Shown here in pieces: positions 1 to 64,000 of a DNA stretch of 64,000 nucleotides. Origin of the DNA: Chloroflexota bacterium (lineage in GTDB: Bacteria > Chloroflexota > Anaerolineae > Anaerolineales > Villigracilaceae); the NCBI GenBank assembly GCA_016234485.1, contig JACRBL010000022.1, positions 25,400 to 89,399 on the forward strand. The letters are read 5' to 3'. Within the stretch, counting starts at the first letter, position 1. Each line of letters opens with the position of its first letter. The translations under genes were made by a program, and so were the position numbers. The notes beneath the pieces are model-generated. The model did no database searches. It saw only the letters and a list, made by a program, of their open reading frames with translations, and was not told the DNA's origin.

Positions 1-1081
1 CAAGATCGTGTTGATCGGCGTCACCACCATCACCGAGCACGATCTCTACCCCACGCCCTTCTCCTCGCAAACGCCCACGTCCGGCGTGGAACTGGTTGCC
101 AACGCGGTCGAGATGATTCTGCGTGGCGCCTACCTGAGCGAGACGCCGCTCTGGGTGAACCTGCTGGCGATCGTTGCCGCCGCGCTCGTGGCCGCCGCGC
201 TCACGCGGCTCAACCGTCCCACGCTCACCATCTCGGCGCTGATTCTGCTCATGGCGCTCTACGCGCTGGCGGGCTACCTGTTCTTCCGTTTTGCGAATCT
301 TTACCTGCCCCTCGTCGCCCCGCAACTGATGCTTTTCCTCGGCGTCATCCTGCCCACCATCGAACAAGCCGTTTCGCAGGAGTTGGAAAAGCGCCGCATC
401 CGCAACCTGTTCACGCGCTTCATCGCGCCCGAAATGGTGGATCAACTCATCGCCACCCGCGACATCAACTCGCTCAACAAGCGCGCCTTCCTCACCATCC
501 TCTTTTCCGACATTCGCGGCTTCACCACCCTCTCCGAAAAACTCGCGCCCGAAGAAGTGGTGGCCATCCTCAACCCCTACCTCGAAGCGATGACGGACGT
601 GATTCACCGTCACGGCGGCACCGTGGACAAATACGAAGGCGACGCGATCATCGCGTTCTTCGGCGAACCCGTTTCTTACCCGGACCACGCGCGGCGTGCG
701 GTCCGTGCCGCGTTAGACATGCGTCTGGCGCTGGACGACCTAAAAGCCCGCTGGCAGCGCGCAGGGACTCCCCACCCCAACCTGGAGATGGGCATCGGCA
801 TCCACTCAGGCGAAGCGTTCGTGGGACTGCTCGGCTCGGCCCAGCGCGTCAACTACACCGTCATCGGCGACGCGGTGAACCTGGCCTCGCGCCTGCAAGA
901 CCTGACGAAGACCTATCAGTGGCCGATCCTGCTCAGCGAGCGCGCCCAGCGCCAGGTCCAGGAGGAGTTCGAGGCGGAGTTCGTGGATTCGCCCATCGTC
1001 AAGGGAAAGACCGAGGCGGTCAACGTCTACAAAGTGGTTGGGCGCGTGGGCGGGGAACGAGTCAAAGGCTGGGGAGAATGA
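1..1081 (+). CDS. CHASE2-adenylate/guanylate cyclase (class III), 5' truncated by window
   Basis: The reading frame is open to the left edge (KIVLIGVTT before the GTG the ORF track uses), so the gene starts outside the window. The visible part has the end of a CHASE2 sensory domain (GVELVANAVEMIL), then about three hydrophobic helices (residues 45-115), then a class III cyclase domain (about 155-345). The cyclase has the metal-binding segment LFSDIRGFT, the second aspartate in DKYEGDAIIAFFG and the VNLASRL helix. The family makes cAMP or cGMP from NTP in response to an extracytoplasmic cue. Function is clear; nucleotide specificity and ligand are not visible. Confidence 0.9.
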   Translation, partial: KIVLIGVTTITEHDLYPTPFSSQTPTSGVELVANAVEMILRGAYLSETPLWVNLLAIVAAALVAAALTRLNRPTLTISALILLMALYALAGYLFFRFANLYLPLVAPQLMLFLGVILPTIEQAVSQELEKRRIRNLFTRFIAPEMVDQLIATRDINSLNKRAFLTILFSDIRGFTTLSEKLAPEEVVAILNPYLEAMTDVIHRHGGTVDKYEGDAIIAFFGEPVSYPDHARRAVRAALDMRLALDDLKARWQRAGTPHPNLEMGIGIHSGEAFVGLLGSAQRVNYTVIGDAVNLASRLQDLTKTYQWPILLSERAQRQVQEEFEAEFVDSPIVKGKTEAVNVYKVVGRVGGERVKGWGE

Positions 1082-1102
1082 ACGTCCCCCATTTGTGGTG
1101 AA

Positions 1103-1147
1103 TTGTACAAAACGGCTTGTTATGGTAAAGTTAATTAACACTTTACC
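1103..1147 (+). promoter_or_regulatory. rex promoter with overlapping operator-like palindrome
   Basis: A -35 like TTGTAC (1103) and a -10 like TAAAGT (1126) are 17 bp apart. The inverted repeat GGTAAAG-N10-CTTTACC (1124-1147) covers the -10, and its spacer holds a second palindrome, GTTAATTAAC (1130-1139). Position suggests autoregulation of rex. The arms do not match the classical TTGTGA-N-TCACAA Rex box. Confidence 0.5.
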
Positions 1148-1161
1148 CGGCGAGGGACACC

Positions 1162-1779
1162 ATGAATGCAGAAAAAATTCCCGATATCATCATTGGACGT
1201 CTCCCAATTTACATGCGGGCTTTGCAACGCATGTCTGAAAAGGGCATCCAGACCACTTCATCACAGGAATTGGGGGAACGCGTGGGCATCTCTGCCGCCC
1301 AGATCCGCAAAGATATTTCGCAATTTGGCGAGTTTGGCAAACAAGGGACGGGCTATCACATCCCCTTCCTGCTCGATAAACTTCGCTCCATCCTGAAAGT
1401 GGACCGCGTGTGGGATGTGGCCCTGGTTGGCGCGGGCGATATGGGTCACGCGCTGGCGCGCTATCAGGGCTTTCGTGATCGCGGCTTCCAGATCGTGATG
1501 GTGTTCGATAACGACGCCCAAAAAGTTGGGGAGAAGGTCGGCGATTTCATCGTGCAGGATATGTCCTCGCTGGCCGAGACGATCCGCAAGGCGGGTGTGA
1601 AGATGGCCATGCTCACCGTCCCTGCCGTGGCCGCGCAGGATGTGGCCGACGAGTTGGTGAAGGCGGGCGTGAAGGCCATCTTGAATTATGCGCCGATCAG
1701 CCTCAACGTGCCGCCCGATGTGAAAGTGCAACACATTGACCCCGCCTCCCATTTGCAGAGAATGACATATTATTTGTAA
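1162..1779 (+). CDS. rex: Redox-sensing transcriptional repressor Rex
   Basis: 205 aa, near the family's usual 205-225. The N-terminal winged helix (about 1-80) has SSQELGERVGISAAQIRKD, followed by the invariant QFGEFGKQGTGY linker. A Rossmann NAD(H) domain with VGAGDMGHAL follows, and the C-terminal helix (HLQRMTYYL) swaps in the dimer. Rex family proteins bind DNA when NADH/NAD+ is low and release it when NADH rises, controlling fermentation and respiration genes. It is monocistronic: own promoter, GAGGG ribosome site and an immediate terminator. Confidence 0.96.
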   Translation: MNAEKIPDIIIGRLPIYMRALQRMSEKGIQTTSSQELGERVGISAAQIRKDISQFGEFGKQGTGYHIPFLLDKLRSILKVDRVWDVALVGAGDMGHALARYQGFRDRGFQIVMVFDNDAQKVGEKVGDFIVQDMSSLAETIRKAGVKMAMLTVPAVAAQDVADELVKAGVKAILNYAPISLNVPPDVKVQHIDPASHLQRMTYYL

Positions 1780-1787
1780 AAGAAGGA

Positions 1788-1815
1788 GAGACACCTGATA
1801 AGGGTGTCTCTTGCT
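1788..1815 (+). terminator. rex terminator
   Basis: GAGACACC / GGTGTCTC stem with a 7-nt loop, starting 9 nt after the rex stop and followed by a short T-rich stretch. The GTG that the ORF track uses as the next gene's start lies inside this stem, which argues against that start. Confidence 0.7.
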
Positions 1816-1842
1816 TTAATGTCCTCAATCTCAGGTAGTAAT

Positions 1843-2139
1843 ATGCCTAAAACCAGCAAATCGCAAAAGCGGAATAGACAGAAAATTATCCGAACCACAA
1901 AACGACGTTTGATCGGGCTGATCGCGTTTCTCTCCGCACTGGCGCTACCCCTGATCTTCAAATGGGGAGAGACGAGTTGGCCGTTGTTTTTGATCGAATA
2001 TCGGGGGGTGTTGATCAGTTTCCTCCTTCTGGCGCTTCTTGCAACCATTGCCCTTTCCCCGCTCATCATCGAAGTGAACAGCAACGCGCGTCCGCTTTCG
2101 GGGTCGGGGAGAAATCCATATCACGGGTGGGATCCGTAA
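1843..2139 (+). CDS. Small two-TM membrane protein, unknown
   Basis: 98 aa from the ATG at 1843, chosen because the GTG at 1804 lies in the rex terminator and AGG precedes this ATG. A very basic N-terminus (KTSKSQKRNRQK) is followed by two hydrophobic segments (about residues 23-45 and 55-75) and a short polar tail. The basic start predicts an inside N-terminus. No family recognised. It sits between rex and a lipoprotein gene with no overlap to either. Confidence 0.5.
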   Translation: MPKTSKSQKRNRQKIIRTTKRRLIGLIAFLSALALPLIFKWGETSWPLFLIEYRGVLISFLLLALLATIALSPLIIEVNSNARPLSGSGRNPYHGWDP

Positions 2140-2195
2140 GCATCCGTTTCAACACCAGGAGGTGCAAGACTATAATCAAGGTAAAGGAGTCAAAC

Positions 2196-2723
2196 ATGCG
2201 GAATCTACTCTTAATTTTCGTTATTATTTCTGTCCTGGCAACAGGTTGCGGCCCAAAGCCCGCGCAGATAACCGAACAAGATACGATCGCAATTTATGAA
2301 GCGGTCATCAGGCAGGTTTTCCTGGTGGATGATACTGGCGGAGGCACGATCGAAAAAACCACGCTTTACATCGTCCGTGCCACCGATGACGCGGCTGGCG
2401 ATCCATCCATGGAACGATCAGACACGGCCATCCTGTCAGACACGATACAAAAAGCCATTACGAACGAATTGGCTGACTTGCCGACGAAAGTCGTCTGGGT
2501 GGACAATTTCGATCAGGTGGAACTTAACAGCGACAGTATGGTTCGCGGCGAAGGAGTAATCCTTACCCTGGGAAATATCAAGGTCACGAACAGCGCCGAA
2601 GTATTGGTTTCTGCCAGTATTTATTTCGCAAGTCTGGGAGCAGGCGGAAGGACATATATCGTCGAGAAGATAAATGGGGTTTGGACGGTGACAGGCGATA
2701 CAGGAGTGATTTGGGTAAGTTGA
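2196..2723 (+). CDS. Lipoprotein, unknown function
   Basis: 175 aa. I moved the start from the ORF track's 1962 to ATG 2196, which has AAGGAG 7 nt upstream and a proper type II signal peptide (MRNLLLIFVIISVLATGC, lipobox ATGC). A -10-like TATAAT lies at 2171-2176. The mature part alternates acidic and hydrophobic stretches and ends GVWTVTGDTGVIWVS, typical of a beta-rich secreted domain. Possibly NTF2-like, but that is a guess. No neighbour suggests a role. Confidence 0.65.
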   Translation: MRNLLLIFVIISVLATGCGPKPAQITEQDTIAIYEAVIRQVFLVDDTGGGTIEKTTLYIVRATDDAAGDPSMERSDTAILSDTIQKAITNELADLPTKVVWVDNFDQVELNSDSMVRGEGVILTLGNIKVTNSAEVLVSASIYFASLGAGGRTYIVEKINGVWTVTGDTGVIWVS

Positions 2724-2730
2724 CAAAAAA

Positions 2731-2878
2731 TTCATTAAATCACAGATTGCTTCAAGCGCCACTTACAACTCGTCATTGCGAGCGCTCTTTGCGAAGCAAT
2801 CTCCGAGCCGCGGGAGGGGATTGCTTCGTCGGGAAGGTCACCCTCGTCGCAATGACGATGAATCTGTGATTTATTAAA
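2731..2878. repeat. Palindromic GTCATTGCGAG element (copy 1) inside an outer inverted repeat
   Basis: The inner element (2771-2857) begins CGTCATTGCGAG and ends in its complement, with GAAGCAATCTCC and GATTGCTTC inside. It is flanked by outer arms ATTAAATCACAGATT (ending 2748) and AATCTGTGATTTATTAA (2861-2877), so a palindrome appears nested in another palindrome. ORFs called through this region are repeat-derived and were not kept. Confidence 0.85.
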
Positions 2879-2890
2879 ATTAAACAAAAA

Positions 2891-3388
2891 ATGCAAAAGC
2901 CCATCTCCACTGAAATCACTGAAACCAACATTTCCCAAATTCTGGATATCCTTGCCGATACGCCAGCCAGATTGGAAAGCCTGCGCGCTCGTCTATCGGG
3001 CGCGCAATTTCTCACGCCGCTGAAAACGGGTGAACGTTCGCTCACGGAGAATTTGGCGCACTTGCTCCATTGCGAAGCGGTCAACGTGGAATTCATCTAT
3101 CTTGCGTTGATGAGAGAGGGTCATCCGTTCAGTGGAATTCACCCCGAACGGGATTTCGGGAACCTCGTTCACTATGAGCTCTTCCCGTTCGATTCCCTGC
3201 TGGACTATTTCAAATTCCGTCGGACGGTTTTGTTGCGCGTCCTGTCCACGTTGACGCTGGGGCAATGGTCGCTGTCTCTGCCAGAAAAGGGAAAGAAGCG
3301 AGCCGAGTCCGTGTTTGGACGCGCCCGCTCCATGTCGTTGCATGAGATGGAACACATCGCCGAAATCGAAGCGCTCATCCAGCCATGA
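2891..3388 (+). CDS. DinB-like four-helix-bundle protein
   Basis: 165 aa. The order of helices and the metal-type histidines (LLHCEAVN near residue 60 and SLHEMEHIAEIE at the end) fit the DinB/DUF664 superfamily. These are often metal-dependent thiol or detoxification enzymes, though most members are uncharacterised. The gene ends in an ATGA overlap with the downstream GNAT gene, so the two are probably translationally coupled. Substrate cannot be inferred. Confidence 0.75.
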   Translation: MQKPISTEITETNISQILDILADTPARLESLRARLSGAQFLTPLKTGERSLTENLAHLLHCEAVNVEFIYLALMREGHPFSGIHPERDFGNLVHYELFPFDSLLDYFKFRRTVLLRVLSTLTLGQWSLSLPEKGKKRAESVFGRARSMSLHEMEHIAEIEALIQP

Positions 3389-3834
3389 TCCAACTCCTTC
3401 GCGCCGACTCTGGCAATTCCGATTTCATCGAACTCGTTCGCCAATTGGATGTTGAACTGGCGCAACGGGATGGGGACGAGCATCCCTTTTACGCGCAATT
3501 CAACAAGATAGATAAAATCAGGCACGTTGTCGTCGCGTACGACGATGGTCAACCCGCGGGATGCGGCGCGATCAAGGAATACGCGCCAGGCGTCATGGAG
3601 ATCAAGCGCATGTTCACGCGTCCGCAAAACAGGGGCCGGGGAATCGCGTCCAAAGTTTTACGCGAACTGGAAACCTGGGCGGGCGAACTCGCGTATAAAA
3701 AGTGCATTTTGGAAACGGGAAAAAAGCAGGAGGAGGCCATCGGGCTTTATAGAAAGAGCGGCTACGTTCTCATTCCAAACTATGGTCAGTACGAGGGCGT
3801 CGAGAACAGCGTGTGCTTTGAGAGAGAATTCTGA
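3385..3834 (+). CDS. GNAT-family N-acetyltransferase
   Basis: 149 aa. The acetyl-CoA pyrophosphate loop is visible as RPQNRGRGIASKVL (about residues 78-91), preceded by the beta-strand EIKRMF and followed by ILETGKKQEEAIGLYRKSGY, the usual GNAT C-terminal motif. It overlaps the DinB gene by four bases (ATGA) and is followed by hairpins and a terminator. The acceptor substrate is unknown. Confidence 0.88.
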   Translation: MIQLLRADSGNSDFIELVRQLDVELAQRDGDEHPFYAQFNKIDKIRHVVVAYDDGQPAGCGAIKEYAPGVMEIKRMFTRPQNRGRGIASKVLRELETWAGELAYKKCILETGKKQEEAIGLYRKSGYVLIPNYGQYEGVENSVCFEREF

Positions 3835-3856
3835 TAAAAAGTAATTTGCCCGGCTC

Positions 3857-3960
3857 GGCGATTGAAATCGCCACTACGCTTGCGAAGTCAGCCTGCGCTG
3901 ACTAGATTCCCCAGCCGACGAAGGTCGGCTTTGCAATCGTTGGTGCGACTTCTAGTCGCC
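3857..3960. repeat. Run of four short hairpins
   Basis: Four perfect small palindromes follow each other: GGCGAT-TGAA-ATCGCC, AGTCAG-N6-CTGACT, AGCCGAC-N4-GTCGGCT and GCGACT-TCT-AGTCGC. There is no coding potential. They lie between convergent genes just before the terminator. The word choice recalls the hairpin run before atpA. Confidence 0.7.
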
Positions 3961-3975
3961 CAGGACTGAGACAAC

Positions 3976-4006
3976 AAAAAACGGCTTCCGATAAAGAAGC
4001 CGTTTT
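3976..4006. terminator. Bidirectional terminator between GNAT and mreB
   Basis: AAAACGGCTTC / GAAGCCGTTTT stem with A-tract and T-tract on both sides, serving the convergent GNAT gene and the atp-mreB operon. A perfect palindrome GAGCAAATTG-G-CAATTTGCTC (4020-4040) lies between it and the mreB stop. Confidence 0.8.
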
Positions 4007-4042
4007 GATTCTGTTTGTTGAGCAAATTGGCAATTTGCTCTA

Positions 4043-5050
4043 CTACACTTGCGGAAGACTGCGGCGCAGGACGTTGTAGATTCCCAGGCCCTTGGCAGCG
4101 CCTTCCACCACGCACGTCAGCGGGTTATCCACCAAATAGGCGGGGACGCCCAGCGATTTCGTCAGCAACTTGTCAATGCCGCGCAACAGCGCGCCGCCGC
4201 CGCAAATTGCCACGCCGCGGTCAATGATATCGGAGACGAGTTCGGGCGGAGTCTTCTCGAGCACCTTGCGGCTGGACTCCATGATCAGTTTGAGCGGATC
4301 CTGCAAGGCCTCCACGATCTCGCCTGTGGACAACGTGACGGGACGCGGCAACCCTGTGACCTGATCCTGCCCCTGCACTTCCATGCTTTGCTCGTTATCC
4401 TGGGGCACGGCCGCGCCAATCTTGATCTTGAGTTGTTCGGCTGTCACCTGTCCGATGATGACGCCGTACTTGCGGCGCACGTACGTGACGATGGCCTCGT
4501 CGAGGTCGAGTCCGCCTGCGCGCAACGTGTCCGCGGAGACAATGCCGTACATCGCCAGCACCGCGGCCTCTGTGCAACCTCCGCCGAGGCAGATGACCAT
4601 GTTCCCCGAAGGCGAGCCGATCGGCAGGTCAATGCCGAGAGCCGCCGCCAGCGATTGCTGAATCAGGAAGGCCTCGCGGCTGCCCGCTTCCATCACGGCT
4701 TCAAAGACGGCGCGTCGCTCCACGCTGGTCACGCCATACGGGACGGAGATCATCACGCGCGGGCGGAAGAAGCGCAAGGAGCCGCTCGCGCGTTGAAGCA
4801 GGTACGAGAGTAAGGTCTGCGTGATCTCGTAATCGGCGATGACCCCGTTTTTCAGGGGTCGCGTCACCTCAATGGTATCGGGGACGCGACCAACCATATC
4901 GCGCGCCTCCGCGCCCGCGGCCACCATCTTCTGCGCATCCACTTCGATGGCGACGATGGTCGGCTCTTCGAGCAGAACCTGGCTGGGATCCGCGATACGA
5001 GTGTAGATCGTTCCCAGATCCACGCCGAGGTCTTTCGAGAACATTGCCAC
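4043..5050 (-). CDS. mreB: MreB-like actin-family protein
   Basis: 335 aa, matching MreB length. Actin-type ATP motifs are present: phosphate 1 LGVDLGTIYTRI, phosphate 2 VICLGGGCTEAAVL and the adenosine motif AICGGGALLRGIDK. MreB polymers guide lateral cell-wall synthesis in rods. The gene follows atpC by only a few bases, so it probably belongs to the atp transcript. The ORF starts with GTG (5050); the ATG at 5044 is an equal choice, and GGAGAG lies upstream of both. DLGT replaces nothing essential. Confidence 0.9.
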   Translation of the reverse strand: MAMFSKDLGVDLGTIYTRIADPSQVLLEEPTIVAIEVDAQKMVAAGAEARDMVGRVPDTIEVTRPLKNGVIADYEITQTLLSYLLQRASGSLRFFRPRVMISVPYGVTSVERRAVFEAVMEAGSREAFLIQQSLAAALGIDLPIGSPSGNMVICLGGGCTEAAVLAMYGIVSADTLRAGGLDLDEAIVTYVRRKYGVIIGQVTAEQLKIKIGAAVPQDNEQSMEVQGQDQVTGLPRPVTLSTGEIVEALQDPLKLIMESSRKVLEKTPPELVSDIIDRGVAICGGGALLRGIDKLLTKSLGVPAYLVDNPLTCVVEGAAKGLGIYNVLRRSLPQV

Positions 5051-5053
5051 GGA

Positions 5054-5494
5054 TTAATTCTCTCCGGGCGTATTGGGACGCCCACCTTTGCGGTAACGCT
5101 TGACGGCGTCGAGGCGCAGGTTGGAGCGGCGCAGGGCGGCTTCAATGGCGAGATAGGCGTCGCTGTCCGCGGGTACGCCCTTGGCGAGCATTTCCTGGGC
5201 GCGTTCGCGCGCTTGTTCGGCGCGGGCCTCGTCAATTTCTTCGATGTTTTCCGCCGCGTCGGCCAGCACCGTGACGATCTGCGGCTGGACCTCTGCGACT
5301 CCGCCCGCGACGGCGAATATCTCTTCCTTGCCCTGTTGGCGGACTTTGATGAATCCGTATTTCAGGGTGGTAAGCAGGGGCGCGTGGTGCGGAAGGATGC
5401 CCATCTCGCCCGCCGAACCCGGCAGGACGACGATGTCCACATCGCCTTCAAACACCATGCGATCTTGCGAAACGATTTCACAACGAATGGTCAT
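5054..5494 (-). CDS. atpC: F1F0 ATP synthase epsilon subunit
   Basis: 146 aa. The N-terminal beta-sandwich carries GSAGEMGILPHHAPLLT and the FAVAGGVAEVQP turn. The C-terminal helical hairpin (EIDEARAEQARERAQE) is the inhibitory element. It lies last of four F1 genes, 68 bp after atpD. Epsilon couples the rotor to gamma and restrains ATP hydrolysis. Confidence 0.95.
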   Translation of the reverse strand: MTIRCEIVSQDRMVFEGDVDIVVLPGSAGEMGILPHHAPLLTTLKYGFIKVRQQGKEEIFAVAGGVAEVQPQIVTVLADAAENIEEIDEARAEQARERAQEMLAKGVPADSDAYLAIEAALRRSNLRLDAVKRYRKGGRPNTPGEN

Positions 5495-5562
5495 ATCAGT
5501 TCTCCCGTGTCATGTGATTCAGTGTCACGTGCGGACGCATGTGACACTTGACACTGGGACAC

Positions 5563-7005
<1,443 letters not shown>

Positions 7006-7893
7006 TTACGATTGTGCCAGCGCGTTCGCGCCGCCCACAATATCCAAAATGTCGTTGGTGATCGTCTGTTGACGCACCTTGTTGTAAGCCAGTTTGAGTT
7101 GTTCCACCAGGTCCAGCGCCGAGTCGGTCGCGTTGCGCATGGCAATCATGCGCGCGGCATGCTCGCTGGCCTGCGACTCTAGCACGGCTTGATAAATCTG
7201 CAGGCCAGTGAAGCGCGGGATGATCTCATCCAAAATTTCGCGCTCGCCCGGCTCGTAGATGTAGGCCGCGGCGGGTCCCGCTTTGGCTTCGTATTCTTCC
7301 ACGCGGTCGCTTCCGTCCACTTCGAGCGGGAGCAGGCGCTTCACCACCGTCTCTTGACGCGACATGGTGATGAAATCGGTGTAGATCAGGTAGACCTCGT
7401 CGGCGCGGCCTTCGAGGAACTCTTCCACCACCATGCGTCCGATGGCAGAAACGTCCATGAAGGAAGGCGCGGCGGGCAGGTTGCTAAAATCGGCCACCAC
7501 GTTCTTGCGGCGGCGGATCATCAGGTCGCGTCCCTTGCGCCCCACTGCAATGAAATGGAGAGGGTGTTCATAATGGTCGAACTTGCGCGCCACGAAACGG
7601 ATCACGTTCGTGTTGTACGCGCCCGCCAGACCACGGTCACCGGTGACGATGACGGCCAGGGTGTTCTTGACCTCCGGTCGCTTCGTCAGCAACGGGTGCA
7701 GGGATTCGCGTCCCGGCTGTTTGGCGACGTGCGTAAGCACCTGCCAGGCCTTGCCGGCGTAGGCGCGGGTGGCCGTCACAGCCGCGATGGCCTTGCGGAC
7801 CTTGCTGGCGCTCACGGCCTCCAGGGCACGCGTCACCTGCGAGATGTTTTTTACGCTCCGAATGCGGAGCCGCATTTCTCGGGCAGATGCCAT
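7006..7893 (-). CDS. atpG: F1F0 ATP synthase gamma subunit
   Basis: 295 aa. The N-terminal coiled-coil helix is RLRIRSVKNISQVTRALEAV, the core has VTGDRGLAGAYNTN, and the C-terminal helix has RMIAMRNATDSALDLVEQL. Gamma is the rotating shaft inside the alpha3beta3 head. It starts 3 bp from the atpA stop and is followed by atpD after about 40 bp. Confidence 0.96.
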   Translation of the reverse strand: MASAREMRLRIRSVKNISQVTRALEAVSASKVRKAIAAVTATRAYAGKAWQVLTHVAKQPGRESLHPLLTKRPEVKNTLAVIVTGDRGLAGAYNTNVIRFVARKFDHYEHPLHFIAVGRKGRDLMIRRRKNVVADFSNLPAAPSFMDVSAIGRMVVEEFLEGRADEVYLIYTDFITMSRQETVVKRLLPLEVDGSDRVEEYEAKAGPAAAYIYEPGEREILDEIIPRFTGLQIYQAVLESQASEHAARMIAMRNATDSALDLVEQLKLAYNKVRQQTITNDILDIVGGANALAQS

Positions 7894-7896
7894 GGC

Positions 7897-9552
7897 TTAA
7901 CCCTGCCAGGAAATTTTGAACGCTTCGAGCGCCTTGACGAGCGCGGCGCGGTTGTCGTCGGTGATTTTGTTTTCGGAAGTGATGCTCTTCCCGACCTCGG
8001 GATAGGTCGTTTCCATGTAGCGGACGAGGTCAAGTTCCCACTGGCGCATCTTTTCCACGGGGACGGCGTCGGCGTAACCGTTCGTGCCAGCGAACAGCAC
8101 GATGACCTGATTCTCCAGCGACATCGGGGCGTACTGCGGTTGCTTGAGAATTTCCTGCATGCGCTGACCGCGTCCAAGCTGGGCCTGTGTCGCCTTGTCC
8201 AGATCGGAACCGAACTGGGCGAAGGCCGCCAACTCGCGGAACTGCGCCATGTCGAGGCGGAGGCGGGCCGCCACCTGCTTCATGGCCTTGGTCTGGGCGT
8301 CGCCACCCACGCGCGAGACGGAGATACCCACGTTCACCGCGGGGCGGATGCCGGCATTGAACAGGTTGCCTTCAAGGAAGATCTGTCCATCGGTAATTGA
8401 AATCACGTTGGTGGGGATGTATGCAGAAACGTCGCCGAGCAGGGTTTCGATGATCGGGAGCGCCGTCAACGAACCGCCCGTGCCTTTGACTTTGACGACC
8501 TTGTGGCCGTCCATGCCCTTGCAGGCTTCGTCCGCTTCATGCTTGGACAGGGGGCCGGTGTACACCTTGCCGTCCACGCCATCCTTCGGGCCGGCTTCCG
8601 CGCCCGCGAAATCCTTCTTGACAATGACGTACTGATTCGCGAGACGGGCCGCGCGTTCGAGCAGGCGGGAGTGGAGGTAGAACACGTCGCCGGGATACGC
8701 TTCACGTCCAGGCGGGCGGCGGAGGAGCAGGGAAACCTGGCGGTAGGCCCAGGCGTGCTTCGAGAGGTCATCGAAGATCACGAGAGCGTCGCGTCCGGTC
8801 TCCATGAACTCTTCGCCCATGGACGTGCCAGCGTACGGGGCAATGTATTGCATGGCGGCGGCTTCATCGGCCGCGGCCACCACAATGATAGTGTGTTCCA
8901 TCGCGCCGGCGCGTTCCAAAATGCCTTGCGTGCGGGCCACGGCGGCTTTCTTCTGGCCGATAGCCACATAAATACAAACGAGGTTCTTGCCTTTTTGATT
9001 GATGATCGTATCAATCGCGAGGGCGGTCTTGCCGGTCTGGCGGTCGCCGATGATGAGCTCGCGCTGGCCGCGGCCAACGGGGATCATCGAGTCGATGGAT
9101 TTGATACCGGTCTGCACCGGGGTATCCACATCCTGGCGATAAACCACGCCCGGAGCGATGCGCTCGATCGGGCGAAATCCAGTGGTCTGGATGGGGCCTT
9201 TGCCGTCAATCGGCTCGCCGAGCGCGTTTACCACGCGTCCGATCAGCCCGTCGCCCACCGGCACCGAAGCGATACGCCCCAAAGAGCGCACCTGCATACC
9301 TTCGGTCACGCCGGCGTAATCGCCCATGATGATCACGCCCACGCTGTCTTTTTCCAGGTTGAACGCGATCCCGATGACGCCGTTCGCGAATTGGACGAGT
9401 TCCTGCGCCTTGACGTTCGCAAGCCCTACCACGCGGGCGATACCGTCACCGGCCTCGCTCACGGTTCCCACATCGCTCACGCCGATTACCGGCGTAAACG
9501 CGTCGATCTGCTTCTGCAGGTCACTGGTGATCTGTTTGATCAGGTCGGTCAT
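7897..9552 (-). CDS. atpA: F1F0 ATP synthase alpha subunit
   Basis: 551 aa from the ATG at 9552 (GGAGG upstream). This is longer than the usual 500-515 because of an insertion around residues 290-345 ([19 protein letters not shown] and following), after the [20 protein letters not shown] segment. P-loop [13 protein letters not shown] is intact. It is the first gene of the cluster. No atpB, atpE, atpF or atpH lies upstream; the next gene is divergent and unrelated. Confidence 0.97.
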
Positions 9553-9578
9553 TATGCCTCCGCACCACACATTGGAAT

Positions 9579-9701
9579 TGCAGGCCTTTGCCTGCGATTT
9601 GGTTTTACGTACAACCGCCCGGATAGAGACTATCCGGGCGAACCAGGGACTTTAGATAAGTTCCCGGGGCTTTTTGTTTGGCACAAAATCTTATTTGTGC
9701 C
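9579..9701. repeat. Run of four hairpins upstream of atpA
   Basis: Successive inverted repeats: CAGGC/GCCTG (9581-9594), CGCCCGGATA/TATCCGGGCG (9616-9640), an imperfect GGGACTT/AAGTTCCC (9643-9669) and GGCACAAA/TTTGTGCC (9680-9701). They fall in the predicted 5' leader of the atp transcript. No gene is seen in 9571-9909. Confidence 0.65.
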
Positions 9702-9722
9702 TCGTTGCACTAGATGAAGCCA

Positions 9723-9751
9723 ATGATAACTGAAAGCATAGGGATTGTCTA
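9723..9751 (-). promoter_or_regulatory. Candidate atpAGDC-mreB promoter
   Basis: On the minus strand TAGACA and TATCAT are exactly 17 bp apart, each one base from the sigma70 consensus. This would give a leader of about 165 nt carrying the hairpin run. Confidence 0.4.
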
Positions 9752-9845
9752 GTTACTTTCATCGTAGACTCACCTGACCCTGTCATAAACAGGAAGTTCC
9801 TTCATTATTTCGGAAAATTTTAAACTTCCTCCCCCTTCAAAAACC

Positions 9846-9873
9846 TTGCCAGATGGCCGTGATGTTTTATACT
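9846..9873 (+). promoter_or_regulatory. Candidate promoter of the D-Ala-D-Ala ligase gene
   Basis: TTGCCA and TATACT are separated by 16 bp. The ORF-track start at 9853 would lie inside this promoter, which supports the downstream start at 9910. Confidence 0.5.
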
Positions 9874-9909
9874 AGTTTTTTAGCATCAACCACAAAGGAG
9901 CAATTCCCA

Positions 9910-11022
9910 ATGGAGAAACCTCCCTCACGCATGAAACGGTATTGGAAGATCGCCGTCATCGCCAACATCAAAGATGAAAGCCAGCCCAAACCCGAAGGCG
10001 TTCCGCCCGACGCGTTCGCGGACTTCGACCACATCGAGACCATCCACCACATTCAGGGCGCGCTCGAAAGCGACGGCCATGAGACAAAATTCCTGATGGC
10101 CGACCGCACCCTGCCGCAGACGGTTCAGGACTACGCGCCCGACATCTGCTTCAACATCGCCGAGGGACTCGGCGGCGACGCGCGCGAGGCCCACGTCCCG
10201 GCCCTGCTTGAGATGTTCGGCATCCCCTACACGGGTTCGCGCGTGTTGACCAACGCCATCTCGCTCGACAAAACCCTGACGAAACGCATCTGGCGTGACC
10301 GTCGTCTGCCTGTGGCCCCCTTCCAGGAATTTCTCACGGGCGACGAACCCCTGCGCCCCGACCTGAAGTATCCGCTCTTCGTCAAGCCGGCCCGCGAAGG
10401 GACAGGCATGGGCGTGGACGCGAAAGCCATCGTCAAGAACGAAGCGGAACTGCGAGAGCGCGTCAGCTGGGTGGTCGGCACATATCAACAGCCCGCGCTC
10501 GTGGAGACCTTTCTCTCGGGCCGCGAATTCACCGTCGGCGTGATGGGACGCGCTGACGCGAAGCTCTACTCGCGCCACCCCGAATGGTACGACGACAAGG
10601 ACGGCTTCCACCGCTTCCCCATCCTGGAGTTGGACGCGAGCCGCTCCGTCACGCCGAATGTTTACAGTCAGGCCGCGAAGGCTAAAGATGTCGGCGAACA
10701 AGGCGCGCCCGATTACATCTGCCCCGCCAACGTGGAACCCGAACTCGAAAAGAAACTCAAGCACTTCGCCTACCGCGCCCACTTCCTGCTCGGCGCGCTG
10801 GATGTCTCTCGCACCGACATCCGCCTCGACGATGAAGGCAACCCGCGCCTGCTCGAGATCAACACCCTGCCCGGCCTCACCCCCGATTACAGCGACCTCT
10901 GCCTGCAAGCCAAAGCCGAGGGCATTTCCTACAATGACTTGCTGCTCGATATTCTCTACCTGGCCGCAGGCCGCTGGGGCTTGCTCGAACCGCGCGAATT
11001 TGCGCCGAAATCGAAAAAGTAA
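9910..11022 (+). CDS. ddl: D-alanine-D-alanine ligase family ATP-grasp protein
   Basis: 370 aa from the ATG at 9910 (AAAGGAG 9 nt upstream). The N-terminal domain has FNIAEGLGGDAREAHVPALLE, close to the Ddl signature; LEMFGIPYTGS follows. The ATP-grasp part has FVKPAREGTGMGV, and the C-terminus has RLLEINTLPGLTPDYSDL with the metal-binding E and N. Ddl joins two D-alanines for peptidoglycan precursors. It stands alone, away from mur genes, so a different acid-amine ligation remains possible. Confidence 0.82.
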   Translation: MEKPPSRMKRYWKIAVIANIKDESQPKPEGVPPDAFADFDHIETIHHIQGALESDGHETKFLMADRTLPQTVQDYAPDICFNIAEGLGGDAREAHVPALLEMFGIPYTGSRVLTNAISLDKTLTKRIWRDRRLPVAPFQEFLTGDEPLRPDLKYPLFVKPAREGTGMGVDAKAIVKNEAELRERVSWVVGTYQQPALVETFLSGREFTVGVMGRADAKLYSRHPEWYDDKDGFHRFPILELDASRSVTPNVYSQAAKAKDVGEQGAPDYICPANVEPELEKKLKHFAYRAHFLLGALDVSRTDIRLDDEGNPRLLEINTLPGLTPDYSDLCLQAKAEGISYNDLLLDILYLAAGRWGLLEPREFAPKSKK

Positions 11023-11045
11023 CCTGCCCCAAAAAATAACCAATG

Positions 11046-11088
11046 AGACACGGAGACCGGAGATTTAAAACTCTGCGTCTCCGTGTCT
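11046..11088 (+). terminator. Hairpin after ddl
   Basis: AGACACGGAGAC pairs with GTCTCCGTGTCT across a 19-nt loop, without a clear T-tract. A second GGAGTC/GACTCC pair brackets 11103-11150. These are the only features seen between ddl and the next gene; they may terminate transcription or be small repeats. Confidence 0.45.
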
Positions 11089-11194
11089 GATATAAAAGCA
11101 CGGAGTCGAATGTCTCCGACAGTCGTTTCCAAAGTCAGAGATTTTGGACTCCGTTTTCGCAAACCCAGTTCGTTTGCCGCGATATAATCTCTGC

Positions 11195-12022
11195 ATGTCA
11201 TCCCCCCTCACTCAAAAAATTTCACGCTGGTTTGTGCCGATCGCCGCGTTGATCGCCTTCGCGGGTTGGCTTTACATTGCCCCGCCAGGCGTCCTCGGCA
11301 AATTGGACGCGGTCGGCTACGCGGTCTGTCATCGCATTGACGAGCGCTCCTTCCACATCGGCGAGCGTCAACTCCCGCTCTGCGCGCGTTGCTCTGGCAC
11401 GTTCACCTCCGCCGCGGTCACATTGACCTTTCTCGCCTTCACCGCCCGCAAACGCGGCGGCATGCCTCACAAAAAATTCTACATCCTCTTCGCGCTGCTC
11501 TTCCTCGCCTTCGCGGTGGACGGGAGCAACTCCTACCTCTACCTGCTCAAACAGGTCACGGGCGGGCTCCAGCAGATACCCAACCTCTACACGCCCAATC
11601 ACACCTTGCGATTGTTGACAGGGACAGGCATGGGCATGACGATGGCCTTCTTCCTCTTCCCCGCCTTCAATCAATCGGTCTGGCGGGACCTCGATATGGC
11701 TCCCGTCGTGGACGCGTTCCCACGCTTCTTCGCCATCGTCGGAATCCTGCTCGCCATTGACCTTGTCATCCTGACCGAGTCGCCCATCATCCTCTATCCC
11801 ATCGCCATCATCAGTCCGCTCGGAGTCCTGGCCTTGCTGAGTCTAGTTTTCTCCATCGTCTGGTTGATGATCATGCGGCAGGACAATACGCTCGTCAATT
11901 TCCGCGAATTGGGCTTCCCTCTCCTCGCAGGCTTCACGCTGGCATTGTTAATGATTCTCGCTATTGATTTGTTTCGATTACAATTAACGGGAACGTGGGG
12001 AGCCTTTCCCCTCGGCACGTAG
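11195..12022 (+). CDS. DUF2085 membrane protein
   Basis: 275 aa from the ATG at 11195. The family signature is clear: VCHRIDERSFHIGERQLPLCARCSG, with conserved Cys, His and CxxC after the first membrane helix. About seven hydrophobic helices follow. Function of the family is unknown; the Cys/His set suggests metal or redox chemistry at the membrane. A TATAAT box (11183-11188) ends only 6 nt before this ATG, so the mRNA may be leaderless. The ORF-track start at 11144 lies before the promoter. Confidence 0.82.
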   Translation: MSSPLTQKISRWFVPIAALIAFAGWLYIAPPGVLGKLDAVGYAVCHRIDERSFHIGERQLPLCARCSGTFTSAAVTLTFLAFTARKRGGMPHKKFYILFALLFLAFAVDGSNSYLYLLKQVTGGLQQIPNLYTPNHTLRLLTGTGMGMTMAFFLFPAFNQSVWRDLDMAPVVDAFPRFFAIVGILLAIDLVILTESPIILYPIAIISPLGVLALLSLVFSIVWLMIMRQDNTLVNFRELGFPLLAGFTLALLMILAIDLFRLQLTGTWGAFPLGT

Positions 12023-12026
12023 TATG

Positions 12027-12114
12027 CCGTCATTGCGAGGAGCGTTCTTTGCAACGAAGCAATCTCCTCGACTAAGCGGGGATTGCTTCGGGAAGACCGC
12101 CCTCGCAATGACGG
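12027..12114. repeat. Palindromic GTCATTGCGAG element (copy 2)
   Basis: Begins CCGTCATTGCGAGGAGCG and ends CCTCGCAATGACGG, with GAAGCAATCTCC and GGGATTGCTTC inside. It fills the gap between the DUF2085 and DUF4126 genes. The ORF track's N-terminal extension of the DUF4126 protein is a translation of this repeat. Confidence 0.88.
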
Positions 12115-12134
12115 GCGATTATCAGGAGAACGAC

Positions 12135-12707
12135 ATGGAATTACTCACTGGAATTTTTTCCGCCTTTGGTCTCTCCGCCAGCGCGGGGCTGAACGCCTAC
12201 ATTCCCCTGCTGGCGATCGGCGTGTTGGATCATTACACCAACCTCCTCAACCTGCAAAAGCCCTGGGACACGCTTTCCAACCCGTGGATTCTCATCCTGC
12301 TGGGCATCCTGCTCATCATCGAGATGCTGGCCGATAAAATTCCCACAGTCAATCACGTCAACGATCTCATCCAGACCGTCGTCCGCCCCGCGGCGGGAGC
12401 GGTGGCCTTCGCGGCCAGCGCCAACGTTATCACCGACGTGAACCCCGTCCTGGCCCTCGCGCTGGGGCTGTTCGTGGCGGGCGGCGTCCACGCCACCAAG
12501 TCGGTGGTGGTGCGTCCCGCCGTCACAGCGACAACGGGCGGCGCGGCCAACATGCCCGTCAGCGTGGCCGAAGATGTGGCCGCCACGGGCGTGTCACTGC
12601 TGGCGATCGTCCTCCCGCTCGCGGCTGGTACGTTGTTGATCGTGGCCGCCGCGCTGTTCATCTGGTGGTGGTGGAATCGCTCGAACAAAAAATCGCCCGC
12701 CGCGTAA
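12135..12707 (+). CDS. DUF4126 membrane protein
   Basis: 190 aa from the ATG at 12135 (CAGGAGAA upstream). The DUF4126 pattern is present: GLSASAGLNAYIPLLAIG at the start, DKIPTVNHVNDLIQT in the middle, followed by RPAAGA. There are five or six membrane helices. Role unknown in the family. The protein ends in a Trp/Lys-rich tail (WWWWNRSNKK). Confidence 0.85.
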   Translation: MELLTGIFSAFGLSASAGLNAYIPLLAIGVLDHYTNLLNLQKPWDTLSNPWILILLGILLIIEMLADKIPTVNHVNDLIQTVVRPAAGAVAFAASANVITDVNPVLALALGLFVAGGVHATKSVVVRPAVTATTGGAANMPVSVAEDVAATGVSLLAIVLPLAAGTLLIVAAALFIWWWWNRSNKKSPAA

Positions 12708-12775
12708 AGCGAATTCATGCCGCCGTGCAAGCGCTGGCATAATATCGAGAAATCCATTTTCAAGGAGAAGAAGAA

Positions 12776-12949
12776 ATGAACGAAACCGTCATCTCAACCC
12801 CTCAGCCGCCCCAACCCGACGCGCCGAAGAAGAACAACACCGTCATCATCATCGCTGTCGTAGCGGGAGTGGTTCTGTGTTGTTGTTGCGTGATCCTTCT
12901 GGGAGCCTGGTTTTTCGGCGATACGATCATCTACCAACTCGGCCTTTAA
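12776..12949 (+). CDS. Small membrane protein with a four-cysteine run
   Basis: 57 aa, too short for the ORF track. Strong AAGGAGAAG lies upstream of the ATG. A proline-rich N-terminus (STPQPPQPDAPKKN) leads into one membrane helix (VIIIAVVAGVVLCCCCVILL) and a short tail. The CCCC motif inside the helix could be acylated or just be helix packing. It is followed at once by a terminator. Confidence 0.6.
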   Translation: MNETVISTPQPPQPDAPKKNNTVIIIAVVAGVVLCCCCVILLGAWFFGDTIIYQLGL

Positions 12950-12955
12950 TAAACC

Positions 12956-12997
12956 AAATCAAAACGGCCTGCGCTAATCCACAGGCCGTTTTGATTT
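12956..12997. terminator. Bidirectional terminator, also the end of the DUF402 gene
   Basis: AAATCAAAACGGCCTG pairs with CAGGCCGTTTTGATTT. The stop codon of the minus-strand DUF402 gene (12974-12976) lies in the loop, so the last codons of that gene form one arm. Confidence 0.85.
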
Positions 12998-13435
12998 AAA
13001 GTAGGTTTGCAATTCCAGCAACGCGTCGCGCGCAGAGCGGCGCGTTCTTTCATCCAGATCGGCGGCGAGAAATTCATCTTCATCCAAAATCGTTTGCGCG
13101 CCATTCGAGGAAACCCAAAGGTCAACGAACAAGTCCACGTATTCTACGCGGCCATCCAAAATTTTGGCAGGACACGTGATGTTGCAATACCAGCCTTTCA
13201 GCGCGCCGTCGTCGCGGTCGTAAATTTCAAAAATGTTGTACCAGCGCTTCGAATAATACGTCTCCACAAAACGATCGCCGCGTTTGAGAGAGGTATCCAT
13301 GAAGGGCGCGTCGTCGCGGTCGAAGAAGGCTTCGAGCGTCAACCAGTCAGCGCCGCGCGCTGTCACCTCGCCCTCGTAACGCCACTTCAACTCGCCTTGC
13401 GGACTCAATTTATCCACGACGATTGTTTCACGCAT
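12974..13435 (-). CDS. DUF402 protein (NtdP-like)
   Basis: 153 aa from the ATG at 13435, which overlaps the end of thiQ (stop 13428). DUF402 features are present: YSKRWYNIFEIYDRDDG, KGWYCNIT, and the acidic DLFVDLWV and LDEDEF segments that bind metal. Characterised members hydrolyse nucleoside di/triphosphates. It is the last gene of the thiamine operon by position; a link to thiamine phosphates is inference only. Confidence 0.8.
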   Translation of the reverse strand: MRETIVVDKLSPQGELKWRYEGEVTARGADWLTLEAFFDRDDAPFMDTSLKRGDRFVETYYSKRWYNIFEIYDRDDGALKGWYCNITCPAKILDGRVEYVDLFVDLWVSSNGAQTILDEDEFLAADLDERTRRSARDALLELQTYFKSKRPVD

Positions 13436-14558
13436 GACCGAGACACTCCACGCGGAACGCAACCGAAATCTCCGAGCCGATCTCTGGAGCCTCGTCCATC
13501 AGGATGACCAACCCGCCTCCCAACCTGACCTTGAACTGGTCGCGCCGAAACAGCGCTTCATCCACCCGAGCCTTGATCCTCGCCCCTCTCGCTGACGGTT
13601 TCAACAACAGCGCGACTTCTTCCCCTTCCGCATGACGATGTCCACACTCCATTTCAAAGATTCCAAAGTCAGTTTTAACTTGAAACGTGGAACTTGAAAC
13701 CTGAAACACTTTCCCATCCACCACATTCCCCACCCCCAAAAACCGCGCGGCCCACGCCGATTGTGGATCGTTCCATACCTGCGCGGGACTCCCCTCGCGG
13801 ACGATGACTCCCTCGTGCAGGAGCAGAATCCGATCGGCGATGGCGAAGGCCTCTTCCTGATCGTGCGTGACGTAAATGGCAGGGATGCGCGTCCGATGCA
13901 AAATGGCGCGCAACTCGTCGAGCAACTCTTCCTTGAGCGAACGATCCAACGCGCCGAGCGGTTCATCAAACATCAGCAAGCGTGGACGCGGCGCGAGCGC
14001 ACGCGCCAACGCCACGCGTTGTTGCTCGCCGCCAGAGAGGTCGGTGACGCGGCGAGCGCCGAAGCCAGAGAGATTCACAAGCTCCAGCGCTTCCGCCACG
14101 CGTTTCGCTAATTCGGTCTTGGAATTTTTCTCCCCTTGACCATCCGTCATTGCGAGCGCTTTTTGCGAAGCAATCTCCTCGTTGGCGCGGGGATTGCTTC
14201 GTCGGGAAAACCGCCCTCCTCGCAATGACGGAAATAATCGCAATGGCGAATGGACACGCATCCGCAAGCCGAACGCGACGTTCTCAAAAACTGTCAGATG
14301 CGGAAAAAGCGCGTAGTCCTGGAAGACCAGCCCAAAGTCACGCGCGTGAGGCGGGATGGGGGCGAGGTCCGCGCTGTCCCAGAGGACGCGTCCTGCTTCG
14401 GGAGGTTCAAGTCCCGCGATGATCCGCAACAACGTGGACTTTCCACTGCCCGACGCGCCGAGCAGGCAGATCGTCTCGCCCGCGTGGACAGTAAAGGATA
14501 CACCCTGGAGAAGGGGCTGACCTTCGTAATGTTTGGAGATGTTAGTAATAGTGAGCAT
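13428..14558 (-). CDS. thiQ: Thiamine-type ABC transporter ATP-binding protein
   Basis: 376 aa. Walker A GASGSGKST, Q-loop FQDYALFPHL, signature LSGGEQQRVALARAL, Walker B LLMFDEPLGALD and H-loop VTHDQEE are complete, and a TOBE-like C-terminal domain follows. Between the Q-loop and the signature about 40 extra residues (LRGGRFSRRSNPRANEEIAS and neighbours) are encoded by an inserted palindromic repeat that keeps the frame. A heptamer array also encodes FQVSSSTFQVK near the end. It is assigned to thiamine by operon position under the TPP riboswitch. Confidence 0.85.
   Translation of the reverse strand: MLTITNISKHYEGQPLLQGVSFTVHAGETICLLGASGSGKSTLLRIIAGLEPPEAGRVLWDSADLAPIPPHARDFGLVFQDYALFPHLTVFENVAFGLRMRVHSPLRLFPSLRGGRFSRRSNPRANEEIASQKALAMTDGQGEKNSKTELAKRVAEALELVNLSGFGARRVTDLSGGEQQRVALARALAPRPRLLMFDEPLGALDRSLKEELLDELRAILHRTRIPAIYVTHDQEEAFAIADRILLLHEGVIVREGSPAQVWNDPQSAWAARFLGVGNVVDGKVFQVSSSTFQVKTDFGIFEMECGHRHAEGEEVALLLKPSARGARIKARVDEALFRRDQFKVRLGGGLVILMDEAPEIGSEISVAFRVECLGHA
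14144..14231. repeat. Palindromic GTCATTGCGAG element (copy 3) in frame within thiQ
   Basis: The same 88-bp element as copies 1 and 2 lies inside the coding sequence of the ATPase and adds about 30-40 residues without a stop. The insertion point is the surface region between Q-loop and helical domain. Confidence 0.9.
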
Positions 14559-14571
14559 AATTTGTAGAGCC

Positions 14572-14627
14572 TACTGCGTACTGCGTATTGCGCTGGCTAC
14601 GAAATACGCAGTACGCAATACGAAATA
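14572..14627. repeat. Palindromic heptamer array between thiP and thiQ
   Basis: It reads as eight successive 7-mers: TACTGCG, TACTGCG, TATTGCG, CTGGCTA, CGAAATA, CGCAGTA, CGCAATA, CGAAATA. The right half repeats the complement of the left, so the array can fold into one hairpin. It fills the thiP-thiQ gap. Confidence 0.85.
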
Positions 14628-16409
14628 TCAAAATTCTTCAGAGCCAGACAAGCGTATTTTTTCGATCAACAAAATACCAAGCAAAGTAACGAGCATCAAA
14701 ATCGTGGACATGGCCATGGCCTGGCCATAGTTCAGTCCGCCAGGTTGCGAGAGGAAGCGGGCGATGGCAAGCGGCAGAGTTGGCAGGTCGGGACGGGCAA
14801 GCAGGGAGGCCGCGCCAAACTCGCCGAGCGAGACGGTGAACGCGAACGTGGACGCGGCGAGAAGCGCGCGAGAGACGATCGGCCAGTCCACGGTCTGCCA
14901 GACGCGCAGGGGCGAGGCGCCGAGGGACGCGGCCGCGTGACGGAGCCGTTCGGGGATGGAGGCGAGCGCGGGTTGGAGAACCCGAATCACGAAGGGCAAG
15001 GCGATGACGGTGTGGGCGAGGGGGACGATCAGTGGGGAAGTGATCAGTGACCAGTGACCAATGATCAGTGGCTGGTTGAAGGTGATAAGGTAGCCGAGGC
15101 CGAGGGTGACGGCGGACGCGCCGAGAGGCAGGATGAGGAAGGGGTCAATGAATTTGGAAAAGACGGTTTGCCGTTTGAGCGCGGCCGCGGCGGGGAAGCC
15201 CAGCGCGAGCGAAAGGAGGACGGTCGCGATGGCGTAGGTGAGCGAGTTGCGCGCGGCTTCGGCGGGCGGGACGTAAAAGACCGAGTGGCGTCGGTTGACG
15301 AAGAGCTCGGAATAATAATCGAAGGTGAGGCCGTATTGGACTTCGTCGCGCTGGCCGCGGTCGGCTTCGGTGCGGGCGAGGGAGCGGAGAGGGATGGAGA
15401 TTAAAGGTAAAACGAAAAACGTAAAAAGTAAGAAGGATAGGCCAAAAACAAAGGCACGCTCGCGCAGAGATTTGGGCGGACGGGCAGTGGAGGGTTTGGG
15501 CGTGGTTGGGACGAGGGTGCGCGCTACAACCCGCTCATATAAAATGGAAACGGCCAGCGTGCAAAGCAGTTGAATGATCGAGAGCAAGGCGGCCATCGGC
15601 AGGTTGAGCAGGCGCATGGCCTGAATGTAAATTTCGGTTTCAAGGGTGGAAAATTGCGGGCCTCCCAAAAGGAGGATGACGCCAAAACTGGAAAAGTCAA
15701 AGAGGAAGACGAGCAGGCCAGAGGCGAGGAGCGGCCCGCGCAGGAGTGGAAGCGTGAGACGCGTCCAGACGCGGAAACTGTCCGCGCCGAGAGTCCGCGC
15801 GGCCTGTTCGAGACGCGGGTCGAGGTGGGTCAACGCGGCGCCGACGATGCGGATGACGATGGAGGTGTTGTAGAAAACGTGGGCGAGGAGGATGGCGGTT
15901 AGCGTCCCAACAAATGGAAGCGCATCGGCTGTTGCGTGTTGCGTATTGCGTAAAGAGGAGAGGAGGAGGGTGAGCCAACCGCGCGGGCCGAGCAGGGCGT
16001 TGAAGCCTGCCGCGACGACGACGGTGGGGAGCATGAACGGGACAGCCGTGAGCGCGCGCAGGAGAGGCTTGCCGCGAAAGTCGAAACGGGCGAAGAGGAA
16101 GGCAGAGGGGAGTCCGAGCAGGAAGGTGAGGAGGGTGGAGAGCGCGGCCTGGTAAAGCGTAAAACGTAAAACGTGTGAGGCGGTTTGGAAATTGGCGCTT
16201 GTCAAAACCGACGCGTCGAGGCTGAGGGAGAGGATACGCGCGAGCGGGAGGAAGAAGAAGAGGAGGAGGAAGAGGAGCGAAGGGAGGAGAAAGAAAGCAG
16301 AATGCAGAGAGCGGACGGCGGAAGGCAAACGAATCAACGAATCAGCGAAACGACGCGGGGTCGAATCGCTGACTCGCTGACTTGCTGACTCGCTGAATCG
16401 CTGCCTCAT
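14628..16409 (-). CDS. thiP: Thiamine-type ABC transporter permease, two fused TMD halves
   Basis: 593 aa if started at the ATG at 16409; the ORF track start (16463) would overlap thiB. Two binding-protein-dependent permease halves are fused, as in ThiP, each with an EAA loop (EQAARTLGADSFRVWTRLTLP and RHAAASLGASPLRVWQTVDWP) and about six helices. The first about 30 residues are low-complexity (QRFSESASQRVSDS) because they are encoded by an 8-bp tandem repeat. Two heptamer arrays also lie within the gene. No clear ribosome site is seen. Confidence 0.85.
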   Translation of the reverse strand: MRQRFSESASQRVSDSTPRRFADSLIRLPSAVRSLHSAFFLLPSLLFLLLFFFLPLARILSLSLDASVLTSANFQTASHVLRFTLYQAALSTLLTFLLGLPSAFLFARFDFRGKPLLRALTAVPFMLPTVVVAAGFNALLGPRGWLTLLLSSLRNTQHATADALPFVGTLTAILLAHVFYNTSIVIRIVGAALTHLDPRLEQAARTLGADSFRVWTRLTLPLLRGPLLASGLLVFLFDFSSFGVILLLGGPQFSTLETEIYIQAMRLLNLPMAALLSIIQLLCTLAVSILYERVVARTLVPTTPKPSTARPPKSLRERAFVFGLSFLLFTFFVLPLISIPLRSLARTEADRGQRDEVQYGLTFDYYSELFVNRRHSVFYVPPAEAARNSLTYAIATVLLSLALGFPAAAALKRQTVFSKFIDPFLILPLGASAVTLGLGYLITFNQPLIIGHWSLITSPLIVPLAHTVIALPFVIRVLQPALASIPERLRHAAASLGASPLRVWQTVDWPIVSRALLAASTFAFTVSLGEFGAASLLARPDLPTLPLAIARFLSQPGGLNYGQAMAMSTILMLVTLLGILLIEKIRLSGSEEF

Positions 16410-16426
16410 TGAATCGCCGACTCGCC
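16331..16426. repeat. 8-bp tandem repeat at the thiB/thiP junction
   Basis: Twelve consecutive 8-mers can be laid out, the clearest being GAATCGCT, GACTCGCT, GACTTGCT, GACTCGCT, GAATCGCT (16363-16402), then GAATCGCC, GACTCGCC. The array ends exactly against the thiB stop codon and covers the thiP start. Eight is not a multiple of three. Confidence 0.88.
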
Positions 16427-17542
16427 TTACCGCAAAACCGCGTCGGTCCATTCTTGAATCCAACGATCACGATTTGCGGCGATCACGTCGGGCGCGAGGA
16501 TGGCGGGATCGGTGGGATATTCGTTAAACTGGTAGAACGAATCGGGCAGGATGGCAAACGGGTCCACGGGCAGGACGAACATCTGCAGGGGCAGGTCTTC
16601 CTGGAACGTGAGGCTGAGCATGAAGTCCACGAAGCGCTCGGCGGCGGCGCGTTGGCGCGTCCCCGCGAGGATGCCGACAAACTCAATTTGGCGGAAACAG
16701 GTTTGAGGTCCAAGAATGGACGCGCTGGGCGATTGCTCGATGACGACCTCGCTATAGATCACTTCCGCGGCCGGGCTGGTCGCATACGAGACGACCATCG
16801 TCTGCGGGCCGCGTCCCGACGACGCGCTGAAGTTGGTGTAGTAGGCCGTCTCCCAATCGTTGACGACGACCAGTCCGTTGGCGCGCAGGGAACGCCAAAA
16901 ATCGAGATAGCCAGGTTCGCCAAAATGCGCCACCGTCGCCAGCAGGAACGCCAACCCAGGCGAAGACGTGGCGGGATTTTCCACCACCAGCATGCCGTTG
17001 TATTCGGGGCGAATCAAATCGCCGAGCGTGGTCGGCACGGGCAGTTCGTTCTTCGCGAAAAAGGCGCGGTCATAATTGATGCACACGTCGCCGTAGTCCA
17101 CGGGTGTGGCACGGTTCTCGGGGTCGAGACGAAACTCGGCGGGCACGTTTGCCAGCGCGGGCGAGGCATACGCCTCGAAGATGCCCGCTTCGAGCGCGCG
17201 CGAAAGGAAGGTGTTATCCACGCCGTAGAAAACGTCGGCGAGCGGCGCGTCTTTTGAAAGGATGGCCTTGTTTAGCGCCTCGCCCACGTCGCCGCCATTG
17301 AGAAAAGTCACCTTCACGTTGTTGGCTTGCTCGAACGCGGCCAGCGCGCCCTCGCTGATGGCAAACGAGGAGTGCGTCATCACCGTGAGCGGAAGCGGTT
17401 CGCCCGAAGTAAGCGGGGTCACGGTCTGCGCGGTGGGCGGGGCAAGCACTTCCATTTCGATGGGAGATTGCGTGGCTGTGGCTTGCGGCGCGCAAGCGGA
17501 AAGCAGAATGCAGAATGCGGTAAGCAGAAGAAATTTTTTCAT
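16427..17542 (-). CDS. thiB: Thiamine ABC transporter substrate-binding lipoprotein
   Basis: 371 aa with a lipoprotein signal (MKKFLLLTAFCILLSAC). The mature part follows the ThiB/iron(III)-type periplasmic binding fold: LTVMTHSSFAISEGALAAFE, ADVFYGVDNTFLSRALEAG, VDYGDVCINYDRAFF, NPATSSPGLAFLLATVA and DWETAYYTNF, all close to E. coli ThiB patterns. It captures thiamine (or its phosphates) outside the membrane for ThiP/ThiQ. Second gene of the riboswitch operon. Confidence 0.9.
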   Translation of the reverse strand: MKKFLLLTAFCILLSACAPQATATQSPIEMEVLAPPTAQTVTPLTSGEPLPLTVMTHSSFAISEGALAAFEQANNVKVTFLNGGDVGEALNKAILSKDAPLADVFYGVDNTFLSRALEAGIFEAYASPALANVPAEFRLDPENRATPVDYGDVCINYDRAFFAKNELPVPTTLGDLIRPEYNGMLVVENPATSSPGLAFLLATVAHFGEPGYLDFWRSLRANGLVVVNDWETAYYTNFSASSGRGPQTMVVSYATSPAAEVIYSEVVIEQSPSASILGPQTCFRQIEFVGILAGTRQRAAAERFVDFMLSLTFQEDLPLQMFVLPVDPFAILPDSFYQFNEYPTDPAILAPDVIAANRDRWIQEWTDAVLR

Positions 17543-17586
17543 GGGGAACCTTTCGATTTACGATTTATGTCAAAGTTCGCGAGCAG

Positions 17587-17655
17587 TTGCACCCCTGGCA
17601 ACGCCCGCCAGGGCAGTTGTGCGAGCCGTCAGCACGATTTGCCAAGCAAATCGAA
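17587..17655. repeat. Stand-alone nested palindrome (CCCTGGCA-GCCAGGG type)
   Basis: CCCTGGCAACGCCCGCCAGG and the following GGCAGTTGTGCGA (17593-17624) match, with two changes, a block found nested inside repeat copy 4 (40771-40802). An additional inverted pair GATTTGCC/AAGCAAATC follows. It lies between thiN and thiB. Confidence 0.75.
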
Positions 17656-17674
17656 CTGCTGGCGAAACAAGTAT

Positions 17675-18313
17675 TTACGATTGTCTTCGATGGACGATGA
17701 GCAAGAGGCCCGACGCAATTTGAATGTGCGCGACATTGCCTGTCATTTCATTGCTGATGCCGCGCGTCTTGTGCGGGTATAACGTCTCGTCCGATAGCGG
17801 CCAGCGCAGACCCTCTGTGCTGACGCCGCGGACTTCCCCGCCCCAGGGGATGAGCGAGACGACATCGCCGCGTCTCCCTTCGACCTCGGAGCGGGCGCGG
17901 CAGAAAAATGCCTGTTCCACACCGTCGGCGAGTCGAAGGTCGAAAGTCGCAAGTCGAGGATCGGTGAGGAGGGCGATGTTCGCAAGCATCTGGTCGAGAC
18001 GATTCCCGAGCGCGGCCACGATGACGATTTCGCGGTAACCGTTTTTGAGGGCGTAATCGAGCGCGAGTTCGAGATCGGTCTCGTCTTTGTCGCGCGGGTG
18101 TTGGATGATCTTCGTTCCAGATTCGGTCAAGGGTCGAAGGTCGAAGGTCGCGGAGTCGAGGTCGCCGATGATGATGGACGGAGTCCGCCCGAGGTCGAGG
18201 ATGTGACGCGTCCCCCCGTCCGCGGCGAGGAGGAAGTCATCGGGGCGGATCAATCGGCGGGCAGAGTCGAGGTCGGGAAGAGTCCCGTTGGCAAAGATGA
18301 TACAGCGAGGCAT
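17675..18313 (-). CDS. thiN: Thiamine pyrophosphokinase
   Basis: 212 aa, the family's usual length. Key motifs: FLLAADGGTRHILD, PSIIIGDLDSA, HPRDKDETDLELALDYAL and ALGNRLDQMLANI, the diphosphate-transfer and metal-binding segments. It converts thiamine and ATP to thiamine diphosphate and AMP. It is the first gene behind a TPP riboswitch, so the end product shuts off its own synthesis and import. Two heptamer arrays (17931-17958, 18125-18166) are translated inside it. Confidence 0.95.
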   Translation of the reverse strand: MPRCIIFANGTLPDLDSARRLIRPDDFLLAADGGTRHILDLGRTPSIIIGDLDSATFDLRPLTESGTKIIQHPRDKDETDLELALDYALKNGYREIVIVAALGNRLDQMLANIALLTDPRLATFDLRLADGVEQAFFCRARSEVEGRRGDVVSLIPWGGEVRGVSTEGLRWPLSDETLYPHKTRGISNEMTGNVAHIQIASGLLLIVHRRQS

Positions 18314-18325
18314 TACCCCTCCCTG

Positions 18326-18362
18326 CCCTCCCCATTTTCCAAAGAACGGAAAATGGGGAGGG
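18326..18362 (-). repeat. Perfect 15-bp hairpin just before thiN
   Basis: CCCTCCCCATTTTCC and GGAAAATGGGGAGGG are separated by 7 nt and end about 12 nt from the thiN start, beside its GGAGGGG ribosome site. It may mask that site or be a mobile hairpin. Confidence 0.6.
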
Positions 18363-18375
18363 GGAGGAAGTGAAA

Positions 18376-18401
18376 ATAAAAAATCCTCCCAGCGGAGGAT
18401 T
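18376..18401 (-). terminator. Riboswitch expression-platform terminator
   Basis: On the minus strand AATCCTCC/GGAGGATT is followed by TTTTTATTTT. It comes directly after the TPP aptamer, fitting ligand-induced termination. Confidence 0.85.
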
Positions 18402-18402
18402 A

Positions 18403-18500
18403 CAGAATGCGAGGTTCCCTCCGCTGGTATTAACCAGATCAGGTGATGCGGGTCGAGCGAATACGCTCCTCTCAGCCTGTGTGCCAGGCTCCCCGTTCAG
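18403..18500 (-). ncRNA. TPP riboswitch (THI element)
   Basis: Read on the minus strand: CGGGGAGCC, then the conserved GGCTGAGAGG, then GACCC, then ACCTGATCTGG and TAATACCAGCGGAGGGAA. These are the pyrimidine-sensor and pyrophosphate-sensor helices of the THI-box aptamer. With the terminator behind it, it should switch off thiN-thiB-thiP-thiQ when TPP is plentiful. Confidence 0.97.
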
Positions 18501-18510
18501 TTGCGTACGG

Positions 18511-18539
18511 AGTATATGCCGCGCGGGAGGGGATGTCAA
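18511..18539 (-). promoter_or_regulatory. Promoter of the thiamine operon
   Basis: A consensus TTGACA and a TATACT are 17 bp apart on the minus strand, placing transcription start about 5 nt before the aptamer. Confidence 0.85.
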
Positions 18540-18542
18540 GTC

Positions 18543-18583
18543 AAAAAAAGAGAAACCCGTTTTGTTGCAAAAAACGGGTTTCT
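18543..18583 (-). terminator. Terminator of the signalling cluster
   Basis: AGAAACCCGTTTT/AAAACGGGTTTCT stem followed by a T7 run on the minus strand. The last codons of the hydrolase-like gene form part of the stem. It separates the 15 kb cluster from the thiamine promoter. Confidence 0.88.
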
Positions 18584-19376
18584 ATCGTACGCGTCGCTTC
18601 CATTCTTCTTTGAATTGCAACTCGGTTGGACTGACGCCCGAGTCGAGGGCGAGGAAGTCCACGAGCAGGCGGTTGAATTTTTGCGTCTCCTCGAGCATGG
18701 GAAAGTGGCCTGAACTTTCGAGGGTAACGCTGTGCATCATATGAGAAAAGATCGTGAGCTTTTCAGGCGGCGGAGGCGGAATGGCCGGGTCGTTCTGCCC
18801 ATAAACGAAGAGACAGGGCAGGTCGGTTTGACGCGCGCCGCCAAAGAGGTTGTTAGCCTGCAAATCGTCCATCGAGGCGGCAATGGCTTTGGGGTCGGCC
18901 TTCGCCGTGTCGGAGAGCGCGGCCACCACTTCGGGGGCGCGGTTCGAGAGCCAGTCGGCCAGTTCGGCGGGCGCGGAGGTGAGCATGCGCTGGTTGACCG
19001 CGCCATAGTCCACGGGGCAGTTGACGACCATCATGCGGTCCAAGACATTTTGGGTTTGGAAGCGCCGCGCAAAGTGAAACGCCACTAACGCGCCGAGTCC
19101 GTGCCCCACGATGGCGATCTTGCCGATGCCCATTTTTTCCATGAAAGCGCGCAGCATGTCGGCCTGCTTGTCGAGGTTGTAGCCCATGGCGTTGTGGGCG
19201 GTTTCGCCAAAACCCCAAAGATCAAGCGCGTAGGCACGATAGGAGGTGGACGCCACCTGCAAGGTGGGGATCCAATATTTCCATGAGCCCACCCAGCCGT
19301 GCAGGAAGAAGACAGGACGTCCCTTGCCCAGCACTTCATAGTGGACAATCGCGTTATCAAGGAATACGACGCTCAT
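18582..19376 (-). CDS. Alpha/beta-hydrolase-fold protein lacking the nucleophilic serine
   Basis: 264 aa. The fold is plain: IVHYEVLGKGRPVFFLHGWV (oxyanion HGW), YALDLWGFGET, FVYGQNDPAIP and a final SSGHFPMLEE with the catalytic-type histidine. The nucleophile elbow reads VGHGLGA, so the expected Ser of GxSxG is Gly. It is clearly a paralogue of the intact hydrolase at 31259-32095 (same IVHYEV, GRP, LHGW-GSW, YALD-WGFGE). It is probably a non-catalytic binder or regulator. It is the last gene of the cluster. Confidence 0.85.
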   Translation of the reverse strand: MSVVFLDNAIVHYEVLGKGRPVFFLHGWVGSWKYWIPTLQVASTSYRAYALDLWGFGETAHNAMGYNLDKQADMLRAFMEKMGIGKIAIVGHGLGALVAFHFARRFQTQNVLDRMMVVNCPVDYGAVNQRMLTSAPAELADWLSNRAPEVVAALSDTAKADPKAIAASMDDLQANNLFGGARQTDLPCLFVYGQNDPAIPPPPPEKLTIFSHMMHSVTLESSGHFPMLEETQKFNRLLVDFLALDSGVSPTELQFKEEWKRRVR

Positions 19377-19413
19377 TGGGGGTGCAGTGACTTTCTTTCA
19401 CGGAACTGGTTTG

Positions 19414-19483
19414 TATTGCGTATTTCGTACTGCGTATTGCGTATTGCTTAATACGAAGTACGCAGTATGCGGTACGCAATAAT
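19414..19483. repeat. Palindromic heptamer array
   Basis: Ten 7-mers can be read: TATTGCG, TATTTCG, TACTGCG, TATTGCG, TATTGCT, TAATACG, AAGTACG, CAGTATG, CGGTACG, CAATAAT. The right half is roughly complementary to the left. It lies between the hydrolase-like gene and the receiver gene. Confidence 0.85.
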
Positions 19484-19487
19484 CTAA

Positions 19488-19862
19488 TCACTTCCCAAAC
19501 TTCGCCAAGATCGCCTTGACACGTTCGGTCAGTTGGTCGGGGGCGAAGGGTTTAAGCAGGTATTCCTCCGCTCCCACGTCGAGTCCCGTTTGAATTTCGC
19601 TTTCCTGTCCTTTGGCGGAAAGGAAGACAACGGGAATATCCCTCAGGTTGGGGTCTGCCTTTATCACGCGGCAGGCGTCGTAGCCCGTCATGCGCGGCAT
19701 ACGGACATCCATCAAGATGAGGTCGGGTTTCTCTTTGGGGGCGAGTTGAACCGCCTCCTCCCCATTGGAGGCGGCCGCCACTTCATGGCCTGCAAAGCGC
19801 AGGGTGAAGGCCACCAAATCTCGAATATCCCGTTCGTCTTCAGCGATTAATATTTTTGCCAT
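19488..19862 (-). CDS. Stand-alone response regulator receiver
   Basis: 124 aa, a CheY-like receiver and nothing else. Acidic pocket AEDERD, phospho-acceptor in LILMDVRMP (about residue 52), switch VVFLSAKG and lysine in YLLKPF are present. Its ATG overlaps the end of the histidine kinase gene by 23 bp in another frame, a strong sign of coupling and partnership. Having no output domain, it must act through protein contact. Confidence 0.94.
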   Translation of the reverse strand: MAKILIAEDERDIRDLVAFTLRFAGHEVAAASNGEEAVQLAPKEKPDLILMDVRMPRMTGYDACRVIKADPNLRDIPVVFLSAKGQESEIQTGLDVGAEEYLLKPFAPDQLTERVKAILAKFGK

Positions 19863-22800
19863 TCTTGCCTCGTCCAGAGGAGTCTGTTTGATGTGCGGGG
19901 AGCGTAAAGGAGAAGGCGCTGCCCTCGCCTGGGACGCCCTTGCTGGTCATCCAAATGCGGCCGTGGTGCATTTCCACGAGTTGCCGCACAATGGAAAGCC
20001 CCAACCCGGTGCCTGGGGTAGCGAGAACGAGCGGATGCTCGCCTCGATAAAACCGTTCAAACACGCGTTCCTGGTCTTCAGTAGCCACGCCCACGCCGCT
20101 GTCTATCACGTCCACTTGCACTTCGCCATTCTCAGGGTGGATGCGGACCTGAATCTGTCCATCCTTGGGTGTGTAGTGATAGGCGTTATCCACCAGGTTG
20201 TCGAGAATCTGGCGCACACGCTCCGAGTCGCCAAAGACGCGTGGCAGGTCTTTGGGCGCTTCGAGCGAGATGGCCATGGGCTTGTTTTCCTCCTGCGAGC
20301 GGCGCAGGATGTCGGCCAGCACGTCTTCGGCCACTTCGCGCAGGTCGAGGGCCTGGGGCGCAAGCGTCACGCGTCCGGCCTCGATGCGCGAGATGTCGAG
20401 CAGGTCATTGACCAGGATGTTAAGTCGTTCGGTATTGCTCTTGATGATATTAAGGAAGTGCGACTGGTTCTCGTTCAACGCGCCGGCCGCGCCCAATAAC
20501 AGGATGTCGGCGTAGCCGCGGATGGACGTCATCGGGGTGCGGAGCTCGTGGCTGACGGTCGCGACAAACTCGGACTTGAGGCGGTCCACTTCGACCTCGT
20601 GCGTGATGTCGCGGAAGATGGACACCGTGCCGAGGAAGTCGTTCAGCAACATGACGGGCGAGAGATGCACCAGCACGATGCGTTTGTTGTCCAGTTCGAT
20701 CTGTTCGGCGTAGGTATCGCCAGGCTCATACGAAGCGGGGTTCTCCGACCAGCCGCGCACAGTCTGCATCCAAGTCGAGGCGGCTTTGCCAAACAGCCCG
20801 CCGAAAGTGTCCAGGGATTGGCCGAGGATGTTGGCGGAAATCAAGTCGAGAATGCGCTCGGCAGAATTGTTGACAAAGGTGATCTTGTTGTCGAAACTGG
20901 TGACCAGCACGCCATCGGCCACGGCCTCGAGGATGGCTTGCGAGCGGCTGGCTTCTTCCTGTTCCTTGCGGAGCATGGTGCCAAGGCGCTCGGCCTGGTC
21001 GCGGATGAGTTCGTACAGGTTGGCGTTGTTGATGGCGACGGCCACCTGTCCGCCGATGGCCTGGACGAGGTTGAGCAACTCGGGGCTGAAGTGCGCTACC
21101 TTGCGATGGAAGACCATCAGCACGCCGATCACATCCTCGCCGACCATCATGGGTGCGACGATGCCGGAGCGATGGTCGCGCGAACCGGAGGTGGCGCGCA
21201 CCCAGCGCGCATCCTGATGCAGGTCTTCGATCAGCACGCCCTGGCGGTTTTCCACCACCCAGCCCGCCAGTCCTTCGCCCACGCGCAGGGTGACGATGCG
21301 GTTCTCTTCCACGGCCTGGCGCGTGAGGTAGCCGTATCCTGCGCGATAGTGGAGCAGATTGTCGTCCGCTTGCAGGAGCATGATGGTGCCCTGCTCCGCG
21401 CCGATGGCTTCGTTGAGGAGCGCCAGGGTGCGATTGAGGGCGCGGTCGAGGTCGAGACTCGAAGACACCTCGGTAAGGATGCGAAGGAGGGTTTCGGTGT
21501 TTTGCTGTTCGCGTTGCAACTGGGCGGTGCGTTCGATGACGCGCGCTTCCAGTTCCTCCGCGAGGCGCTGGGTCTCGGCAAACAGGCGTCCGTTTTGGAT
21601 GGCGACCACGGCCTGGTTACCCAGCGTGCTAAGAATCTGGAGATCTTCCTTGTTATAAACGTTCAACTGATAACTCTGCGCGGACAACATGCCAATCGTC
21701 TCGCCGCCGATTGTCATGGGGACAGCGAGGATCGAAGGCGGCGTTCCCAGTTCGCCATAAGTGACTCCGTCCACCGCGTTGGCCTGTTCTGTGCCGTGCA
21801 GGAGCAATGGTTCGCCGCGGGCGATCACGTTGCCGCTCAGTCCCTTGCCAAGCGGGATGCGCTGGTTGGGCGAGCGCGTTTCGCCGTCAATCAGGTACAC
21901 GCCTTCGATCTCCTGGGCTTCCTTGTCGAGCAGAGCGATCACGAAGGCCTCCACAGGCATCAAGCGCTGGACGGCCTTGTGAATGAAGGCGTAAATTTCC
22001 TCGGGGTCGAGGCTGGAGTTGATCTCGCTACTGGCCTGATTGAGAATGGCGAAGCGTTCGGCGGTCTGCACGGTGGATTGATATAAGCGCGTATTTTCGA
22101 GCGCGATGGAAGTCTGGTTGCCCACGGTGCGCGCCAGTTCGATCTCGTTGAGGCCGAAGCGCGTCTCCTCGCCGCCGTGGATGAGGATGATGAAGCGCGT
22201 CTCGTTCGCGCCGAGCGGCAGGATCATCAGTCCGCGCGTATCGAGGCCGAGGAAGTCCAGCAGGGCGCGGGTCTCTTCTTCGGCGCGCACGTCGTCGGTG
22301 GTAAAGAGGCCGCGCGATTCCTCGCGCAGTCGATTGAGAAGCGGCGAATCGGGGATGGGCCGCGAGATGGCGCGACGCGCGCGAGGCAGAACCATCCGCA
22401 GGTCCGCGCGGCCGCGCTCGTACGCGATGACGGAGACGCGCAACGCGCCGAGGGCGGTCAATAATTCCTGCGAGGAAAGAGTCAGGATCTGGTCGGTATC
22501 GAGCAGGCCGCTCAATTCCGAGGAGAAGCGGTTGAGCAGGGCCAGGCGCTTGGAACGATCGTCCAGTTCGGCGGCGCGTCCGAGGCTCTCTTCGAAGAGA
22601 CGGGCATTTTCCAAAGCCACCGCGGCCTGCGAGGCAAAGGTGGTGGCTACTTGCGTGTGTTCAGTGGTGTAGAAATTGGCCTCGATCTTTTCGAGGGCAA
22701 TCAAGCCGATCACCTGCCCTTTCGCCATGAGCGGGATGCCCATCCACGAAAGACGCGGGGTTTCGTAGGCCGGGAAGCGCGAGTCTTCGCGCACGTCGCC

Positions 22801-25800
22801 CACCGAAATCGGCTGGCCAAGTCGGATCATTTCCTTGAAGAGGATGCTATCGGCCACGTTGACATTAAGGCCGACGCGTTTTTCGGTATCGGGAAAACCG
22901 CGCGCCGCGTGGACGGTAAGCTGGTCGCGTTCGCGCATCCACAAGGTGGCGGTGTCGTAACGCAGAACGGGCAACAACTGATCGAGCAACGAAGAGATAA
23001 GCTCGCGGCTTTGCAGGCTGGACGTAATGGTGGCGGCCACGTCGGTGAGGGCTTGCAATTGGCCGGCGCGTTCCTGCGTGGCTTGCACGAGGCGCACGTT
23101 TTCGAGCGAGAGGGCCACCTGTTGTGAAAGCGAGGAGAGCAGGGTTTCGTCGTTTTGTTTGAAGGCCGCGGGGGTGTTGAAGTTATCCAAAACCAACACG
23201 CCCAAATTTTGTTCGCCCGCCAGAATGGGGAGCACGAGGCTCGAAACGGGCAGGCGTCCGCCTGTGACGCGGCGATAGAGCAACAAACCTTCGGGGTTGA
23301 GGGGATAATCGCGCGTCAGGTTCAACTCGTCCACGCGGCGCGGCTTGCCCGTGGCAAAGACCACGCCCGGTAGGGCCTCGCCCGCCGCGAACGAAATCTC
23401 GCGCATGCCTTCGTTATCGGCATAGCCAGAGACGGCGCGCGGTTTGAGTTTGAGCGTTTGCGGATCCCAAAGCAAAACGACTCCCGCGTGCGCGGCCGAG
23501 ATGACGCGGCGGGCGCTTTCGAGCAGGGAGCGCACAATGTTATCGGGGTTCAGTCCGCTCAACTGGCGGCTGAAATCGAGCAACAGGTCCACTTCGGTGA
23601 GGCGGCGGCGCGTCTCCGCGAGCAGTTGGATGTTTTGCAAAACCACGGCGGTCTGGCGCGCGATCTGGTAATAGACTTGTCGGTCCTCGTCGGTGAGGCC
23701 GGTTAACGGTTCCGGCGAGACCGCCAACACGCCCGCCACGATGTGAGTTTCAATGCGGATGGGCAGGCAGACCACGCCTTTGGCGCGCAAGCCGTTCAGC
23801 AACGCCGCGTCGCGCCATTCGTCGCTCTCCTCCAGGTTGGGGAGGATGAGCGACTCGCCCGTCTGGAGGATGGAACGCAGGGGATTACGCTGACCGAATA
23901 ACGCTTCAGGGTTCGCGGACTTTGGGACGCTTCCCAACACCTGGAGCAGACGCGGCCCTTCGGGCGAGTCTTCGGCGATCAGCGCCACCGACATGCCCAA
24001 CTGCGTGAGCATCTCGCGTCCGAGCGCGAGCAACGCCGAGGGCGCGTCCAACTGGCGGCTGACCGATTCGGTGATGGCCAGCCCGGCGCGGATGCGTTGG
24101 GCGCGGCGATCAAGATTGTGGATGGAGATGGTCTGATCGAGGTCTTTTCGCAGGAGGATGGGCAGGTCGTTTTGGGTGACGGATAAAAGCCTCTGCTGGC
24201 GTTGCAGGCCCGAGGTCAACGAATCGATGCGGCCTTTCATCTCCAATATGCGGCGTTGATTAAGGATGGCAAGCTCGGCCTGGGCGGCAAAGATTTCCAG
24301 CACGTCGAGGGTGGCGCGGTCGGGACGCAGGTTGTCGCGCGGCACATCCACGCTGAGCAGGCCAAGCGGATTCGCTTGCTGGTCTTCGAGCAGGATGATG
24401 AGGAAGTCTTCGGGATTCCAGGCGTTGCTCGATTTAACGCGTTCCACCGCATGAGGCAGGGTGACTGTGTGGACTTCGGAGGGGATGACGGGCGTCTGGT
24501 CGGCGGGGATGAAGTGGGCGCGCCCAATCTTAAATTCGGGGCGGAGCAATTGCAAAACGCCCTGCAAAGGTTGTTTGCGCGCCAGCAATTCCTCCAGCGC
24601 TTCGGCCGGGAGGCCCACGCCCGCCAAACGTTGGAGCATGCCCGTATCGGGTTCGTAAATGCTGAACAGCGCGATGTTGAAGGGCGTGGCCTGTTGGATG
24701 GCGGAAGCGATCTCCAGCAGGGTTTTATCAAGCGGACGTTCAAAATTGGATGCGGATGCGATTTTGGAAAGGTGCGCGAGCGTAGCCGCGCGTTGTTTGA
24801 GTTGGCCGGCCGCCAGCGCCTGATCCTGGAAGCGGCGCGCATTGCCGAGCGCCACGGCGGCCTGCAACGCGAGGGTCTCAATGGTCTCGAGCAATTCCAC
24901 GTCGAAGTGTTCCACGCGGGAGGAGTGCAGGTTGATCACGCCCAGCATTTTGCCCTGGTGAAGAATCGGCGCCACCAGCGCAGATTTAACGCCCTCGTGC
25001 GGCGGCTGGAAGAGATTCCCTTCAAAGTCGAAAACGATCAACGGCTCGCGGTTGGCGAGGATCTGACGCGTGAGGGCCAGGAGCGGCTCGTCGGCGGGGC
25101 AACCCAACTGGTAGGTGATGCGCGGGGCGAGCGGGTCGGATTCGGGGTCGAAAACGAGGATCGTGCCGCAATCGGCGCGGGTCAGTTGCATGCTTTGTTC
25201 GTGAATGGCCTCGAGCAGGCGGGTGAGGTCCATCGAGGCGTTCAGTTCGCGCGCCACGTGCGAGATGGCGGTCAATTGCTCCACGCGACGGCGCAGGCTG
25301 GCGTCGGTCTGGTTGAGCAGGGCCGCGCCTTCCACAGCCGCGGCCAGCAATCCCGCCGCGGTGGTGACGAGTTGCATGTCGTTAATGTTGAAAAAGTCGG
25401 CGGCGCGGCTTCCGAGCATGAACTCGCCCACACTGCGCTCGCGCGCCAGCAAGGGAACGACCATCACCGATTCGACGCGCACGGCGTCCAGGATGCGGCG
25501 GTAGACGGGCATCACGCGATCGTCCACGCTCAGGCGGCCTGAACTGAAGGGACGTTGCAATCCAGAGACGGTGGCAAGCCGCAACTCGCGCTCGTCCGCT
25601 TCCATGCGCGCCAACTTCTGAACGCTATCCGCGGGGACGCCCCAAACCGAGCTTTCATGGACTCGCAGTTCGTGCGTCTGACCGTCGAGCAAATAAATGG
25701 CGGCGGTGTCGGCGCGCAGGATTTTGGAGAGTTCCTGCACGGTGAAGTTAAGGATTTCGTCCAGCGTGGCCGAGGAGGCCACCAGGCTGGCGATCCTTCG

Positions 25801-27288
25801 CAGAGATTCGGAACGCTGACTGCGCGTGCGCGCGTCTTGCACGAGCAGGGCATTATCCAGAATGGTGGCGATCTGCTCTGTAACAATGTTGGCGAGGCGC
25901 AATTCCTCCGAAGAGAAGGCGGCCGCGCCGCCGCGATGATTGGATAATTGCAGATAGCCCAGCGTCTTTCCTTCAGAGATAAGGGGGACGAGGGCCAGGT
26001 CGCGCACGCTGGCGAGGAAGGCCAGGTCTTGCAGGCCGAGGTCGCGCACGTCCTGCTCGCTGGGCGCGTCCATGCTGAGGATGACGCGCTGGCTTTTGAT
26101 GAGTTGCGCGCCCGCGCTCTTGGGCTGGATGACCGAGCGATAGACGGCCACTACATTCTCCGGCAGGCCGATAAAGGGATTTTGCCCTGCCAGTGTGTGA
26201 TCGTCTTCGTTGTAGAGCAGGATGCCGATGATGCCCACGTTGAAGAGCGGGGCGAGCGTATCCACGAGGCGGCTGAACAGTTCCTGCATGTCGGTGATGG
26301 AGCTGGCGGCCTGCGAGAGTTTCGTCAACCCGCTTAGTTCAACCACGCGCTCGCGTTCCACCGCGAAACGGCGCGCGTTGCGAATGGCGGCGGCGGCCTG
26401 CCCGCCCAGGGCCTGCATCAACTCGGCGTCCTGCACGGTCAGGCCGCTGGAGCCCATCTGTCCCACCTCCAAAACGCCAAGCATTTCATTATCAACGATC
26501 AACGGAATGCCGATATAAGATTTGACCAGGAAGGCCGCATCGTCCGCCCGCACGCGTCCATCGGCGGCAAAGATCGGGGCGCGCTGGCTGGCCAGGAGTT
26601 CGTGGTAATCGCCGAATTGCGAGTGCGCCGAGGTGATGACGCGCCCATTCCCGCCGTTCTCGTCATAACGATAGATGACGAGCGACTGCGTTTTCGGATC
26701 CTCTAATTTGATCTCCATCAATTCCGCGGAGACGAGTCTTTCCACATTTTGAAAGACGGCCCGCAGGGTGGAGTCCAAATCAAGGTTCGCGGGGATGGAC
26801 TGGCTGAAATCGGCAATGACCTTTAAAGCCGAATTGGAAAAATGCCCGCCCGGGCTTTCGGCGGAGGAAAACTCCATCCCCCGTAAAGTAAGAAGCATGA
26901 TGGGGTTGAAGCCCGGCACGCGGTGGGAGGACGCGTCCACCAGCCGCCCATTGACGGAGAAACGCTTCATCCCCTCGGTGGCGCACAGGTCCAAAAATTC
27001 CTGCGAGGGACGCGCATGACGCGCCAGGCGTTCCAGGTCTGAGGCTTCGCCTTCGACCAGGGCAAACATGGCGCGGGCCGCGGCGTTGATATATTCCACG
27101 CGGCCGCCCATCTGCACGATGATGACCGCGTCGGTGGATTGTGATTCAAAGAAGGGAAGGGATGGGTCTGGTTGGGAGATGGAGGCAGAGCCTCGGCGCG
27201 GCAACATTCGGAGAAAGCCCCAGATCAGCAGTCCCATAAAAAGACTGACAAAAACGAGGAGAATGCCGGAACCTGCGCCGATAGACAT
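19840..27288 (-). CDS. Giant sensor histidine kinase with about eleven GAF domains
   Basis: 2482 aa, far above the usual 400-1000. Order: one N-terminal membrane helix (about 5-27), PAS (about 45-125), eleven GAF-like domains in tandem (about 160-2065), a second PAS (SQAILEAVADGVLVTSFDNK), HisKA with the phospho-acceptor in VSHELRTPMTSIRGY, and HATPase_c (DNLVDNAYHYT, DSGVGV, GTGLGLSIVRQLVEMH). GAF units are joined by helical linkers (ARRF, LENARL, NAL). Most of the protein should be cytoplasmic. Many different small ligands, or a long signalling stack, are possible. It overlaps the receiver gene downstream. Confidence 0.95.
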   Translation of the reverse strand: MSIGAGSGILLVFVSLFMGLLIWGFLRMLPRRGSASISQPDPSLPFFESQSTDAVIIVQMGGRVEYINAAARAMFALVEGEASDLERLARHARPSQEFLDLCATEGMKRFSVNGRLVDASSHRVPGFNPIMLLTLRGMEFSSAESPGGHFSNSALKVIADFSQSIPANLDLDSTLRAVFQNVERLVSAELMEIKLEDPKTQSLVIYRYDENGGNGRVITSAHSQFGDYHELLASQRAPIFAADGRVRADDAAFLVKSYIGIPLIVDNEMLGVLEVGQMGSSGLTVQDAELMQALGGQAAAAIRNARRFAVERERVVELSGLTKLSQAASSITDMQELFSRLVDTLAPLFNVGIIGILLYNEDDHTLAGQNPFIGLPENVVAVYRSVIQPKSAGAQLIKSQRVILSMDAPSEQDVRDLGLQDLAFLASVRDLALVPLISEGKTLGYLQLSNHRGGAAAFSSEELRLANIVTEQIATILDNALLVQDARTRSQRSESLRRIASLVASSATLDEILNFTVQELSKILRADTAAIYLLDGQTHELRVHESSVWGVPADSVQKLARMEADERELRLATVSGLQRPFSSGRLSVDDRVMPVYRRILDAVRVESVMVVPLLARERSVGEFMLGSRAADFFNINDMQLVTTAAGLLAAAVEGAALLNQTDASLRRRVEQLTAISHVARELNASMDLTRLLEAIHEQSMQLTRADCGTILVFDPESDPLAPRITYQLGCPADEPLLALTRQILANREPLIVFDFEGNLFQPPHEGVKSALVAPILHQGKMLGVINLHSSRVEHFDVELLETIETLALQAAVALGNARRFQDQALAAGQLKQRAATLAHLSKIASASNFERPLDKTLLEIASAIQQATPFNIALFSIYEPDTGMLQRLAGVGLPAEALEELLARKQPLQGVLQLLRPEFKIGRAHFIPADQTPVIPSEVHTVTLPHAVERVKSSNAWNPEDFLIILLEDQQANPLGLLSVDVPRDNLRPDRATLDVLEIFAAQAELAILNQRRILEMKGRIDSLTSGLQRQQRLLSVTQNDLPILLRKDLDQTISIHNLDRRAQRIRAGLAITESVSRQLDAPSALLALGREMLTQLGMSVALIAEDSPEGPRLLQVLGSVPKSANPEALFGQRNPLRSILQTGESLILPNLEESDEWRDAALLNGLRAKGVVCLPIRIETHIVAGVLAVSPEPLTGLTDEDRQVYYQIARQTAVVLQNIQLLAETRRRLTEVDLLLDFSRQLSGLNPDNIVRSLLESARRVISAAHAGVVLLWDPQTLKLKPRAVSGYADNEGMREISFAAGEALPGVVFATGKPRRVDELNLTRDYPLNPEGLLLYRRVTGGRLPVSSLVLPILAGEQNLGVLVLDNFNTPAAFKQNDETLLSSLSQQVALSLENVRLVQATQERAGQLQALTDVAATITSSLQSRELISSLLDQLLPVLRYDTATLWMRERDQLTVHAARGFPDTEKRVGLNVNVADSILFKEMIRLGQPISVGDVREDSRFPAYETPRLSWMGIPLMAKGQVIGLIALEKIEANFYTTEHTQVATTFASQAAVALENARLFEESLGRAAELDDRSKRLALLNRFSSELSGLLDTDQILTLSSQELLTALGALRVSVIAYERGRADLRMVLPRARRAISRPIPDSPLLNRLREESRGLFTTDDVRAEEETRALLDFLGLDTRGLMILPLGANETRFIILIHGGEETRFGLNEIELARTVGNQTSIALENTRLYQSTVQTAERFAILNQASSEINSSLDPEEIYAFIHKAVQRLMPVEAFVIALLDKEAQEIEGVYLIDGETRSPNQRIPLGKGLSGNVIARGEPLLLHGTEQANAVDGVTYGELGTPPSILAVPMTIGGETIGMLSAQSYQLNVYNKEDLQILSTLGNQAVVAIQNGRLFAETQRLAEELEARVIERTAQLQREQQNTETLLRILTEVSSSLDLDRALNRTLALLNEAIGAEQGTIMLLQADDNLLHYRAGYGYLTRQAVEENRIVTLRVGEGLAGWVVENRQGVLIEDLHQDARWVRATSGSRDHRSGIVAPMMVGEDVIGVLMVFHRKVAHFSPELLNLVQAIGGQVAVAINNANLYELIRDQAERLGTMLRKEQEEASRSQAILEAVADGVLVTSFDNKITFVNNSAERILDLISANILGQSLDTFGGLFGKAASTWMQTVRGWSENPASYEPGDTYAEQIELDNKRIVLVHLSPVMLLNDFLGTVSIFRDITHEVEVDRLKSEFVATVSHELRTPMTSIRGYADILLLGAAGALNENQSHFLNIIKSNTERLNILVNDLLDISRIEAGRVTLAPQALDLREVAEDVLADILRRSQEENKPMAISLEAPKDLPRVFGDSERVRQILDNLVDNAYHYTPKDGQIQVRIHPENGEVQVDVIDSGVGVATEDQERVFERFYRGEHPLVLATPGTGLGLSIVRQLVEMHHGRIWMTSKGVPGEGSAFSFTLPAHQTDSSGRGKNGKNINR

Positions 27289-27300
27289 GACGCGTCAACC

Positions 27301-28194
27301 TTAAGCGGCGGCATCCTGGCGACGCGCTTCGGCGGCCAGTTCGGTGATCTCGCGGATATCCGAGAAGGACTGCTGGGCAGGCGAAACCATGCCAATTGCC
27401 AGCGTCATAAACGCGACCTGCGACACTCCCCCTTCGGCCTTCGGAACCTGAATGTATCCCTGCTGGCGATCCATGAAGTTATAGTGCGTCTGCACTTCCG
27501 CGGCAAAGCGCGTCTTCACGCGTTCGCGAATGGCGTTGACCGATTCATATTTGGTGATGATGATGAAATTATCGCCGCCCGCGTGGCCGATGAAATCGCT
27601 CGAGGAGCCGATTTCGTCCACCACCTCGCTCAACAGCATGGCGGTGAAGCGCAGCACGTCATCGCCCGCCACAAAGCCATACACATCGCGGAAGGGCTCA
27701 AAGTTGTTCACGCGCAGGTCGAGCAAGGCCCAATCCTCCTGTCGGATGATGCGGCGGAGTTGCTCCTCGATCAGCCGCCCGGCTGGGAGTCCGGAGCGGG
27801 GATCGGTGAGGCTCTCGCGTTCCGAGCGGCGAATGGCGCCCTGCACGCGCAGTTTCAATTCTTCGATGTCGAAGGGTTTGGTAATGTAATCGTCCGCGCC
27901 CAATTCCAGGCCTTGCAGTTTGTCGCTGCGCTCATCCTTCTGCGTCAGGAAAATGACGGGGATGTGGCTGGTGCGCGTGTTCGTCCGCAACGTGCGGCAG
28001 ACCTCATACCCGTCAATATCGGGGAGCATAATGTCCAGCACGATTAAATGCGGCAGGACAGTGCGCGTCTTTTCCAACGCGAGCCCGCCGCGCGGCGCGA
28101 TGTCCACGTCGTAGTCCATGCCGCCGAAATAGATCTTGAGCATGTTGGCGATATCGGCGTCGTCTTCGACGACCAAGAGTCGAGATTTGCCCAT
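27301..28194 (-). CDS. Receiver + degenerate GGDEF protein
   Basis: 297 aa from the ATG at 28194 (GGAGG upstream). The receiver (about 1-125) has VVEDDAD, LIVLDIMLPD and YITKPF. The second domain is GGDEF-like (RLIEEQLRRI, LDLRVNNFEPFRDVYG, GDDVLRF), but the signature reads HAGGDNF instead of GGDEF/GGEEF, losing a metal-binding glutamate. It is probably inactive as a diguanylate cyclase and may act as an effector or scaffold. It sits directly upstream of the giant kinase. Confidence 0.88.
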   Translation of the reverse strand: MGKSRLLVVEDDADIANMLKIYFGGMDYDVDIAPRGGLALEKTRTVLPHLIVLDIMLPDIDGYEVCRTLRTNTRTSHIPVIFLTQKDERSDKLQGLELGADDYITKPFDIEELKLRVQGAIRRSERESLTDPRSGLPAGRLIEEQLRRIIRQEDWALLDLRVNNFEPFRDVYGFVAGDDVLRFTAMLLSEVVDEIGSSSDFIGHAGGDNFIIITKYESVNAIRERVKTRFAAEVQTHYNFMDRQQGYIQVPKAEGGVSQVAFMTLAIGMVSPAQQSFSDIREITELAAEARRQDAAA

Positions 28195-28224
28195 AACGAG
28201 CCTCCCAGAGATGAGTTGCAAAAA

Positions 28225-29340
28225 CTATTTGCGCCTGCGTTTTGCGTTGCGGCGCACGGCTTCGATCTGTTCCTGCGTTACTTCCTTTTCAAACGAACGG
28301 AACCCGCCCAGGCGGAACCCGTGTTTTTTCGCGATAGCTGTGATCTCGTCCACGCGTGTACGCGTGATCTGCCTGCCGAGCGTGTAATCTTCAAAGCGGC
28401 CTTCCAGCGCCAGGGCCATCGTCTCTGCCATGCAGGCATAGGCCTTGCCCGGCGGAAAACCAAAATTAAAATGGAAATCAACGGGGCCTGGAACGTCTAC
28501 CATTCCGCCGTCAATCACAAATATATCATCTCTTGCCGCCGCGACCATTGCAGAAACGTCGCGGGGGCGCGCCACATCACAAATCACCGAGCCCGGGCGC
28601 AAATGCTCAGGGTGGATGACGGCATGGACGGCGCTCGTCACGGTCAGGATCAACTGCGCGTCGGCCAGCGGACTCATATCCGCGCTAACCACAATTTCGG
28701 CCTTCGATACGACTTTGCCACTCAGTCCATCGCTTCGCCCCTGACCTTTGAGGCGGGCGCGCAGTTCTTCGAGCGCGTCGGCCCTTCGGCCAATCAACGC
28801 CAGATGCGCGACCTGCTCCGAAAGCAACTCCGCGCAGACCTGGCCGATCGCGCCCGTCGCGCCGACCACGGCCACGCTGGCCTCGCGCAGGGGAATATCC
28901 ATCAACTCCGCCGCCTTCGAAATGGACTCGACCGCGACGGCGATCGTGTACGCGTCGCCCGTCGTAACGGGAACCGCCAAACGGTCCGCGATGGAAACGC
29001 CGGCATCGCCCACCACCGAGGTGAAGGCGCCGAGTCCCAATATCTGCGCGCCGAGTTTTTCGGCCATCTGTCCCGTCTGCACGATCTTGTGATAGACGCG
29101 GCCTTCGGGCAATTCCAGCATCTGACGCGGCGTGAAGGGACAGGCAATCAGCCAGCCGCGGATCTGCTTGCCTGTCGTCTCAGACCTGATGCCTTCGATC
29201 TCTGAAATGTAAACGGGGGGAAAGTGTTGCGAAAAAAATTCAATCTGGCGTTCGCTCAAGATGCGCCCAAGAAAGGGGAATTTCCGTTGCACATCGCGCT
29301 TGACGCTGATCGGATGGATGATGAATGCAAACGAGTCCAT
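28225..29340 (-). CDS. Acyl-ACP reductase-like (AAR) NAD(P)H enzyme
   Basis: 371 aa from the ATG at 29340, whose A and T are shared with the TAA of the upstream gene (TAATG). The N-terminal part (GWLIACPFTPRQML, LGAQILGLGAFTSVVGD) and the Rossmann part (VAVVGATGAIGQVCAELL, ALIGR) follow the cyanobacterial long-chain acyl-ACP reductase order. FVIDGGMVDVPGPV and KAYACMAETMALALEG come next; the Cys near residue 303 aligns with the acyl-thioester cysteine as I recall it (Cys294 of the Synechococcus enzyme). The family makes fatty aldehydes from acyl-ACP. No aldehyde-deformylating oxygenase is in the window. Confidence 0.78.
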   Translation of the reverse strand: MDSFAFIIHPISVKRDVQRKFPFLGRILSERQIEFFSQHFPPVYISEIEGIRSETTGKQIRGWLIACPFTPRQMLELPEGRVYHKIVQTGQMAEKLGAQILGLGAFTSVVGDAGVSIADRLAVPVTTGDAYTIAVAVESISKAAELMDIPLREASVAVVGATGAIGQVCAELLSEQVAHLALIGRRADALEELRARLKGQGRSDGLSGKVVSKAEIVVSADMSPLADAQLILTVTSAVHAVIHPEHLRPGSVICDVARPRDVSAMVAAARDDIFVIDGGMVDVPGPVDFHFNFGFPPGKAYACMAETMALALEGRFEDYTLGRQITRTRVDEITAIAKKHGFRLGGFRSFEKEVTQEQIEAVRRNAKRRRK

Positions 29341-30629
29341 TACCAGGATTCCACCTCCCCGCTGTGAATATCTTCGTCGCCGCGCGGGTAGAGACGGCGG
29401 TGGAGGCCCGCGTTTTTCAATTTGTGATGGTCGCTGTCTTCGTAGCGGAGATCGCGGTCCACCACGCGGCGTTCGCGCGAGGCGAACAGCACCACGTCCG
29501 ATTCGATCGTGCGCGCGGGGAAGACGATCAGGCCCGAACCGAGGCGGCAGTTGTGTCCCACGCATCCGCCCATCACGGGACGGTTGGAGTAATTGAGTTC
29601 GTTGTTGCCATCGCGAGCCATAATGGGCGCGGGGATGAGGTTGTAATCTGTGAAGGTACTTCCCGCGCCGATGAAGGTGTTGCGCCCCACCACGCACATC
29701 TGCAGGCAGGTATTCTGCGCGATCATGGAGTTTTCCATTACGGTGGTCATAAAGAGCGCGGTGCGGAAAGGCAGGAACGCGCCGTCGCCGACGACGGACA
29801 GCATGAGTTGAACGTCCTGCGAGACGTTGACGTTATTGCCGATGATGCAGTTCTCGATCACCGCGCCCGCATTAATAGTGACATTATCGCCGATGGTGGT
29901 GGGACCATGAATGACCGCGCTGGGGTCAATGACGCAATTCTTTCCGACTTTTACGAGTTCGGAACATTCCAACACCTGACGGCCTTCGTAGAGAGCCTTT
30001 GCCAGGACTTTGAGGCTAAATCCCAGATCGCTTTCGAGGCGCGTCTCAAAGCGCAGGGCGCGCCCAAATTGACCGAAGACGATGTCGGCAATGTAGATAT
30101 GCACCCACGAGTCAATGGCGATGAGCGAACGGCGCGGCACCTGGAAGGTGAGGTCGCCGCTCTGGTCGGCCATGTAAGTTGGCACGTGGTAGTAACCGAC
30201 TTCTTTCGAATCCAACGGAATGACGAGGGGTTCCACGTCTGCCACGGGGCCACGAGGGTAAAACCACAAGTCGGCCAGGTAGAGGTTGCCCGCCAGCGTG
30301 TAAGACTTGGAAAGAGGCAGGGCATGTTCGCGAAACGCCGGGTCTTCGGCAGAGAAGGCCGCGCGGCAGGCGCGTCCACGTTTACGGGCGGCCGCGATGA
30401 AAGTGTCTATGTAATCCTGGTCGAAGAAGAGGTTGTTGCGATGGACGATCATGGCCTGGCGGGTGGGCGGCACATGTTCGCCTGGCGACATTTCCATTTC
30501 CTGGGTCACATAAGGCGCGAGGACATTTCTCTGCCAGAGCCAGAGAGGCGCGTTTTGAATCCGCAGTTCGCGGGCGGTTTCGTTAAACGGTTGGATGCGA
30601 TTGACAGCAGGGAGAATGACTTTGAGCAT
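29340..30629 (-). CDS. Left-handed beta-helix (hexapeptide repeat) protein
   Basis: 429 aa. The second half has hexapeptide turns (VIDPSAVIHGPTTIGDNV, INAGAVIENCIIGNNV, VVGRNTFIGAGSTF), the fold of GlmU-type and LpxA-type acyltransferases and nucleotidyltransferase partners. The N-terminal about 200 residues (NAPLWLWQRNVLAPYV) are not recognised and lack a sugar-nucleotide P-loop signature. It is 1 bp overlapped with the AAR-like gene and probably coupled. Likely acyl- or acetyltransferase, or a scaffold; not certain. Confidence 0.72.
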   Translation of the reverse strand: MLKVILPAVNRIQPFNETARELRIQNAPLWLWQRNVLAPYVTQEMEMSPGEHVPPTRQAMIVHRNNLFFDQDYIDTFIAAARKRGRACRAAFSAEDPAFREHALPLSKSYTLAGNLYLADLWFYPRGPVADVEPLVIPLDSKEVGYYHVPTYMADQSGDLTFQVPRRSLIAIDSWVHIYIADIVFGQFGRALRFETRLESDLGFSLKVLAKALYEGRQVLECSELVKVGKNCVIDPSAVIHGPTTIGDNVTINAGAVIENCIIGNNVNVSQDVQLMLSVVGDGAFLPFRTALFMTTVMENSMIAQNTCLQMCVVGRNTFIGAGSTFTDYNLIPAPIMARDGNNELNYSNRPVMGGCVGHNCRLGSGLIVFPARTIESDVVLFASRERRVVDRDLRYEDSDHHKLKNAGLHRRLYPRGDEDIHSGEVESW

Positions 30630-30635
30630 TGGGCA

Positions 30636-31262
30636 TCAGGCCAGCGGGGTTTGGTCTATTTCGATGGTGCAGTTGGGGTCGCCTTTGGCAACACAAAGAA
30701 CCTCGGTCACATTAAATATCTTACCACCGCTTAACCAATAGAGCGATTCCTGCAAAAGTCCCACGGCCAGGTGACAAACAGGTTCGTCGGCATGACGTTG
30801 CCAACACAGCGGACAGCGCTCAATGACCCACAACAACTTCCCGTCCTGTTCGTGGATGGAGACGCGCTGGTCGGTGTGCTTGTTGAACAGGTCGGCCAAT
30901 GCCTGTCCGCCCATGCGAATTTTGGAGGAAAGAGGCAGGAGGCGGAAGGCCGTCTCCATTAGGCCGATCTGTTGTCCATATTCGCGGATGCCATATTTGA
31001 AGGCGGCGCGTCCCGCGCGCATCGAAATGCCGCGCCCACCGCGAGGTCCGTAGGCCTGTTCGAGCTGGGCCAGAATCCAACTGATGGATTCGAATGTAAA
31101 TTCCAGATTGGTGTCGTTGGGGGGCAGGTTATCCATCAAATCCTGCCGCCCCGCCAGGTTGAGGATGGCGTTCAACCCATTCCGACCAACCACCTCCCCC
31201 AGGGAATCCAGGATAATACGCCCCATGCGATTGGGATAGTAATAGGACGCGGATGAATTCAT
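30636..31262 (-). CDS. V4R-domain protein (4-vinyl-reductase / hydrocarbon-binding type)
   Basis: 208 aa. The C-terminal half has the V4R pattern: SIHEQDGKLLWVIERCPLCW, then VCHLAVGLLQESLYWLSGG, then VTEVLCVAKGDPNCTIEI, with cysteines spaced as in metal-binding V4R proteins. V4R domains bind small hydrophobic molecules, as in bacteriochlorophyll vinyl reductase partners and XylR-type sensors. It overlaps the hydrolase gene by ATGA. A lipid or aldehyde ligand would fit the neighbours, by inference. Confidence 0.78.
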   Translation of the reverse strand: MNSSASYYYPNRMGRIILDSLGEVVGRNGLNAILNLAGRQDLMDNLPPNDTNLEFTFESISWILAQLEQAYGPRGGRGISMRAGRAAFKYGIREYGQQIGLMETAFRLLPLSSKIRMGGQALADLFNKHTDQRVSIHEQDGKLLWVIERCPLCWQRHADEPVCHLAVGLLQESLYWLSGGKIFNVTEVLCVAKGDPNCTIEIDQTPLA

Positions 31263-32095
31263 AGGGTGATGTTATCGGGCAGGGCGGGTTTTCTTAATGG
31301 GACAGTGCGATGCTCATCGAGGAAACTTCTCAAGCGATCGTTAAAGTTTTTCGGTTCCTCAAGCATGGGGAAATGTCCGGCGTTTTCAAAGCGGACGATC
31401 TGCGCCTGCGGAATGCCTTCCTTCATGGGTTGCCATTGCAGGGGGTGAACGACATTATCTTTGTCGCCATAAATTCCCATGGCTGGCACTTTGATCTGGT
31501 TGAGCATGGGGCGCAGGTCGGTGCGGCGAAGCGATGAGATGGAAAGCAGGAAGGATGCGAGCGTGGTTTTCGAGAGATCGCGGTCCATCATTTCGGGAAA
31601 GCGCGGGTCGCTACAAATTGCCTTCGAGTAATGATATTTCATGAACATACGGAACGGCGTCATCATGTTGAACAATAGGAAGGCGTTCATGCGATAGCCC
31701 GCGAGTTTGAGCAACGGGGCCAGCGAGGAGCCGACGATGGGCGAGCCGACCACCACCACCTTGCTGACGCGTTCGGGATAGCGAATCGCCACCGAAAGGC
31801 TCACCGTCCCGCCCATGCTATGACCGACGAGCGGGGCGCGCACAATTCCCAGTTGCTCCATGAACTGGCCGACCAGCGAGACGAAATCCTGCACGGCGTA
31901 GGTTTCGCGTTTCTTGCCCGATTCGCCGAAACCCCAAAAATCGAGCGCGTAGGTTCGATAATGTTGGCCGAGGAAAGACATGGTCTCCTGCCAAAGCCCC
32001 CAGGAGCCAAGCCAGCCATGTAACAAGATGACAGGACGTCCACGCCCGTAAACTTCGTAGTGGACGATGCCTTGATCGGTGGTGATTGAAGACAC
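31259..32095 (-). CDS. Alpha/beta hydrolase, intact catalytic triad
   Basis: 278 aa with GTG at 32095. The ORF-track start is a TTG inside the GTPase gene; the GTG start aligns with the ATG of the paralogue at 18582-19376. Oxyanion LLHGWLGSWG, nucleophile VGHSMGG, acid GIYGDKDNVV and histidine NAGHFPMLEE are present. Probably an esterase or lipase-like enzyme for a small acyl substrate. It overlaps the V4R gene by ATGA. Confidence 0.87.
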   Translation of the reverse strand: MSSITTDQGIVHYEVYGRGRPVILLHGWLGSWGLWQETMSFLGQHYRTYALDFWGFGESGKKRETYAVQDFVSLVGQFMEQLGIVRAPLVGHSMGGTVSLSVAIRYPERVSKVVVVGSPIVGSSLAPLLKLAGYRMNAFLLFNMMTPFRMFMKYHYSKAICSDPRFPEMMDRDLSKTTLASFLLSISSLRRTDLRPMLNQIKVPAMGIYGDKDNVVHPLQWQPMKEGIPQAQIVRFENAGHFPMLEEPKNFNDRLRSFLDEHRTVPLRKPALPDNITL

Positions 32096-32114
32096 GCGAC
32101 TCTCGCAGGCGAGG

Positions 32115-32654
32115 TTATCCGCCCGACTCCATTTCGGCAAGGATGCTGTATAACAGCGCGAGCAATACCTCTTTCACAGTCTTGCGATCGGTGGCGGTGC
32201 AGGGCAGGAGTTTGGTCTTGGCGTCGAGGCGCAGGGCGTGGCGCATATCTTCCACATCCCAGGCGTCCCTCTTATCCTGCTTGTTGGCGGCCACCACAAA
32301 CGGGGTGGGAGCGTAGGCGCGGAAGGTTTCGAGAATACTGCGCGCCTCGCGGAAAGTTTCGGGGCGGGTGCTATCCACCAGCACGATGAAACCGAGCATC
32401 CCTTCGGATAGGATTTCCCACATGAAGTCGAAGCGTTTCTGACCGGGCGTGCCAAACAGGTAGAGCACGAGGTCCTCATCCACGGTGATGCGGCCAAAAT
32501 CCATCGCGACTGTGGTGGCTTCCTTAACGGAGCGCTCTGCCCGGTTGCTGATCTTGCGTTCGGTGGAAACCACGTCAATTTCGCTGACGGATTGAATAAA
32601 TTCCGTTTTACCGGCGCTAAAGGGTCCCGTCACCACCATTTTGACTGTTTGCAT
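32115..32654 (-). CDS. MglA/ARF-like small GTPase
   Basis: 179 aa. G1 is GPFSAGKT, G4 is NKQD and G5 is CTAT. G3 reads LFGTPGQ, lacking the Asp of DxxGQ, as in bacterial MglA-type GTPases (TVPGQ). Such proteins act as polarity or signalling switches in Myxococcus and others. It lies directly behind a DUF4388 gene, the common partner arrangement. No GAP (MglB/roadblock) gene is in the window. Confidence 0.9.
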   Translation of the reverse strand: MQTVKMVVTGPFSAGKTEFIQSVSEIDVVSTERKISNRAERSVKEATTVAMDFGRITVDEDLVLYLFGTPGQKRFDFMWEILSEGMLGFIVLVDSTRPETFREARSILETFRAYAPTPFVVAANKQDKRDAWDVEDMRHALRLDAKTKLLPCTATDRKTVKEVLLALLYSILAEMESGG

Positions 32655-32684
32655 AATTGAGTCCTTCCGTCCTTTTACAACGGG

Positions 32685-33491
32685 CTACAACGATCGTATG
32701 CGCCCGATGAGTTTATTAACCAGCGACTTCTGTTCCTCGCGATTTTCGGAGGGGAATGTGTGCGGCGGAACAGTGTGTGAGGCGCCCTCGGGACGCACGA
32801 TCTCCACCAGCCCGGCCTGCAAAAGTCCGTAAACGATGCGGCGCACTTCCATATCATTCATCTTGTTCGTCACGCCGATCTGCTTCATCGTATTCTTGGG
32901 ATTGATATAAGAGACCACCCGCCACTCTTCCACGCTCAGGTTGACGTTCTTCAGCGGGCGTTCAGTGAATTTAAGCGCCATATCGAGGCTGGGAATTTCA
33001 TCCTGCAACTGCTCCCACTCGCGCAATTGGCGGGAACCTTCGATGATGATGTTTTCCAAGTCCAGGCGCACGTTGATGCGGTCTTCGGGCGGCAATAACT
33101 CGGCTTCGAAACGGAAAAAGCCCTCCACCCACGTGAACAGGCGGCGGACAACGGCCGTGAAATATCCCTGCAAATTCACCAGGATATCTTCCTGTGAAAC
33201 ATAGCCCGCATTGATCAGCATCAACCCCAGTTCCTTGTCGGTCATCTTGCCCGCGCGTTCCACAATGGTGCGATATTGATTCACCGAAAGGCGGTTGGCC
33301 TTGTGCAACACCGTGGCGAGGCGATTATCCTCGTTGCCGATGCGCGCATACGCCAGTTTGCCTTCGCGAAACGCGATATGCGCCTGCTCTTTTGGCCCAT
33401 CCACCACCAGCGTACCGGTTTTCTGAGCCAGGTTGATCAGGTTTAATAATTGGGTGACTGTAAAATCTCTGAGATTACCGCGAAGAGCCAT
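32685..33491 (-). CDS. DUF4388 (PatA N-terminal-like) protein with C-terminal winged helix
   Basis: 268 aa. Residues 1-100 are DUF4388: LRDFTVTQLLNLINLAQKTG, LVVDGPKEQAHIAFREGKL. The C-terminal part (VVSYINPKNTMKQIGVTNKM, VRRIVYGLLQAGLVEIV) looks like a winged helix. It is the first gene of the 15 kb cluster, with GAGG 5 nt before the ATG. DUF4388 proteins accompany MglA-like GTPases, and an adaptor or effector role is likely. Confidence 0.85.
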   Translation of the reverse strand: MALRGNLRDFTVTQLLNLINLAQKTGTLVVDGPKEQAHIAFREGKLAYARIGNEDNRLATVLHKANRLSVNQYRTIVERAGKMTDKELGLMLINAGYVSQEDILVNLQGYFTAVVRRLFTWVEGFFRFEAELLPPEDRINVRLDLENIIIEGSRQLREWEQLQDEIPSLDMALKFTERPLKNVNLSVEEWRVVSYINPKNTMKQIGVTNKMNDMEVRRIVYGLLQAGLVEIVRPEGASHTVPPHTFPSENREEQKSLVNKLIGRIRSL

Positions 33492-33502
33492 TTAGCCTCA
33501 AA

Positions 33503-33557
33503 AAATCCCATGAGTGGGATTTCCGAAAATTATACTTGCAAGGGAGGGATGAGTCAA
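33503..33557 (-). promoter_or_regulatory. Strong promoter and operator-like palindrome of the cluster
   Basis: TTGACT (33552-33557) and TATAAT (33529-33534) are 17 bp apart on the minus strand. The palindrome AAATCCCA-CTCA-TGGGATTT (33503-33522) starts about where transcription should begin. It could be an operator or a 5' mRNA hairpin. It is the only convincing promoter seen for the cluster. Confidence 0.8.
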
Positions 33558-33592
33558 TTAAGCGACTTGTCACAATTGTTGGGACAGATGAA

Positions 33593-34534
33593 TTAAGGCC
33601 GTGCCTCCACAAACAACTCCACCCGCGTCACGCGTGACCCGAGGCTGGATACCGTTAAATCGAACGTGAGACTACCCCCAGACGCTACCCCCGTCCCCTC
33701 CCAGCGACGGAATCCCACCACGCGGCCCGCGTCGTCGTAGGCGACCGCGACCACCCAAACCGTCTTCGCCGCCGCGACATTCGCGGGCAGAGACACCTGC
33801 CCTGTCACCCGCGCAGTCCGCCCATTGGACGCGATCTCCGTCTGCGGGTTGACGATGAGCGCGGGCAGATAACGCGCGTCACCCGCGGCTAGACTCGTAG
33901 ACGAGAGAATCTGCGCGCGCGGACGCGCGTCTACGGGGATGGGCGGCGCGAAGAACGTCGTCAGCGGCAGGGATGTGTGCGGCGGGATCACGTTCAAGGG
34001 CGGAATCGCGTCCTGCGCCGCGACCAGCCCCCCGTCCGCGGAAAGAAGCGAGATTCGGGCGGAGAGGTTTTCGAGCGCGGCGTCCGAGTCATTGCGGGCG
34101 AGCGCGAAGCACCACATCCCGCCGTCCAGAGTTGAATAACAATTAATTTGTGTAATGAGGAACGGAACTGGCGTGGGCGTGGACTCGTTGGTGGGATTGT
34201 TTTTGTCAGTGGGGATATACAGCGTCGCGCCGATGGGCATGGCGTTAGGCGAGACGCTGGGATTGGCCGCGATCAGCGCATCGAGCGAGACGCCAAATTT
34301 TTGGGCGAGCGCGCCCATTGTATCGCCTGCCTGCACAATGTAAGTGAACGGCGTAGACGTGGGCAGCGCGGCCTGCTCGGTGGCAAATCCCAACTCGGGC
34401 GTGGAGGTCGCGCTGGGCGTGAGGGTGAGGTAGGGAGTCAGCGCGGCGGGATTGGATGGGTTGATCGGGTTGGCGCTGCAAGCAGCGAGGAGGAGCGTGG
34501 TTACACCAATTACGATGATAAGTTTGCGACACAT
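33593..34534 (-). CDS. LysM-domain lipoprotein
   Basis: 313 aa from the ATG at 34534, which gives a clean signal (MCRKLIIVIGVTTLLLAAC). A Ser/Thr/Pro-rich linker is followed by a LysM domain (YIVQAGDTMGALAQKFGVSL, about residues 63-106) that binds peptidoglycan. A second, beta-rich domain of about 170 residues (FALARNDSDAALENLSARIS) resembles FxLYD/DUF-type secreted domains. It is a cell-envelope protein anchored to the membrane. It starts 10 bp after the TumE-like gene. Confidence 0.85.
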   Translation of the reverse strand: MCRKLIIVIGVTTLLLAACSANPINPSNPAALTPYLTLTPSATSTPELGFATEQAALPTSTPFTYIVQAGDTMGALAQKFGVSLDALIAANPSVSPNAMPIGATLYIPTDKNNPTNESTPTPVPFLITQINCYSTLDGGMWCFALARNDSDAALENLSARISLLSADGGLVAAQDAIPPLNVIPPHTSLPLTTFFAPPIPVDARPRAQILSSTSLAAGDARYLPALIVNPQTEIASNGRTARVTGQVSLPANVAAAKTVWVVAVAYDDAGRVVGFRRWEGTGVASGGSLTFDLTVSSLGSRVTRVELFVEARP

Positions 34535-34544
34535 GACAGACCCA

Positions 34545-34916
34545 CTAATTCGCCATCCAGCGACGAATCTCATCCAACACAATTCTTAAATCTTGCGAAA
34601 CATTGCCAGTCAATGGCGAAGTATGGACATGCCCGTCTTCATCGTGAAAGTGATGCGGCGCGGTGTGAAGATTTCCATAATGCGAGGAATTGTCCCATCG
34701 CAAAAGCGGAACAGTGGTGAACAATTGATATGCGTAATCCAGCGATTCTAGTTCAAGATGAATCCAAACCTGAAGCAGATAGCCTTTGGGGAGTTGACAA
34801 CGAATTTTGGCTTCCACCCTGCCTGAGGGAGTCTCATCGTAATTGACGATACGCGTATTCTTAACCAACGAGTCCCCCTTCAATATGGTCATAATTTCAT
34901 TAACCGTCCTGTGCAT
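34545..34916 (-). CDS. TumE-like toxin (DUF6516)
   Basis: 123 aa. The pattern fits DUF6516: YAYQLFTTVPLLRWDNSSHY followed by the histidine-rich TAPHHFHDEDGHVHTSP and an acidic last helix. Members are the toxin half of TumE/TumA modules. It overlaps the upstream small gene by 17 bp. Assignment rests on motif memory only. Confidence 0.68.
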   Translation of the reverse strand: MHRTVNEIMTILKGDSLVKNTRIVNYDETPSGRVEAKIRCQLPKGYLLQVWIHLELESLDYAYQLFTTVPLLRWDNSSHYGNLHTAPHHFHDEDGHVHTSPLTGNVSQDLRIVLDEIRRWMAN

Positions 34917-35220
34917 GGGTTAATTCCTGGTAGGTCCTCTCCCAATCTGCCAGCATGGAACGCGCGGATTTCCAGGCCAGCCAATCGTCCTCCTGCGCGG
35001 GCGTGGCTTTTCCTTTCAGGCGCGTGTTGAACTTCTCGAAATCCATCCCATATTTACTTTCCATCTTGCGGATGCGGCGGCGGTAATAGGTCACTTTGCC
35101 GCGCACGGTGGAGATTGCCATGTTCCACAAGGCATCTTCCACTGTGGCAAAGCGCTTCGCTGCGACGAGCGATCCCGCCACTTTGTTTAGCACTGAATTT
35201 GGAGATTGATAAAGGGTCAT
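34900..35220 (-). CDS. TumA-like antitoxin
   Basis: 106 aa from the ATG at 35220. The ORF-track TTG start would swallow the AAGGAG ribosome site. Helical and basic in the middle (KVTYYRRRIRKMESKYGMDF), then LKGKATPAQEDDWLAWKSAR. The gene precedes and overlaps the DUF6516 gene, the normal antitoxin position. No helix-turn-helix is obvious. Confidence 0.6.
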   Translation of the reverse strand: MTLYQSPNSVLNKVAGSLVAAKRFATVEDALWNMAISTVRGKVTYYRRRIRKMESKYGMDFEKFNTRLKGKATPAQEDDWLAWKSARSMLADWERTYQELTHAQDG

Positions 35221-35271
35221 GTACTTTCTCCTTTGCAAAAATTATACTACCACCGCTAACAGTCCGACAGT

Positions 35272-36681
35272 TTATACAAAAAACTTCCCATCCACATCCT
35301 GCCACGTCTCCTCGGGGAGAGTCATAAACGCGGACAGGGACGGGTGCACGCGCTGAATCTCCTCGGCCATGCGCTCGGCCACTTTGCGGATGGAGTAGTG
35401 CGCGTTGGCGGCGGCGCGCAACTGGCAGAAGTGGTACGCCGTCCGCAGGTTGAATTGTGCCAGGACGCGGCGATTGAATCCGTTCGGGACGACATATTGC
35501 GCCACGTTGGAATTCCACGCCGCGAGTTTTTCGTACGTCTCGGCGGCTTTTTGCATCGCGGAATCGTATTGTGAGCGGAAGCCTGCTTCTTCAATCAGGC
35601 GGGGCGTTGCATATCCCAACCTCGCCGTCAGCAATTGTGGAGTCTGCGTCATCATGCGGTGACGTTTGAACTCGGCGTACGCGCCCTGATCCATGAGGAG
35701 GTCGAAGGTGTAGTTGCAGTATTCCAACTCGCGCAGGGGGATGTCGTGACGCTTCAACCGTCCAAGCAGGGATTCGGCCAGTTGGACGCGCTCGGCATCC
35801 GCGAGGGATTGGACGTGCGCGAACGCGTCGACATAAGACATTTCGCCAAAACGATAGAGGGCGGCGGCGAGGACTTTTTGTTCGCCATCGCGGTCGTGGT
35901 CAATGAGGGTGCAGAAATCATCGGTTGCAGGTTGAACGTTGAACGTTGAACGCTCAACGCTCAACGCTTTTTGCGTCTCAAGGAGGTAGGGAACGGCTTC
36001 GGCGTATTTGACGAGCGTTGGCACTTCGGATTTGGTCACTTCCTTTACGCGTTGACCGATCTCGCGAACTTCCTCCAGCGGGTGCGAGAGGAGCTTGCGG
36101 ACAGCGTTCTCCAGCACGCGGGCATTGGCGGTCATGCCCACGTTGGCGAGGGCCGCGGCGGGAAGGAGGAAGCGGCACGAGTCCACATATTGCGAGCGGA
36201 CGCGACGATCCCAGGCTTCGTCGGTTTCGCCGTCCCGACGCGCGACGCGCTTCGAGACAATGTCCCGCGCGGGGTCGAGGGAGGCGGCGTAGGTTGAGAA
36301 GAGGGAGCGGATCGTGTCCACAAATTCGTCGCAGAGGGGATGTCCGTCCAGTTCGGGGGGAATCGTAAAGTCGTCTGCGCCCCATTTTTGGTAGCGCGTG
36401 GATTTTTCGGTGTAGGAGGCAAGCCGATTCGATTCGATGGCTTCCATCGCCACGCGGGAGACGTTTTCGATGGCGATGTGGAGGATGGCATGTTCGGCCA
36501 CGGAGGCGTGACCGTAGCCAACCACCCACCGCTCGTGGAACTTGGCCGACGATTCTTCGGAGAGACCCTCGGCGATTTCACGAAAGGATTCGGGCGAGCG
36601 CGAGGTCTTGGCAAACGCGACCGCGATGGTTTCGGGCGAGAGGTCTTTGGGTGAGAGGAGGTAGATTTGTCGGTCGGGCAT
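35272..36681 (-). CDS. thyX: Tandem ThyX-like protein (FAD-dependent thymidylate synthase homologue)
   Basis: 469 aa, twice the normal ThyX. The first half has HASVAEHAILHIAIENVSR and RLASYTEKSTRY, keeping the S-x-x-E-x-S-x-R part of the ThyX motif but not RHR. The second half has EFKRHRMMTQTPQLLTARLG, keeping RHR but with Leu at the activator Ser position, then LNAA-type AYHFCQLRAAANAHY. ThyX methylates dUMP with folate and FAD. Either a composite active site or a changed function is possible. A heptamer array in the linker encodes VERSTFNVQPA. Confidence 0.8.
   Translation of the reverse strand: MPDRQIYLLSPKDLSPETIAVAFAKTSRSPESFREIAEGLSEESSAKFHERWVVGYGHASVAEHAILHIAIENVSRVAMEAIESNRLASYTEKSTRYQKWGADDFTIPPELDGHPLCDEFVDTIRSLFSTYAASLDPARDIVSKRVARRDGETDEAWDRRVRSQYVDSCRFLLPAAALANVGMTANARVLENAVRKLLSHPLEEVREIGQRVKEVTKSEVPTLVKYAEAVPYLLETQKALSVERSTFNVQPATDDFCTLIDHDRDGEQKVLAAALYRFGEMSYVDAFAHVQSLADAERVQLAESLLGRLKRHDIPLRELEYCNYTFDLLMDQGAYAEFKRHRMMTQTPQLLTARLGYATPRLIEEAGFRSQYDSAMQKAAETYEKLAAWNSNVAQYVVPNGFNRRVLAQFNLRTAYHFCQLRAAANAHYSIRKVAERMAEEIQRVHPSLSAFMTLPEETWQDVDGKFFV
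35923..35971. repeat. Heptamer array inside thyX
   Basis: GGTTGCA, GGTTGAA, CGTTGAA, CGTTGAA, CGCTCAA, CGCTCAA, CGCTTTT follow one another. They lie in the linker between the two ThyX halves and are translated. Confidence 0.85.
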
Positions 36682-36736
36682 GGGGAATCCTTAGGCAAAG
36701 GCAATTGTGAAAACGCCCCGCATGATGTTTCATTGT

Positions 36737-37102
36737 TTATCGAAACGGCAACACTCTGACGCGTTCCTTTCCCTCGTCCACTGTCACCAACGCTCCTTTT
36801 TCCAAAACAATTTCATGCTCCCGTAAAACCCTCACCAACCGCTCTCCTAAAACTTCTGGAAACACATCCTGCGTGCGGACTTGAATTACGCTGGGACTCT
36901 CCGCCCGTGTCAACGCCAGCAAGACGCCAAAATCCAAATCATGGGTAAAAACAATATGACCATTCTCCCGCGCCCATGCCATGATGACTTCATCTGGGGC
37001 GCGCATATCCCCCACCGTTGACCAGTGAACTGCTTCCCATCCAGCGCTTTCCAACACTTTCACCCAATCGGGCGAAAGGTTCATATCGAGCAGAATTTTC
37101 AT
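36737..37102 (-). CDS. DUF5615 PIN-like protein (toxin-type)
   Basis: 121 aa from the ATG at 37102, overlapping the antitoxin stop (ATGA). MKILLDMNLSPDWVKVLESA, then VHWSTVGDMRAPDEVIMAWA and IVFTHDLDFGVLLALT carry the acidic residues of the Mut7-C/PIN-like fold. Such proteins pair with DUF433 partners and are considered type II toxin-like nucleases. ATP or RNA targets are unknown. Confidence 0.85.
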   Translation of the reverse strand: MKILLDMNLSPDWVKVLESAGWEAVHWSTVGDMRAPDEVIMAWARENGHIVFTHDLDFGVLLALTRAESPSVIQVRTQDVFPEVLGERLVRVLREHEIVLEKGALVTVDEGKERVRVLPFR

Positions 37103-37329
37103 GCGCCAACCAGAGGGTATTCGATCTCTTCCACGCGCCACGCGGCATAGGTCAACGCTTCGCGAATATCCTCTGCATCAAGATAGGGATAAGCCTTGAG
37201 AATCTCTTTATTATCGTGACCCGACGCGATAAGACCGATGATCATTCCCACCGTCACACGCAAACCGCGAATGGTCGGTTTGCCGCCCATTACGTTGGGA
37301 TCGAAGGTAATGCGTTTCAGGTTCTTCAT
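37099..37329 (-). CDS. DUF433 antitoxin-like protein
   Basis: 76 aa. DUF433 signature ITFDPNVMGGKPTIRGLRVT, then ILKAYPYLDAEDIREALTYA, a small helix-turn-helix-like fold. AGGAG precedes the ATG. It is the first gene of the two-gene module with the DUF5615 gene. Confidence 0.88.
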   Translation of the reverse strand: MKNLKRITFDPNVMGGKPTIRGLRVTVGMIIGLIASGHDNKEILKAYPYLDAEDIREALTYAAWRVEEIEYPLVGA

Positions 37330-37383
37330 AGTTCACACTCCTGAGTTTATTTTACCTGCTTTCGCCTCTCGTTCCGTCAGCGA

Positions 37384-37932
37384 TTATCTCATCATCTCCG
37401 CTGGCGGGACAGCCATCGGGTTGGCCGCTTCAAACGCTTTGAGTTTGCCGAGCGCAGAAAAACCCTGCCAAACTCCATAGAGGAAGAAGAGGTGGAATCC
37501 GAACGCCAGCCAATCTTGGGAGACAAGCATGAGAACGGCATCGAGACCGTAGAGAACCATGCCCGCGATGAATGCCCAGCGATGTCCTTTGCCCGCGAAG
37601 TAACCGAAGGTGACAAAGATCGCGTCAAAAACCAGGCTGAAAAGAAGCCCCATAACGATGATGATGGGACTGCCACCGAATTCCTGGGCGACGCCGCCCG
37701 CGATCACGTCAATGAAAAGGGTGATGCCCAATCCCATCACGAAGAAAATCCCGCCGCCGAAAATGTTGACGACCGAGTTGACGACGGACAGCGCCGCGAT
37801 CCAATAGAAATTGCTGGCGCCGTTTTTCATCGCTCGCGTCAGATTCGCCAGGATGGTGCGGCGTTCCATTTCTACGGCCAGGGCGGCGTCGAAGGCGGGT
37901 TGCTGTGGGGCTTGCGGTTGTTGGGTTTCCAT
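37384..37932 (-). CDS. Four-TM membrane protein, unknown
   Basis: 182 aa from the ATG at 37932, with GAGGAGG 6 nt upstream; the ORF-track start would overlap the next promoter. A cytoplasmic Gln/Pro-rich head (METQQPQAPQQP) precedes about four helices (WIAALSVVNSVVNIFGGG, LGITLFIDVIAGGVA, IIIVMGLLFSLVFDAIFVTF, WAFIAGMVLYGLDAVLMLV). No family recognised. Divergent from the channel gene. Confidence 0.7.
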   Translation of the reverse strand: METQQPQAPQQPAFDAALAVEMERRTILANLTRAMKNGASNFYWIAALSVVNSVVNIFGGGIFFVMGLGITLFIDVIAGGVAQEFGGSPIIIVMGLLFSLVFDAIFVTFGYFAGKGHRWAFIAGMVLYGLDAVLMLVSQDWLAFGFHLFFLYGVWQGFSALGKLKAFEAANPMAVPPAEMMR

Positions 37933-38047
37933 GCGTTCCTCCTCAAATTTGTTTCGTGCAATATAGACGAAAACGCAATGAAAGTCAACGGGATGATTTG
38001 GGGAAGCGCGGCTATAATTCGCCAAAACTTTTTTCTGGAGAATGCCC

Positions 38048-39952
38048 ATGGCGCCTAAATATTCATTCGGTCAACGCTTTCGTTATTGGTTCGACAACGT
38101 CATGTCGCGCGGCGCGCCCGCCCTCATTGGGATGCTGGCCGTCGCATCGCTGGCAGTTGTTTTTGTCGCAGGCCTCATCATCAGCATTTTTGGTTTCAAC
38201 CAGGAAGGCGAAGAGGGCAGGCTATCCATTGGCGAAGCCATCTGGCAAAGCCTGATGCGTACGCTCGACTCGGGCACGATGGGCGGCGACACGGGCGGCG
38301 GGTATCGCCTGGTGATGTTGCTCGTCACCATTGGCGGTATCTTCATCGTCAGCGCGTTGATCGGCGTGCTGAATAACGGACTCGAATCGCAGATCGAACG
38401 TCTCCGCAAGGGACGCTCGCTGGCGCTCGAAAGCGACCACACCGTCATCCTCGGCTGGAGTCCGCAGGCATTCACCGTCATCGCGGAACTCGTCCTTGCC
38501 AATGAGAATCGCAAGAGCGGCGCGGCCATCGTCGTAATGGCAGACCACGATAAGGTCGAGATGGAAGACGCGATCCGCGAACGCATCCCCGATACCAAGA
38601 ACACGCGCGTCATTTGTCGTTCGGGCAGTCCCATTGATTTATCCGACATCGAAATCGCCAGCCCGCACACGGCGCGCGCCATCGTCATTCTGCCCGAAGG
38701 CGACGACCCCGACACCCATATCATAAAATCGGTATTGGCCCTCACCAACAGCCCCAATCGCCGCGAGGGCGCGTATCACATCGTCACGCAGATCCGTGAC
38801 CCGAAGAACATGGACGTGCTCCGCATGATCGGACAGCGCGACGTCGTCCAATCCATTCAGACCAATGACCTGATCGCCCGCGTCGTCGCGCAGACTTCGC
38901 GTCAATCTGGACTTTCGCTGGTCTACACCGAACTGATGAATTTCGGCGGCGACGAGATCTACTTTAAAGAAGAGTCCGCGCTGATGGGCAAGACCTACGC
39001 CGACGCGCTCCTGGCCTACGATGACTCGGCCGTGATGGGCGTGCGCCACGCCGACGGCGGCGCCGCGATCAACCCGCCGATGGACTCGGTGTTGGGCAAG
39101 GGAGACGCGCTCATCGTCATCGCCGCGGATGACGACAAGATCCAACTCGCCGCGCAACGCGTCGCAGTGGACGAGTCCGCCATCCAGTCCAATGGCAAGC
39201 GCGCCAAGCCCGCGCCAGAAAAATGTCTCGTGCTTGGCTGGAACCGCTCGGGCGCGACCATCATCCGCGAACTCGATTCGTACGTGGCAAAAGGTTCGCT
39301 TGTCACCGTCGTCTCGGAGCAGAGCAAAACCCGCGAATACATCCAGACCTACGCGGGCAAACTCGCCAATCAAAAAGTGAACGTGAAAGAAGGCGACGCC
39401 AGCGATCGCGAACTGCTCGAAGAACTCAAGGTGCAGGATTACGATCACGTCATCGTGCTTGCCAACAGCCATCTCGAACCGCAGGAAGCCGACGCGAAGA
39501 CTCTCGTCACGCTCCTGCATCTGCGCGACATGGCCGAGAAAGATGAAACGCCCTTCTCCATCGTTAGCGAGATGCTGGACCTGCGCAACCGCGAACTGGC
39601 CGAAGCCGCCAAAGTGGACGACTTCATCGTCAGCGAGCACCTCGTCAGTTTGATGATGGCGCAACTCAGCGAGAACCGCGAACTGCTGCCCGTCTTCACC
39701 GACATCTTCGATCCCGAAGGCGCGGAAATTTATCTCAAGCCCATCGGCGAATATGTCGCCACAGGCCAGCCTGTCAACTTTGGAACCGTCGTCGAAGCCG
39801 CCCGTCGCCGCGGCGAAACGGCCATCGGCTATCGTCTCCTCAGCGAAAGCCACGACGCCGAAAAAGCCTACGGCGTCCACACCAACCCGAAGAAATCGTC
39901 GGTCGTCACGTTTACCCCCGAAGATAAAGTGGTTGTGATCGCGGAAGGATAG
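38048..39952 (+). CDS. CASTOR/POLLUX-like ion channel
   Basis: 634 aa from ATG 38048, with GGAG 7 nt upstream (the ATG at 38042 is too close). There are two membrane helices (about 25-48 and 80-105) with a pore-like segment LMRTLDSGTMGGDTGG between them. A large cytoplasmic part follows with two RCK/TrkA-like units (HTVILGWSPQAFTVIAEL and KCLVLGWNRSGATIIRELD). This order and the WSP motif match plant CASTOR/POLLUX channels and their bacterial relatives. A TATAAT lies at 38013-38018. Ion and ligand are unknown. Confidence 0.87.
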   Translation: MAPKYSFGQRFRYWFDNVMSRGAPALIGMLAVASLAVVFVAGLIISIFGFNQEGEEGRLSIGEAIWQSLMRTLDSGTMGGDTGGGYRLVMLLVTIGGIFIVSALIGVLNNGLESQIERLRKGRSLALESDHTVILGWSPQAFTVIAELVLANENRKSGAAIVVMADHDKVEMEDAIRERIPDTKNTRVICRSGSPIDLSDIEIASPHTARAIVILPEGDDPDTHIIKSVLALTNSPNRREGAYHIVTQIRDPKNMDVLRMIGQRDVVQSIQTNDLIARVVAQTSRQSGLSLVYTELMNFGGDEIYFKEESALMGKTYADALLAYDDSAVMGVRHADGGAAINPPMDSVLGKGDALIVIAADDDKIQLAAQRVAVDESAIQSNGKRAKPAPEKCLVLGWNRSGATIIRELDSYVAKGSLVTVVSEQSKTREYIQTYAGKLANQKVNVKEGDASDRELLEELKVQDYDHVIVLANSHLEPQEADAKTLVTLLHLRDMAEKDETPFSIVSEMLDLRNRELAEAAKVDDFIVSEHLVSLMMAQLSENRELLPVFTDIFDPEGAEIYLKPIGEYVATGQPVNFGTVVEAARRRGETAIGYRLLSESHDAEKAYGVHTNPKKSSVVTFTPEDKVVVIAEG

Positions 39953-39958
39953 ATGTAA

Positions 39959-39993
39959 CAAAAAACAGGTTTCTGCGAGAAACCTGTTTTTTT
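39959..39993. terminator. Bidirectional terminator, channel / pxpA
   Basis: AAAAACAGGTTTCT pairs with AGAAACCTGTTTTT, with a T7 on the plus strand and an A-run giving T's on the minus strand. It lies between convergent genes. Confidence 0.88.
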
Positions 39994-39995
39994 GT

Positions 39996-40733
39996 TTAAA
40001 ACGCCACTTCGATCCCCGCTTTTTGCAAAGCATCGCGCACCTTGCGCGCATTATCCACCGCGTGGACGTTGTCGCCGTGCAGGCACAATGTATCCACGCG
40101 GATTTGTTTTTTTTCAAACTCGATTCCATTTACGGCAAGACTGACCGCGTGCGCCGCGACCTCCTCCACCGACGACAAGATCGCGCCAGGCTGACTGCGC
40201 GGCATCAACATCCCTTCGGATGTGTATCCACGATCGGGGAATCCCTCCTGCAAGACGCGCAACCCCAACCCCCTCGCCGCATCAATGGACCTCGAGCCTG
40301 CCAGCCCGACCAGGGCGAGTTCCACGCTGAAGCGCTTCACCGCGCGTGCAACAGCCTCTGCCAACTTCTCATCCCTCGCGGACTGGTTATACAACGCCCC
40401 ATGCGGCTTGACGTGGTACAACTCCATTCCTTCGGCTTTCGCGAACGCGGCCAGCGCGCCGATCTGATACAACACCAGCGACTCGGTCTCCTCTGGCGAA
40501 AGCGCCATCTCGCGGCGACCGAATCCCTGCAAGTCAGGCCAGCCAGGGTGCGCGCCGATCGCCACTCCATGCTGTTTCGCCAATCTGACAGTCACCTGCA
40601 TCACCGACGCGTCCCCTGCGTGGAATCCGCACGCGATGTTCGCGGATGTGATCAGCGGCATGATGGACGCGTCATCGCCGAGGGTGTAGCGTCCAAACGC
40701 TTCGCCGAGGTCGCAGTTAAGGTCTATTTTCAT
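39996..40733 (-). CDS. pxpA: 5-oxoprolinase subunit A (LamB/YcsF)
   Basis: 245 aa from the ATG at 40733. MKIDLNCDLGEAFGRY, SANIACGFHAGDASVM, IGAHPGWPDLQGFGRR and VKPHGALYNQSARD are the diagnostic LamB/YcsF blocks. With PxpB and PxpC it opens 5-oxoproline with ATP to give glutamate. It follows pxpC after a palindromic repeat, so the repeat split the pxpB-pxpC-pxpA run. Confidence 0.95.
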   Translation of the reverse strand: MKIDLNCDLGEAFGRYTLGDDASIMPLITSANIACGFHAGDASVMQVTVRLAKQHGVAIGAHPGWPDLQGFGRREMALSPEETESLVLYQIGALAAFAKAEGMELYHVKPHGALYNQSARDEKLAEAVARAVKRFSVELALVGLAGSRSIDAARGLGLRVLQEGFPDRGYTSEGMLMPRSQPGAILSSVEEVAAHAVSLAVNGIEFEKKQIRVDTLCLHGDNVHAVDNARKVRDALQKAGIEVAF

Positions 40734-40748
40734 GGGAGGTCTCCAGCT

Positions 40749-40862
40749 CGTCATTGCGAGGAGCGTTCGTCCCTGGCACCGCCCGCCAGGGCAGGTGTGC
40801 GACGAAGCAATCCCCGCGTGGTGGAGGAGATTGCTTCGGGCGGGTACGCCCTCGCAATGACG
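40749..40862. repeat. Palindromic GTCATTGCGAG element (copy 4) with nested insert
   Basis: CGTCATTGCGAGGAGCGTTCG at the left and CCCTCGCAATGACG at the right, with GAAGCAATCC and GGAGATTGCTTC inside. A roughly 31-bp block (CCCTGGCACCGCCCGCCAGG, continuing GCAGGTGTGC) interrupts the left arm. The same block stands alone at 17593-17624. Confidence 0.9.
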
Positions 40863-40871
40863 ATGAACGTG

Positions 40872-41828
40872 TTATTGCGCGAATTTCGCGTCGTTCTCCA
40901 CTTCTTCGATTCCATCTTCCAAAGCGCGCGTCATCTTTCGATAGCGCGCTTGCGCTTCTTCAACGCTTGTCATCTTAAAACGGATTCGTCCCTCGCGAAA
41001 CGGGACTTGCGCCAGCAAGGGCAAATCTGCGGTGACGACATTCGCGATCTTCGGATACCCGCCCGTGGTGGGAGAATCGGCCATCATCACGATGGGCAGT
41101 CCGCTCGCGGGGATTTGGATGCTGCCAATGGTCATCCCTTCGGAAAGTAATTCAGCGGCATGGACGCGGGCAATGGGAGCGCCATCCATGCGAAAGCCCA
41201 TGCGGTCGGAGGAGGGACTTATGGAAAAATCACTACTGTAGAAAGTTTCCAATCCATCCTTCGTGAACCAATTCGATTGAACGCCATCGAGCGTTTCAAT
41301 GACAGGCGAGGATGAATAAAGGGGAAGTTTGTCAGGCGAAAATGTTCTCGCCGCGAGTTCGTCCAAAGAACGCGAGGGCTGGCCGATATTCAACCTGTCC
41401 CCCACTTCCAATTTCTGTCCGAGACCCGCGCGCAGATAGGATGAACGCGAACCAAGCATGGATTCGCTTTCGATTCCGCCTGCGATGGCAAGATATGCCC
41501 AGTTGCCATCACCCTCTTTCATAATTCTCACCGTCCCTCCCGCGTGGACAACAAACGATGTCCACAATGGGAACGTCCACGCGAAGGTGGATGTGACGAA
41601 GCCCGCGCCTGTCACCGCGATGACGCAATCGCGCAACGCGCGCAGGGTCACATCGCCGAAGCCGATCTCCAGAGTGGCCGCGTCGGGCGGGTTGCCAACC
41701 AGCACGTTCGCGGCGCGGTGGGCGAACCAGTCCATCGCGCCTGAGACGGGTACGCCAAACTTTTGCCAGCCGCGGCGTCCCGCGTCTTGCACGGTGACCA
41801 GTCCGCCTGCTTCGAGGATTTCAAGCAT
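40872..41828 (-). CDS. pxpC: 5-oxoprolinase subunit C (KipA-like)
   Basis: 318 aa from the ATG at 41828 (a GTG at 41834 is possible). VTVQDAGRRGWQKFGVPVSG, NPPDAATLEIGFG and, near the end, MMADSPTTGGYPKIANVV are biotin-dependent carboxylase-like (AHS2) blocks. It overlaps pxpB by 8 bp. It forms the PxpBC part that phosphorylates 5-oxoproline. Confidence 0.93.
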   Translation of the reverse strand: MLEILEAGGLVTVQDAGRRGWQKFGVPVSGAMDWFAHRAANVLVGNPPDAATLEIGFGDVTLRALRDCVIAVTGAGFVTSTFAWTFPLWTSFVVHAGGTVRIMKEGDGNWAYLAIAGGIESESMLGSRSSYLRAGLGQKLEVGDRLNIGQPSRSLDELAARTFSPDKLPLYSSSPVIETLDGVQSNWFTKDGLETFYSSDFSISPSSDRMGFRMDGAPIARVHAAELLSEGMTIGSIQIPASGLPIVMMADSPTTGGYPKIANVVTADLPLLAQVPFREGRIRFKMTSVEEAQARYRKMTRALEDGIEEVENDAKFAQ

Positions 41829-42480
41829 CGTCACCCTCGATGGGGATGAAGCGAACGGTGTCGCCGGGCGCGAAGAGGAAGGGAGAATCGCTGGCGGGGT
41901 CGAAGAGTTTCAGCGGAGTCCAGCCGATGAGATTCCAGCCGCCAGGGGAAGCCAGCGGGTAGATGCCCGTTTGCGCGCCCGCGATGGCCACTGTCCCTGC
42001 TGGGACGGAGGTGCGCGGCGTCTCGAGCCGCGGCGTGACGATGGCGGCGTCGAGCGCGCCCATGTAGGGGAATCCTGGCGTGAAGCCCATCATGTAGACG
42101 AGGTAGTCGCGTCGGCTGTGGAGGCGGATGACGTCCGCGGGGGATAACGCGTGGGCGGACGCGACCGCCTCGAGGTCCGCGCCGGACGCGCCGCCGTAAC
42201 GGGTGGGGACTTCGATTTGGCGTGGAGTCCGCGCGGAGGCAGAGTCGGCCTGGTCGAGTCGCAGGCGGAGCCAGTCTGCAAGTTGAGAATAGGTGAGCGT
42301 GAGGGGATCGTAGTGGACGAGGAGCGCCGCGTAGGCGGGGACGGTTTCGCGGATGCCCGCGAGGGGCGCGGCTTCGATAAGCGAGGCGAGGGCGTGGACG
42401 CGTCGGTTGAGGCGAGGATCCATTTCGTCGCCGAGGGTGATGAGAAGGGACGAATCACCGAGGGGCTTTAGCGCGTCCAT
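41821..42480 (-). CDS. pxpB: 5-oxoprolinase subunit B (KipI-like)
   Basis: 219 aa. AHS1/KipI features: LGDSSLLITLGDEMDP, VHYDPLTLTYSQLADWL, MMGFTPGFPYMG, VPAGTVAIAGAQTGIYPLAS and PGGWNLIGWTP. It overlaps both neighbours: the methyltransferase upstream (13 bp) and pxpC downstream. Confidence 0.94.
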   Translation of the reverse strand: MDALKPLGDSSLLITLGDEMDPRLNRRVHALASLIEAAPLAGIRETVPAYAALLVHYDPLTLTYSQLADWLRLRLDQADSASARTPRQIEVPTRYGGASGADLEAVASAHALSPADVIRLHSRRDYLVYMMGFTPGFPYMGALDAAIVTPRLETPRTSVPAGTVAIAGAQTGIYPLASPGGWNLIGWTPLKLFDPASDSPFLFAPGDTVRFIPIEGDDA

Positions 42481-43718
42481 GCAAAGAGGCTGATGCTTTC
42501 AATGTGATAGGTCTGGGGGAAGAGGTCGTAGGGCGTGACTTGTTGGAGGGCGTAGCCGTTTTCGATGAGACGTTTCGCGTCGCGGGCGAGGGTGGACGGG
42601 TCGCAGGAGACGTAGGCGAGGAGGCGCGGTTTGAGTTTGATGAGCGCGTCGAGGGCGCGGCGGTCGAGGCCTGCGCGGGGAGGGTCGGCAATGGCGTAAG
42701 TCGAAATATTATTTCGACCTACCAACGCGGGGAGAATTTCTTCGGCGGCGCCTTCGTAGAGTTCCACGTTGTCGAACTCATCCAGGTTGATCGCGAAATC
42801 TTCGCAAGCAGATTCGGATGTTTCGATGCCGATCACGCGTTTTACGTGAGGCGCGAAGAAGGCGCTGAACAGGCCAACGCCGCAGTAAAGATCGAGCAAA
42901 GTGGTAGTTGGGGAAATTGGTAAATTGGTCAGGAGATGCTCGACCATTTTTTCCGCCATCGCGGTGTTGACTTGAAAAAACGACGGCGCGGAGACTTTGA
43001 AGTCGCGGCCGAGGACGCGAATGAAGTGATGATCCGCGCCCGCCATGACGACGGGATGCTCGTCGAAGAGATGGACGACGGAGATGTCGGCTTCGATTTC
43101 GAGCTCGGGCGCGTCGGGGGAATCGGATTCGAGAAGGAGCATGAGGTCGTCGTCGGCGCCCGCGCGCAGGGAGACGCGTTCGATGTCCATGTTTGGGTCG
43201 AATTGCAGTTCAGGCCAAAATGAGTTGATGCTGTTTTCGGGGAGGTGACATTCGGAAATGGGGATGACGGCGTTTCCCGTTGCATTTACGAATCCCAATT
43301 TCCCATCTTCCGTCAAATGGAATTGGACGTGGTTGCGATAATTCCACTCGAACGGCGAGGCGATCATCGGCGCGACGGGCGGATTCTGAATCTTGCCGAT
43401 GCGCGTCAACTGGTCGCGGATGATTTCGGTTTTGGCAACGAGTTGTTTTTCATAAGGCAAATTTTGATAATGGCATCCCCCGCAAATTCCAAAGTGTTTA
43501 CACTTCGCGGCAATTCGATTTGGCGACGGTTCCATAATTTCCACTATTTCGCCGCGCGCGAAATTTTGCTTCTCCTCCGTCAAGTGGACTCGGACGCGCT
43601 CGCCTGGGAGGCCAAATGGGATAAAGACCGCGCGGCCGTCGGGCAGGCGTCCCATCGCGTCGCCGCCGTAGGTGAGTTTTTCGAGAACCAGAACAGACGA
43701 TAAATCGTTATGAGGCAT
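42468..43718 (-). CDS. 23S rRNA (uracil-5)-methyltransferase, RlmD/RumA family
   Basis: 416 aa. N-terminal TRAM domain (LEKLTYGGDAMGRLPDG), Fe-S cysteines CKHFGICGGCHYQ, SAM motif LLDLYCGVGLFSAFF, IADPPRAGLD and catalytic YVSCDPSTLARD. It methylates a uridine in 23S rRNA (or tRNA in some TrmA relatives). It overlaps pxpB by 13 bp, so rRNA modification and 5-oxoproline breakdown share a transcript. An 8-bp word (AAATTGGT, twice) lies inside. Confidence 0.93.
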   Translation of the reverse strand: MPHNDLSSVLVLEKLTYGGDAMGRLPDGRAVFIPFGLPGERVRVHLTEEKQNFARGEIVEIMEPSPNRIAAKCKHFGICGGCHYQNLPYEKQLVAKTEIIRDQLTRIGKIQNPPVAPMIASPFEWNYRNHVQFHLTEDGKLGFVNATGNAVIPISECHLPENSINSFWPELQFDPNMDIERVSLRAGADDDLMLLLESDSPDAPELEIEADISVVHLFDEHPVVMAGADHHFIRVLGRDFKVSAPSFFQVNTAMAEKMVEHLLTNLPISPTTTLLDLYCGVGLFSAFFAPHVKRVIGIETSESACEDFAINLDEFDNVELYEGAAEEILPALVGRNNISTYAIADPPRAGLDRRALDALIKLKPRLLAYVSCDPSTLARDAKRLIENGYALQQVTPYDLFPQTYHIESISLFAWTR

Positions 43719-43836
43719 AACTATGTTCCATGCAATTTTGTAATTCTGTCGCCTGAGGATTCGTGGTGTAATCGAGCAATTCCATCATACAGCCCAGATC
43801 AACTCGCGTCAAGTTCGTTGCCAAAGGAGACCTCCA

Positions 43837-45693
43837 ATGAAACTTCGCAACCCGCTTTTTGCCCTAGTCACGTTCAGTCTGTCAGTCGGTCTGGCTTGTT
43901 CCGCCATAACTAGAGTCCGCCCCTCTCCAGACGGAACAGGCGTCGAAGCTCCTTCCGCGCCAAACCTGCCAAACATTCTCGACCCCACCGAAAGCCTGCC
44001 ATCCCAACCCTCCGCGCCCATTGCCACTCCCTTCGACCCTCTCACAGGCAATGGCGAGACGACGCGTTCCCTGCTGGTCTATGACGATCTTTTCACGGGC
44101 GTCGCCTCGGCCCCGGTGGATGAGAGCGCCTTTGCCATGCCCGAAAACGCCGCCCCGCCGTTGCATGCGTTTCAAGGCAAACTCGACCTGACCGGCGAGT
44201 CTGTAGAGGGCGGCTTCCTGCCCCTGCGCGACGACTTCGGGTACAACGCCGACGCCAAATGGCAGCATCTCCCCGAGATAAGTTTCGAGTTCATACAAAG
44301 CGGAAGCCATCTCATCCCCGTTGAACAGGGGCTGGTCTACACCGGCCACGAGCATTGGAATTACATGGTTGCGCCCGGCCGCGCCTGGCAGGAAACAGGC
44401 GACCAGGGTTTCTCACGCGCCTCTTTCCCCTTCGCGCTGATCGAGCGCAACCAGAATTGCGTCCACAACGGATTAATGACCTTCCTCTTCAACGATACTT
44501 CCGTGTCCAACGTGCGATTCCAAGTCACGCAGGAAACCTGCATGTATTACAAGTTCGACATGTGGGGCCAGCTCAAAGGCAGTTATGCGCCCTACCAAGT
44601 GAAGGATGCCTCCGCCCTGGCCGAGGCGCATTTCGACTGGCTGGCGCACCGCATGCCGGTCAAGCCTATTTCAGCGCTCGCCGAGGATTACCCGCGCGCC
44701 CGCATCAACGTGGCCGCCATCCCTTCAGGCATCACCCCCGACGACGCCACCGTTTATGGCCTGTCGTTTAACGGCATGCACTACATCTCGCAATGTAATA
44801 CACGTCACGGCGTTTATCCTTACTGCGTGGAAATACGCCTGCCCTCCTATTCCACCGCCAAGTCCGCGCTGGCGGGCATAGCCTACATGCGTCTCGGCCA
44901 ACTCTACGATCCCAATATCGGCTCCCTGCCCGTCCGCGATTATATTCCACAAGCCGGGAGCGACTGGGACGGCGTGACCCTCAACCACGCGCTCGACATG
45001 TCCACCGGCCACTACGCCCGCCCCGGCTACATGTTCGACGAGTATTACGGCCTGGTCTCATCCCAGTTCATTGTGGCCGAATCGCACGGTGAAAAGATCG
45101 CTCATGCCCTCAGTTTCCCGCGCGCTGGCGTGCCGGGCCAGTTATGGGTCTATCACTCCACCGACACTTACATCGCCACCCAAACCATGTTCGAATACCT
45201 CCGCAAACAGGGAGGCGGCGATCTCTTCGATATGCTGACAAACGACATCTTCATCCCGCTCCACTTCAGCCGCGGCTCGCTCGTTTCCTTGCGGACCGAA
45301 AATAGCCCGACCGGCCGCCCGTTTGGGAGCCATGGCATGTTCTACACCCCCGATGATATCGTAAAACTCGGTTCCTTCCTGATCAGTGAAGCGGGCGTGC
45401 TGAACGGCGGGCAAATTCTCCACCCATCCCTGCTGGCTGACACTATGCAAAAAAATCCATCCGACCGCGGCCTGCCCACCACCCAATACGACCACATGTA
45501 TAACAACAGTTTCTGGGCAAAGGATTATTTCCTCCCCTGTAATTTCACCGCTGTTTTCATGTCTGGTTACGGCGGCATCTCGGTTGTCATGCTTCCAAAC
45601 GGCGTCACGTATTACATGTTTAGCGACAACGGAGAATTTATCTTCGATAGCGCCGTGAACGAGGCCGCGAAATTGGAGGAGGTGTGCAAGTGA
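43837..45693 (+). CDS. Beta-lactamase-fold serine hydrolase, lipoprotein
   Basis: 618 aa. Signal with lipobox VGLAC (Cys about 21), then a Pro-rich linker and a first beta-rich domain of about 220 residues. The second half is class C beta-lactamase/esterase-like with SxxK in LPSYSTAKSALAG, then LNHALDMSTGHY and FGSHGMFYTPDDIVKLG. These extracellular enzymes include D-amino acid peptidases and esterases. AAAGGAG lies upstream. Not a proven beta-lactamase. Confidence 0.85.
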   Translation: MKLRNPLFALVTFSLSVGLACSAITRVRPSPDGTGVEAPSAPNLPNILDPTESLPSQPSAPIATPFDPLTGNGETTRSLLVYDDLFTGVASAPVDESAFAMPENAAPPLHAFQGKLDLTGESVEGGFLPLRDDFGYNADAKWQHLPEISFEFIQSGSHLIPVEQGLVYTGHEHWNYMVAPGRAWQETGDQGFSRASFPFALIERNQNCVHNGLMTFLFNDTSVSNVRFQVTQETCMYYKFDMWGQLKGSYAPYQVKDASALAEAHFDWLAHRMPVKPISALAEDYPRARINVAAIPSGITPDDATVYGLSFNGMHYISQCNTRHGVYPYCVEIRLPSYSTAKSALAGIAYMRLGQLYDPNIGSLPVRDYIPQAGSDWDGVTLNHALDMSTGHYARPGYMFDEYYGLVSSQFIVAESHGEKIAHALSFPRAGVPGQLWVYHSTDTYIATQTMFEYLRKQGGGDLFDMLTNDIFIPLHFSRGSLVSLRTENSPTGRPFGSHGMFYTPDDIVKLGSFLISEAGVLNGGQILHPSLLADTMQKNPSDRGLPTTQYDHMYNNSFWAKDYFLPCNFTAVFMSGYGGISVVMLPNGVTYYMFSDNGEFIFDSAVNEAAKLEEVCK

Positions 45694-45706
45694 GGGATTT
45701 AAAAAA

Positions 45707-45762
45707 TACTACGTACTGCGTATTACATATGTTACGTAACACGCAGTACGTAGTACGGAATA
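45707..45762. repeat. Palindromic heptamer array
   Basis: TACTACG, TACTGCG, TATTACA, TATGTTA, CGTAACA, CGCAGTA, CGTAGTA, CGGAATA: the last four are near complements of the first four in reverse order. It lies between convergent genes, a possible transcription-end hairpin. Confidence 0.85.
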
Positions 45763-45766
45763 CACA

Positions 45767-46840
45767 CTATTCCCTAATTTCCAAAAACTCCTCCATCGCC
45801 TTCAACAACTCCTCGATATCCTCCATCTGAATCTCGCCCATGTGCGCGATGCGGAAGGTGATGTTTTTGAGCGAGCCGTAGCCGTTGGCGATTCTCATGC
45901 CGCGCTCTTGCAGGAATTTATTAAGGGCAGAGACGTCCCAGCCGCGATCATTTTTGACGGTGGTGACGGTCTGCGAGCGGAAGCCTTCGGGCGCGTACAT
46001 GCTCAGGTCGTGCTCGTCCGCCCATTCCTGCACACGTTTCGCCATCGCGGAGTGACGCGCGAAACGATTCTCCAATCCCTCGGCGAGGATGCGGTCAAGT
46101 TGTTTGTCGAGCGCGAAGATCAGCGACATGGCGGGCGTAGCAGGAGAAGAATCTTTCAAGCGGTGCTTTTCCATGCGGACGAGGTCAAAGTACCAGCCTT
46201 TGTTTTCCACTTTTTCGGCTTTCTTCATGGCGCGATCTGAAACCGCGCCGAGCGCGAGACCAGGCGGGAGCGCGAGACATTTCTGCGAGGAGGTAAGAAC
46301 CATGTCCAGCCCCCACGCGTCCATTTCGATGCGTGCGCCTGCCAGCGAGGAGACCGCGTCCACGAGGATGAGCGTCTCAGGTGCGACGGCGCGGACGGCC
46401 TCTGCGATTTCTTGGACGGGATTCTGCAATCCTGTGGACGTCTCGTTGTGGACGATGGTCAGGGCTTCGAATCCGCCGCGCTGGACCGCGTCCGCTACAA
46501 GGTCAGGACGGATCGGCTGGTCCCAGTCTGCGGACAGCTTTTCCACATCCTTGCCGTTTGCCAGCGCGACTTCATACCAACGATCCGCAAACGCGCCGTT
46601 CACGCACGAGAGAACTTTTTTATCCACAAAATTGCGGATGGCGGCTTCCTGCAAACCAGTGCCAGAAGAAGCGGTCAAGAAAACGCGGGATTGGGTAAAA
46701 AATAGTCCCTGCGACTTTTCGCTGGCGCGGCGATAAAGCGCCTCAAATTCCTTACTGCGGTGAGGCAGCATGGGCGCGGCCTGCGCCTGTAAAATTTCAT
46801 CGGCAACGTCTACGGGACCGGGGACAAACATGCGGGGCAT
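45767..46840 (-). CDS. Class V PLP aminotransferase (alanine-glyoxylate / serine-pyruvate type)
   Basis: 357 aa from the ATG at 46840 (AGGAG upstream); the ORF-track extension is repeat copy 5. MFVPGPVDVADEILQA, PHRSKEFEALYRR, TIVHNETSTGLQNPV, LVDAVSSLAGARI and TSSQKCLALPPGL with the PLP lysine are typical. The same group includes SerC-like enzymes and 2-aminoethylphosphonate transaminases, so the exact substrate is open. Confidence 0.9.
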   Translation of the reverse strand: MPRMFVPGPVDVADEILQAQAAPMLPHRSKEFEALYRRASEKSQGLFFTQSRVFLTASSGTGLQEAAIRNFVDKKVLSCVNGAFADRWYEVALANGKDVEKLSADWDQPIRPDLVADAVQRGGFEALTIVHNETSTGLQNPVQEIAEAVRAVAPETLILVDAVSSLAGARIEMDAWGLDMVLTSSQKCLALPPGLALGAVSDRAMKKAEKVENKGWYFDLVRMEKHRLKDSSPATPAMSLIFALDKQLDRILAEGLENRFARHSAMAKRVQEWADEHDLSMYAPEGFRSQTVTTVKNDRGWDVSALNKFLQERGMRIANGYGSLKNITFRIAHMGEIQMEDIEELLKAMEEFLEIRE

Positions 46841-46877
46841 AGCGGCTCCTGTTTTATAAATAAATTTCAGGATTCCA

Positions 46878-47001
46878 CCGTCATTGCGAGGAGGGCGTTC
46901 TTCCCGACGAAGCAATCTCCTTTCCGACGAGGGGATTGCTCACCTGCACTGCACCAAACGCAGTGCGGTGCAAGTGTCGCAGAGACCGCTCGCAATGATG
47001 G
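46878..47001. repeat. Palindromic GTCATTGCGAG element (copy 5) with nested insert
   Basis: CCGTCATTGCGAGGAGGGCG at the left and CGCTCGCAATGATGGG at the right. A second palindrome (CACCTGCACTGCACC with GTGCGGTGCAAGTG, 46941-46976) is inserted behind GGGGATTGCT. Confidence 0.85.
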
Positions 47002-47032
47002 GTAGTTAAAAAGGTTGAATCAAATTGGCGTA

Positions 47033-47203
47033 CTAACGAAGGAAGAACGACAGCACGACAAGCAGGGTGATGAACGAACCAGCCAGAATGCCGATACGCT
47101 TGAGGTCGGTTTTAACGTCGGTGTAATCGGGGTTGAATTCCACGGGGGCCTGCGGAAGGGATGCCGACGCGCGGCGGGTGGTTGAGCGTTTGATTTTAGA
47201 CAT
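47033..47203 (-). CDS. Small membrane protein, unknown
   Basis: 56 aa, absent from the ORF track. AAGGAG is 8 nt before the ATG. The N-terminus is basic (MSKIKRSTTRRASAS), then comes PVEFNPDYTDVKTDLKRIGI, then one membrane helix to the end (LAGSFITLLVVLSFFLR). Short conserved tail-anchored-like proteins of this type are seen in Anaerolineae, by memory. Downstream of the sortase gene in the same direction. Confidence 0.65.
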   Translation of the reverse strand: MSKIKRSTTRRASASLPQAPVEFNPDYTDVKTDLKRIGILAGSFITLLVVLSFFLR

Positions 47204-47299
47204 GGGAAGACTCCTTATGATTTCGCTACTGGATATCGCTCGCCCTTCGACTTCGCCGTGAGTACACGGCTTCGCTCAGGGCGGCGATCCATGCAGACT

Positions 47300-48181
47300 T
47301 TAATTTTGTAATTTCGCAAAGACAACAATTCGTTGCTTATTGATCATGTAGGGATAACACGAGATGAGCGTCACGGTCGGGTCACTGGTGGGAGCCATCA
47401 CTTCCACTTGCGTCGGCTCCACGATGGCCGTGCCGGTCACCACATACACGTACTGACGTTGCATGGTGTAAAGGATCACGTGATCGCCCGCGACGAGTTT
47501 ATCGAGAAAACGAAACAACTGTCCGTACACATCGTTGTGCGCCGAAAGCACCACGTTGCCATTCTGCCCCGGGTCCCCCGAGCCGATGTGTTGCGCCACG
47601 CCCTTCTTCAACTGCTCCCAACCGTCGCCTTGCACGATCGGCGAGTCCACATTCAGCGCTGGGATCGAAATGCGGATGGCCTGCTCCGGCCCCGGCGTGG
47701 GGATGGCGAGGTTTCCCAGAGACTGCACCATCGGGCGCAGGTGTTCGGGGATCTCGGCCTCGTTCGGGCGCGTATTCCCTTGCGCGTCGGGCGGGGTATG
47801 TCCCGAAGGCAGGACGACCGTCATCACGAGCGGCGTCGGCTCGGCAGTGGCGGGAGCGAACGCGATCTCATTCCAATCGCGCAGGAATCCGACGCCGCCG
47901 AGAATGACTCCGATCAAGCCGATGACGGCGAGCACCTCCACGCCAATCAGGACCCGGTCCCACCATCGCCTCTCGCGCGGGACTTCGAGCCGGGTCGCGG
48001 CTTCGGCGGGCGAATCGGCTGTTTGGGCCGCGTCCGCCGCGAGGTCCGACGCGACCGACACCACGCGTCCCGTCTGGCGGAAATGCTCGATGCGTTCGCG
48101 CCGCGCGCCGCGTCGCTTTTCGATCAACAGTCGGCGCAGTTCCTCCTCGGTGAGTTCTTCGGGGGCTTTTCTTCTGGGCAT
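47300..48181 (-). CDS. Sortase
   Basis: 293 aa from the ATG at 48181. A long charged cytoplasmic head (PEELTEEELRRLLIEKRRGA) precedes one membrane helix (LIGVEVLAVIGLIGVILGGV), a Pro/Thr linker and the sortase domain. Catalytic His in VLSAHNDV, Cys in TLISCYPYMINKQR and Arg in the last motif are present. It links secreted proteins to the envelope or to each other. No LPxTG-like substrate is seen in the window. The predicted mRNA has a very short leader. Confidence 0.9.
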   Translation of the reverse strand: MPRRKAPEELTEEELRRLLIEKRRGARRERIEHFRQTGRVVSVASDLAADAAQTADSPAEAATRLEVPRERRWWDRVLIGVEVLAVIGLIGVILGGVGFLRDWNEIAFAPATAEPTPLVMTVVLPSGHTPPDAQGNTRPNEAEIPEHLRPMVQSLGNLAIPTPGPEQAIRISIPALNVDSPIVQGDGWEQLKKGVAQHIGSGDPGQNGNVVLSAHNDVYGQLFRFLDKLVAGDHVILYTMQRQYVYVVTGTAIVEPTQVEVMAPTSDPTVTLISCYPYMINKQRIVVFAKLQN

Positions 48182-48191
48182 GGCAGGGCGG

Positions 48192-48233
48192 ATTATACCA
48201 AGCATTGCCAAAACTTCATCAAGTCGGTATAAT
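48192..48233. promoter_or_regulatory. Divergent promoters for sortase and tRNA-Val
   Basis: Plus strand: TTGCCA (48205) and TATAAT (48228) are 17 bp apart, and tRNA-Val begins 12 nt later. Minus strand: TATAAT (48192-48197) ends 10 nt before the sortase ATG. The two promoters share the same 40 bp. Confidence 0.78.
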
Positions 48234-48245
48234 GTTGGCCTGTTC

Positions 48246-48319
48246 GGGCGGGTAGCTCAGCTGGTTAGAGCACATCGTTGACATCGATGAGGTCGCAGGT
48301 TCGATCCCTGTCTCGCCCA
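48246..48319 (+). tRNA. tRNA-Val (GAC anticodon)
   Basis: 74 nt. The acceptor stem GGGCGGG/CTCGCCC, D-arm TAGCTCAGCTGGTTAGAGC, anticodon stem CATCG/CGATG with loop TTGACAT (anticodon GAC at 48280-48282) and T-arm GCAGGTTCGATCCCTGT are complete. The CCA end is not encoded (CCCACTG). Confidence 0.97.
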
Positions 48320-48360
48320 CTGTGTAAGTAGACAGGTACACAAGTAAACATGTAAAACGC

Positions 48361-48643
48361 AATGACCGAGACGAGTATGTGACGATGGTCTGACAGGGAG
48401 AAGCAATCAACGATTGAGAGTTGCTTCCAGAAACAGTCACAGAAAACCACTCGCGAGCGTGGAGCAGAAAGCGATTAGCGCTTGGCTATTAGCGAGTATG
48501 CGAAACGGATGGCTCCGTTAGAGGCTATAAGAGATGAGTTTCACGAGACCTCACAGGTCTCGGAGACCTGTGAGGTCTGAGACTCAAATCGGGTGGTACC
48601 GCGTGAATGAAATTCTCGCCCCGTGTTTGGGCGAGTTTTTTTG
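48361..48643 (+). ncRNA. T-box leader of thrS (specifier ACC)
   Basis: The T-box sequence AATCGGGTGGTACCGCG is at 48587-48603 and is followed by a terminator CTCGCCC/GGGCGAG with T7 (48615-48642). In Stem I, GAGTATGTGAC (5' side) and GTCACAGAAAACC (3' side) form the AGTA/GAA loop-E and place ACC (48446-48448) as specifier, a Thr codon. Uncharged tRNA-Thr should favour readthrough. Confidence 0.95.
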
Positions 48644-48659
48644 TTAACAGGAGGTCGCG

Positions 48660-48710
48660 ATGACTAAAGATGAAACCACCAGCACGCAAACGCGGCTCGG
48701 AGGTTTGTAA
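48660..48710 (+). CDS. Putative Thr-rich leader peptide
   Basis: 16 codons, MTKDETTSTQTRLGGL then TAA, with AGGAGG 6 nt before the ATG. Five of sixteen residues are Thr. It lies after the T-box terminator and before thrS. A second translational control over thrS is possible but unproven; it may be chance. Confidence 0.4.
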   Translation: MTKDETTSTQTRLGGL

Positions 48711-48765
48711 CTGCTATCCTTCGAGACGCGGAAATGTCCGAGAAGCAGGCAACCCTCACCCCCTG

Positions 48766-48791
48766 CCCCTCTCCCGAGTACGGGAGAGGGG
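48766..48791 (+). repeat. Perfect hairpin before thrS
   Basis: CCCCTCTCCCG and CGGGAGAGGGG with a 4-nt loop, about 24 nt before the thrS start. It resembles a dispersed GC-rich hairpin; it could also pair with the leader region. Confidence 0.6.
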
Positions 48792-48814
48792 AGAATTGAA
48801 GAAAGGAAGCGAGA

Positions 48815-50626
48815 ATGGCACAACAAGTTCAGGAAAGATACGAAGAGTCGCAACTTTACAAAATCCGTCACTCGGCGGCGCATGTGATGGCGCAGGCCGT
48901 GGTGGAGATGTTCCCCGAGGCCAAGTACACGATCGGCCCGCCCGTGGACAACGGCTTTTACTACGACTTCGATCTGCCGCGCAACCTGACGCCCGAAGAT
49001 TTGCAAGCCATCGAAAAACGGATGCGCCAAATCGTGCAAGGCAAACATGATTTCGTGAAGAAGATTCTCTCGGCGGACGAGGCGCGTCAGATTTTTAAAG
49101 ACCAGCCCTACAAGTTGGAATTGATCGAGGGCCTCGAAAAAGGCGGACTGGACGAGTACGGCAATCCGCTCAAAGAGAAGCCTGAGATTTCCGTCTACCA
49201 GCATGACACGTTCACGGATTTGTGCCGCGGGCCGCACGTGGCGAGCACGAAGGAAATCAAGCAGGACGCGTTCAAGTTGATGAACGTGGCGGGCGCGTAT
49301 TGGCGCGGCGACGAGAAGAACAAACAGTTACAGCGCGTCTACGGGACGGCCTGGGAGAACGCGCAACAACTGAAAGATTATCTCTGGCAGTTGGAAGAGG
49401 CCAAGAAGCGCGACCATCGCAAACTCGGCAAGGAACTGGAGATCTTCATCTTTGATGATGAGATCGGTCCCGGCCTGCCGCTGTGGCTCCCGAACGGCGG
49501 CGTGATGATCGAGGAGTTGGAAAATCTCGCGAAGGAAATGGAAGAGAAAGCGGGTTACCTGCGCGTCCGCACGCCGAATCTGACGAAGGAAGACCTCTTC
49601 CTGCGTTCGGGACATCTCCCCTACTACGCCGAATCCATGTATCCGCCGATGGAACTCGAAGGCGTGAAATACTACGTCAAGCCGATGAACTGTCCGATGC
49701 ACCACAAAATCTTCGGCTCGAAGGGACGCTCCTACCGCGACCTGCCGATCCGTCTCGCGGAATATGGGACGTGCTACCGCTACGAGAAATCGGGCGAGCT
49801 GTTCGGGCTGATGCGCGTCCGCTCGATGCAGATGAACGACGCGCACATCTACGTCTCGGAAGAACAATTCGAGCAGGAGTTCATGGGCGTGGTCGGACTG
49901 TATCGCAAATACTTTGATCTCTTCGGCATCGAGAAGTTTGTGATGCGCCTGTCTCTGCACAGCAAGGCGGGATTAGGCAAGAAGTACGTGGACAACGAAC
50001 GCCTGTGGATCAAGACGGAAGAGATGGTGCGCCGCGCCATGGACAACGGCGGCGTGCCCTACGTGGAGGCCGAGGACGAGGCCGCCTTCTACGGTCCCAA
50101 AATTGACGTGCAAGTCTGGTCGGCCATCGGCAAGGAGTTCTCCCTGATGACCAACCAGGTGGACTTCGCCGTGCCAGAACGCTTCGACCTGAAATTTACG
50201 AATCGCGAGGGCAACGAGGAAGTACCGCTGTGCATCCACCGCGCGCCGCTCAGCACGCACGAGCGCATGATCGGATTCCTGATCGAGCATTACGGAGGCA
50301 ACTTCCCCGCCTGGCTCTCGCCCGAACATGCGCGCGTCATCCCGATCACGGATGGGCAGAACGAGTACGCGCAGGGCCTCGTCCAGCAGTTGCGCGATCA
50401 GGGCATCCGCGCCAGCGCCGACATCAGCGCGCAGCGCATGAACGCCAAGATCCGCAACGCGCAGTTGATGAAAATCCCGTACATGCTCGTGGTCGGCGAA
50501 AACGAGATGAACGCGGGACAGGTCTCGCTGCGCGTGCGCGACGGAAGCCAGCAGAATAATATTCCGCTGGAGGAGTTCGTCGTCCGCGCGAAGGATCGGA
50601 TCGCGAGACGAGCGAACGAGTTGTAA
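48815..50626 (+). CDS. thrS: Threonyl-tRNA synthetase
   Basis: 603 aa. It starts at the editing domain (IRHSAAHVMAQAVVEMFPEA, GPPVDNGFYYDFD), so the N-terminal TGS domain of about 60 residues is absent. Catalytic core: KPMNCPMHHKIFGSKGRSYRDLP (motif region), YEKSGELFGLMRVRSMQMND, ALCIHRAPLSTHER. The anticodon-binding domain ends the protein. It charges tRNA-Thr with Thr; the T-box leader ties it to Thr supply. Confidence 0.97.
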   Translation: MAQQVQERYEESQLYKIRHSAAHVMAQAVVEMFPEAKYTIGPPVDNGFYYDFDLPRNLTPEDLQAIEKRMRQIVQGKHDFVKKILSADEARQIFKDQPYKLELIEGLEKGGLDEYGNPLKEKPEISVYQHDTFTDLCRGPHVASTKEIKQDAFKLMNVAGAYWRGDEKNKQLQRVYGTAWENAQQLKDYLWQLEEAKKRDHRKLGKELEIFIFDDEIGPGLPLWLPNGGVMIEELENLAKEMEEKAGYLRVRTPNLTKEDLFLRSGHLPYYAESMYPPMELEGVKYYVKPMNCPMHHKIFGSKGRSYRDLPIRLAEYGTCYRYEKSGELFGLMRVRSMQMNDAHIYVSEEQFEQEFMGVVGLYRKYFDLFGIEKFVMRLSLHSKAGLGKKYVDNERLWIKTEEMVRRAMDNGGVPYVEAEDEAAFYGPKIDVQVWSAIGKEFSLMTNQVDFAVPERFDLKFTNREGNEEVPLCIHRAPLSTHERMIGFLIEHYGGNFPAWLSPEHARVIPITDGQNEYAQGLVQQLRDQGIRASADISAQRMNAKIRNAQLMKIPYMLVVGENEMNAGQVSLRVRDGSQQNNIPLEEFVVRAKDRIARRANEL

Positions 50627-50662
50627 TCGAGAGAGTAGAGAACAGAGAGTAGGTTAAAGTTA

Positions 50663-50694
50663 CAGGCGGAGGAAGTTCCTCCGCCTGTTGTTTT
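50663..50694. terminator. thrS terminator
   Basis: CAGGCGGAGGAA-G-TTCCTCCGCCTG, an unbroken 25-bp palindrome followed by TTGTTTT. It also lies just after the minus-strand gene that ends at 50693. A heptamer array (GAGAGTA, GAGAACA, GAGAGTA) precedes it at 50631-50651. Confidence 0.82.
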
Positions 50695-51229
50695 AGGGAA
50701 ACACTTCTTCGGCCTTGTCTTTTTTGCGTCCTTGCCACCAGTATCCAAGCCCAAGCGCAAGCAAATAAATCACCACCAAAACATTGTACTCGCCAGGAAT
50801 ATTCAAGGGATCCTGCGCGCCCAAAGCAAGGAGATTGATCCAGGCCGCAAGCAGAAAGCCGAAAATCAAGTCCATCCGTTTAGAGAGGTTGACCTTCCTC
50901 CACGGCCGGAAAAAAGCCAGGACAGCCGCACAGGCAAATATGGCAGATTGGATTGCCAGCCACAAGATAAGTCGGGCGGGGGAAAGATAGGCCACCGCCA
51001 GATCAGAATAGTATTGCGACAAAATATCGGCGTTCGCCGCCGAGCGCACCAACTCAGCCTTGTCTTCCATGAAAAACAGCGCATTCGTTAGCATGATATT
51101 TTCATGGTCTTTGATGAACGCATGGGCCAGCATAATGATCGCCACACTGAAACTGGCGTAGAGCCACTTTTCCCAACCCGAAAGTTTTTGTTCAAGATGA
51201 TCCATCGTAAGACTGGTTTTACTTTCCAT
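50693..51229 (-). CDS. Four-TM membrane protein paired with PadR
   Basis: 178 aa. About four helices (WLYASFSVAIIMLAHAF, LILWLAIQSAIFACAAVLAF, LIFGFLLAAWINLLALG, LVVIYLLALGLGYWW) and a basic tail. Family not recognised. Its ATG overlaps the padR stop by 11 bp, so it is the likely target or partner of that regulator. Confidence 0.75.
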   Translation of the reverse strand: MESKTSLTMDHLEQKLSGWEKWLYASFSVAIIMLAHAFIKDHENIMLTNALFFMEDKAELVRSAANADILSQYYSDLAVAYLSPARLILWLAIQSAIFACAAVLAFFRPWRKVNLSKRMDLIFGFLLAAWINLLALGAQDPLNIPGEYNVLVVIYLLALGLGYWWQGRKKDKAEEVFP

Positions 51230-51602
51230 CGTTTCCTCCGTTCATTACACTCTGAATACGTTCCGCGACTGCGGGATGTTGAAAGATCAAAATGTTGCGT
51301 TCGATGAACATCCGCAACAGGCCGCGCCCCTCTTCGGTGAGACTGTAATACTTGCGCGGCGGACCGAGTTTGGATTCCCCGCTTTCGCTGGCGACGAGTC
51401 CCATCTCCTCGAAGCGGCTGACGGCGCGGTAGATGCTGTTGCCGTCGGCGGAGATCATGCCCTCGCTGAGGCGCGTCACCTCGGCAGACATCTCGTAGGG
51501 GTAGGATGGTTTCTCGTCCAGGAGCAGGAGAAGCCAAAAGGTGAGCAATCCTTTTTTGTAGACGCTCTCCCAGTTTTCGAGCATTTGATCGAGTTCGGTC
51601 AC
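51219..51602 (-). CDS. PadR-family transcriptional regulator
   Basis: 127 aa with GTG start (51602) and AAGGAG 7 nt upstream. LTFWLLLLLDEKPSYPYEMS, then DGNSIYRAVSRFEEMGLV and GPPRKYYSLTEEGRGLLRMF are the PadR winged helix. An inverted repeat just upstream suggests autoregulation. It is co-transcribed with the overlapping membrane-protein gene. Confidence 0.9.
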   Translation of the reverse strand: MTELDQMLENWESVYKKGLLTFWLLLLLDEKPSYPYEMSAEVTRLSEGMISADGNSIYRAVSRFEEMGLVASESGESKLGPPRKYYSLTEEGRGLLRMFIERNILIFQHPAVAERIQSVMNGGNDGK

Positions 51603-51627
51603 TGAGGTCTCCTTTTTCGGTATTATT

Positions 51628-51647
51628 CTTTAGGTATAATACTAAAG
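51628..51647 (-). promoter_or_regulatory. padR operator-like palindrome
   Basis: CTTTAG-N8-CTAAAG, a perfect 20-bp inverted repeat whose centre holds TATAAT-like bases, 25 bp before the padR start. It differs from the ATGT-N8-ACAT PadR consensus. Confidence 0.5.
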
Positions 51648-51728
51648 ACAGTATAGCAAGGTGTCGAAAAATTGTCAAGAATGAAATAAACCAAATCAAA
51701 GAGATTTTGCGCGGGTTTGTCATTTTTG

Positions 51729-51790
51729 TTGACGATTCCCCTCCGCGCGTGGTATTATTCGCCCGCTCAAAAACCAGCCGCTGGCTGGTT
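51729..51790 (+). promoter_or_regulatory. infC promoter and leader hairpin
   Basis: TTGACG (51729) and TATTAT (51753) are 18 bp apart. The hairpin AACCAGCC-GCT-GGCTGGTT (51772-51790) follows in the 5' leader. Confidence 0.75.
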
Positions 51791-51816
51791 ATCGGTTTTG
51801 AAACGAGGAGAATCTT

Positions 51817-52386
51817 ATCAGCGCCAACGAATTTCGAGTAAATGAAGGCATCCGTGTTCCCGAGGTGCGTTTGATCGGTCCTGACGGCGGCAATGTCGGC
51901 GTGGTTTCGATCAAGCAGGCTTTGCAGATCGCCCGCGACGCGGAGATGGACCTGGTGGAGGTTTCGCCCAACGCGGCTCCGCCCGTCTGTCGCGTGATGG
52001 ATTTTGGCAAGTTCATTTATGAGCGCGCCAAGAAAGAACGCGATGCCAAGAGAGCGCAGGTCAAGATCGAGATCAAGGAAATCCGCCTGCGCCCGAAGAC
52101 CAACGAAGCCCACCGCGGTTTCAAAGTGGACGATGCCCGCCGCTGGCTCTTGCAGGGACATAAGGTGCGCGTCACCGTCAAGTTCCGCGGACGCGAAATG
52201 GATTATCCCGAGATCGCGCTCGAAGACTTGCGAGAGGTCGCGCAGTCGCTTTCGGATGTGGGCGTGATCGAACAGGCCCCCATGATGGAAGGACGCACCA
52301 TGCTGGTGGTGCTGGCGCCCGGAAAACCGTCCGCGAAGAAAAAGGATAAAGCGGAGAATCCCGCGCAGGCCCAGGCAGAAGCGTAG
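51817..52386 (+). CDS. infC: Translation initiation factor IF-3, ATC start
   Basis: 189 aa. The ORF track starts at a GTG (51865) that would cut off the conserved N-terminus. Upstream in frame is EFRVNEGIRVPEV, and the only start with a ribosome site is ATC at 51817 (GAGGAG, 6-nt spacing). IF-3 genes often use rare starts (ATT in E. coli) so that IF-3 can repress itself. The body has RLIGPDGGNVGVV, MDFGKFIYERAKK and KVRVTVKFRGREM. First gene of infC-rpmI-rplT. Confidence 0.93.
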   Translation: MSANEFRVNEGIRVPEVRLIGPDGGNVGVVSIKQALQIARDAEMDLVEVSPNAAPPVCRVMDFGKFIYERAKKERDAKRAQVKIEIKEIRLRPKTNEAHRGFKVDDARRWLLQGHKVRVTVKFRGREMDYPEIALEDLREVAQSLSDVGVIEQAPMMEGRTMLVVLAPGKPSAKKKDKAENPAQAQAEA

Positions 52387-52405
52387 TAAGTCCCCAACGA
52401 TGTTG

Positions 52406-52446
52406 AAATCCGCGGGACGAGTACGAAAACGTCCCGCGATTTATTT
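52406..52446 (+). terminator. Hairpin between infC and rpmI
   Basis: AAATCCGCGGGAC pairs with GTCCCGCGATTT (one bulge), followed by ATTTTG. It may be an attenuator rather than a full terminator, as the ribosomal genes continue 25 bp later. Confidence 0.6.
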
Positions 52447-52467
52447 TGTCTGAAAGGAGTAACAGTC

Positions 52468-52707
52468 ATGCCCCGCAAAGCAAAAGCATCTGGCAAGGTC
52501 AAAATGAAGACCCACAAGGCGACGTCGAAGCGATTTCGTTTGACTGGCGCTGGCAAACTTGTTCGCACCAAAGGCGGCAAGAGCCATCTGCGCCGTCGCA
52601 CGTCTGACCGCACGACGGCGTTGTTGAGTGAGATGATCACCGTGGAAGGCGATGGTTACGTGAAAAGAATCAACCGCCTCGCGCCGTACATGAAGAAGAA
52701 AAAATAA
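52468..52707 (+). CDS. rpmI: Ribosomal protein bL35
   Basis: 79 aa, a little longer than the usual 65. MKTHKATSKRFRLTGAGKLV and KSHLRRRTSDRTT are the family blocks, and the tail is lysine-rich. GAAAGGAG lies upstream. Part of the 50S subunit; middle gene of infC-rpmI-rplT. Confidence 0.97.
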   Translation: MPRKAKASGKVKMKTHKATSKRFRLTGAGKLVRTKGGKSHLRRRTSDRTTALLSEMITVEGDGYVKRINRLAPYMKKKK

Positions 52708-52783
52708 TCTGTGATTTGCGGCTTTCGGGTGTGCACAACTGGCGTAACCCGCCGACGCCCGAGGGTTGCAGGAGGTTTTGAAA

Positions 52784-53134
52784 ATGACTCGTGTAAAAAG
52801 CGGCCCGTATGGGTATCGCCGACATAAGAAAGTTTTGAAGTACACCAAGGGACAGCGCGGCTCGAAGCATTTGCTGTTCCGACGCGCGAACGAAGCCATG
52901 CTGAAGAGCATGTGGTATTCGTACCGCGACCGCCGCGTGCGCAAGCGCGACCTGCGCAAGTTGTGGATCGCCCGCATCAACGCCGCGGCTCGTTTGAACG
53001 GCACGACGTACAGCCGATTGATGTCTGCGCTCAAGAAGGCGAACATCGGTCTCAACCGTAAGATGCTGGCCGACATGGCCGTGCGCGATCCGCAGGCGTT
53101 TGTCGCAGTGGTGGCGCAGGCGACCAGCAGTTAG
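52784..53134 (+). CDS. rplT: Ribosomal protein bL20
   Basis: 116 aa from the ATG at 52784 (GGAGG upstream). [35 protein letters not shown] and [15 protein letters not shown]-type helix are typical. L20 folds 23S rRNA early and in many bacteria represses its own operon; the imperfect hairpin in 52720-52755 upstream could serve that, by inference. A heptamer pair (GCAGTTA twice) covers the stop. Confidence 0.97.
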
Positions 53135-53145
53135 CAGTTAGCAAG

Positions 53146-53176
53146 AATGCCCGTTGGAAACAGCGGGCGTTTTTTT
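53146..53176 (+). terminator. rplT terminator
   Basis: GCCCGTT/AGCGGGC stem with a 6-nt loop followed by a T7 run (53170-53176). Confidence 0.88.
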
Positions 53177-53192
53177 GTTGTAGAATGGGGAC

Positions 53193-53765
53193 ATGAGCAA
53201 AGTTCTTGCAGAAAAAATTTTACCGACAGGACAAACTCTCCAGATCGCGCAGGGCGATATAACGCTGGAGGAAGTAGACGCCATCGTGAACGCGGCCAAC
53301 GAGCATCTCGCACACGGAGGCGGCGTGGCGTGGGCGATCGTCCGCCGCGGCGGGGACGTGATTCAAGACGAGAGCGACGCGTGGATTCAGAAGCACGGCC
53401 TCGTCCCCCACTCGCATCCCGCGTGGACCTCGGGCGGGACTCTGCCAGCGCGATTCGTGATCCACGCGGTCGGCCCCGTCTGGGGCGACCCCCGCGAAAC
53501 GGGGACGAGTGGCGACGAGGATAAAAAATTGTCGGACACGGTGACAGGTTCGTTGCGCGTCGCGGACGAGTTGAGACTCCAATCCATCGCGTTCCCCGCG
53601 ATTTCGACGGGTATCTTCGGGTTCCCGAAGGAGCGCGCGGCGAAGGTTATTTTTAAAGCGATGGATGAGTATTTTGCGGGAAACGCGTCGGGGGTAAAAT
53701 TAGTGAAACTCGTGCTGTGGGACGATGAAACGGTAAAAGTGTTTTTATCTGTTTGGGTTGCATGA
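53193..53765 (+). CDS. Macrodomain protein (ADP-ribose hydrolase type)
   Basis: 190 aa. QGDITLEEVDAIVNAANEHL, then GGGVAWAIVRRGG and AISTGIFGFPKERAA are the two ADP-ribose-binding loops. Related proteins remove ADP-ribose or O-acetyl-ADP-ribose from proteins. A 20-residue polar segment (WGDPRETGTSGDEDKK) is longer than usual. Two short ATCCC-TTCG-GGAT hairpins follow the gene at 53775-53840. Confidence 0.92.
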   Translation: MSKVLAEKILPTGQTLQIAQGDITLEEVDAIVNAANEHLAHGGGVAWAIVRRGGDVIQDESDAWIQKHGLVPHSHPAWTSGGTLPARFVIHAVGPVWGDPRETGTSGDEDKKLSDTVTGSLRVADELRLQSIAFPAISTGIFGFPKERAAKVIFKAMDEYFAGNASGVKLVKLVLWDDETVKVFLSVWVA

Positions 53766-53865
53766 TGAACTATGTCATCCCTTCGGGATTTGGCTTCGAG
53801 GGCGGTTATCCGTTACAATCATTCCATCCCTTCGGGATTGATTCCAACAAGTCCTTCTAATTTCA

Positions 53866-54720
53866 ATGATCACTTCCTCCCAAAACTCCAAGCTCAAACT
53901 CGTCCGCGCCTTGATGGGACGCGCCAAAGAACGCCGCGCCGAATCCGCGTTTGTGGCGGAGGGCGTGCGACTCGTTGAAGAAGCGGTAAACAGCAATTGG
54001 GGATTTCGCTTTGTTTTGTATGACGAGACTCTGAGTGAGCGTGGAGCGTTGAACGTTAAACGTTTAACATCTCTTGGCGTGGAATGTGACGAGATTCCGT
54101 TCAGCCTGATGAAGTCCGTCAGCGATACCGAAACTTCGCAAGGCATCCTCGCCGTTCTCCAATTTACCAATTTACCAACACTTGCACCTGGCGCAAGTGC
54201 AGCTGTTCCCAACTCCCCCACCTTCATCCTCATCCCCGACCAAATCCGCGACCCTGGCAACCTCGGGACGTTGATCCGCTCTGCGGACGCGGCGGGCGTG
54301 GACGCGGTCTTGATTCCGCCCGAAACAACCGATCCGTTCGCGCCGAAGGTCGTCCGCGCAGGGATGGGCGCACATTTTCGTTTGCCGATCGTTTCGATGG
54401 GGTGGGAGGAGATTGAGGCTCTCGTTGGAACTGCGTCGCACCAAACCCGACAGGACGAATCCACACTGTCAGGTGCGACGCAGACGCGCGTCATGGTGGC
54501 AGATATGGAGGGAGAGTCTTGTTGGGAAATGGATCTGAGCAAGCCATTGGCTTTGGTTATCGGCGGAGAGGCAGAGGGGGCGAGCGAAGCGGCGCGAAAA
54601 TTGGCGAGCGCCAAGATCAAAATCCCGATGGCGGGAAAGACAGAGTCGTTGAACGCGGCGGTGGCGGGGTCGGTGTTGATGTTTGAGGTGTTGCGCCAGA
54701 GAGCAGAGAACAGCGAGTAG
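53866..54720 (+). CDS. SpoU/TrmH-family RNA 2'-O-methyltransferase
   Basis: 284 aa. An N-terminal substrate-binding domain (VRALMGRAKERRAESAFVAE) precedes the SPOUT knot: LIPDQIRDPGNLGTLIRSAD, LALVIGGEAEGAS and KIPMAGKTESLNAAVAGSVL. It methylates a ribose in rRNA or tRNA. Several repeat-derived segments are translated inside: a heptamer array at 54039-54066, the LAPGASAAVP segment, and a hairpin with GGTGCGACGC arms (about 54429-54486) giving GTASHQTRQDESTLSGATQ. It uses two modules on the surface, so activity may survive. Confidence 0.9.
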   Translation: MITSSQNSKLKLVRALMGRAKERRAESAFVAEGVRLVEEAVNSNWGFRFVLYDETLSERGALNVKRLTSLGVECDEIPFSLMKSVSDTETSQGILAVLQFTNLPTLAPGASAAVPNSPTFILIPDQIRDPGNLGTLIRSADAAGVDAVLIPPETTDPFAPKVVRAGMGAHFRLPIVSMGWEEIEALVGTASHQTRQDESTLSGATQTRVMVADMEGESCWEMDLSKPLALVIGGEAEGASEAARKLASAKIKIPMAGKTESLNAAVAGSVLMFEVLRQRAENSE

Positions 54721-54722
54721 TT

Positions 54723-54763
54723 CGAAAATCCCCGCGAGTGGGTCGCGGGGATTTTCGTTTTTT
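54723..54763 (+). terminator. Terminator after the SpoU methylase
   Basis: CGAAAATCCCCGCG/CGCGGGGATTTTCG stem with a 7-nt loop and a TTTTTT run. Confidence 0.88.
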
Positions 54764-54800
54764 GGGTTTCCAATCATTTACTGGAAACCTTCCAATTTTA

Positions 54801-54847
54801 GCCACAGATTACACAGATTTTCACAGAAAAATCTGTGTAATCTGTGG
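54801..54847. repeat. Perfect CCACAGATTACACAGATT inverted repeat
   Basis: Two 21-bp arms with a 5-nt loop, no mismatch. The unit itself contains CACAGATT twice. A shorter relative (TCACAGATT arms) brackets repeat copy 1. It lies between convergent genes. Confidence 0.85.
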
Positions 54848-54865
54848 CAACGGGGGAGCCCGTTT

Positions 54866-57298
54866 CTACTGCACCGTGATCTGGGTGTAGACGGGATATT
54901 GATTCCCGTCCAGGTCTTCGACGATGAACCCGATGACGTAATTGCCAGCGGCAGCGTAGAGTTCCACCCAGGTGAAGGGCTGGGCGCCGAAGGTGAGCGT
55001 GCGGGCTTGCTCGCGCGCCGTCCCTGTGACTGTACCGTTGGCGTCCACATCCATCCATGTTTCGTAGATGGTGAACGTGTCGCCGCGGGTTGGCGTGATC
55101 TCGCGCGGCGCGCCAGCGGCCTCGTCGCCGTTGAAACCGTAGACCGCCACCAGTTTCGCGTCCTGGAAGCGCAACTGGGCGAACTGCGATTCTCCCGTCT
55201 CGGCGAAGGTGTAGAGGCCGTCCACGGTGTAGGACGCGGTGGCCGCGTCCACGCCGTAGGAATCGGGGTTGAAGAGCGCCACCGCGTCCTGCGTCCCGTC
55301 GCTGATGCCGAAGACGATCGGATCCCACGTAAAGTTGAGCGTGAAGCCGTTTTCGTCCCACACGGGATAATAGACGTCGTTCACGTTTTTCGTCTCGGGG
55401 CTTTCGAGGAAGTCGGTATCGGTCACGTTCAGTGAGTTGGCGTTCGCGTCAAAGTAGCCGACGAAGAGATAGATGTAGCCGATGTTCGAGCCGCTGATGT
55501 CCACGCTCAAGTTCACGGATTGATTCGTCGCGATCGAGTTGGCGGAGGCGCGAATATCCGAAATCACGATCTCGCCCTGTCCAGGCGCGCGGACCGTCCT
55601 TCCACTCGGAGGGACGTAGGGCGTCGCGTCGGAGGGACTGAACTCGCGGTCGTAATAGTGATAGGCGAGGAAGTCGTCCCACAACGACACGGACGCGAAA
55701 CGGTTCGCGATGGACGTGTACGATTGAGGTCCCGTGACGGGCGAACTGTACAGCGTGGAGTTCGGGAAGTAGACGGCCAGCCCCGTAGAGCCTTTGCGCG
55801 CGCTGCCGTGTTTTTCAGCCACCACTGAGTTCTTCAACGCCGCGATTACCGCGTCGGCCGATTGGCTGATCTTTGCGTTCTTCGTGTTGGTCTTGACCAA
55901 TAACGTGAAGTGTCCCAGATCAATGTACGAAGCGGGGACTTCCTTCCCGAAGATGCTGGTGTACGACTGGGCGTAGTTGCGCGCCTGCGCCACCGTGCGT
56001 TGGTCTTCGTTGCGGAGTTGATAAACGAAATCGTTGTAGGCCGTCATCAGACCGCTGAACGCGTTGAGGTCCACTGCGGTGAGGGTCACGTCGCGGCTGA
56101 GTTGCGAGGCCACCTGTTCCGCGGAGGCGAGCGACCCACTGCCGAAGAAACTGCCGAGGGGCGAGCCGCCGCGCATAAATTCCGCGCGGGCCGCGGGGTC
56201 AAGCACGCGCTGGTCGTCCACGATGTAACCGTCCACGATGGATTTGCTCAACTGCGCGCCGCTCATATCGGGGTTCTGCACGAGGTCGCCGAGGAAACTC
56301 GCGTACGCCCAACCGATGGAGGGCTCGACTTCCTCCGACGCGACCGCGTAATTGGCGTGCGGCTGGAGCGCGGCCATCACTTCGACTTGCGCCATGAGAC
56401 AGGCGTCCATGCCGACGATCTCGAAGCGCTCGATGCCCGCCTCGCTGCGCGCCTGACCGAGGGCCGCGTCCAGCTCCGAGAGGAAGAGTTGGCTCCCCAG
56501 CCGCGCCGAAAGTGGCGAACTGTTATCGCCCGAATTTCCAGGGGCAGGATCGCTCCATCCGCCTGGCCAGCCCATGCCATGATCGGAGAGGACGAGCACA
56601 TATTTATCGGCGGGATAATTCTGCGCGGCCCACTTCACGAAGTCCACCAGAGTCTGTCCCTGCGACATGTCCACTTCGCCGAGGTCTTGAATCACTTCCG
56701 AGTGGACGACGTTGAGATCGTTGTCCTGCGTGATGAAGTAGCGACGTGTTGATGACCAGTTGCCGTCGCCGCTGAAGCCCGCGCGGAACCTATCCACCTG
56801 CGCGACGATGTTGACGTTGGCGCTCGAGCCGACGCGCTCGGCCTCGTTCAGGTCGAGATAGATATCGCGCTCCAACACCTGATCGTCGGCATCCTGATAG
56901 AGCATCACCGTCCACGTCTGCCCCGCGGATGCGGCAGGCGCGGGAGGCGTGAAGTTGGACTGTGGCAGTTCAGGCTCCGCGGTTTGGAAGCCCGTGTTAT
57001 CCTGCGGGATTCCGCCCGACCCGCCGAGGTCAATTCCGCCGCCATTGCTAAGCACAAAATACGCGACCAGCAAAAGGACTATAATGACAGTCCCACAGCC
57101 GCCGAGACGCGTTCCGCTCGAAAAGCCGCCGCCCGAGCTACCCGAATAACTTGGACGCGGCCCGCCGCCCGTCGAGCCCGACCCACTTGAGGGTTGGAAT
57201 CCGCCCGACGAACCTGTGTCGCGCCGCGGCGCGTCCGCGCGGCCAACGGGACCTTCACCCTTGCGTCTGCGATCTGCATTGATTTGACGTTTATTCAT
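54866..57298 (-). CDS. Clostripain-like (C11) cysteine peptidase, membrane-anchored
   Basis: 810 aa. The N-terminus is basic, then Gly/Ser-rich (SSGGFQPSSGSGSTGGG), then one helix (GTVIIVLLLVAYFVLS). The peptidase part has WTVMLYQDADDQVLERDIYL, the catalytic His in LVLSDHGMGWPGG and the Cys in IVGMDACLMAQVEV. A beta-sandwich C-terminal part follows (ATPYVPPSGRTVRAPGQGEI onward). Substrate is unknown; C11 proteases prefer Arg. It stands alone between terminators. Confidence 0.9.
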   Translation of the reverse strand: MNKRQINADRRRKGEGPVGRADAPRRDTGSSGGFQPSSGSGSTGGGPRPSYSGSSGGGFSSGTRLGGCGTVIIVLLLVAYFVLSNGGGIDLGGSGGIPQDNTGFQTAEPELPQSNFTPPAPAASAGQTWTVMLYQDADDQVLERDIYLDLNEAERVGSSANVNIVAQVDRFRAGFSGDGNWSSTRRYFITQDNDLNVVHSEVIQDLGEVDMSQGQTLVDFVKWAAQNYPADKYVLVLSDHGMGWPGGWSDPAPGNSGDNSSPLSARLGSQLFLSELDAALGQARSEAGIERFEIVGMDACLMAQVEVMAALQPHANYAVASEEVEPSIGWAYASFLGDLVQNPDMSGAQLSKSIVDGYIVDDQRVLDPAARAEFMRGGSPLGSFFGSGSLASAEQVASQLSRDVTLTAVDLNAFSGLMTAYNDFVYQLRNEDQRTVAQARNYAQSYTSIFGKEVPASYIDLGHFTLLVKTNTKNAKISQSADAVIAALKNSVVAEKHGSARKGSTGLAVYFPNSTLYSSPVTGPQSYTSIANRFASVSLWDDFLAYHYYDREFSPSDATPYVPPSGRTVRAPGQGEIVISDIRASANSIATNQSVNLSVDISGSNIGYIYLFVGYFDANANSLNVTDTDFLESPETKNVNDVYYPVWDENGFTLNFTWDPIVFGISDGTQDAVALFNPDSYGVDAATASYTVDGLYTFAETGESQFAQLRFQDAKLVAVYGFNGDEAAGAPREITPTRGDTFTIYETWMDVDANGTVTGTAREQARTLTFGAQPFTWVELYAAAGNYVIGFIVEDLDGNQYPVYTQITVQ

Positions 57299-57403
57299 TG
57301 ATGCCTCCAGAAAAAAACAATGTTTGCAAGAGTTATTATACGCGACAAATTATTTGAAAAGAGGAATTCCCGATGCTGCCCACCGTGCGCCGCGACTTAA
57401 AAT

Positions 57404-57436
57404 AAAAACTTCCGACGATGTCATCGGAAGTTTTTT
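57404..57436 (-). terminator. Terminator after the DUF4332 gene
   Basis: AACTTCCGA/TCGGAAGTT stem with an inner CGATG-T-CATCG pairing and T/A runs on both sides. Confidence 0.8.
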
Positions 57437-57440
57437 CGAT

Positions 57441-57845
57441 TTAGTACTCCACGGCCCGTTTGAGGGACTTGGCGTTCTTCACCCAGTTTTTCACCAGGCT
57501 GAGCGCGGGCAACTTGTTGACGAGATTCTTTTTTGCATTGGCCTTTGCCATGGTTTCGAGCAGGGCCTCTGGCTTGCGGTTGGCGAGTTCCACCGACGTA
57601 TCCACGCCCGCGGCTTCGAGCAGGTCGGAGTATTGCGTCCCGACGCCCTTCACGCGGAAGAGGTCCGCGCGGTTGACCCAGTCTAGAATGACCTTTGGCG
57701 CAAAGCCTGTGGCCTTGGAAAGTTCCTGGCGTCCCTTTTTGGTCCCTCCCATTTTCAGCAGACCATTGACGCCTCGTACGCCAGCCTTGTTCAATTTCGC
57801 GGCATTGGCAGGACCGATCCCCTCGATTTCAACTAGTGTAGTCAT
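57441..57845 (-). CDS. DUF4332 helix-hairpin-helix protein
   Basis: 134 aa. Two HhH units: IEGIGPANAAKLNKAGVRGV and VKGVGTQYSDLLEAAGVDTS, as in DUF4332 proteins that bind DNA without sequence specificity. The end is basic. GAAAGG lies upstream. Function in the family is not known. Confidence 0.85.
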   Translation of the reverse strand: MTTLVEIEGIGPANAAKLNKAGVRGVNGLLKMGGTKKGRQELSKATGFAPKVILDWVNRADLFRVKGVGTQYSDLLEAAGVDTSVELANRKPEALLETMAKANAKKNLVNKLPALSLVKNWVKNAKSLKRAVEY

Positions 57846-57922
57846 TGTGTTGTTCCTTTCAGGGTCAGTATAGCGCCATATTGATGGATGAGGACATGAG
57901 TAGAGTAAGTTTTTTTTTGACG

Positions 57923-58498
57923 CTATTTTTTAATTCCAAAAATATCCTGCTCCGTCACCACCCACTGCACAGTGACATCATGCGCGCCATGCGGAATCAA
58001 ATCCAGCCACAGGTCGTGGAAGACGATCCCCGCGCTGAGGCCGCGAAAGCGACTCAGGAAGCGGTCATAGTAGCCGCCGCCGTAGCCGAGACGATAGCCG
58101 CGGCGGTCGTAGGCGAGGCCGGGGACGAGGGTCAGCTCAATCTCGTCCGCCGCGAGGGTAGGCGCATCGGGCGTTGGCTCCATCATGCCGAAGGGATGCT
58201 GGATCAGGCGCGCCGCGTCGTAGCGATGAAAGTCCATGCGATGGTTTTCTTCGGGACGGATGCGCGGCAAGACCCAGCGTTTCTGCGGAAAGCGTTCCAA
58301 CAGCGGCGTTAAATCCACTTCAGATTTAATCGGCATGTAGGTGAGGATGGTTTCGCTTGCCGTGAACATCGTCCACGCGGCGAGGCGCTTGCAGATGGCG
58401 AGGCTCGCTCGTGCGCGTCCCATCTCGCCCAGCGCCTTGCGCGCCGCGCGACATTCCTTGCGGAGTTGAATCTTTTGCTCGGCGATGAGATCGTCCAT
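57923..58498 (-). CDS. 5-formyltetrahydrofolate cyclo-ligase
   Basis: 191 aa from the ATG at 58498. EQKIQLRKECRAARKALGEM, TYMPIKSEVDLTPLL, then LVPGLAYDRRGYRLGYGGGYYDRFL are the family blocks, with the ATP/folate loop GYRLGYGGG. It turns 5-formyl-THF back into 5,10-methenyl-THF. The folate link to ThyX is metabolic, not positional. Confidence 0.95.
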   Translation of the reverse strand: MDDLIAEQKIQLRKECRAARKALGEMGRARASLAICKRLAAWTMFTASETILTYMPIKSEVDLTPLLERFPQKRWVLPRIRPEENHRMDFHRYDAARLIQHPFGMMEPTPDAPTLAADEIELTLVPGLAYDRRGYRLGYGGGYYDRFLSRFRGLSAGIVFHDLWLDLIPHGAHDVTVQWVVTEQDIFGIKK

Positions 58499-58633
58499 GC
58501 GAGGGATTGTACTCCCAAGAGGGAGGACATTAGGGTCTTTGCCTTCCCCAAAACGTGACATTTGACAGCCAGGTTTTGGATTTACCGCCCACCCATTTGC
58601 AGTAGAATCAATTCAGAAATGGAAAGGCACAAC

Positions 58634-60850
58634 ATGACAAAACGAATTGGAGTTCTCACCAGCGGGGGCGACGCGCAAGGCATGAACGCGGCCGTGCGCG
58701 CCATCGTCCGCACCGCGATTGACCGAGGCGCCGAAGTGTTCGCCATCTACGAAGGCTATCAAGGCCTGGTGGACGACGGCGACTATATTAAAAAAATGGA
58801 TTGGGATTCGGTCGGGGGAATCCTTCAGTTGGGCGGAACCGTCATCGGCTCGGCGCGCTGCGATGAGTTTCGCACGCGCGAAGGCCGTTTGAAGTCCGCG
58901 AAGAATCTCGTCAAGGCAGGCATAGACGGCTTGATCGTCATCGGCGGCGACGGCTCCCTCACGGGCGCGAACGTCTTCCGTCAAGAATGGCCGTCGCTGA
59001 TCGCCGAACTCGTGGGGATGGGCGAAGTCAGCGCGCAGGGAGCGGCGGAATATCCGAACTTCTCCATTGTGGGATTGGTCGGCTCGATTGACAACGACTT
59101 CACTGGCACCGACATGACCATCGGCGCGGACACGGCCCTGCATCGCATCACCGAAGCGGTGGACGCCATCACCAGCACGGCGGCGAGTCATCAGCGCACG
59201 TTCGTCGTCAAAGTGATGGGACGCAACTGCGGCTACCTGGCGCTGATGGGCGCGCTGGCCTGCGGCGCGGACTGGGTGCTGATTCCCGAAGCGCCGCCCG
59301 ACGTGGAAAACTGGGGCGACGTGATGACCGAACGCCTGCGCGCGGGACGGAAAGCGGGTCGCCGCGACAGCATCGTGATCCTCGCGGAGGGCGCGCGCGA
59401 CCGCCACGGAAATTACATCGGCAGTAGCGACGTGCAACGCGTGTTAGAGGAGAAACTCAACGAAGAAGTGCGCGTGACCATGCTCGGACACGTCCAACGC
59501 GGCGGCAAGCCAAGCGCCTTCGACCGCACGCTCAGCACGTTGATGGGCTACGAGGCCGTGAAAGCCATCCTCGAAGCAAAACCCGAAGACGAGCCTGTCG
59601 TGATCGGCATCCGCAACAACCGTATGACGCGCCTGCCGCTGATGGAAAGCGTCCGCAAGACGCAAGCCGTGGCCGAAGCCGTGAACGCGGGCGATTACGA
59701 GCGCGCCATGTCATTGCGGAGTTCATCTTTCAAGGACGCGTTCAACACGTTCAAGACGATGGTGCGCGCCCTGCCCCATCCCGTGGAGCCGACGAAAAAA
59801 CGCTTCCGCATTGCGGTACTGAATGCGGGCGCGCCGTCGCCGGGGATGAACACTGCGGGACGCGCCGCCATCCGCCTCGGCATGGACGCGGGGCACGTGA
59901 TGCTGGGAGTCCGCAACGGATTCGAGGGGCTGATGGATGACGATGTGGAAGAGATGACCTGGATGAGCGTGAGCGGCTGGGCATCACGCGGCGGCTCGGC
60001 GTTGGGGACGACGCGGCGGGTCCCGAAAGGACGCGACCTGTATGCCATCGCGCGCGTGATCGAAGACCGTCACATTGACGCGTTGTTGGTCATCGGCGGG
60101 TGGAACGCCTACGAAGCCGCGTTCAGCATGTTGACGAACCGTCCCAACTTCCCGTCGTTCAACATCCCGATGATCTGCCTGCCCGCTTCGATCAACAACA
60201 ACCTGCCTGGCTCCGAGTTCAGCATCGGCGCGGATACGGCCCTCAACAGCATCGTGGACGCGGTGGACAAGATCAAACAGTCGGCGGTGGCCACGCGGCG
60301 TTGCTTCGTGGTGGAAGTGATGGGAAATTATTGCGGCTATCTCGCGTTGATGGGCGGCATGGCCACGGGCGCGGAACGCGTGTACCTGCACGAGGAGGGC
60401 GTGCGCCTGCGCGACCTGCAATTGGACGTGGAAAAACTGCTGGACGGATTCAACTCGGGCAAGCGCCTGGGGCTGATGATCCGCAACGAGCGGGCGAACG
60501 AAGTCTACAACACGGAGTTCATCTGCTCGCTGTTCGAGGAGGAAGGCCGCGACGTGTTCGACGTGCGCCCCGCCATCCTCGGCCACCTGCAACAAGGCGG
60601 CGACCCATCTCCGTTCGACCGCATCCAGGCCACCCGTCTCGCGCGCATGTGCCTGGAATATTTGATCGGCCAATGCGAGAAGCAGGAATTCAACAGTTCG
60701 TTCATCGGGATGCAAAAGGGCGCGATCCACTTCCACGATCTGCGCGACTTCGACCGCATGATAGACGGCGAGCATCAACGTCCCAAAGAACAATGGTGGC
60801 TGGAGTTGAAAAGTATCGCCAGCCTGCTGGCGTTGCAGGCGCCGAAGTGA
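58634..60850 (+). CDS. pfkA: Tandem (eukaryote-type) 6-phosphofructokinase
   Basis: 738 aa from the ATG at 58634 (GGAAAGG upstream). Two PFK domains: the first keeps GGDGSLTGA, the catalytic GSIDNDFTGTDMTIGADTAL and MGRNCGYLAL. The second has GGWNAYEA in place of GGDGS and PASINNNLPGSEFSIGADTAL in place of the catalytic Asp (D to N), then EVMGNYCGYLALMGG and LGHLQQGGDPSPFDR. This is the layout of animal and fungal PFK, where the second half binds the allosteric activator. It phosphorylates fructose 6-phosphate. Confidence 0.95.
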   Translation: MTKRIGVLTSGGDAQGMNAAVRAIVRTAIDRGAEVFAIYEGYQGLVDDGDYIKKMDWDSVGGILQLGGTVIGSARCDEFRTREGRLKSAKNLVKAGIDGLIVIGGDGSLTGANVFRQEWPSLIAELVGMGEVSAQGAAEYPNFSIVGLVGSIDNDFTGTDMTIGADTALHRITEAVDAITSTAASHQRTFVVKVMGRNCGYLALMGALACGADWVLIPEAPPDVENWGDVMTERLRAGRKAGRRDSIVILAEGARDRHGNYIGSSDVQRVLEEKLNEEVRVTMLGHVQRGGKPSAFDRTLSTLMGYEAVKAILEAKPEDEPVVIGIRNNRMTRLPLMESVRKTQAVAEAVNAGDYERAMSLRSSSFKDAFNTFKTMVRALPHPVEPTKKRFRIAVLNAGAPSPGMNTAGRAAIRLGMDAGHVMLGVRNGFEGLMDDDVEEMTWMSVSGWASRGGSALGTTRRVPKGRDLYAIARVIEDRHIDALLVIGGWNAYEAAFSMLTNRPNFPSFNIPMICLPASINNNLPGSEFSIGADTALNSIVDAVDKIKQSAVATRRCFVVEVMGNYCGYLALMGGMATGAERVYLHEEGVRLRDLQLDVEKLLDGFNSGKRLGLMIRNERANEVYNTEFICSLFEEEGRDVFDVRPAILGHLQQGGDPSPFDRIQATRLARMCLEYLIGQCEKQEFNSSFIGMQKGAIHFHDLRDFDRMIDGEHQRPKEQWWLELKSIASLLALQAPK

Positions 60851-60965
60851 AATGGGGGCGTTTCAAATGAGTTGAAAGCCGCTCTAAACAGGTTGAATTT
60901 CAGTCGCTTTTTGGCTTTCACAAGGAAAGTTTCAACTGAAATGAAACACATCCAAATGAAATGCG

Positions 60966-60998
60966 TAGCGGCGAGATAGTATCTCGCCGCTATTTTTT
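60966..60998 (+). terminator. pfk terminator
   Basis: TAGCGGCGAGAT/ATCTCGCCGCTA with a very short loop, followed by T6. Confidence 0.9.
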
Positions 60999-61022
60999 GA
61001 CAATGCTTTCTCTACCGTACAT

Positions 61023-61152
61023 CCGTCATTGCGAGGGCGATTTCCCCGACACTTGCCCTGGTACGGCTTAAGCCGCACAGCGCCAGGGAGCAATCTCCTC
61101 TCGCCACGCGGGGATTGCTTCGTCGGAAAGAGCATCCTCCTCGCAATGACGG
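61023..61152. repeat. Palindromic GTCATTGCGAG element (copy 6) with nested insert
   Basis: CCGTCATTGCGAGGGCGA at the left and CCTCGCAATGACGG at the right. A second palindrome (CCTGGTACGGCTTAAGCCGC, continuing to GCCAGG, about 61051-61088) is inserted before GAGCAATCTCC. Confidence 0.88.
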
Positions 61153-61317
61153 AATCCAGCAGTATTAATTCCCCCTTGAAACGCGATGAGCAAATGCTCA
61201 TGCAAATCGGCGCTTTCCCGTGGATGTGACGTAGGGCATGCGTCAAGCGCTGTGGAATGGCCCGTGATACATTTGCGGGCGTAAGGTGATTTCTCTTCTC
61301 CTCCTTCGACAGATGGA

Positions 61318-61349
61318 AAGAGCCAGGCCTAGGAGCCCTGGCTCTTTTC
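61318..61349 (+). terminator. Lone terminator-like hairpin
   Basis: AAGAGCCAGG/CCTGGCTCTT stem and TTTTC, with no gene directly upstream on either strand. No open gene was supported in 60851-61624; this stretch holds only the repeat, two terminator hairpins and the palindromes below. Confidence 0.6.
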
Positions 61350-61429
61350 GTTTAATGGGGAGGGTCAATCACAACGAGGAACACACCTTCTCCAGCCTGG
61401 TACCTTCTTCTTTCTGCCCCCACCTGCCT

Positions 61430-61510
61430 CCCCCAAATACGACGGTAGTTCTGTCGTATTTGGGGGCACCTAAAGGTGTGCTTCGCGAAGGTGTCCCGCT
61501 AGGGACGGAG
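61430..61510. repeat. Cluster of palindromes
   Basis: CCCCCAAATACGAC/GTCGTATTTGGGGG (14-bp arms, 9-nt loop, 61430-61466), then CACCT-AAA-GGTG, CTTCGCGAAG and TCCC-GCTA-GGGA. They sit between pfk and the STAND/TPR genes. Confidence 0.7.
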
Positions 61511-61624
61511 GGGCAACAGTAAAAGTCCACGATGAAGCCTTGAATAATTTGTTGCCTTCTGAAATGGACTTCCAGCTTCTTTGCGCGGACTTCCTGCAAG
61601 TGATGTGTCTTAACCAAACCAAAC

Positions 61625-62968
61625 TTAATCGCTTGATCCCAACAATGTGACCGCAAGGCTTAATTTTTCGAAAAGTAATCGCTGTTTCGTTGGGTCGTAC
61701 ATCGACAACCAATTAACCCAATCATCTAAGACAATCAGTTCTGAATCATCACTAAAATTAGATGTTCCATTCACTGGTTCACTAAGAGACGGAGAAACTT
61801 TTTCATAGATAGAACGAGCTTGTTTCCAATTCTGCAAAGAAAGTTGTTGTTGTCCTTGAATATAGTAAGTGATACCCAAATCGACAAAAGCGACAGCAAT
61901 GCCAGTTTGGTCTTCTAGATTGGTGAAAATGCTTTTTGCCTCCTCACAAAAATTTACAGCATCTTGATATTGTCCTAACGAGTTCTTTAACTTTGCTAAG
62001 TCAAGAAGAACAGGACCAGTATTTGCGATGTAGCCTACATCCCGATAATATTGTAATGACTGTAAATATAAGTTTTGTGACAATTCATAATTTCGAGCGT
62101 GATGATGAAAACGCGCAAGGCAGTGCCAAAGTTTTGCTTGACCATATTTATCGCCAATTTGTTCAAATAACTGAAGCGACTGTCTAAAAAACGGTTCAGA
62201 TTCCCTGATATTCCCACCCTGTTCTAGAGTCATACCTAGCCCACAGAGATCGTGAGCTCTTCCAGGTATCGCTCTGAGCTGTTCCATCAAAGGGATGGCT
62301 TCTCTATAAGCCATCTCTGCATCTTTTAGACGACCTATTCTTCTATATGCAAGTCCTAATTCACTTAACGCCTCTGCTTGAACGCGTATATTACCTCCTT
62401 TCCTTCCTTCTTCTAGCATTTCCTCCAATGGTTTAATAGCCAAATTTATTCGCCCAGTTCGTGCATATAGTCCCGCAACTGCTCTTAAGCTATCACTCAA
62501 AGGCAAGCCAAAAACGCGTACCCCACTTTCGGCCTCACCATCTTCATTTACCAAATTTTCTTGAGAAAATCCCTCTTTAGATTCCTTCATCAGGGCGACC
62601 GCCTTTTCATATGATTGTAGAGCATCACGGAAGTTTCCCATGGCAAAATATATACCGCCCGTATCCCTCAAAGTACTTGCGGTCATTAGTCTATCACCAA
62701 TAGATTCAAACACCAATACCGCTTCATTAAGTCCATTAAGCGCCTCGGGAGTCTGTCCCAGCTTGCTATTAATTATGGACGATAGGCGCAATGCACGTGC
62801 GCGTATGCTTTGTGGAATGTCCTGGCCCAATAAAGAAGCAACCAACCGTTGAGCCCTCTCCATTCCATCTTTCGATTCCCACGCTTCCTGAAGCAAAGCA
62901 ACATGTGCTAATACTATCCAATAATTTACTCCTTGGGGAACCTCAGATTCGTCTGGAGTAGATTGCAA
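61625..62968 (-). CDS. TPR-repeat protein, probable 3' part of a broken STAND gene
   Basis: The ORF shows about nine tetratricopeptide units (EALNGLNEAVLVFESIGDRL, NFRDALQSYEKAVALMKESK, AELAYREAIPLMEQ-type, YGQAKLWHCLARFHHHARNY). Its TTG start at 62968 is not convincing. The frame is open upstream to a TAA at 63032 and reads FFRREFYRALNDWRFGDC across the gap, continuous with the ATPase ORF. Codons are AT-richer than in the rest of the window. TPRs would act as sensor or scaffold. Confidence 0.75.
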   Translation of the reverse strand: MQSTPDESEVPQGVNYWIVLAHVALLQEAWESKDGMERAQRLVASLLGQDIPQSIRARALRLSSIINSKLGQTPEALNGLNEAVLVFESIGDRLMTASTLRDTGGIYFAMGNFRDALQSYEKAVALMKESKEGFSQENLVNEDGEAESGVRVFGLPLSDSLRAVAGLYARTGRINLAIKPLEEMLEEGRKGGNIRVQAEALSELGLAYRRIGRLKDAEMAYREAIPLMEQLRAIPGRAHDLCGLGMTLEQGGNIRESEPFFRQSLQLFEQIGDKYGQAKLWHCLARFHHHARNYELSQNLYLQSLQYYRDVGYIANTGPVLLDLAKLKNSLGQYQDAVNFCEEAKSIFTNLEDQTGIAVAFVDLGITYYIQGQQQLSLQNWKQARSIYEKVSPSLSEPVNGTSNFSDDSELIVLDDWVNWLSMYDPTKQRLLFEKLSLAVTLLGSSD

Positions 62969-63031
62969 GAGTAAACGACAATCCCCAAATCTCCAGTCAT
63001 TTAAGGCGCGGTAAAACTCCCTGCGAAAAAA

Positions 63032-64000
63032 TTATACCGCGTCGTATGGCTCAATGATAAAACTGTGATAAATCATCTCGGCAAGATTTGTAATTTCATT
63101 TCTGGCTTGACCATGAAAATCCTTCATTTTCTTGTTCCAAAGCAACCAGTGTTTCAATTGTCTGGCGCGCTCGCGCAAAAACTTACGCGCTTCTTTTCGT
63201 ATTGAGTATGTATTTACTTTATCTGGAATTTTTTCGCAGAAAGAATACCGCGTAAGAGTTTGAAACAAACGAAGTGTGCTAGCAGGTTCGGCAACAAGCA
63301 TCTCAAGAATATCAACTGTAAACCACCTAGGAATAGATAATAATAAAGTTGCATCTTGTTCGTCAGCAGATAGTTGTCTCAGAATCAAAGAAAGAAGAGC
63401 ATCCCCTAAATTTGCGTTTTTCCCTGCAGTTGCGAAATCATCCTTGCCAGGTTCTCTTCCCTTTGTTTCGAGAATGCTTTGACACAAATCGGCGGCTAAT
63501 CGAAGATGGTAAGGAAAACCATCGGTTAATTCAATAAGGTAATTTTTCAAGTCAGAATCGCCAACATTCCGCCGATTTAGATATTCAAGCGCGTCATTTG
63601 GTTTTAAATTTGACAAAGCTGGATAATGATCGATGTGTATCTGCCAGATAGGATCGTATTGATCCCACTTTAGTGATTCTCGACCTAAAATTATTTTTAG
63701 AGTTGAGCCACTTGCACGGCAAAACTCACGAACAAACCAATCATCAACCCTGAATTCGTTCAGCCTCTCAAACGCGTCAAAAATTACTGTAATCCGACAA
63801 TCCCCTTGCGCGCCGCGATGGTTTTCATCCTCTGTCATTTCTTCAATATCCCGAGCCATAACGGAATGTGTCAATGATTTGAGACAACTGATTTGAAAGA
63901 TTAGTGTAGATTCGGTGTGTATTTGTCGATCAAAAGCACTCCTTTCCAGCGGGAAGGCTGTGGATAAGTGGACGGGAGAGCGCCGCCCACTTACCCACAG
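63032..64000 (-). CDS. STAND-type ATPase fragment, runs off right edge
   Basis: The frame is open to the window end, so the true start is outside; the ORF-track start at 63874 is a TTG. The part seen has a Walker-B-like CRITVIFDAFERLNEFRVDD, then RNVGDSDLKNYLIELTDGFP (GxP motif), then a winged-helix region LTRYSFCEKIPDKVNTYSIR, as in NB-ARC/STAND NTPases. It stops at TAA 63032, in the same frame as the TPR ORF. The P-loop would be beyond the edge. Such proteins are often defence or signalling switches. Confidence 0.7.
   Translation of the reverse strand: MWVSGRRSPVHLSTAFPLERSAFDRQIHTESTLIFQISCLKSLTHSVMARDIEEMTEDENHRGAQGDCRITVIFDAFERLNEFRVDDWFVREFCRASGSTLKIILGRESLKWDQYDPIWQIHIDHYPALSNLKPNDALEYLNRRNVGDSDLKNYLIELTDGFPYHLRLAADLCQSILETKGREPGKDDFATAGKNANLGDALLSLILRQLSADEQDATLLLSIPRWFTVDILEMLVAEPASTLRLFQTLTRYSFCEKIPDKVNTYSIRKEARKFLRERARQLKHWLLWNKKMKDFHGQARNEITNLAEMIYHSFIIEPYDAV
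63958..64000. repeat. Inverted repeat at the window end with DnaA-box-like words
   Basis: CTGTGGATAAGTGG and CCACTTACCCACAG are 14-bp arms with one mismatch and a 15-bp spacer. TTATCCACA (a perfect DnaA box) is on the minus strand. Only two such words are visible, so an origin is not claimed. Confidence 0.5.

Follow-up and report, generated by a model that had tools for sequence, protein, structure and literature searches.

A bacterial tandem phosphofructokinase of the eukaryote type in Chloroflexota, and the likely bacterial origin of its two halves

Phosphofructokinase-1 (PFK-1) is the textbook case of a new regulated enzyme arising from gene doubling, and that doubling is usually placed in eukaryotes. 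A 2025 review still assigns it to the eukaryotic PFKs (PMC12203962). In the animal and fungal family (TIGR02478, IPR009161; structures of human PFKL, 8w2g, rabbit PFKM, 3o8l, and yeast PFK, 3o8o), an N-terminal catalytic half is joined in tandem to a degenerate C-terminal half with a sugar-phosphate pocket. The short bacterial ATP-PFKs (PfkA, TIGR02482, as in Geobacillus and E. coli) are single units of ~320 amino acids without a C-terminal regulatory half.

The closest described bacterial relative of the gene reported here is Cagg_2702 of Chloroflexus aggregans, a 747-amino-acid protein assigned to 6PF1K_euk in a 2021 paper, which noted homologues in many Chloroflexota and a general absence from other bacteria and found the gene to be weakly transcribed (TPM 9, versus 1312 for the short PFK of C. 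aggregans) (PMC8004040). That paper contains neither a phylogeny nor an analysis of the halves, and it does not mention the deeper bacterial clade called T2 below; a search of open-access full text found no other paper on such bacterial genes. Since the presence of tandem PFKs in Chloroflexota was already on record there, it is not new, and the gene described here adds a member to a known family; it shares family and phylum with Cagg_2702, but its host belongs to a different class of Chloroflexota. The interest lies instead in the evidence for a bacterial origin of the two-half enzyme, as bacterial tandem PFKs that branch before those of animals and fungi would shift the doubling event into bacteria.

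A eukaryote-type gene on a bacterial contig

The window, by which we mean the whole 64,000-nucleotide stretch analyzed (G000:C68:25400-89399), lies on an 89-kb contig of a 68-contig draft genome (4.46 Mb, 94% complete). An open frame at 58562-60850 on the plus strand could encode 762 amino acids, but the ATG at 58634 is the likelier start because a putative ribosome-binding site lies just before it. The features are as follows.

58621..58627, plus strand: putative ribosome-binding site GGAAAGG, ahead of ATG 58634, read directly from the sequence
58634..60850, plus strand: tandem (eukaryote-type) ATP-dependent 6-phosphofructokinase, 738 amino acids, from TIGR02478, two PF00365 domains, identity to mammalian PFK and an AlphaFold2 model
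58634..59716, plus strand: N half, residues 1-361, catalytic half by alignment of catalytic residues
59795..60847, plus strand: C half, residues 388-738, probable regulatory half by residue alignment

The 6PF1K_euk model TIGR02478 matched residues 3-733 along profile positions 1-740 of 744 (E = 0, 1017.2 bits, against a curated cut-off of 708.4), so that a single family covers the whole protein, within which two PF00365 domains lie in tandem on one chain. The top solved relatives, matched at full length, were rabbit muscle and human platelet PFK, at 797.9 and 795.1 bits respectively. Pairwise identity was 51% to each of three mammalian forms and 43-45% to four yeast subunits; mammalian and yeast PFKs are 43-46% identical to each other. 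The AlphaFold2 model, built from 30 bacterial sequences, had a pLDDT of 91.9 and a pTM of 0.92 and superposed on human liver PFK (8w2g) with a TM score of 0.97 (rmsd 1.4 over 745 columns), the model and the PDB matches both spanning the full length. The first-pass annotation had proposed a eukaryote-type tandem PFK in a bacterium and had quoted motifs strikingly close to those of eukaryotic PFK. Both points hold: SINNNL, GGWNAYEA, IRNERANEVYNTEF and GHLQQGGDPSPFDR are all present in the protein, and by family model, architecture, fold and residues it is a genuine bacterial member of the eukaryote-type tandem family, sharing duplication as well as fold with PFK-1 of animals and fungi.

The neighbors of the gene are ordinary bacterial genes. 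A diverging gene at 57923-58561, which we take to be 5-formyltetrahydrofolate cyclo-ligase-like, adjoins it, a large protease-like gene is another neighbor, and farther upstream are what are presumably rplT, infC and thrS. Two genes from the PFK gene, an 810-amino-acid gene on the minus strand (54866-57298) resembles a clostripain-like protease.

Contamination of a metagenome-assembled genome by eukaryotic sequence has to be considered for a draft in 68 contigs, but we rejected it as next to inconceivable. The gene has no introns and sits inside a bacterial contig among bacterial neighbors, copies 71-89% identical to it occur in many independent genomes (the copy from Anaerolineales UBA7227 is 87% identical), and the family is also carried by one-contig genomes such as G170, G288 and G217. 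Matches above the TIGR02478 cut-off were found in 21 of 61 relatives and in 144 of the 396 genomes of a class sample (147 at E<=1e-120), and the sample of the phylum Chloroflexota yielded tandem PFKs in 42 of 400 genomes. None was found in 299 Pseudomonadota genomes, in a search run without a positive control, and the matches returned by a plasmid search for tandem PFKs look like short PFKs.

A catalytic half and a probable regulatory half

Every catalytic and fructose 6-phosphate (F6P) residue examined is retained in the N half, where the catalytic residues are the same as those of the short bacterial ATP-PFKs. D106, S151, D153, D155, R188, M195, R197, E252, R280, H286 and R289 are all present and do not vary across an alignment of 30 bacterial tandem PFKs, and G107 and G150 are donor-site residues of the ATP type. 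Because the catalytic residues are conserved, the N half is predicted to phosphorylate F6P with ATP.

In the C half the catalytic Asp is replaced by Asn (SINNN, N521) and GGDGS has become GGWNA. This half had been said to carry the Asp change in the same way as the regulatory half of animals and fungi, which is right as to the loss of the catalytic Asp, common to both, but not as to the replacing residue: the window protein reads INNN (Asp to Asn), whereas mammalian and fungal enzymes read VSNN, ISNN or LSNN (Asp to Ser). At residue 654 (R252 in Geobacillus numbering) Arg is replaced by Gln, as in eukaryotes. K548, R556, M563, E619, R645 and H651 are kept (K557, R566, M573, E629, R655 and H661 in rabbit), and all of these but K548 are F6P-site counterparts that form the sugar-phosphate effector pocket in eukaryotes. 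Of the ancestral effector site, the bacterial C half also retains Arg21, Arg25, Lys154, Glu187 and Lys213 (Geobacillus numbering), and several of these residues are no longer found in eukaryotes; E581 and the Lys at the Gst 213 position are among the effector residues by which the window C half is more ancestral than the eukaryotic one. The C half would thus be catalytically dead while keeping the sugar-phosphate pocket along with some of the ancestral nucleotide/PEP effector site, and it is probably a regulatory half, judging from its residues, because the catalytic Asp is gone and the sugar-phosphate ligands are kept.

Two regulatory elements of the vertebrate enzymes are absent from the window protein. 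It ends near rabbit residue 758, while mammalian chains reach 780, and so lacks the C-terminal tail of roughly 20 residues that stabilizes the T state in mammals (PMC12203962). At the position of the Lys of the vertebrate citrate site (PFK-M 617) it has N607, K617 being found only in vertebrates (PMC2990764).

The hosts of this enzyme are bacteria, and the PFK-2 kinase domain (PF01591) was found in none of 17 carrier genomes, in a search whose control set held no eukaryote. For that reason the ligand is unlikely to be fructose 2,6-bisphosphate, and regulation of the window enzyme by this compound is doubtful; the C half would more probably bind fructose 1,6-bisphosphate or another bacterial metabolite. 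This raises the question of what occupies a "fructose 2,6-bisphosphate" pocket in cells that probably do without that signal.

One duplication, and the placement of the eukaryotic enzymes

In a first tree of split halves, in which the bacterial and eukaryotic halves were placed together with 30 short PFKs, all C halves formed one clade (support 100) apart from the N halves, with the eukaryotes inside each group. In the main set of 75 sequences, all N halves formed a clade at 100 and all C halves another at 100, with the short PFKs apart. The bacterial and eukaryotic tandem genes thus come from one duplication, and it is well supported that the gene was doubled, fused and silenced in its C half just once. 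A phylogeny of both halves with eukaryotic PFK was the check that the first-pass annotation had put forward, and it bears that annotation out: the two clades rule out that the Chloroflexota gene doubled recently and separately from that of eukaryotes. Convergence after separate duplications in Chloroflexota and in eukaryotes might be entertained in that tandem fusion is generally easy for a tetrameric enzyme, but it is scarcely credible given the shared clades, an identity of ~50% along the whole length and the same losses in the C half, such as that of R252 to Gln.

The order of branching within the family was assessed from three groups, namely the tandem clade of the window (T1), a second, deeper bacterial tandem clade (T2) and the eukaryotes (E). 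In the first tree, one divergent bacterial sequence, L088, fell outside the eukaryotes and the remaining bacteria. A class-wide search revealed a whole clade of L088-like genes, T2, scoring at roughly 750-850 bits, and 19 T2 sequences beyond L088 were added, along with a further lineage, L111, which consists of one sequence. L088 and L111 both sit among bacterial genes such as the presumed ruvA, yebC, glpX, dnaE and mutL. As a single long branch in the first tree, L088 looked like a possible case of long-branch attraction, but the result held with the 19 further T2 sequences and L111, under the C20 model, with outgroups of short PFKs only, and without yeast and L111.

The grouping of E, T1 and L111 that leaves out T2 received a UFBoot support of 100 in both halves, whether under LG+R5 or under LG+C20+R4. 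When the halves were rooted separately by short PFKs alone, it received 100 (N) and 98 (C), and with yeast and L111 removed, E and T1 grouped at 100 in each half. Under C20, E and T1 grouped with a support of 88 (N) and 92 (C), and T1 was paraphyletic. Conserved derived residues, once polarized, were shared by E and T1 at seven sites (window positions 71, 115, 149, 401, 550, 614 and 654) and by E and T2 at none; the count for T1 and T2 was likewise zero, which is weaker than it appears because the long eukaryote branch makes a signature confined to bacteria harder to find. At five of these seven sites L111 shares the derived state, which makes it an intermediate in this respect.

That T2 lies outside E and T1 in both halves, together with the seven shared residues against none for either other pairing, suggests that the duplication arose in bacteria and was later passed to eukaryotes. 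The eukaryotes branch inside the bacterial tandem family, and here the evidence goes beyond what had first been noted. The gene would most likely have been doubled, fused and silenced in its C half within a bacterial lineage whose present-day representatives are Chloroflexota, with the ancestors of animals and fungi acquiring the tandem gene afterward, a sequence of events that is favored but not proven. For the explanation as a whole, a bacterial tandem PFK with a catalytic N half and a regulatory C half that derive from a single duplication, likely bacterial and earlier than the eukaryote acquisition, we would put the probability at about 0.75. We hold with somewhat less assurance, though still as the probable course, that the doubling and the regulatory half were made in Chloroflexota or a close lineage, that eukaryotes received a ready-made PFK-1, and that T2 and L111 represent intermediate steps. 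T2 and L111 would then be living intermediates in which the change from a catalytic site to an effector site could be tested.

The opposite direction of transfer, in which the tandem enzyme is eukaryotic in origin and was gained by Chloroflexota, there to spread and diversify, appears unlikely. It would fit a family that is textbook-eukaryotic and restricted among bacteria (PMC8004040), as well as the lack of matches in Pseudomonadota. Approximately unbiased (AU) tests give it some room, as bacterial monophyly was not rejected under LG+R5 (p = 0.058 for both halves, 0.157 for the N half and 0.36 for the C half); the test was significant under the C20 model only (p = 0.011 for both halves, against 0.119, not rejected, for the C half alone), where the constrained searches were short, which favors rejection. 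Under C20, the placement of E with T2 had a p value of 0.022. The transfer from eukaryotes is also at odds with the divergence of T2 and L111 before the split between eukaryotes and T1, seen for both in most analyses and for T2 in all of them and in both halves, and with the distribution of the signature residues and the intermediate state of L111. In addition, T2 retains the ancestral D at 401 and R at 654, both of which were lost in all sampled eukaryotes.

A third, as yet unsampled bacterial lineage might have supplied the tandem gene to both eukaryotes and Chloroflexota. The bacterial phyla searched systematically were Chloroflexota and Pseudomonadota only, and the eukaryotes stand on a long stem, but the sharp contrast between these two phyla and the fact that the deepest lineages found (T2, L093 and L111) all belong to Chloroflexota make such a source improbable. 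Some points weigh against the preferred reading of a bacterial duplication. The exact point of eukaryote attachment varies with half and model, falling at T1b in the N half (93-98), at L111 in the C half (90, LG+R5) and inside T1 under C20, so that T1b, L111 and the stem of T1 are all candidates, and the eukaryote sample was narrow, at seven proteins from two groups (three mammalian forms and four yeast subunits). The weak transcription of the C. aggregans homologue also counts against the explanation as a whole.

Tandem genes beside other phosphofructokinases

Four genomes (G694, G742, G745 and G761) carry two tandem genes each, one with a T1-like and one with a T2-like score, which indicates that paralogy, and not lineage variation alone, separates T1 from T2. 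One T2 gene (L092, G235:C175, 9756-14821) lies ~2 kb from a glpX-like gene for fructose-1,6-bisphosphatase, the enzyme of the opposite reaction.

The genome of the window has three different PFKs, since another of its contigs (G000:C27) encodes a short ATP-PFK of 347 amino acids and a mixed/PPi-like PFK with GGDD and PKTMDND motifs, besides the tandem gene. These two genes stand head to head (L060:1014-3342). Two other genomes (G023 and G045) have no match to the PFK-A models searched besides the tandem gene, so the tandem enzyme may be the working glycolytic PFK there. Elsewhere, the tandem PFK often lies beside a mixed/PPi-like PFK of ~400 amino acids (L020:4947-8416; also L034, L037, L039, L040, L043, L047 and L050). 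In L020 the two frames share a four-base overlap, suggesting that the ATP-type PFK and its PPi-type-looking neighbor are coupled as a pair.
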